Notes under the pieces: generated by a model
Database searches by the model: none
Told to the model about the DNA's origin: nothing
Seen by the model: only the letters and a program-made list of their open reading frames with translations
Origin: a virus
Direction: 5' to 3' (one strand)
DNA: 24,378 nucleotides
Virus record (IMG/VR): IMGVR_UViG_3300006752_000218
Span: 1-24,378 of that record
In this document: one piece after another, positions 1 through 24,378 of the stretch
How positions within the stretch are numbered: position 1 is the first letter of the stretch
Layout of the letters: every line of letters starts with the position of its first letter
Program-made: the position numbers and the translations under genes

Positions 1-164
1 TTTTCCATGTGGTCTTGATACATTACTCTATCACTATCACACCTTTGCATCATAACATTTATTTGATCCACATATAGCTGAGAAATGTACCAAAGTGCAG
101 CACACGCTATAGTCAAGGCGCCACCTTGACCGAGGATATGTCTTAACCATTCTTCTTTTGTCAT
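1..164 (-). CDS. Partial small membrane protein, holin-like
   Basis: An ATG at 164 opens a frame that stays open to the left edge (54 complete codons), so the C-terminus lies outside the window. It has a very strong ribosome site, GGAGGTAAC directly before the ATG. The visible protein begins MTKEEWLRHILGQGG. It then has a hydrophobic stretch at about residues 13-31 (ALTIACAALWYISQLYV) and a polar tail with several charged residues. A short charged N-terminus, one membrane segment and a hydrophilic tail, placed right after the fibre genes, is what small phage holins or holin-like proteins look like. T7 places holin 17.5 immediately after the fibre gene. The holin role is inferred from topology and position only. 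A spanin component or an unrelated small membrane protein remains possible. It is separated from the fibre genes by an intrinsic terminator. Confidence 0.5.
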   Translation of the reverse strand, partial: MTKEEWLRHILGQGGALTIACAALWYISQLYVDQINVMMQRCDSDRVMYQDHME

Positions 165-173
165 GTTACCTCC

Positions 174-207
174 AAAAAAAATGCCTCCCCTAGTATGCTA
201 GGGGAGG
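174..207 (-). terminator. Intrinsic terminator between fibre and holin-like genes
   Basis: Read on the minus strand, a perfect 10-bp stem (CCTCCCCTAG with CTAGGGGAGG, plus-strand arms 184-193 and 198-207) closes a 4-base loop. It is followed by CAT and seven T residues at 174-180. This is a textbook Rho-independent terminator. The T run leads directly into the GGAGGT ribosome site of the next gene, so termination and translation signals abut. Confidence 0.88.
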
Positions 208-223
208 ACTACAGAACTAACTG

Positions 224-841
224 TTATGCCATGTAACGAGCTACATAGTAATCAGCAGCAGCAGGAGCAGTACCGAATGTTACGGTTGTTGTTCCACCTG
301 ATGTGACTACTGTGTATTCATCAACTCCGGATGGATTTGATTGTACTTGTTTAAGATATACACCGTTACGATAAATGTCTACTCCAGTTTCCCAACCAGT
401 TGCAACAGCCTGGCTTAAAGCAAACGCAGTAAGGACACCGTTTGTAGCAAAGTCATCAAGCTGAGGAGCAAAGGAAACCTTGACTTCAGTTACAGCAGCA
501 TTGGCTACCTGAAGTGTGTCGATTCCACCATCAGATACCTTAAGACCATTAGCTCCCACTGTAAGAGTAGATCCGGAAAGATCAATAGTCAAGTCAGATA
601 CAGCAGCAGAACCATTGTATGAGGTCATGGACAAACCATTTCCTGCACTCAAAGCATTAAGATTCGCACCAAGAGCAACACCTGAGATAGTAGAGTTGGC
701 CAGCTTTGCATTTCCAATAGCGGAATCAGCAATGTATATACCATCTGCATCTTTGGTAAAAGTACCACCGGATTCGCTTTTAAGTTTAAGATCAAGCTTT
801 CCACTGGTGAACTGCATACCAGGATTTGTAGCAAGATCCAC
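224..841 (-). CDS. Fibre-like protein, C-terminal part of a frame-broken gene
   Basis: A 205-residue frame from a GTG at 841, with no SD before it; the frame is open further upstream to about 868. It reads like a tail-fibre or short-fibre body: low-complexity S/T/G/A β-repeats (for example SDLTIDLSGSTLTVGANGLKV, about residues 82-102). It ends in a compact C-terminal domain (TGVDIYRNGVYLKQV, then DEYTVVTSGGTTTVTFGTAPA). That domain resembles the predicted β-domain at the end of the 91-residue protein at 1096-1371. The upstream frame at 847-1086 carries a matching fibre N-terminus. A single extra base near 859/860 would join the two into one 287-residue protein through A-D-P-D-V-I-S-V-D-L. I therefore regard this as the 3' part of one gene, disrupted by a real mutation or a sequencing error. 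Probable role: receptor-contacting or tail-tip protein. Confidence 0.7.
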   Translation of the reverse strand: MDLATNPGMQFTSGKLDLKLKSESGGTFTKDADGIYIADSAIGNAKLANSTISGVALGANLNALSAGNGLSMTSYNGSAAVSDLTIDLSGSTLTVGANGLKVSDGGIDTLQVANAAVTEVKVSFAPQLDDFATNGVLTAFALSQAVATGWETGVDIYRNGVYLKQVQSNPSGVDEYTVVTSGGTTTVTFGTAPAAADYYVARYMA

Positions 842-846
842 TGAGA

Positions 847-1086
847 TTACATCAGGATCGCAGATGAATCAATAGCAATACCATCACCACCTGAAAATGA
901 ATCAGGTACTTGAGCATCAACATAAGTTTTGATTGCTGCTGCGGATGCAAGTTTAGATGCACTACCGACAAGGGTAGTCTCAATGTCTGAAGAGTTAATC
1001 TTTGCATAAGATACTGCACCATCAAGTAGTTTGTCTACGTTAATGATCGAATCTATAAGCTGATTTCTTACGAGTTGAATAGCCAT
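847..1086 (-). CDS. Fibre-like protein, N-terminal part of a frame-broken gene
   Basis: A 79-residue frame from ATG 1086 with ribosome site TAGGAG, which contains the upstream gene's TAG stop. The sequence starts MAIQLVRNQLIDSIINVDKL and continues with AKINSSDI and SASKLASAAAIKTYVDA. Helical segments of this kind are common near the N-terminus of phage fibre-like proteins. The end, GGDGIAIDSSAILM, breaks off at a TAA inside what should be a continuing β-rich shaft; the -1 frame carries the expected continuation (see 224-841). I see no slippery heptamer in the short overlap, so programmed frameshifting is unlikely. A one-base deletion near 859/860 explains it best. If the gene is intact in the phage, the product would be 287 residues spanning 224-1086. 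Confidence 0.7.
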   Translation of the reverse strand: MAIQLVRNQLIDSIINVDKLLDGAVSYAKINSSDIETTLVGSASKLASAAAIKTYVDAQVPDSFSGGDGIAIDSSAILM

Positions 1087-1095
1087 GTTAGTCTC

Positions 1096-1371
1096 CTATA
1101 AAGGCTGATACACTGCGACCAACGTGGTGCCAATCTCAGGTATAAATGTTGTTGTTAATGTCCGAGCATCGACAACAGTGATTTCCACCCCTGTTCTTTG
1201 TCTCACTCCATTGTAATATATCACCAACGTATCCATATTAAAGGCTAATGGAGTCACGAAAGTCTGTGTAACACCATTGATTTGTGTACTGAGGTCTGAC
1301 TCTACACTACCTGTACCAAAGGCTCCACTTGATGTACCAAACGCATCTACATTACTGGGTATTGCAGACAT
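1096..1371 (-). CDS. Small fibre-like structural protein
   Basis: A 91-residue protein. The ATG at 1371 overlaps the stop of the preceding gene (TAATG) and has GGAGAG a few bases upstream. The first ~30 residues are G/S-rich and probably flexible. The rest (TFVTPLAFNMDTLVIYYNGVRQ, at about 37-58, then a β-rich end finishing LVAVYQPL) is a single predicted β-domain. Its pattern of a hydrophobic strand, YYNGV, a short loop and a T-rich strand resembles the C-terminal end of the fibre-like protein at 224-841 (IYRNGVYLKQV and TTTVTFGTAPA). I infer a small tail-tip, fibre-associated or capping protein. There is no enzyme motif. The assignment rests on that resemblance and on position between the ejection proteins and the fibre gene. 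Confidence 0.65.
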   Translation of the reverse strand: MSAIPSNVDAFGTSSGAFGTGSVESDLSTQINGVTQTFVTPLAFNMDTLVIYYNGVRQRTGVEITVVDARTLTTTFIPEIGTTLVAVYQPL

Positions 1372-1751
1372 TATACTCTCCAGGTAATCTTGACTTCACG
1401 AACATTAAATGTTCCTGTGTCTGTCTTGACCCATACTTTTGCAGGCCAAGTATCTGCGACTTCGATCTCAATCTTTATGACTGAGCTAGTCATTGTATCT
1501 GTTGTGATACCAGTAGAGAATCCTACTTGCGTATCTCCAATGATACACCTGTCTCCTTCTGCATCTTCTGTAACACGCACAGTTAAACTGTTGGCTGAAC
1601 TCAAACTATCACCATAAATCCACAACGCAGATAACGTACCGGACAGAGTAGGATACGAACGATACCCTCTAGATGTAGGAGTAAGGTCAAAGCCAATAAA
1701 ACTAGTCCCCACTTCCGTATCAAAAGATTCTAATAGTTTGTAATGTTCCAT
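1371..1751 (-). CDS. Hypothetical small β-rich virion protein
   Basis: A 126-residue protein I do not recognise. Its ATG at 1751 follows the TAG stop of the giant ejection-type gene with no gap; only a weak purine stretch (GAGAAG) precedes it, so translation is probably coupled. The sequence is rich in V, T, S, I and G, with alternating hydrophobic patterns typical of β-sandwiches (SLTVRVTEDAEGDRCIIGD and SSVIKIEIEVADTWPAKVWV). There is no signal peptide or membrane segment. It sits between the largest internal protein and the fibre-like genes, in one run of closely packed genes, so a small tail or fibre-accessory role is likely but unproven. Confidence 0.65.
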   Translation of the reverse strand: MEHYKLLESFDTEVGTSFIGFDLTPTSRGYRSYPTLSGTLSALWIYGDSLSSANSLTVRVTEDAEGDRCIIGDTQVGFSTGITTDTMTSSVIKIEIEVADTWPAKVWVKTDTGTFNVREVKITWRV

Positions 1752-4700
1752 CTACTTCTCTTGTTGGGTACGTTCTTCTATATCTTTAATCTCTGATAAT
1801 GTATTTCTCAACAACCTTTCCATCATAACATTTTTCTTTGTAGCCTTTACAGGAGTCAACAAGCCAAACATATACAACCCATATGCAAAGTCACGATACA
1901 CATCGAGGTCTTGTTTATTAAGTGACTTCAAGTACACAGACTCGGTCGGTATTGATACTTCCCCTTCTCCTGTAGGACTAGGCATTGTCATATCTTCTGC
2001 CGCAAACATTGATGCACGCAACATTTCTTTATTCATTCTTGTCATTGCAGCTGGAGCAATACCTGATCTTGATGCTACTTCCGAAAAAGCTGTTAGTCCA
2101 ATAGCACGATGTAATAAATAATTTAAATATCCCGACATTCCTTTTTTTGTTCTTGCAAAAGAATAATACTTTCCTGTGCTGCTCAAAGGTCTGCCAGGTG
2201 TAGGATCTCTTGGAGCAAGGTTGTAAAGTTTTATTACTTCTTCAAGATTACCATTCTTTTCTGCTTGATTTATAAGCTCAGAAGGAAATGGTATGGGCCT
2301 ACCACTTTGATGGGCACGATAACCTTCTACAATAAGACCCAAAAAAGGATTTCCTTGTGATGCAATAAATGCAGATTTAGATGTAGAATATATCATTGCA
2401 TCACTTACTGCACGTAACAAACGTTCCTCTGTTTGTCTCTCTTCATTTGTTAAAGATTTAATAGAACCCGCCATAACTAAGAATGATGAACTCATTAACT
2501 CAAACATTGATATAGAAGGATTTACTGGACCACCAGCATAATAATCTGTACCTTCTGTGGACTCTGTAAAAATATTAAAGATTCTTGAATCTTGTTGTAC
2601 TTGCATTGCACGATCTTCTGTTTCAGTATTTAATCTTGCTTGAACCTTAAGCAATCCTAATGATGGATTAGCAACATCACTTAAAATAGAACGATACATC
2701 GCATTGATTGTTTCAACACCCATTGTACGCATAAACGAATAAAAGTATATGTATTTAGATACATGTCTTTTTTCAAAACCAGTCAATGAACCATAATCTA
2801 ACATTGAACGTCTAGCTTTTTCAGAAGCCTGGAGAATGTTTTCACCATCTTTAAGAGATTCAAAAAATATATATCTTCTCATTTCTGTGTCTTGTATTTT
2901 ATTAAACTCAGCCCAAAAGTTTTTACCTGATGGAGAAAGATTATCAATAACTTTTTTTGCAAAGTTTTTAGTGTGACCAAAACCATAACGAGCTACTCCA
3001 TCAGGAGTTAGTTGTGAATCTATTAAAAATCTAGTCCATTCTGTATCCATAAAATCTGCATCTGATCTTGAAAATGAGACTCCATTCTTTATCATTGATT
3101 CTCTAATCTCTCCTGCTGTAAAATCACGAATAGCACCATCAGATTGTCGTATTATTACTTCATCAGCTGGAGCTACCATTACTTTATTTGAATCTATAAA
3201 ACCTGTAAAAGACTTTCTTCCAAGCCCACGAATAACTTTTCTTGCTACTGGGCCTGTAAATATACCCATACTTCCAGATAAAGCAACAAACTTCGCAGCA
3301 GTTCTTACTTTCATCTTACCGGACCCAAGAGCAGCAAAATATAAATATGCAGCAGTAACTCTGTTTGTGCCAAAAAACTTTAATGATGGATCAAAGTAGG
3401 CGCCACCTAACATTCTTGCAATACTCCAACGTCTTACACTTGAAAAAAAGTCTTTGAAAAAATATTTTATATATGAAGATGTTGGGTTTTTTGCTGCTGC
3501 AAACTGTTCTTGCAAACTAGTAAGAAATCTTTTTGTTTTCAGCTCTGAGTGAGAAATCATATCAAGGACTTTTGTTATCTGTTCTTGATTTGATTCTCCA
3601 AAAATAACACCAATATTTTTTTGGCCTATGTATTCAATACGTGGTTGCATATTTTTTATATTATTCAACATTACTTCATTGCTGACACCATAACGAGTCA
3701 TATAATCTGACACACTTTGCATCTGTTGAGTAAACAATCCATCTGTTACTCCATCAGACCGTAAAGTAAGATTGTTTAAGTATTGTTGACGCATTGAAAC
3801 AAGTATTCCTTCTCCTGAAAATAAATCTTTTTCTAACATATTTACAATCTTTTGTTGTTCTGTTGTCAATCCTGTTTCACTAAACTTCGTGCGTATTTCA
3901 TTCAGTATTTTACGTGATTGTTTTTCTACCTTTTCAAAAGTTTTACTAGTTAATACTCCTTTGTCATAAAGATTTACAACAAAATCATTTACATCATTTA
4001 ATACAGGACTTTCATTCTCTATCATTTTTGATAGATACTTATTAAAAAACGATTTTTGTATTTCTCTACTACTGTTTCTCCAAATGTCTACCGCCATTCC
4101 ATCAAACAATGTTTCTCTTATTTGATGAATCCACAGTTCAAGTGTTTCCCCAGGTAGCAAACCTTTATTCTTCGCTATTTGTGCTGTATTCTTTAACCTT
4201 ACTACCAGCTCTTCTGCGATTTCTTTTGTAGATTCTAAGCCCAATGTAGCTGATTGACTTCGTTCAAGATTAACAAACATGTCAGGAGAACGAGCAATAA
4301 AATCATCAATCTGCAATGCCATGTTTTCTGTTCTTTGTATTTGAAACATTTTTTCTGCCAAAGGAACAACATAATCTTCTTCCCCTGGCAACAGAAGAAG
4401 TTTCTTCTGTTGCAAACCGTAGTTTCTCATAGCAGGATTAAGTTTTCGAAGTTCTTCAATAACTTCTTTATAGTTATCTAGAGTTAAAGGTTTAATATTG
4501 TTTGGTTTCCAATAAGGTGCTTTTTTATCTATACGAATCAAGTCATATATATTATCTTTCCAACGAGCAGGAATGTCTTTTACATTGGGAGGAAGTTTGA
4601 AAAAACCTTCTACAACACTTTTCCATGTGCTTGCTCTATATATCTGTTCGGATACTACCTCCATGTTTTTTTCAAGGAAGTCTATTTGTTTTACAAAATC

Positions 4701-7700
4701 CTCATACTTAATATTTTTTAGATCTATGTCCATCTGTTTTGTTAAAAAATCTGTAACATTATCTCGGCCATACTTATCGGACAACTGCAAAAGTTTTCTG
4801 TTTACTGCAACACGCTCACTCTTTGTTTCTGCTTGTGCAACTTTTTTATCAATCACTTGATCTATACGTTGTTGTAAAGACGCAATCTTTTCATTAGTTT
4901 TATTTTGTATTTTTTCAATCTTAGGAAGAGTTTTTATATTGTTCAAACTATTTTTTATTGCTTGTTCTTCTATTTGTGTTGCTTCATTTAATAACTTTCT
5001 TGCTGCTTCATATTGATTTTTATGTAACGCTATATCTTTATCATATTGTTTTTTTAATGCTTTACGTTCTCTTGCATATGCAAAACGTCTTTTTGTTTGT
5101 GTTCCTTTCTTTGTGTATGTAGTAGATACAGTACTTTGTTTTGTCTTTAATGATGTTTCTTTATCCGTATATTTTTTTACGATTCTTTGTAAATCTTTTT
5201 TATACGTTTTTTCTAAAATCTTTTCTGAACGTACAACTTTACGTATGTAGTTATCAAACAATCTTACAGATTCATCATTTGCTTTTGTATCAATGATTTT
5301 TTGACGATCAGCTTGTAACTTTTCAAGACGAGGTTGGTATATAGATTGATAATCCACATCACCTGAAAACTCACTGCGAGCAGTAGGAGCAATGTCCATA
5401 TCATCCTGTACTCTCTGAGTGTTCTGTATTCTTGATTGCTGTTGTATTTCTATGTCTTTGCGTATATAAGATTCCAATGTATCGTCAAAGTTCTTTACAG
5501 AATCAGGATGACCTGGACTACTAATCCTAGCTAATACTTCATCTTTGGCAGAGTTATGAGCGCGTACAATAGATTCTTCAAACTGTCTAAACATTGGAGG
5601 AGCATCATCGGACAACTTAAAAAACTCAGATATTTTTCCGGCACCTCTAGTGATTGTACCACCTTTAGTAAACATTAAACGCACAGCATTTACAATACTT
5701 TTCATCATAATGACAGACGAAGTAGGTGCTTGGCCTGACTTGACTAAGGTTTGCCTCAATGCTCCTGAAGGTATATCAGCCATTTGTGATGTAAATGTAC
5801 CTGTCTTTAAACGTACACCATCCAATATATTTAAAGCCAGCTCTCCTTCTATTGTATCTGTCAATAGTTGTTTTTCCATATATGTAAAAGCAACAACTTC
5901 ATCTTTGGCAAGTTTATTTAGTTTTACTTGCAGTTTACCAGGTAATGTAAAACCTGTTCGTCTTTGAAATAACTTTATTCTTCTTCCAGCTTCTGAAGTA
6001 AAGTTCCCTCCCTTAGACTCCATATAAAATCTTCGTTCAGCATTAAGCTTATTTTTTAAAGATTTATCTATATAGTTTTTATATGGAACAGCAACTGTCC
6101 TATTTACATAAATAAAATCATCTGCAATATTTTTTAAAAAGTTATCTCGCATCACATCTGACACAGCATTTCGTGTAGCAGAATAAATATCACTAGGTTT
6201 AAAAGAAAGATCGTTTACTTTCCAAACTCCCTTTTGTTGGAGAGAATCAAAAACTTTTCCCAAACGAATAATCTCATCAGGAATCAAAGGCTTTGTTCTT
6301 TGTTTTGTCAACAACTCATATCCTTCATTCCAAAGTTTCATAGCATCATCAGGAACACGTCCTTCCAAACGAGCATCATGCCAAAATCTTAAATCCTCCA
6401 TTTTTGTTTTATTGACTGAACGATTGACTATATCTACATCACGAAGAGGTTTCTGTCCTCTTGTCAAGTTTGCTTCTACATCGTCTGCAACTTGTTTTGT
6501 TCTACGCAATACAACTCTTTCATTCTTTCCTGTGACTGCTGCACCATCAAAAACTTCGTCCATTTTCTGTATACCAGATTGCAACTCTTCAGGTGTAATA
6601 GATTTCTTTTTGCCAAACAAACCTCGAACATAACCACTGTTGGGATTCGTAAACATTTCAGGACGTATGGCTTCATCTATACTAGAGCGAGCAGCCTTAC
6701 CAAGAGCGATTGCTTCCTTATGGCTACCGTATATGTCTCCAATCGTTTCTGCTGCTTTCTTACGCAATGTGGGGCGATTTATAGTGCCACCATTTTTAGC
6801 AATCTGTTTCTCTATATCTGCTGCTTTTAAGTTTTCATCTACACTACGTAACGCTGCATCAATCTCTGAACGCGCACCCATATAACGTATCTGTTCCAAC
6901 GGAGATTCTACTGTACGTGCAACAGCCTGAGCCTTAGTTCCTTTACTTAATGCTCGTATACCTTTTGCTGTAAGTTTTGCTCCTGCCTTAACAGGCCCAA
7001 TAGGAGTAATCGGAGTCAAAAGTTCCGGCCCCAAAGATGGAAGTCCTGATCCCAATGTTCCTTGACGCATAGGATTCAAAGATAAAAAGTTTTCAAAACT
7101 GCTAACGTTTTCATCTGGAGGAAGTAAAGATGACTGTACTTGAGTAAAAGATCCTTGTCCTGTTAAAAGGTTTGTAAGTGCTTGCCCACCTGTTTGATCT
7201 ATTTCAGTTTCTTTGTAACCAGCTCCCTTTCGTATTGTTGGTCCACCTGAACCAATCATAAAACCAAACAACTCTTGTGCAGGACGAAGCAATAATGGTT
7301 CTACTATGCCTGAAATAGCATTTATCTGACGCAATCCATAGTCTAATCCAGTCTCAGAAATCACAGCAGGTGCTTCAGGAGAACGAGTTAAATCTATTCT
7401 GTTAGACATTTCCTGTTCGATCTCTTTATCAATAGAATCTAACTCTTTTTTTGTTAATACAGGTTCTGTATCGTCATATAGTGATGTTTCAACTTCTACT
7501 CCATAAAGACCAGCTGTCGTACCAGGAGGAGCTGGTCTATATTGTTTTTCAGATTTTTTTTGTTCAATCAATCTTCTTCGTAGAATCTCATATTTTTTAT
7601 TATAAACTGATATTGCTTCTGCTGTTGTCAGTTCAGTAGGCTTACGTTGTCGCTCTAAAAAGGCAGAATATAACAACTCACCTGTTGTACCTTTTCGTAT

Positions 7701-8153
7701 TTCACCTGTGGATGGATCTTGTATCAATCCCTTTACTGGATCAATCACATTACTTACTTGAACCGTAGATGGAATAGACTCAATAAACTCTCCTGTTCCA
7801 TATCGTTGTGGAGCTAACTCTGTACGAAACTTTTGCTTGCCACGTTCAAACGCTTCTTCTCTTGGTACACCTTCTTTTACAAACTCTTCTGTGTACCGAT
7901 ATGGAGTAATAACATTCCTACCTTCAAGTGCTTGTGATACGTCTCTTGCTAGTTCTGCTTCGCTCTCTCCAGGAGTAATCACTTCATTTTTATAGATAAG
8001 CTGTGTCTCAAAAGCCTGTTCTTCTTTCAAACGTCTTTGTAAAGTTTGAAGTTCAGCACTATATTCAGGCAATCCTATTTCATTGTTTGCCAGCTTTTGT
8101 CGCAATCCATCAAGTTTATTGCGGATTCTTTCTACTTCTCTTGGGTCTGCCAT
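1752..8153 (-). CDS. Giant internal virion (DNA ejection-type) protein
   Basis: A 2133-residue protein, over a quarter of the window, starting at ATG 8153 with AAGGA about 7 bases upstream. It begins with a charged helix (MADPREVERIRNKLDGLRQK). The central part, about residues 930-1130, is a very K/E/Q-rich probable coiled coil. Less polar segments occur at about 1600-1640 (YLYFAALGSG, FVALSGSMGIFTGP) and near 1880-1895 (SMFELMSSSFLVMAGSI); these could insert in a membrane. I see no obvious transglycosylase, peptidase or polymerase motif. As the last and largest of three consecutive mostly helical proteins before the fibre genes, it occupies the place of T7 gp16 (1318 residues), which leaves the head and helps form the ejection channel. 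The ejection role is inferred from position, size and composition. Codons in the coiled-coil part are noticeably AT-rich, mostly because of Lys, Ile and Asn. Confidence 0.8.
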   Translation of the reverse strand: MADPREVERIRNKLDGLRQKLANNEIGLPEYSAELQTLQRRLKEEQAFETQLIYKNEVITPGESEAELARDVSQALEGRNVITPYRYTEEFVKEGVPREEAFERGKQKFRTELAPQRYGTGEFIESIPSTVQVSNVIDPVKGLIQDPSTGEIRKGTTGELLYSAFLERQRKPTELTTAEAISVYNKKYEILRRRLIEQKKSEKQYRPAPPGTTAGLYGVEVETSLYDDTEPVLTKKELDSIDKEIEQEMSNRIDLTRSPEAPAVISETGLDYGLRQINAISGIVEPLLLRPAQELFGFMIGSGGPTIRKGAGYKETEIDQTGGQALTNLLTGQGSFTQVQSSLLPPDENVSSFENFLSLNPMRQGTLGSGLPSLGPELLTPITPIGPVKAGAKLTAKGIRALSKGTKAQAVARTVESPLEQIRYMGARSEIDAALRSVDENLKAADIEKQIAKNGGTINRPTLRKKAAETIGDIYGSHKEAIALGKAARSSIDEAIRPEMFTNPNSGYVRGLFGKKKSITPEELQSGIQKMDEVFDGAAVTGKNERVVLRRTKQVADDVEANLTRGQKPLRDVDIVNRSVNKTKMEDLRFWHDARLEGRVPDDAMKLWNEGYELLTKQRTKPLIPDEIIRLGKVFDSLQQKGVWKVNDLSFKPSDIYSATRNAVSDVMRDNFLKNIADDFIYVNRTVAVPYKNYIDKSLKNKLNAERRFYMESKGGNFTSEAGRRIKLFQRRTGFTLPGKLQVKLNKLAKDEVVAFTYMEKQLLTDTIEGELALNILDGVRLKTGTFTSQMADIPSGALRQTLVKSGQAPTSSVIMMKSIVNAVRLMFTKGGTITRGAGKISEFFKLSDDAPPMFRQFEESIVRAHNSAKDEVLARISSPGHPDSVKNFDDTLESYIRKDIEIQQQSRIQNTQRVQDDMDIAPTARSEFSGDVDYQSIYQPRLEKLQADRQKIIDTKANDESVRLFDNYIRKVVRSEKILEKTYKKDLQRIVKKYTDKETSLKTKQSTVSTTYTKKGTQTKRRFAYARERKALKKQYDKDIALHKNQYEAARKLLNEATQIEEQAIKNSLNNIKTLPKIEKIQNKTNEKIASLQQRIDQVIDKKVAQAETKSERVAVNRKLLQLSDKYGRDNVTDFLTKQMDIDLKNIKYEDFVKQIDFLEKNMEVVSEQIYRASTWKSVVEGFFKLPPNVKDIPARWKDNIYDLIRIDKKAPYWKPNNIKPLTLDNYKEVIEELRKLNPAMRNYGLQQKKLLLLPGEEDYVVPLAEKMFQIQRTENMALQIDDFIARSPDMFVNLERSQSATLGLESTKEIAEELVVRLKNTAQIAKNKGLLPGETLELWIHQIRETLFDGMAVDIWRNSSREIQKSFFNKYLSKMIENESPVLNDVNDFVVNLYDKGVLTSKTFEKVEKQSRKILNEIRTKFSETGLTTEQQKIVNMLEKDLFSGEGILVSMRQQYLNNLTLRSDGVTDGLFTQQMQSVSDYMTRYGVSNEVMLNNIKNMQPRIEYIGQKNIGVIFGESNQEQITKVLDMISHSELKTKRFLTSLQEQFAAAKNPTSSYIKYFFKDFFSSVRRWSIARMLGGAYFDPSLKFFGTNRVTAAYLYFAALGSGKMKVRTAAKFVALSGSMGIFTGPVARKVIRGLGRKSFTGFIDSNKVMVAPADEVIIRQSDGAIRDFTAGEIRESMIKNGVSFSRSDADFMDTEWTRFLIDSQLTPDGVARYGFGHTKNFAKKVIDNLSPSGKNFWAEFNKIQDTEMRRYIFFESLKDGENILQASEKARRSMLDYGSLTGFEKRHVSKYIYFYSFMRTMGVETINAMYRSILSDVANPSLGLLKVQARLNTETEDRAMQVQQDSRIFNIFTESTEGTDYYAGGPVNPSISMFELMSSSFLVMAGSIKSLTNEERQTEERLLRAVSDAMIYSTSKSAFIASQGNPFLGLIVEGYRAHQSGRPIPFPSELINQAEKNGNLEEVIKLYNLAPRDPTPGRPLSSTGKYYSFARTKKGMSGYLNYLLHRAIGLTAFSEVASRSGIAPAAMTRMNKEMLRASMFAAEDMTMPSPTGEGEVSIPTESVYLKSLNKQDLDVYRDFAYGLYMFGLLTPVKATKKNVMMERLLRNTLSEIKDIEERTQQEK

Positions 8154-8155
8154 GA

Positions 8156-9847
8156 CTATTCCTTTGGAGTCAAACGTCGTAGTGCTTCTGTGTAATCAGG
8201 ATTTGTTTGTCCATCGCTAAGTATAATAGGATTCGACGCTCTTTGTAAGGCCATTGCTCTACTATTATATACAGCCAAAGCACGAAGTTGTTCTTCAGGT
8301 CTACCTTCAAACTCTGTTTCAAGCCTTGAAAGAATAGTATCAAAGTTTTGATTATCTATATATGTCTTGTTTTGTTTATCAAAAGTCTCAGCAAATAATG
8401 ACAATCCAAACTTCTCAGGGACACCCATACTCTTTATGTCATTGTCTCTTTTGTTTGATAACTCATATGCCTTTTGTTCTGTGGCCATATACTTTTGCTC
8501 TGAAGGAGAATACATTGTAGGGTCAAACTTTTGTGCCTGTGTAGGTTCAGCTAGGTCTGCCGCTCTACCTTGTATCTCTTCTGCACTCTTCATTTCAGGC
8601 TGTATCGAAGCAACCTTTCTCTTTTGTTGCAATATGTTGTACTGTCTTTCCAATGCCAGGTCATCAAGAAGTACTTGTTCTTCACGTGTAACTGCCAATG
8701 GATTATCTATAATAACTTCTTTCAGCTTGTTGTACGCTTCTACCGCTTCAGCAGGCAACCTCTCTTGTTCTTCTGCTGTTATCTCAAAGTCATTACGCAA
8801 TGCCTCAAACACTGGCTGTGCTATTTTTCGTAGCTCTCTACCAATCGTTGTGTCGGTTCCTTCCAACATTTCTTTGTACACAGGAGGGCGAACAGGGCGA
8901 CCAATCCTACCAGGTACAATGGGTCTTGGTAATGATGTGCCAGCTCCTAGCTTTTCTCCTGTAAGATTTCTATATCGTAACTGTACTTGTTCTTGATATT
9001 TTTTCTCTACTTCTTGTGGAGAGATTGTTTTGCCTTCTTTTAGTTTTCCTTGTGATGCGTTTAATCCTAATGTTTGATATTTTAAATCACCATGCAACCA
9101 ATCTTCAATAATTCGTAATACTTCTGTATTCTGTGAAGTTTCATTTGCACGTAAGTCATTTATTATTTGATGTGCTAAGTCAGACTTTCTATATGGTATT
9201 AAATCTTTTCTTGTAGCCTTCTCACCTAAACCTGCTTGAGTTTTTTGTGATTCAGAAAAATATCTATTTATTCCTGAACTTAAATCACTACTCATAGTGG
9301 GAGCAATCCTTTCAATCGTATCTCCGTTTTCTAACTGCTGTTTTATTTTATCAACAGAATCGGCTACTGTCTCTGAATACAAGTCATGTGTCAAAACTCT
9401 TGCAGTCGCATAATCTTGTGCCCTAGATAGTTTATCATCTACCGCAAGTCCTTTTTGCGCACGTACCCCTTCACGTTGTAAATCTATATTTGATTGACGA
9501 TATTTACGATTCATCTCTGCTTGTTGTGCATCTATCTTTTCTTTTGTCAATCGGTCTTGATAAGATACTTTTTCTTTTATATTGTAAAACTCTCTCTTTA
9601 GATTTTCTTTTGCAATCTTAGAGTTTCCTTGGATTATCTGTTGCCGAGACTTTTCGATATTTTTAAGCATCGTATCGAACAACTTTGTTTCATTTTCCAA
9701 TACGTCTATTGCTGCTTCTCTTGCTTTTTGTTCAGATTGAAAGGCAACAAAAGCTTCTTGGTAAGCCATTTCCATAGATGACTTTATGCGTTCTTGATTT
9801 GTTTGGCGATAAGATTGTACAATCGCTCTTGCTATTTCAAAAGACAT
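8156..9847 (-). CDS. Internal virion protein, gp15-position
   Basis: A 563-residue, almost entirely helical protein. The ATG at 9847 overlaps the previous stop (TAATG), with AGGAAG upstream. The first ~150 residues are a probable coiled coil rich in Q, E, K and R (for example AKENLKREFYNIKEKVSYQD). The middle contains a proline-rich linker (LPRPIVPGRIGRPVRPPVY, around residues 307-325), followed by more helices. No membrane segment, catalytic motif or signal peptide is apparent. It lies between a gp14-like short protein and the giant protein, as T7 gp15 (747 residues) lies between gp14 and gp16. In T7 these form the core stack on the portal and are ejected to make a conduit through the envelope. 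Assignment is by order and composition; I cannot show homology by eye. Confidence 0.72.
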   Translation of the reverse strand: MSFEIARAIVQSYRQTNQERIKSSMEMAYQEAFVAFQSEQKAREAAIDVLENETKLFDTMLKNIEKSRQQIIQGNSKIAKENLKREFYNIKEKVSYQDRLTKEKIDAQQAEMNRKYRQSNIDLQREGVRAQKGLAVDDKLSRAQDYATARVLTHDLYSETVADSVDKIKQQLENGDTIERIAPTMSSDLSSGINRYFSESQKTQAGLGEKATRKDLIPYRKSDLAHQIINDLRANETSQNTEVLRIIEDWLHGDLKYQTLGLNASQGKLKEGKTISPQEVEKKYQEQVQLRYRNLTGEKLGAGTSLPRPIVPGRIGRPVRPPVYKEMLEGTDTTIGRELRKIAQPVFEALRNDFEITAEEQERLPAEAVEAYNKLKEVIIDNPLAVTREEQVLLDDLALERQYNILQQKRKVASIQPEMKSAEEIQGRAADLAEPTQAQKFDPTMYSPSEQKYMATEQKAYELSNKRDNDIKSMGVPEKFGLSLFAETFDKQNKTYIDNQNFDTILSRLETEFEGRPEEQLRALAVYNSRAMALQRASNPIILSDGQTNPDYTEALRRLTPKE

Positions 9848-10698
9848 TAGTAACTTCCTGAAAACATTGCTTGTATTAAATCTGCATATCTTGGATCTCC
9901 CAACATCATTGTTGGATTTGAATACATCATCATCAACTGTTCAGGAGTCATTTTATTATTGTTGGCTACCATCGCATCACCTACAACATTTCCAGCTTGA
10001 CCCAAAGGAGCGCCGGAAGCGTTAGCTCCTTCGATTGCTTTTGTGCCAGCTCCTATACCCAACATGTTTTGTGTCTGTTGTGATGTGTATCGTGCATCTT
10101 CACTCATGTTTTGTTTCATCTTCATTGTTTCACGCATGTAGTCTAGATTTTTTTGGTACTCTTCATCAGCAGCAATCTGCTGAGATTTTATTCCTGCTGT
10201 ACCAAAACCTGCTTCTGCAATACCACCTATCGCTGACAATGCCGCTTGACGTTGTAATGCTTTTGCCTGTTGCTGTTGGGCTTCAAGTCTTGCCTTTTCC
10301 TCTGCCTGTTGTTGGGCTACGTCTGCATCACGCTGAGCTACTGCTTGGGCTACTTGGCCTCTTGCCGCTTGAGCTGTACCACTGAGTGCTTGCTGTTGTC
10401 GAAAGGCTGCTCCTTGTCCAATGTCGCCTATATTCTGTGCTGCACCAAAACGAGCCATTACTTCTCGCTCTGCTGCTTGTATAGGAGTCATTGATTGTGA
10501 GCGATATAGTTCACGCTCACCTTGAGTCATACCCAAAGCATTACGAGCCTGCATACGTTCTAGCTCTTGTAATCTTTTCTTTTGCTCAGGAGTCAACTTC
10601 AAGTCTTGTGACGCACCAAACTGGCCTGCCGCTTGTAGTCCACCTTGTACAATAGCCTTACCTGCTCCTGCAAGTATCGCAAGTTCTAATCCAGTCAT
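9847..10698 (-). CDS. Internal virion protein, gp14-like
   Basis: A 283-residue protein from ATG 10698; its ribosome site TAGGAG includes the stop of the preceding gene. The N-terminus is small, apolar and glycine/alanine-rich (LAILAGAGKAIVQGGLQAAG), a possible membrane-inserting helix. It is followed by a long Q/A/E-rich helical region at about 95-150 (AVAQRDADVAQQQAEEKARL), a second G/A-rich apolar stretch (LSAIGGIAEAGFGTAGI), and a Met/Asn-rich C-terminus. A short apolar helix followed by a Q/A coiled coil is the usual build of T7 gp14-type ejection proteins (gp14 is 196 residues), which are thought to form the outer-membrane part of the ejection channel. It is the first of three such genes in a row. 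Function is inferred from build and order. Confidence 0.72.
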   Translation of the reverse strand: MTGLELAILAGAGKAIVQGGLQAAGQFGASQDLKLTPEQKKRLQELERMQARNALGMTQGERELYRSQSMTPIQAAEREVMARFGAAQNIGDIGQGAAFRQQQALSGTAQAARGQVAQAVAQRDADVAQQQAEEKARLEAQQQQAKALQRQAALSAIGGIAEAGFGTAGIKSQQIAADEEYQKNLDYMRETMKMKQNMSEDARYTSQQTQNMLGIGAGTKAIEGANASGAPLGQAGNVVGDAMVANNNKMTPEQLMMMYSNPTMMLGDPRYADLIQAMFSGSY

Positions 10699-10707
10699 TT
10701 TTTTCTC

Positions 10708-11355
10708 CTACATATAAAACATTTCTAGTGATACAGACCACGATATATTCTGACACACACCTGCTGTGGATGTGTTTACCAGTCCTATATTATAGCCTTT
10801 TATTTGTGACCCTATATCACGCAATATAAATCCATTTGTAATCTGTGTACCATCAATCAATACATCAAGACCACTTGCAGGTTGTTCTTTTATTTTATGT
10901 TCAACAGATACTCCTGCAATCGTAGGACTATTTAAAGAAGTAAATATAACTGTTTCGCCTAAACTAAGTGATGCTTTGCTTTGATGTATCATATGCCATT
11001 GAAAAAAGATTGTACATGGACGAAGTATATCAAACGTGATTGCTGCGTATGGGATTCTTAATCTTCGTGTATTGCCATTTGTTCCTTCACTTAACCATCT
11101 GGAACAATACGATGTACGATTTATAAATGCACCATTGTTTCTACCACCAAAAGTTCCTGAAACATTTTCTGTTATATTTGTTGTCGATGTATATCTACCC
11201 TGCATAATATGTTCAGTGTCTATCCACTTTGAAGCCAACTGCATATCCGATGCAGACAACTGCTGTTGTTTTTGCTTCATTGCATCCAGGTTATCTCGAA
11301 CATCCTCTGCATTTAGTTTTTCGGAAGTCCATGTCTTTGGAAAACTTATGCTCAT
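10708..11355 (-). CDS. Small virion protein, third of a similar triad
   Basis: A 215-residue protein. The ATG at 11355 overlaps the previous stop as ATGA, with GGAGG four bases upstream. It opens with a short helical segment (WTSEKLNAEDVRDNLDAMKQ, about residues 9-28) containing the pattern L-N/T-x-E-D/E-L/V found also at the start of its upstream neighbour. The rest is predicted β-structure without an enzyme motif (RLRIPYAAITFDILRPCTIF and similar). It ends in an aromatic strand, SVSLEMFYM. The three consecutive genes 10708-12781 look alike in size and organisation. They occupy the interval between nozzle and ejection proteins where T7 has gene 13. I infer a structural role in the tail or as a fibre/decoration component; the exact role is unknown. 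Confidence 0.65.
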   Translation of the reverse strand: MSISFPKTWTSEKLNAEDVRDNLDAMKQKQQQLSASDMQLASKWIDTEHIMQGRYTSTTNITENVSGTFGGRNNGAFINRTSYCSRWLSEGTNGNTRRLRIPYAAITFDILRPCTIFFQWHMIHQSKASLSLGETVIFTSLNSPTIAGVSVEHKIKEQPASGLDVLIDGTQITNGFILRDIGSQIKGYNIGLVNTSTAGVCQNISWSVSLEMFYM

Positions 11356-12173
11356 ATTTCCTCCATTATCATGTAGGCCATATTACTAGCTCCGATTGTA
11401 ACTTGATGCGTAGAAGCAGGACTTTCTAACAACTCCCAAGCATTTATTGGACTACCATTTACAGGACTAGAGTTGTAAAAGTTTTGTATTAAACCTCTAC
11501 AACGCAAACGCAATCCATAGATTATATAGTTTTGATCTGCTTTATACCACCAACATCCATATCCAGTACGAGCTGGAGGAAAATCAACATTAGGTAAAGG
11601 CGATCCTGAATCGTACACATATCCATGGTTCAAAAGTGTACAACCATATGTTTCATTTGTAGCTGCACCATACCTATCAGGACTTACTTGTATATCTTCA
11701 AAATCACTTTGATTTGGAACAGGAACAAAAGCTCCACCACTTGATAACTGCCATTCTAACCATACAGCCCATGCTAAAACATTTCCTCCTGCAAAAAAGG
11801 GAGAAGCTACTGAACCTGCAACAGTATTTTCAAACTGCCAATATACTCTTATTACTTGATCTTGATTAAATAAAACAACACCAGTACTCCAAGTGTGAAC
11901 AGTTATAGCAGGATCAAAAGGATCAACAGGTTCTTCATTTGCAGGAACAATAACAGAGCCTGTGTCTGTATCATCATCGGCTTTGTGCAATATGATTCCT
12001 GACTGGCCTGTTGATCCACTCAAAGAAAATGCAGGATGGTCTACACCTTCATTTCGTACATTGTCTCCATCCATAGGAAAAGCAGCATTGGCTTCTGTAA
12101 AAACTTGATTCAGCTCTGTACTTGTAAGTTTTTCTCCACGTTTGGGAGGATTGCTATTTGTTATTCTGCTCAT
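11352..12173 (-). CDS. Small virion protein, second of a similar triad
   Basis: I place the start at ATG 12173, giving MSRITNSNPP and 273 residues. This ATG forms an ATGA overlap with the preceding gene's stop and has AGGA eight bases upstream. An upstream TTG at 12179 sits too close to that SD. Residues 9-30 (PPKRGEKLTSTELNQVFTEA) form a helix of the kind seen at the N-terminus of many phage fibre-associated small proteins, followed by MDGDNVRNEGVDHPAF. The remainder is β-rich with many aromatic residues (for example GYGCWWYKADQNYIIYGLRL). No catalytic motif or membrane helix is seen. It is probably a virion surface, tail or fibre-associated protein, judged by its neighbours and composition. 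Confidence 0.65.
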   Translation of the reverse strand: MSRITNSNPPKRGEKLTSTELNQVFTEANAAFPMDGDNVRNEGVDHPAFSLSGSTGQSGIILHKADDDTDTGSVIVPANEEPVDPFDPAITVHTWSTGVVLFNQDQVIRVYWQFENTVAGSVASPFFAGGNVLAWAVWLEWQLSSGGAFVPVPNQSDFEDIQVSPDRYGAATNETYGCTLLNHGYVYDSGSPLPNVDFPPARTGYGCWWYKADQNYIIYGLRLRCRGLIQNFYNSSPVNGSPINAWELLESPASTHQVTIGASNMAYMIMEEI

Positions 12174-12781
12174 CGCCAACGTCCTATAAACAAGTGTTGC
12201 ATTGCCAAAAATGTAAACAGACAGTTTTGATTTTCATCATCGCTTGCAGATACAGAGCGAGCCTGTACTGTTGCTTTATTGGGAGATCCAGTAACAGGGA
12301 AATCACATACCATACGAAAAGTTACAATAGGATGCGGTATTTTATATGCTGTGCAAACTTCTACCCCATCAAACAAAAGTCTTATGCTTACACTCTTCAC
12401 ATTATCTACATGATATGTATTGTTATATATATGAGAAGAAAACTCCCAGTGCATCATTCCATCCTTAAATACACTGAAATCTATTTCATCCACAGTCACC
12501 CATCCACCACCATATGTATTGTATGACAATCCTCGGAAGTCTCCTCCTGAAGCCCCTGTGCCTGTATCTGTCAGTGGCTCCATATCTCCACGTCGAAATA
12601 ATGTCATTGCATGAAAAGCTTTATCTTTTACTGCATCACGATCAAAGGAAGAAGCTGGCATCATTGTTCTATCGATACCACCATTCAATGAGGACTTGTA
12701 CTGATTGTAGCCACGATTAAACTCTTTGTAGTCTACAATCGCATTGTCTCTAGGATATGCTTCTGTCCATTTCTTGCTCAT
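12170..12781 (-). CDS. Small virion protein, first of a similar triad
   Basis: A 203-residue protein from ATG 12781, overlapping the stop of the nozzle-like gene (ATGA); the nearest SD-like string is AAGG about ten bases away, so coupling is probably important. It starts MSKKWTEAYPRDNAIVDYKE, then FNRGYNQYKSSLNGGIDRTM, a helix plus N/G turn like that of the next protein. It continues into a β-rich body (EIDFSVFKDGMMHWEFSSHI and SVSIRLLFDGVEVCTAY). There is no known motif. The three-gene set of similar build, directly after the nozzle, suggests proteins that attach to the tail or form short appendages. This could also be where a gp13-like internal core protein is encoded, but the β-rich composition argues against that. 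Confidence 0.65.
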   Translation of the reverse strand: MSKKWTEAYPRDNAIVDYKEFNRGYNQYKSSLNGGIDRTMMPASSFDRDAVKDKAFHAMTLFRRGDMEPLTDTGTGASGGDFRGLSYNTYGGGWVTVDEIDFSVFKDGMMHWEFSSHIYNNTYHVDNVKSVSIRLLFDGVEVCTAYKIPHPIVTFRMVCDFPVTGSPNKATVQARSVSASDDENQNCLFTFLAMQHLFIGRWR

Positions 12782-14877
12782 AACTTCTTACCTTTTATGA
12801 CTCTCATTCCTGAAACTGTAAAGTCTACTGCATATCCTATCACATGTACGTTTGCATTTGTCTCAATCTTCCATTGAAAATGTGAACATGCTGCACTATG
12901 AACATCATATCGAATCGTCGTTACCAAAGGTTCTTCCCAATACTTTCCATCATCAAGTAGCACTTTATCATATACTTCTTGATCTTCAAAGTCAGGTCGT
13001 TGCTGGCGAAGTCCTTCTGTCAGCTCTTGCCCGTTGTAGTTAAAGTCCATGTAATAAGACAAAGGTATATCTTGATCTCCACCTGTTGCGATAAACAAGT
13101 ACACACTATGTATCTTCTTCTTTGTAGACGAGTCTCCCATGTCCAACCATGCACTACGCATGATTGATGTAAATGGAGGACTATCTGTCATTACATCTTC
13201 TGATATCGAAGAACCTGCTGCACGTATGCGAGACAAAACCATCAACCCATGTTCATCATTGGATGTAGCTGAATCGTCATTCATTCCAAAGATTACATCG
13301 CCTGAGCTATTTACAATAAGCTGGCCGGCAGGAATCTCTTGTCGTACAGACCATGTACCTTTATCTGTATGATATACCAATCCATAGTTATTCACAGCAC
13401 TTCCATCTATGGGGAAATGAACAATATACTCTCGTCGTTTTCTAGAATACACAGCAGAAGCCTGTGTCAATGCGTCTACATTTATACGCTCAAAAGTATC
13501 TCGTAAATGTGGAGTTACATTTCGAACAGTCGGATTGTCATTATAGTCCAGGTTAATGTTTATACTGTACACACCATCATAAGCTAAGAACAATACACCC
13601 AATCCTTCTACACCTACAATAGTATTGGTAGCTCTTGTTCCTATGTATCGTGTGAGGTTGCTACTTTGAAAGTTTGGATAATCACCACGTACAATATCGA
13701 TGCTGTATTCTCGAAAGATCAACATATTATTAAAGTAAGAAAATAGTCCTGTCAATCCTCCACCATTTCGATGACCCAACGTCACAAAGTTTAATGCAGC
13801 AAACCTGTCAGGTTGTGCAGGATAGCTGTAAAACAAAGTCAAATCATCATCACGACCACCATCTAAAAATAAACAATCTTTAAATGTACCAAGAAATCTG
13901 CACTTCATTGCAGGAAAAGGAATCGAATCTGTATCTACTGGAGCCAAACTTCCTAAGCCTGAATCTGGAAGATCGTCTATATAAAAATCATCAGCATTGT
14001 TGGGTATCTCAGCCAAAAAATAATATGTGCTTCCATCTGCACCACCATCATCACTAAAGTTTTTGGTGCGATAAATGCGTCTTGCAATCACATCATTATT
14101 TCCTGTGGGGATTTCAATCGCTAAAGCATAGTTATATGTTGCTCCAATCGTTTTCCAGGTTACTGTATTGCTATCTGTGCTTATAGGAGACTCAGCTCCA
14201 GCTGTATTAACAAAAGAAACTTTATATCTATATTTATTTTGTGCCTGATTTGTTGCAATACCCAAACCTTTATTTTTAGGGTCAGTCAAATCAGTTGCTT
14301 GATCTACGGTAAACCATATAGTTATTTTATTTTGTCCTAAAAGTGTTGTTAAAACATTAGTCTCTACTCCCCAAGCCACAGGAGCAGAAGGAAGATTATC
14401 AAATCCCAATGGGTACTCTACCAAATAGTTTGCTACTGAATAAGAAGTCACAGGCCACAACATAGACTTACTCGGTCGGTCATATCCATTGACGTATATT
14501 ATGTATTTTCCAAACTGACAATACTGTGTGCCTACCTCAGATGAACGAGGCACTACTCTTCCAGCTGACAACACATTCTTTTTCAATGTACCATTAAAAT
14601 CATTCAAGTGATACAGTGTACCTCCTTGTTCAAAGAGTATCGAATCTTGTGCGCCTTGGTGACGCTGAACATAAAATAGACTATCAACGTGATCTGTAAG
14701 AAAAGGATCAAAGTCATTGGCTGTGCTGTCAAACCTTTCATAACCAAAATGATTAGTCCAACCTCCAGTATACTGATCGACTTGCCAGTTTACCAGCTCT
14801 TGAACATGGTCTACTGGTTGTGGATAGTTTTCATGGATACCTTTTAATATATCTACTTTTGTATTCGTATCTTTCAT
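12778..14877 (-). CDS. Tail nozzle-like protein (T7 gp12 / P22 gp10 position)
   Basis: I place the start at ATG 14877 (MKDTNTKVDILKGIHENYPQ, 699 residues), because it makes an ATGA overlap with the previous gene. The in-frame GTG at 14901 has no SD. The protein is β-rich with repeated strand-turn-strand units. These include SLFYVQRHQGAQDSILFEQG, a fibronectin-like stretch YRYKVSFVNTAGAESPISTD, GGLTGLFSYFNNMLIFREYS, and GLGVLFLAYDGVYSINI. Blades of the type “phhhYxDGVY / IIYVNG” resemble β-propeller tail nozzles such as T7 gp12 (794 residues) and P22 gp10. It follows an adaptor-like gene, as gp12 follows gp11. Predicted role: the distal tail tube through which DNA passes. The family assignment is by size, β-propeller look and order. 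Confidence 0.7.
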   Translation of the reverse strand: MKDTNTKVDILKGIHENYPQPVDHVQELVNWQVDQYTGGWTNHFGYERFDSTANDFDPFLTDHVDSLFYVQRHQGAQDSILFEQGGTLYHLNDFNGTLKKNVLSAGRVVPRSSEVGTQYCQFGKYIIYVNGYDRPSKSMLWPVTSYSVANYLVEYPLGFDNLPSAPVAWGVETNVLTTLLGQNKITIWFTVDQATDLTDPKNKGLGIATNQAQNKYRYKVSFVNTAGAESPISTDSNTVTWKTIGATYNYALAIEIPTGNNDVIARRIYRTKNFSDDGGADGSTYYFLAEIPNNADDFYIDDLPDSGLGSLAPVDTDSIPFPAMKCRFLGTFKDCLFLDGGRDDDLTLFYSYPAQPDRFAALNFVTLGHRNGGGLTGLFSYFNNMLIFREYSIDIVRGDYPNFQSSNLTRYIGTRATNTIVGVEGLGVLFLAYDGVYSININLDYNDNPTVRNVTPHLRDTFERINVDALTQASAVYSRKRREYIVHFPIDGSAVNNYGLVYHTDKGTWSVRQEIPAGQLIVNSSGDVIFGMNDDSATSNDEHGLMVLSRIRAAGSSISEDVMTDSPPFTSIMRSAWLDMGDSSTKKKIHSVYLFIATGGDQDIPLSYYMDFNYNGQELTEGLRQQRPDFEDQEVYDKVLLDDGKYWEEPLVTTIRYDVHSAACSHFQWKIETNANVHVIGYAVDFTVSGMRVIKGKKL

Positions 14878-16181
14878 GGAAGTCTCTTTAAAGGAGTCCA
14901 CATTGGTACAGTATCTACACCACTCTCTTTCATAAATCCTTTTACAAATCTACGAGGCTTTTGTGTCAAGAATCTCTGTTCCATCTTTACCACTTCACGC
15001 TCATACTTTCTCCTGTATATACCTGCAAGAGTTGGGTTGTCATGCTTACCCAATACATCCATAAGGCAAGCGTATGCAAGCACAAGATGGTGTGATTGTG
15101 GAAGTTCAGGAGTATCTGTGTTTTCCATCAAACGAGCTGGCCTGTAAATAAAACGTACAGATAGATTAAAATCTTCTCCCTGTCTAGGATACAAACGTAG
15201 CTGTTGTCGATACCCTTCAGGATAATCAAAGCGATCATTCTCTAATACAAATGTTCCATCTTCAAAAGATGATTGAGTAAAGTCAATGTCAATGTTACCA
15301 CCATCACCAACATCCACTTTTGTAACAGAGTAAATACCATCAAACTCTTGTGTATTATTCGCATTGTATATATATATGCGTCTTGCAAAAGGAATACGAG
15401 AAGGAAGGACAGGCAAAGCTATACGAAGTTGCTGCGTATCACTCAACTCTATTTCATCGGAAAACTTTGATAGACCGCTTTCCATTTCGTCTTGTTCACC
15501 ACTGGCATCCCATTTTACATAGGTCTGTGCTACACGTACACTACGCACACCTTGGCCTGCTGACGTTGTGTTGGCACTTACACTAGGAGCTACTGTGGGA
15601 GTTTTCATGGAAATGCTATCTTGCATTATCCAATAGTTTGGAATGTTCACTTCATCCAAAGGTAGGTTGTAGTATTCATCCTCATATCGAGTCAACGGAA
15701 TAAAACGCCCTACATCTGTGGGGGAAATCTGATAACTTCTTCGGCCTACCTGGAGCAAGCTAATACAATCTTCCGGTAAACGAATAAATCTTTGTTTGAA
15801 CTTTATTGTCTCAGCAGTAAAAGAACCAAAGCTGGCATCAATATAAAAGCGAGTCAATGTTACAGGGTCACGATATAACACAGTGTATTCGGTCCCATTT
15901 ATTTCTACGATGTTTCCTTCAATCCAAGAAGGTAAATCACTTGTAGCATCTACAATCGTAAGTTTTGATACACCACTGTAATTACCAGTAGCTGTTCGTG
16001 TTGTATCTGTGTACGCATTTATCCTTACCTCCTTTTGTGCAAAGGTAAACTCTTTGGTTGAGAACAACATCTGATAATGATGATTGATAATGTCATCTAT
16101 CTGCTGACTATACTCACGATTTGTCGTTGGGTCATAGTCAATAATATTAGCAATGTATTGTCGTATGTCTTGTAGATTCAT
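14874..16181 (-). CDS. Head-tail adaptor-like protein (T7 gp11 position)
   Basis: A 435-residue protein from ATG 16181 with AGGTGAC four bases upstream, the first gene after a terminator. The N-terminus is helical (MNLQDIRQYIANIIDYDPTT, then SQQIDDIINHHYQMLFST). The C-terminal third is helical as well (PQSHHLVLAYACLMDVLGKH, YRRKYEREVVKMEQRFL) and ends in a basic tail. Between them lie about 250 residues of β-structure. Adaptors of podoviruses (T7 gp11, about 196 residues; P22 gp4) are helical bundles binding below the portal. Here the helical halves would flank a large inserted β region with Ig-like strands (SVRVAQTYVKWDASGEQ, FARRIYIYNANNTQEFDGIY). It precedes the nozzle-like gene with an ATGA overlap. 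The adaptor call is an inference from fold pattern and order. Confidence 0.66.
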   Translation of the reverse strand: MNLQDIRQYIANIIDYDPTTNREYSQQIDDIINHHYQMLFSTKEFTFAQKEVRINAYTDTTRTATGNYSGVSKLTIVDATSDLPSWIEGNIVEINGTEYTVLYRDPVTLTRFYIDASFGSFTAETIKFKQRFIRLPEDCISLLQVGRRSYQISPTDVGRFIPLTRYEDEYYNLPLDEVNIPNYWIMQDSISMKTPTVAPSVSANTTSAGQGVRSVRVAQTYVKWDASGEQDEMESGLSKFSDEIELSDTQQLRIALPVLPSRIPFARRIYIYNANNTQEFDGIYSVTKVDVGDGGNIDIDFTQSSFEDGTFVLENDRFDYPEGYRQQLRLYPRQGEDFNLSVRFIYRPARLMENTDTPELPQSHHLVLAYACLMDVLGKHDNPTLAGIYRRKYEREVVKMEQRFLTQKPRRFVKGFMKESGVDTVPMWTPLKRLP

Positions 16182-16192
16182 GTGTCACCTAT

Positions 16193-16232
16193 AAAAAAGG
16201 GCTAGGCTAGACCGAATGGAATAACCTAGCCC
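16193..16232 (-). terminator. Intrinsic terminator after the capsid genes
   Basis: On the minus strand GGGCTAGG and CCTAGCCC (plus-strand arms 16225-16232 and 16199-16206) form an 8-bp GC-rich stem around an 18-base loop. Six T residues follow at once (16193-16198). The loop also contains a second copy of CTAGCC, allowing an alternative pairing. It lies between the decoration-like gene and the tail genes, the same relative place as the T7 terminator after gene 10. The T run leads into the AGGTGAC ribosome site of the next gene. Confidence 0.82.
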
Positions 16233-16250
16233 TGGTCGCATGGAGAATGC

Positions 16251-16742
16251 TTAGAACTGAGGAATAACAAATACTTTTGCTGAGTTAGATGCAGCATCTT
16301 CCAAAGCATAAGCAAACATTTGTGGTACGTCAGCAAGTGTATCTGCACCACCACCTGCTGCATCTGTAAGAAACTGAGTTGCAATCGCAGCACGTCCACC
16401 AGTAGAAGAAGACATAAGGTATTTACCTTCTGTAGAACCTGTAGCAACATTAGCTTCAATGATTCCACGAAGACACACACGTACATTGTCTCCAATAGCA
16501 GCATCAACAATCGCAACACCAACACAATGATTGCTTGAAAAAGCAGCATTATCAAGTTGAGCAACCTTTAGAAGTTTGTCACTATCATCAGATTGAGCCA
16601 AGTCAAGAGTCACAAAGTCTCCTGCTGTGATTGCATCAGAAGCAATAAACACTTCTTCGATTCTACGATTTGAAGCGTCAACAGAAGAACCTGTGGTATC
16701 TGCCGCAACGTCAAGTCGTTGTAATAAGTTTTGAGTAGCCAT
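16251..16742 (-). CDS. Capsid decoration-like protein
   Basis: A 163-residue protein from ATG 16742 with AGGTGAC four bases upstream, nine bases after the major capsid gene. It has a short flexible start (DTTGSSVDASNRRIEEV). A β-rich domain follows: VFIASDAITAGDFVTLDLAQ, then NHCVGVAIVDAAIGDNVRVC and LRGIIEANVATGSTEGKYL. The AGDFVTL, GVA, GDNVRV order resembles the β-tulip decoration and DUF2190-like proteins that sit on capsid surfaces. Immediate linkage to the major capsid gene and the terminator right after it suggest it is made in the same high amounts. Predicted role: capsid stabilisation or head decoration. A head-fibre base is an alternative. Confidence 0.65.
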   Translation of the reverse strand: MATQNLLQRLDVAADTTGSSVDASNRRIEEVFIASDAITAGDFVTLDLAQSDDSDKLLKVAQLDNAAFSSNHCVGVAIVDAAIGDNVRVCLRGIIEANVATGSTEGKYLMSSSTGGRAAIATQFLTDAAGGGADTLADVPQMFAYALEDAASNSAKVFVIPQF

Positions 16743-16751
16743 GTGTCACCT

Positions 16752-17909
16752 CTAAGGAACGATAGTTGCAAATGCGTTAATAAGAATACCATGTCCTGAC
16801 AAGTTTGCAGTAGCAAGCTGTGTACGAGTCATGATGTTTGCGGCCATTGCTGCATACCCTGAGATACGCTCAAACTCACCCATTTCAAAGTAAGCATCAC
16901 GATCAAAGTATAAAGACAACAGTTTGGAGTTAAGGAACATTGCATCAATAGTACCAAAAAAGTTTTCAGTAGCACTACCATCTGTTTGGTAATCATTTTG
17001 TGTATTACCAAAAGTAATAGCAGATCCATTCATGTCTTGTGCAGCAACAGCAAGCTCAGGAGAAGTATTTCCTGAAAGAGCATCTGTAAACTTAGCACCC
17101 AAGTTTGGTTCAACATATACCTTTGCACCATTGAACATAAGTCCAAGTTTACCTGCCATGTCACGTTGCTCTTGAATAGAAGTGTATCGCTCTTGTGCGA
17201 ACAAGCTATTCTTGTAAAGCTCATAACAACGAGGAGACATAAGGATAATGTCAATCTCACCTTCAGGAGCATATACTTGAGAATCAATGTATAGCTTACT
17301 CATGGCACGAAACAAACGAACAGCATGATCGGTTTCATCTGGAAAAGCAGAAGGACAATCAATGTATTGATTCTGAAATGTTTCAGTGTATGTAGATTTA
17401 CTAAGGTTTCCTACAAGTCCACTTTGACTTCCGAATGGTTGACAATCAAGCCATCCTGTTGCAGAGAAAGGAGACAATGTTTCCAGCTCAGAAAGAACAG
17501 TAGATTCATTGTTTACAATCTGCTTACAGAACTCACGTTGCAACATTCCCATTACGGACTTAAGACGGGCTTCTGCAATGTTAATCACAGCACGATCGCC
17601 TTTGTTGGTAAGTTGTTCCTTCTCGGTGATTACTACGGGAGCAACAAAGTCACACCAGTTGTATTCAGTCTGACGAAGAGGATCTTTTACTGCAAGGTTT
17701 ACAGATTCGTATCCACTGGACAGCTGAGTAATCATCGAATGTTCAGTCATAATAGCAGGGCAGTTTACCTTGCTTCCACCATCACTCTCAATAATCGCAC
17801 CATGTGAACGGATTGCATCAAGAAGGGGGATGTTTTTAAATGTATTGTCTACCTCACGATCTTTTAAGATACGCAGGGTTGACGCTAGTATGTCGGGTTG
17901 GATAGCCAT
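16752..17909 (-). CDS. Major capsid protein
   Basis: A 385-residue protein from ATG 17909 with a strong site (TAGGAG, about eight bases upstream) and an unusually long leader for this tightly packed genome. It begins MAIQPDILASTLRILKDREV. Features consistent with a HK97-fold coat include an N-terminal helix, an extended region with VVITEKEQLTNKGDRAVINI at about 112-131, and helices around LFRAMSKLYIDSQVYAPE. These are followed by a strand pair IDIILMSPRCYELYKNSLFA, where the coat domain often has “h-h-S/N-P-x-x-Y/W”. It lies directly after a scaffold-like gene and before a decoration-like gene, which fits. There is no protease gene in the window, so any scaffold removal is probably without cleavage. 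Identity is inferred from order and pattern; confidence in the role is good. Confidence 0.8.
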   Translation of the reverse strand: MAIQPDILASTLRILKDREVDNTFKNIPLLDAIRSHGAIIESDGGSKVNCPAIMTEHSMITQLSSGYESVNLAVKDPLRQTEYNWCDFVAPVVITEKEQLTNKGDRAVINIAEARLKSVMGMLQREFCKQIVNNESTVLSELETLSPFSATGWLDCQPFGSQSGLVGNLSKSTYTETFQNQYIDCPSAFPDETDHAVRLFRAMSKLYIDSQVYAPEGEIDIILMSPRCYELYKNSLFAQERYTSIQEQRDMAGKLGLMFNGAKVYVEPNLGAKFTDALSGNTSPELAVAAQDMNGSAITFGNTQNDYQTDGSATENFFGTIDAMFLNSKLLSLYFDRDAYFEMGEFERISGYAAMAANIMTRTQLATANLSGHGILINAFATIVP

Positions 17910-17960
17910 TTTAGGCTCCTACGTTAAAGGTTTTGTTCATCGCACTCGTATCCTATCGTG

Positions 17961-18005
17961 AGGGGAGTCTGCATCTACGTGTCCTAAAAACAGGGGAATC
18001 TGCAT
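17961..18005 (-). repeat. Two near-identical direct repeats in the capsid-gene leader
   Basis: AGGGGAGTCTGCAT (17961-17974) and AGGGGAATCTGCAT (17992-18005), 13 of 14 bases identical, lie 31 bases apart. Read on the minus strand the whole 31-base unit is repeated once with 21 of 31 identities, including the later AGGA-ACG positions. They occupy the only substantial gap inside the structural module, upstream of the most highly expressed gene. They may be a promoter-associated or protein-binding element, or an RNA leader structure. I found no second locus in the window with the same motif. Confidence 0.55.
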
Positions 18006-18031
18006 TGCGACATGATTATTGTATAACATAT

Positions 18032-18889
18032 TTATTTCTGTTGCTTTAATAAATGTTGGTACAAGTCATTGGCTTTCATCTTTGTAGCACCTTTGGGAAT
18101 CGTCTTCCCCTTGTTTTGGCCTACTCCAATCTTAAGTCCACTTACCTTTGCAGCGTTCTTAAATGCCAACTCTTGTACTTGTCGACGCTCAGATGCTGTA
18201 TGACTTCTTCTACCTTTTACAATCCAGTATGCATCTTGTAGTGACAAAGATTCATTGTCCAACAATGCTTGTCGAACATCTGTTTTTAATCCTTCGTCAG
18301 AACTCAGGTCAGGATGCTGACTCATAAATGTATCTATTTTGGCTTTTGCGGATGCTTTCATCTGTTGTTCGGCCATTGGCTGTAATACAGATTCCAATCT
18401 TTCAGCAACAATCTTATTTACATATCGCTGAAAAGACTCTGTATCGTATGGGTCAAACTCTCCGGCATCTTGTTTTGCTGCTTCTTGAATCGCTTTGTAT
18501 GCAGCATTATCTTCTAAACTCATTTTCATAGCTTGAAGATGTTGTGCTTGTTCAGCCATTTCCTTTCGTTCTGCTGCCAGCTCTTGTGTCTTGCGAGTAT
18601 AATCTGCACGTAGCTGTTGCATTGCTCGCTGACTTTTATCATCGGCTTGTTCAAACAGTTTATCCCAAGATTCTCCTTCACGAAGTCCTTCACGCTCAGG
18701 AGGCTCTTCTCCATTTTGCTCTGCTTCATGACGAGCCAATAACGCTTCTACACGTTTGTCATAATCATCTTTGTAGTTATCAATAGATGGTCTTTCATTT
18801 ACTGAGACTTGATTCTCGGAGACTTCGGGAGTGTCCTCCGATGGAGTTACAGTTTCAAGATTAGGGGTTCCTGTATTTTCGTCTGACAT
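18032..18889 (-). CDS. Scaffolding protein
   Basis: I place the start at ATG 18889 (MSDENTGTPN, 285 residues), one base after the preceding stop with AAGGA seven bases upstream. The frame is open to 18937, but that extension lacks a good SD. The N-terminus is acidic and disordered (TVTPSEDTPEVSENQVSVNE). The middle is a long charged helix with coiled-coil pattern (QLRADYTRKTQELAAERKEM). The C-terminus is basic (SGLKIGVGQNKGKTIPKGAT) and ends in a helix (ANDLYQHLLKQQK). An acidic start, helical core and basic helical end next to the coat gene is the usual scaffold design: the basic end binds the coat and the protein leaves before or during packaging. It occupies the place of T7 gp9. Confidence 0.78.
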   Translation of the reverse strand: MSDENTGTPNLETVTPSEDTPEVSENQVSVNERPSIDNYKDDYDKRVEALLARHEAEQNGEEPPEREGLREGESWDKLFEQADDKSQRAMQQLRADYTRKTQELAAERKEMAEQAQHLQAMKMSLEDNAAYKAIQEAAKQDAGEFDPYDTESFQRYVNKIVAERLESVLQPMAEQQMKASAKAKIDTFMSQHPDLSSDEGLKTDVRQALLDNESLSLQDAYWIVKGRRSHTASERRQVQELAFKNAAKVSGLKIGVGQNKGKTIPKGATKMKANDLYQHLLKQQK

Positions 18890-18890
18890 A

Positions 18891-19373
18891 TTATATCCTT
18901 GATGCAAATAGTTCTTCGTCCGATACTTCCATATCACCCTCAGACATTGGGGCGGGTTCTACTGTTTCTTCTGTTATCACTTCTTCTTCACCTGGTGCAA
19001 GAAAGTCTTTAAACTTTGCATCATTTACTACACGTTTCATAAGTGCAGAAAGTTTTGCCAAGTCATTATCTGAAGCAATCGCTGTCATTTCCATATCTAT
19101 TGGTACACCAGCTTGTTCAGCTATTGTCATGATTGCCATAATCATCTGCATGAGTTCTTGTGGCAACATTGTCATATCTTCTGTGTACTGTGGCATTGGT
19201 TCTTGTTGACCCAACATAGGCATGATTTCATTGACTACATCTACAACAGCGTTTAATCCTCGTGAGGAAAACTTTCCTTGGGGAGTCATTATCTGCATCC
19301 CTTCTTGTTCGGCTGCGTCCATTCCTGCTCCAATGGCATCGGCTTGCATCATCATTTCCTGTGGTACTGACAT
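18891..19373 (-). CDS. Hypothetical Met-rich acidic protein between portal and scaffold
   Basis: A 160-residue protein, not recognised. Its ATG at 19373 has AGGAG six bases upstream, the SD sharing the portal gene's TAG stop. The composition is striking: about 21 Met in 160 residues, concentrated at the N-terminus (MSVPQEMMMQ) and in the middle (PQELMQMIMAIMTIAEQAGV). The helical middle is followed by an acidic tail (GEEEVITEETVEPAPMSEGD). It overlaps nothing and precedes the scaffold by one base. Position suggests a head-assembly cofactor or a portal-associated protein, or a helper of the scaffold. No motif supports a more precise role. The apolar stretch is Met-rich and amphipathic rather than a clear membrane helix. 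Confidence 0.7.
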   Translation of the reverse strand: MSVPQEMMMQADAIGAGMDAAEQEGMQIMTPQGKFSSRGLNAVVDVVNEIMPMLGQQEPMPQYTEDMTMLPQELMQMIMAIMTIAEQAGVPIDMEMTAIASDNDLAKLSALMKRVVNDAKFKDFLAPGEEEVITEETVEPAPMSEGDMEVSDEELFASRI

Positions 19374-19382
19374 GTTATACTC

Positions 19383-21068
19383 CTATAAAACTTGTGCAAC
19401 AGCTTGCGGGGAACCTTGTTGGCCTTGTTCAAGTGCTGCTGTGGGGGAAGGTTGTTGTTGTGTCTGAGCTAAATCTTGTATTCCTTCTACTTGTGTTTCC
19501 AAAAAATCTTCCGGAAGGTCAAGTTTGCGTACAAGTTCTTGTAATACTTTTTGTTGTGGAACACCAAGTTCCATCAACATACCAATAGAGTTCATAAAGT
19601 CTTGTTTTTTTACAGCATCAGATACAGGTGTCGCTCCTGCATCCAAAGCATAGAAGTTAAAGTCTCCATCTAAATCTTCTTGTCGGACTACCTGAGTCTT
19701 GCCATTGATAACAATAACATCTGGATCATCTTCTAGAAAAATCTTCATCATGCTGACATATACAGAGGCGCAATGTTCAATCATTGCATCACGTTCTCTT
19801 GCCAATCTTCCGATTTCCGATGAACTATACGATGCCAATGCAGTAATCTCTGTGGCGGTAGCTCTTGTTGCTTCACCTCTTGTAAAGGGAGCCATGACAG
19901 AGCCACGCTGAAAATCATCATTTACTTGTCGAACATATGTCTCCAGCTCAGCAGGAACAGAAGCATGTGGGACCGCTTGGATTGAACCTGCAAGATTCTG
20001 ACTAGGAGATAGCTCTGCTTCTATATATTCACCATCTGCACCCAAGGCAAGTTTTGCCATATCTTCATCGGTAAATACACCTTTCTTTACAACCCATTGT
20101 CTTGCTGCTCTACGTACCATTGTAGACTGGTATGTACGAATAATGTTTGTCTCTTCTACCTGGCTATATACTCTGCGAAGTGCAGAATACCCACGAAGAG
20201 GAAGATCAGGTTGACGAGAAAAGTACAAAGGAACAAGAGGTGCAATAGGATTATTGGCTGCATCTGTAAATGGTATCTGATCGTACTTCTGTTTTTCGGA
20301 TTCTTCACCATCACCTATCTCGATCTCTACTCCATCAAACAACCACTTCTCACCATTAAGATAATCAGGACTCCAAACATACATCTTGTTGTTTTCCAAG
20401 TCATAAAACTCTACAACCTGGATGTATTCAAAAGGACTTTCAGGTTCTTGACCACTTTCATTCAATGCAGATAGATTGACACCCATATATCTTGCATTGT
20501 TTTCGCTATTATCGTAGTCCAAAAATCTTATCAACTGGTGAGTAGCATATCTTTTGTTGCCATACTTGGCTTTTGCTTCCTGTAAAGTGATGTGGTATCT
20601 GTGGCCTACATACTTTTGCTGACTCCAAGATCCAGCATCGGTATCTACAACAACATCCCATGCCGCAACTGCTGACACACCCACACGCTTAAATGGATCA
20701 GGATGCTGTGTTGCATACAGTTTCAGAAATGCACATGGGTATATCAGGGCTAGTCGTGACACATCCTCTATCTGTGTGCGGATCTTATCAAGGAACGCAT
20801 TGGATAGGGCTTGGACTTTGTTTGAATCCCCTCTTCCTCGTACATCACCCTTGACAACCACAGAAGGATTGCGTGAATACAACGAGGCAATGTAACCTTC
20901 TACGTATTCATATGCACGTGTTGTTTCAATCAAAACCTGGTCGGGTGAATAATCTTTATCCCAAAACCTAGTCATGTACGCAGCTCGTAACTTACGAAGT
21001 TCTGACTTCTGTTCATCCCAATATGCTTCATGTCTACGAAATAAAGCCTCGGCTATCTTTGCTTTCAT
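19383..21068 (-). CDS. Portal protein (head-tail connector)
   Basis: A 561-residue protein. The ATG at 21068 overlaps the terminase stop (ATGA) and has TAGGAG eight bases upstream. The N-terminal helices (MKAKIAEALFRRHEAYWDEQ) resemble the start of podovirus portals (T7 gp8 has 536 residues). The wing contains an aromatic β-region (SPFEYIQVVEFYDLENNKMY, about 211-230). RGYSALRRVYSQVEETNIIR (about 292-311) is the region preceding the clip. GEATRATATEI (about 398-408) followed by long helices is typical of the portal stem-crown region. A Q-rich tail ends it. Twelve copies would form the DNA gate at the capsid vertex, bound by the terminase outside and the adaptor below. Family assignment is based on this pattern and on its position between terminase and scaffold. 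Confidence 0.88.
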   Translation of the reverse strand: MKAKIAEALFRRHEAYWDEQKSELRKLRAAYMTRFWDKDYSPDQVLIETTRAYEYVEGYIASLYSRNPSVVVKGDVRGRGDSNKVQALSNAFLDKIRTQIEDVSRLALIYPCAFLKLYATQHPDPFKRVGVSAVAAWDVVVDTDAGSWSQQKYVGHRYHITLQEAKAKYGNKRYATHQLIRFLDYDNSENNARYMGVNLSALNESGQEPESPFEYIQVVEFYDLENNKMYVWSPDYLNGEKWLFDGVEIEIGDGEESEKQKYDQIPFTDAANNPIAPLVPLYFSRQPDLPLRGYSALRRVYSQVEETNIIRTYQSTMVRRAARQWVVKKGVFTDEDMAKLALGADGEYIEAELSPSQNLAGSIQAVPHASVPAELETYVRQVNDDFQRGSVMAPFTRGEATRATATEITALASYSSSEIGRLARERDAMIEHCASVYVSMMKIFLEDDPDVIVINGKTQVVRQEDLDGDFNFYALDAGATPVSDAVKKQDFMNSIGMLMELGVPQQKVLQELVRKLDLPEDFLETQVEGIQDLAQTQQQPSPTAALEQGQQGSPQAVAQVL

Positions 21069-22612
21069 TGTGCGCTCCTATATGGCAACCGCATCAAGCG
21101 TATCCGCTTTGCTCTTTTATTGCTAATCAATCTATCCATCAAACCTTGTTTCGCATTGCGAACCATATAACTTGGTATATCTCTAGCACACCTGTAAGCC
21201 AATGCCATTGCATCAGCCATATCATCATGTAGGCCATTTGGTGCTTCAGGAGCTACTTTGTATATCGTCATACTTCGAAGTTCCATCAAGGTTGTCATGT
21301 CTAGTCTTGTCAGCATATCGGCAGATACCATTTCTCGTAAAATCTCGTAAGCCTCAATCTTGCTTTTTGCAGATGTAACCCAATGCTTACCTTCTGCACT
21401 ATACCAAAGATTTGTATACCCATAGTCAATGAGCTTCTGAATCACTACATGTCCATGGTTATTACTCTCACACAGTATCAAAGCATCATTATACTTCTGT
21501 CCAATGTGCATAATCTTTTCAGAAAACTCTACTGGACTAATCGTATTGCACCTGTATTGGTATACTACTTCTCGGGAGGAAAGAGAAACCACACAGATAC
21601 AAGAATAATCACCGCCCACACCACCAGCAACATCCACTCCAATGGCATATACATCCTCATTGTATACCTCCTTTTCATACATACGTTCATTACCATCAAA
21701 GATGATCGGCTCTACTTTGTCAAGTGCGTCAGGATCAAAATAGGCAGAAGAACCAAAAGAAAAAGCATCATCAATACTGGCAGGATACTCACGCTTAAAC
21801 TTATCAATGCCAATCGTGGCTACCTGTTCTCGTCTCCACTGTATTTGATCGTCATCTAATCCATACAAGTTTATGAGTTTCTGTTCTTCCTCTGTATATA
21901 TCATGTCGGTTGGAGCTGGAGTCCTGTAGTTCTCATGCTGCCACCACCAAAATGTTATCAATGTCCATCCATTATCCGGTGCTTCCTTGCACAATCTATG
22001 AAATACGTCACCCACAGTATTCGGTGTAGACTCAATAACAATCTGGCCTTTACCAACAGTAGCAACAACCTGAGCTAATACTTCTCCTTGGTCGGGATAA
22101 AAAGCAAACTCGCTCAGATGTGCAGCGTTCAGTGTAAAACTTCTTGTTCCTCCACTTGAACGAGCAGTGTACGACGATAGGCCTGCTTGTGTATCATCGA
22201 AAATCATATCGGTTGTGTTGTCAATCGAACAATGACGCTTCAACATTTCAGGCAAACCATTCAAAAAAAGATTGTCCATCTTCCGAAGATGCTTTGCGGA
22301 ACGGTCATGGAAACTCAATACACCATACTTTATCGGGTCATGACTTGTGTATATCTTCCAAAAGGCAAACGCTCTCAATAAAGTACTCACACCAATCTGA
22401 CGTGGCTTTACAACAATAATCTTATTGCTCGTCTGTATCTGCTTCAACAACTGTTCCTGCTCAGGATACAGGTCAAACTGCTTATATGCTCCTGTGTATT
22501 TATCCTGGACTCTCAGCAAACGAAAAAACAATACCGGATCTGACAACAACTTCTGTAGCTCTGCCCTGTGTCTGCGAGGAACCTTGTACGATATATACGG
22601 AGCCTTACTCAT
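21065..22612 (-). CDS. terL: Terminase large subunit
   Basis: A 515-residue ATPase-nuclease that pumps DNA into the capsid and cuts it. The ATG at 22612 overlaps the small-subunit stop (ATGA). ATPase: Walker-A-type KPRQIGVST at 69-77, and LNAAHLSEFAFY at 161-172 as the Walker B/catalytic-Glu region (E168 the likely catalytic residue). ESTPN at 194-198 fits the coupling motif position. Nuclease (RNase H fold): D327 in IGVDVAGGVGGDYS, E382 in CESNNHGH, and D463/D464 in LHDDMADAMA. All three acidic clusters are present in the expected order. The length is normal for the family. It is expressed with the small subunit and portal. The motifs make the identity secure; the packaging mode (headful or site-specific) cannot be read from the sequence. 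Confidence 0.96.
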   Translation of the reverse strand: MSKAPYISYKVPRRHRAELQKLLSDPVLFFRLLRVQDKYTGAYKQFDLYPEQEQLLKQIQTSNKIIVVKPRQIGVSTLLRAFAFWKIYTSHDPIKYGVLSFHDRSAKHLRKMDNLFLNGLPEMLKRHCSIDNTTDMIFDDTQAGLSSYTARSSGGTRSFTLNAAHLSEFAFYPDQGEVLAQVVATVGKGQIVIESTPNTVGDVFHRLCKEAPDNGWTLITFWWWQHENYRTPAPTDMIYTEEEQKLINLYGLDDDQIQWRREQVATIGIDKFKREYPASIDDAFSFGSSAYFDPDALDKVEPIIFDGNERMYEKEVYNEDVYAIGVDVAGGVGGDYSCICVVSLSSREVVYQYRCNTISPVEFSEKIMHIGQKYNDALILCESNNHGHVVIQKLIDYGYTNLWYSAEGKHWVTSAKSKIEAYEILREMVSADMLTRLDMTTLMELRSMTIYKVAPEAPNGLHDDMADAMALAYRCARDIPSYMVRNAKQGLMDRLISNKRAKRIRLMRLPYRSAQ

Positions 22613-22992
22613 TTCTTATCTACCAGCTTCAAGATACTTTTCATTTCACCATCGTTGGCCGAATGAAACTTACCTTTGATTCCCTTCTTGTTGCGAAACG
22701 TATCAATCACATACTTTGCAGCAGAAACCTTTGCACCATCATTAGCACTACCCGCCATAACAAACTGCAATGTCTTGTACGCAGTATCCAATAAGTTCCT
22801 CTCTCGTACCTCTGTATCAAGCAAAGGCTCGTTGTATCCTATCACAAGAGCTTTGAAATCTGCCTTGGACTTCCAGTTTATCAACGTCTGTCTAGATACT
22901 CCAACTTCATTGGCTATCTGCTTCAAACTTAAATAACCCTGAGCGCACAACAATGCTGCCTTCTTATGCTTCTGTGTAATCTTCATCGCCAT
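22609..22992 (-). CDS. terS: Terminase small subunit
   Basis: A 127-residue DNA-recognition subunit. The ATG at 22992 lies one base after the RusA stop and has AGGT nearby. The N-terminus carries a helix-turn-helix at about residues 17-43 (AQGYLSLKQIANEVGVSRQT, then LINWKSK), the usual TerS DNA-binding fold. The remaining helical region (LLDTAYKTLQFVMAGSANDG, AAKYVIDTFRNKKGIKGK) would oligomerise, and the end is basic and charged. It overlaps the large subunit by ATGA. The HTH plus direct linkage to terL make the call strong, although the target packaging site is not identified. The short gap and coupling place it in one unit with RusA. Confidence 0.9.
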   Translation of the reverse strand: MAMKITQKHKKAALLCAQGYLSLKQIANEVGVSRQTLINWKSKADFKALVIGYNEPLLDTEVRERNLLDTAYKTLQFVMAGSANDGAKVSAAKYVIDTFRNKKGIKGKFHSANDGEMKSILKLVDKK

Positions 22993-22993
22993 A

Positions 22994-23446
22994 TCATAAC
23001 CTACTTATTTGGATTTGTATCTGTGGTTCAGTGTAATCTGCACAATACCATTTTTGCCCAAGAACCTCAACAACCTGACTATCATCTTCCCATACACCTG
23101 ACATATTACAAGCATCCATCACCAGCTTAATATAGTTATCTATATCTGGCTTTGTCGTTTTCAAAATCCTATCACCCTTTCCCATACTCACTGGACGCTT
23201 ACACATAAACTTACAATATAAAGCAATCGGCTGAGGCTTTTCGATAACCTCTTCCCTTCTTTCCTTTATATGATTCGCAATCACTTCCATAGCATCCTTT
23301 GTTTTTTTCGGAGTATATGTTCTTCCTTGCTTGGTAAATCTCGGCCTACCCTTAGCTACTGGATTCATTTTGATAAAAAAAGTCTGTACCTTTTTAGATT
23401 GTGTGTTTTCTTCTTCTTCCATGCCTACTCCGTAATGCTTGTACAC
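22994..23446 (-). CDS. rusA: RusA-family Holliday junction resolvase
   Basis: A 150-residue endonuclease that cuts four-way DNA junctions; in phages it helps remove branches before packaging. It has an N-terminal PVAKGRPRFTK-RTYTPKKTKD block (29-51). It also has a core KPDIDNYIKLVMDA (99-112), then VWEDDSQVVEV (118-128). Catalytic-type residues D101, D103, K107 and D122 fall at the same spacing as D70, D72, K76 and D91 of E. coli RusA, so the active site looks intact. The start is GTG at 23446, chosen because AAGGAGGT lies close upstream. An ATG at 23422 with GGAG before it would give a 142-residue form and cannot be excluded. It is the first strongly supported gene in the packaging unit. Confidence 0.92.
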   Translation of the reverse strand: MYKHYGVGMEEEENTQSKKVQTFFIKMNPVAKGRPRFTKQGRTYTPKKTKDAMEVIANHIKERREEVIEKPQPIALYCKFMCKRPVSMGKGDRILKTTKPDIDNYIKLVMDACNMSGVWEDDSQVVEVLGQKWYCADYTEPQIQIQISRL

Positions 23447-23571
23447 AGTACCTCCTTGCGTGTTTTATTTTAAAACTATATCATCAAAAAAGTATCTGCA
23501 AAAATAGTATAACCAAAACCTGTCCACAGTGCCTTTAAACGCTTCAAAGTATAAAAAGTAATCCGGATATT

Positions 23572-23601
23572 TTTATGGCTCCCCAAATATTGACATGTCA
23601 A
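23572..23601 (-). promoter_or_regulatory. Candidate sigma70-type promoter for the packaging unit
   Basis: On the minus strand a perfect TTGACA (23601-23596) is followed after 18 bases by CATAAA (23577-23572; four of six matches to TATAAT). The -35 hexamer is half of a perfect 12-bp palindrome, TTGACATGTCAA (23590-23601). It lies about 125 bases upstream of the RusA start and immediately downstream of the palindrome array, so a regulator at the array or the palindrome could control it. No transcription start can be shown by sequence alone. Confidence 0.4.
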
Positions 23602-23607
23602 CAGATT

Positions 23608-23623
23608 GGGGGGTAGGGGGGGG
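23608..23623 (+). other. G-rich run, possible quadruplex element
   Basis: GGGGGGTAGGGGGGGG on the plus strand (C-rich on the transcribed sense). Six and eight consecutive G separated by TA are exceptional in this AT-rich region. It sits between the candidate promoter and the palindrome array. It could fold as a quadruplex, be a protein site, or reflect a length-unstable homopolymer. Confidence 0.4.
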
Positions 23624-23636
23624 TAGTTGTAGCACT

Positions 23637-23992
23637 GAACAGATGTTCATAGTCTGAACACTGTTCACTAGGGATTGACACTGAACACTTGTACAGTAGC
23701 TGAACACTTGTACAGTGGTAGTTAGCGTGCTGAACGCTGTTCACTACTGAACAGACGTACAGTACCTCGTTATATACTGACGGGTAGATAAATGGATAGC
23801 ATGTATAGCCATGAGAGCTACGCGCGAATCGATCGCTGCAATAGCGAAGGGGCAATAATCTACTCATGAGTATATAAACACTGTTCGGTTATCTACTGAC
23901 TAGTCGGTTATGGTTTTGCTGGTGATGGGGTAATGAACGCTTGTTCAGTATCCAAACACTGTTCGGTTACATATACATATGAACACATGTTC
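23637..23992. repeat. Array of GAACA/TGTTC palindromes (about ten sites)
   Basis: Sites of the form GAAC-N3/4-GTTC or close variants lie at 23637-23648, 23656-23666, 23683-23694, 23702-23713, 23732-23742, 23749-23760, 23876-23886, 23935-23946, 23954-23964 and 23981-23992. Several are adjacent pairs with centres 17.5-19 bases apart. Sites one to three and eight to ten share the same geometry of 12-7-11-16-12 bases. GAAC-N4-GTTC is the LexA box shape of Firmicutes and Actinobacteria, and variants with GTAC recall cyanobacterial LexA boxes. The number and order suggest instead a phage-specific regulator, partition-like or replication-origin element. This fills most of the long gene-poor stretch upstream of RusA, in which I otherwise see no convincing gene. 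Confidence 0.8.
23682..23719. repeat. 19-bp tandem repeat inside the palindrome array
   Basis: TGAACACTTGTACAGTAGC (23682-23700) and TGAACACTTGTACAGTGGT (23701-23719) are adjacent, 17 of 19 bases identical. Each carries one GAACACTTGTAC site, so the pair forms a head-to-tail iteron-like doublet. Confidence 0.85.
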
Positions 23993-23997
23993 ATTTT

Positions 23998-24129
23998 TTA
24001 CGACGGAACGTAGTAATATACTAGATGGTAGAATAATCTTTTCAACGTCCTGAATGAAAATACTTGTACGTGTTCAAGGGCCTGATGAAACTTTATAGAT
24101 ATATCTTTGCACTCTCCATATTGTTCCAT
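23998..24129 (-). CDS. Possible small protein, 43 residues
   Basis: ATG 24129 opens a 43-codon frame (MEQYGECKDISIKFHQALEH, then VQVFSFRTLK, ending RLFYHLVYYYVPS) and ends at TAA 23998. TAGGAG lies just upstream, but only three bases from the ATG, shorter than usual. A TATACT hexamer sits at 24172-24177, with only a weak -35 match before it. I do not recognise the protein. It is polar at the start and aromatic/basic at the end. It lies between the palindrome array and the inverted repeat, where a small regulator would make sense, but a chance frame is quite possible. Confidence 0.3.
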   Translation of the reverse strand: MEQYGECKDISIKFHQALEHVQVFSFRTLKRLFYHLVYYYVPS

Positions 24130-24214
24130 TTTCTCCTAAAAGTTTATAGAGATAAGAGAGAGAACATTGATAGTATATTCATCAATATGTCAGGTTGTAA
24201 GTATTCTTTTACTG

Positions 24215-24259
24215 TTCGAGGAATGTTCAATATAGATAAACAGTTGAACATTCATCGAA
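24215..24259. repeat. Long inverted repeat, hairpin-forming
   Basis: TTCGAGGAATGTTCAA (24215-24230) pairs with TTGAACATTCATCGAA (24244-24259), 15 of 16 positions, around a 13-base loop. The arms carry the same GTTC/GAAC core as the palindrome array but in the reverse arrangement. No T-run follows on either strand, so it does not look like a terminator. A cruciform, an operator or an origin element is more plausible. Confidence 0.75.
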
Positions 24260-24312
24260 GAACAAAGAAACATATATATGAACATTCGAACACACATATA
24301 TATATGAGTATC

Positions 24313-24378
24313 AAAAAAAAAAAAAAAAAAAAATTAGAAAAAGAAAAAAAAACAAAAAAAAAAAAAAAAAAAAAAAAA
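24313..24378. other. Poly(A)-rich contig end
   Basis: The last ~65 bases are almost pure A, with only a few T, G and C. This is unlike the rest of the window and may be an assembly or library-tailing artefact. If real, it is a very A-rich region at the end of the sequenced fragment. Nothing in it can be annotated. Confidence 0.8.

Follow-up and report, generated by a model that had tools for sequence, protein, structure and literature searches.

The DNA at 23637-23992 of the window (the whole 24,378-nt stretch analysed, an uncultured phage contig from a virus record, G000) carries a dense cluster of palindromes that is a genuine, previously unannotated and well conserved feature. It is most likely a region controlling transcription, where a small switch protein made by the virus would act together with a second regulator. 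The preferred reading, given a probability of about 0.5 from sequence comparison and a predicted structure, is that the array may be a composite two-protein operator between divergent operons. Its N3 sites (core AAC[AG]S[TC]GTT) would be bound by an HTH protein from the late operon and its N4 sites (CTGWACANNTGTWCAG) by a second factor. This newly defines, in uncultured phages, a previously unlabelled control region, its two exact motifs and a small protein as candidate regulator.

The late genes of the window run leftward from rusA, terS and terL. The features of this region are as follows, with palindromes and unoriented stretches given no strand.

21065-22612, minus strand, terminase large subunit gene (terL)
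22609-22992, minus strand, terminase small subunit gene (terS; HTH)
22994-23446, minus strand, RusA-like Holliday junction resolvase gene (rusA), the first gene of the late operon
23475-23502, minus strand, putative rusA/late promoter TTTGCA-N16-TATAGT (consensus match)
23581-23611, no strand, near-palindrome CCCCAA..TTGACATGTCAA..TTGGGG adjoining the array (by eye)
23636-23649, no strand, N4 site TGAACAGATGTTCA
23655-23667, no strand, N3 site TGAACACTGTTCA
23682-23695, no strand, N4 site TGAACACTTGTACA
23701-23714, no strand, N4 site TGAACACTTGTACA, second copy
23731-23743, no strand, N3 site TGAACGCTGTTCA
23748-23761, no strand, N4 site TGAACAGACGTACA
23773-24032, no strand, second, weaker dyad family of the TCTACT-N4-AGTAGA type (up to two mismatches)
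23875-23887, no strand, N3 site TAAACACTGTTCG
23934-23947, no strand, N4 site TGAACGCTTGTTCA
23953-23965, no strand, N3 site CAAACACTGTTCG
23980-23993, no strand, N4 site TGAACACATGTTCA
24050-24311, no strand, A+T-rich early side with scattered TGTTCA/TGAACA half-sites

The array is enriched far beyond chance. The original prediction counted about ten dyad sites in about 360 bases, and class-specific patterns recover ten, six N4 and four N3. In 23600-24000, TGAACA-N1/2-TGTTCA matches 3, 7 and 9 sites at 0, 1 and 2 mismatches, where dinucleotide shuffles of the same stretch (n=1000) give 0, 0.008 and 0.074; at one mismatch, the remaining 23.5 kb of the window has none. Shuffled sequence had been named beforehand as the way to see whether such a density is expected, and the observed one is far above it (9 vs 0.074). 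Five perfect GAAC-N3/4-GTTC sites lie within 23637-23992, compared with a mean of 0.59 and never five in whole-window shuffles. The earlier count of 25 GAAC and GTTC strings holds for 23560-24311, and against 5.2 in shuffles (maximum 13) the enrichment is about five-fold, not the roughly four-fold first given.

The two site classes differ in which bases are invariant. In N3 sites the AAC, the C/G and the GTT are nearly fixed and the outer TG/CA varies; in N4 sites the outer TG and CA are fixed and the inner A/T positions vary. This difference argues for two proteins. Control spacings (gaps 0 and 3-6) have almost no sites. Among 50 distinct N3 sites the left and right arms vary independently (at offset 6, 23/50 are paired vs 23.2 predicted by independence), and this lack of covariation favours protein sites over hairpins. 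Centre distances between neighbours fall into 26 intervals at 17.5-19 bp and 12 at 27.5-29.5 bp, the second peak, near 28.5 bp, being one helix turn beyond the first. In the window exactly four adjacent pairs have the short distance (18.5, 17.5, 19 and 18.5 bp), as had been noted. An alternation of N4 and N3 had also been described; both spacings are present, but the sites come in pairs and do not strictly alternate. The earlier reading of the dyads as sites for a dimeric protein with preferred spacing is supported, and their position is conserved in close relatives.

No recognised promoter overlaps the array, and its closest site is ~135 bp from the putative late -35. An element similar to this promoter precedes rusA in relatives (by eye), and promoter-consensus matches in the window are in total no more numerous than in shuffles. 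The near-palindrome keeps its position in most relatives (by eye). In the window (23581-23624) and in relatives long runs of G accompany it between array and rusA, and in the relative L066 an N3 site replaces its centre. The early side of relatives has direct half-site repeats and, at a greater distance, a sequence resembling an early promoter (TTGACG-17-TACAGT in the relative G007). The window itself ends in a poly-A-rich tract (24312-24378), longer than any in the relatives read, which is probably an assembly or sequencing end effect within a real A/T-rich early-promoter region.

Searches with TerL identified loci at 81-100% identity, then at 69-75%, 55% and lower. The motif search of relatives proposed with the original prediction finds arrays at the same position, the divergent early/late junction, in G003, G004, G006, G007, G009, L007, L015, G020 and G021, with turnover of individual sites. 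Across whole or long contigs, practically all N3 cores and N4 dyads fall within this control region. A DNA scan with one N3 variant, TGAACACTGTTCGG, returned 60 loci, with clear arrays only in members of the phage group (L062, L066 and L083) and a weak cluster in L100. G004 and G007 each carry a 99-bp terminal repeat of the kind that circular closure of an assembly would leave, which suggests complete genomes of ~32-34 kb. The phage records searched contain nothing closely related to the phage group: direct DNA similarity is limited to a 77-bp stretch in the rusA region, the terminase has remote matches only, and there is no match for the portal, the HTH protein or the portal of G032 (see below).

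The early genes of relatives, among them those for a VapE-type primase/helicase and a ribbon-helix-helix protein, run opposite to the late genes, so the array lies between divergent operons. The dyads thus cluster in a divergent control region, as they do in Cro/C1-type operators of phages. G023 has ten N3 sites at the divergent junction, no N4 sites, and two other genes between the array and rusA (8657), which indicates that the array is part of the divergent control region and not a feature of rusA/terS. The original description of an array upstream of the packaging genes is correct for the window, but does not hold as a general link. The intervening genes of G023 (L164:7186-8654), named by eye from their sequences, are DpdA/tgt-like and QueC-like, and suggest a deazaguanine DNA modification in this phage.

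The best candidate for binding N3 is an HTH protein of ~95 residues whose gene closes the late operon; it is present throughout the phage group, and the searches made found it nowhere else. Its predicted structure (pLDDT 93) has six helices in a Cro/C1-type fold. The best structural match is C.Esp1396I (Z 8.9, 2.4 A over 69 residues, sequence identity about 10%), and 434 Cro, P22 c2 and lambda repressor are also among the matches; small helical proteins commonly give Z values of this size. Profile scores are poor (Pfam HTH_3 E 0.02; PHROG regulators 0.002-0.004); the assignment of this phage-encoded protein to the HTH_3 fold comes from the predicted structure. The original prediction considered a dedicated phage regulator as owner of the sites, and this conserved protein of predicted Cro/C1 fold makes that plausible.

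The recognition region of the HTH protein varies with the sites in a way that is suggestive. The NSVYxWxKGRNQP form occurs in G004, G006, G007, G009, G020, G021 and G023, together with 2-10 N3 cores, while the NTVYSW type occurs in G011, G012, G014 and G013, where the control regions lack N3 cores (that of G014 being cut by the contig end). G011 has two stray N3 cores inside late genes. G001 is an exception, with an NSVY-type protein and one N3 core only, by the rusA start. The association amounts to one or two transitions between related clades, counted partially on a TerL tree of 13 genomes from which a filter left out four distant ones. The window contig stops short of the HTH gene, but in L185, which matches window 1-2620 at 99.96% identity, the gene (L185:3719-4006) is of the NSVY type, and the window's phage therefore very probably has it too. 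The gene lies ~8 kb from the array, with no N3 site near it. A cytosine DNA methyltransferase-like gene adjoins it in G007 (L031:17710-18618), with homologues in several relatives. The pairing of the HTH protein with N3 is testable.

We infer the binding partners, their cooperativity, and the sign and timing of regulation as follows. The array would act as a composite, enhancer-like operator region between the early and late operons of a group of ~30-34 kb uncultured phages. The N3 sites would most likely be bound by the dimeric phage Cro/C1-type HTH protein, with dimers on neighbouring sites ~18.5 bp apart contacting each other. As this late-made protein accumulates it would fill the paired N3 sites, probably damping early (VapE replication) transcription or helping the shift to late expression, and probably tuning the rusA-terS-terL operon. 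A second transcription factor, possibly the host's, would bind N4. Together the two classes would provide upstream control for the early promoter (TTGACG-17-TACAGT in G007) and the putative rusA promoter (TTTGCA-16-TATAGT in the window).

The N4 motif is also present outside the phage group. A scan for abutting N4 sites identified G032, a 73-kb piece of a phage genome that includes rIIA/rIIB and thymidylate synthase genes and is apparently unrelated to the window's phage; no DNA-binding protein is recognisably shared between it and the window's group. G032 has 28 dyads at N4 spacing vs 4-13 at other spacings. Seven N4 dyads lie exactly 3 nt before a TTGACA-like -35 that is followed by a TAGAAT-like -10 on the same strand; such near-consensus sigma-70 promoters, each with its N4 dyad exactly 3 nt ahead of the -35, are found at 42.4-45.15 kb (L209:2400-5150). 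This placement suggests that N4 is probably a transcription-factor operator. Since two phages without a recognisably shared DNA-binding protein have it in common, its presence in both could be explained by a factor of the host, and N4 is perhaps read by a host LexA-like protein.

It is possible, though doubtful, that N4 or even the whole array consists of host LexA-type boxes, and that the phage senses SOS via host LexA or soaks LexA up. Apart from its central and last positions, the N4 sequence CTGWACANNTGTTCAG is compatible with CTRHAMRYBYGTTCAGS, the LexA box published for Myxococcus xanthus, and the N4 core is compatible with the cyanobacterial and Gram-positive boxes (PMC2248561). The original prediction matched the N4 sites to the Gram-positive box. 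They do fit its GAAC-N4-GTTC frame, but their conserved outer CTG...CAG resembles the M. xanthus box or the cyanobacterial core at least as closely, and N3 is a separate motif whose spacing is not that of LexA. In phage GIL01, host LexA acts as repressor through tandem boxes that lie about two helix turns from each other (PMC6182141), and the major capsid protein of the window is distantly like those of the Myxococcus phages Mx8/Mx9, among others. Against a LexA role, no integrase or lysogeny genes were recognised among the genes searched, six or more boxes in one region would be unusual, and G032, like the window's phage uncultured, is only part of a genome and may have a regulator of its own. 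As LexA boxes vary greatly from one bacterial group to another, and a host search via genome contigs returned one remote terminase, in a Bacilli MAG, the LexA link is tentative. Rather unlikely is the more specific proposal that N4 sites are host SOS-type (LexA-like) boxes, present in several copies in two or more unrelated phage groups that infect the same hosts, and mixed here with phage-regulator operators; if so, host stress and phage timing would be read at one switch, or host repressor would be soaked up. The N4 sites at G032 promoters may also point to the host, a bacterium whose repressor uses CTGWACANNTGTWCAG being a candidate.

An origin of replication, with the dyads as iteron-like initiator sites and the A+T-rich early side as an unwinding element, is also rather unlikely. 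Lambda-type origin iterons are abutting ~18 bp dyads beside A+T-rich DNA, which the array resembles; its flank reaches an A+T content of 0.73, direct TGAACA half-site repeats occur in G009, L015 and L113, and replication genes lie on the early side. However, GC skew, put forward earlier as a check on the origin idea, shows no sign change at the array in G004, G007, G009 and G020, and the cumulative skew minimum of G023 lies ~1.2 kb from its array. Unlike in iterons, the spacing and number of the sites are not conserved; their number and class vary widely among relatives sharing VapE, and the N4 sites of G032 abut promoters.

The ribbon-helix-helix protein is an improbable owner of the array. 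Its gene adjoins vapE in most relatives holding that region, and such proteins often bind arrays of short half-sites. It was rejected since its predicted DNA-contact beta-strand residues differ (AMR in G004/G007/G009, CPQ in G020) while the sites stay the same, and G013 has the protein without an array. A pac site, to which the small terminase from the neighbouring gene would bind, is less credible still. TerS has an HTH, its gene follows rusA, and the 99-bp end repeats occur in two relatives. However, phages that retain the terminase do not all have the array close to terS: in G023, which lacks N4, other genes separate it from rusA; related terminases occur without any array in L020/G013 and L024/G016; and N4 sits at promoters in G032. 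Hairpins in RNA or single-stranded DNA are very improbable, for although the sites are inverted repeats, their arms do not covary and six relatives have no Rfam match up to E 1.

The preferred reading, a two-protein operator, makes the array a familiar general kind of feature with an unusual number and mixture of sites. Like the lambda, 434 and P22 Cro-C1 operators, it has short dyads for a small HTH dimer (of the same fold, by prediction), paired at a preferred spacing in a divergent control region. Those operators have about three sites each, whereas the array has at least ten in two classes; its sites lie upstream of the promoters, and the candidate regulator is encoded in the late operon. 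We know of no counterpart of the N3 class in GIL01. The GIL01/host LexA system is similar in using tandem dyads about two helix turns apart for phage transcription control (PMC6182141). The restriction-modification controllers C.Esp1396I and C.Csp231I are the closest structural matches of the candidate, at about 10% identity. Entry 3clc describes C.Esp1396I as a tetramer on a 35-bp operator, comparable to two dimers ~18 bp apart in the array; unlike in those systems, no restriction genes were recognised here. Mycobacteriophage stoperators likewise repeat the site of a single regulator many times within a phage, but as described in PMC9283540 they are asymmetric and spread over the genome, whereas the dyads here are clustered in one region (those of G032 being more dispersed).

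Other dyad families also lie in these control regions. The TCTACT-N4-AGTAGA type has copies near 23773, 23859, 23892 and 24017 of the window, and in the control region of the main clade it has stronger copies, as TTATCTACT-N4-AGTAGRTTA, with up to 8 in G007 (25117-25523; L032:5117-5523). A third family of TTATGAA-N2-TTCATAA-like repeats ~21 bp apart was seen by eye upstream of rusA in L003/L004 and in L036 (G011 clade), where N3 sites are missing or rare. In one relative only, five TTGACA-N3-TGTCA-like dyads are inserted within the array (L015:460-590).
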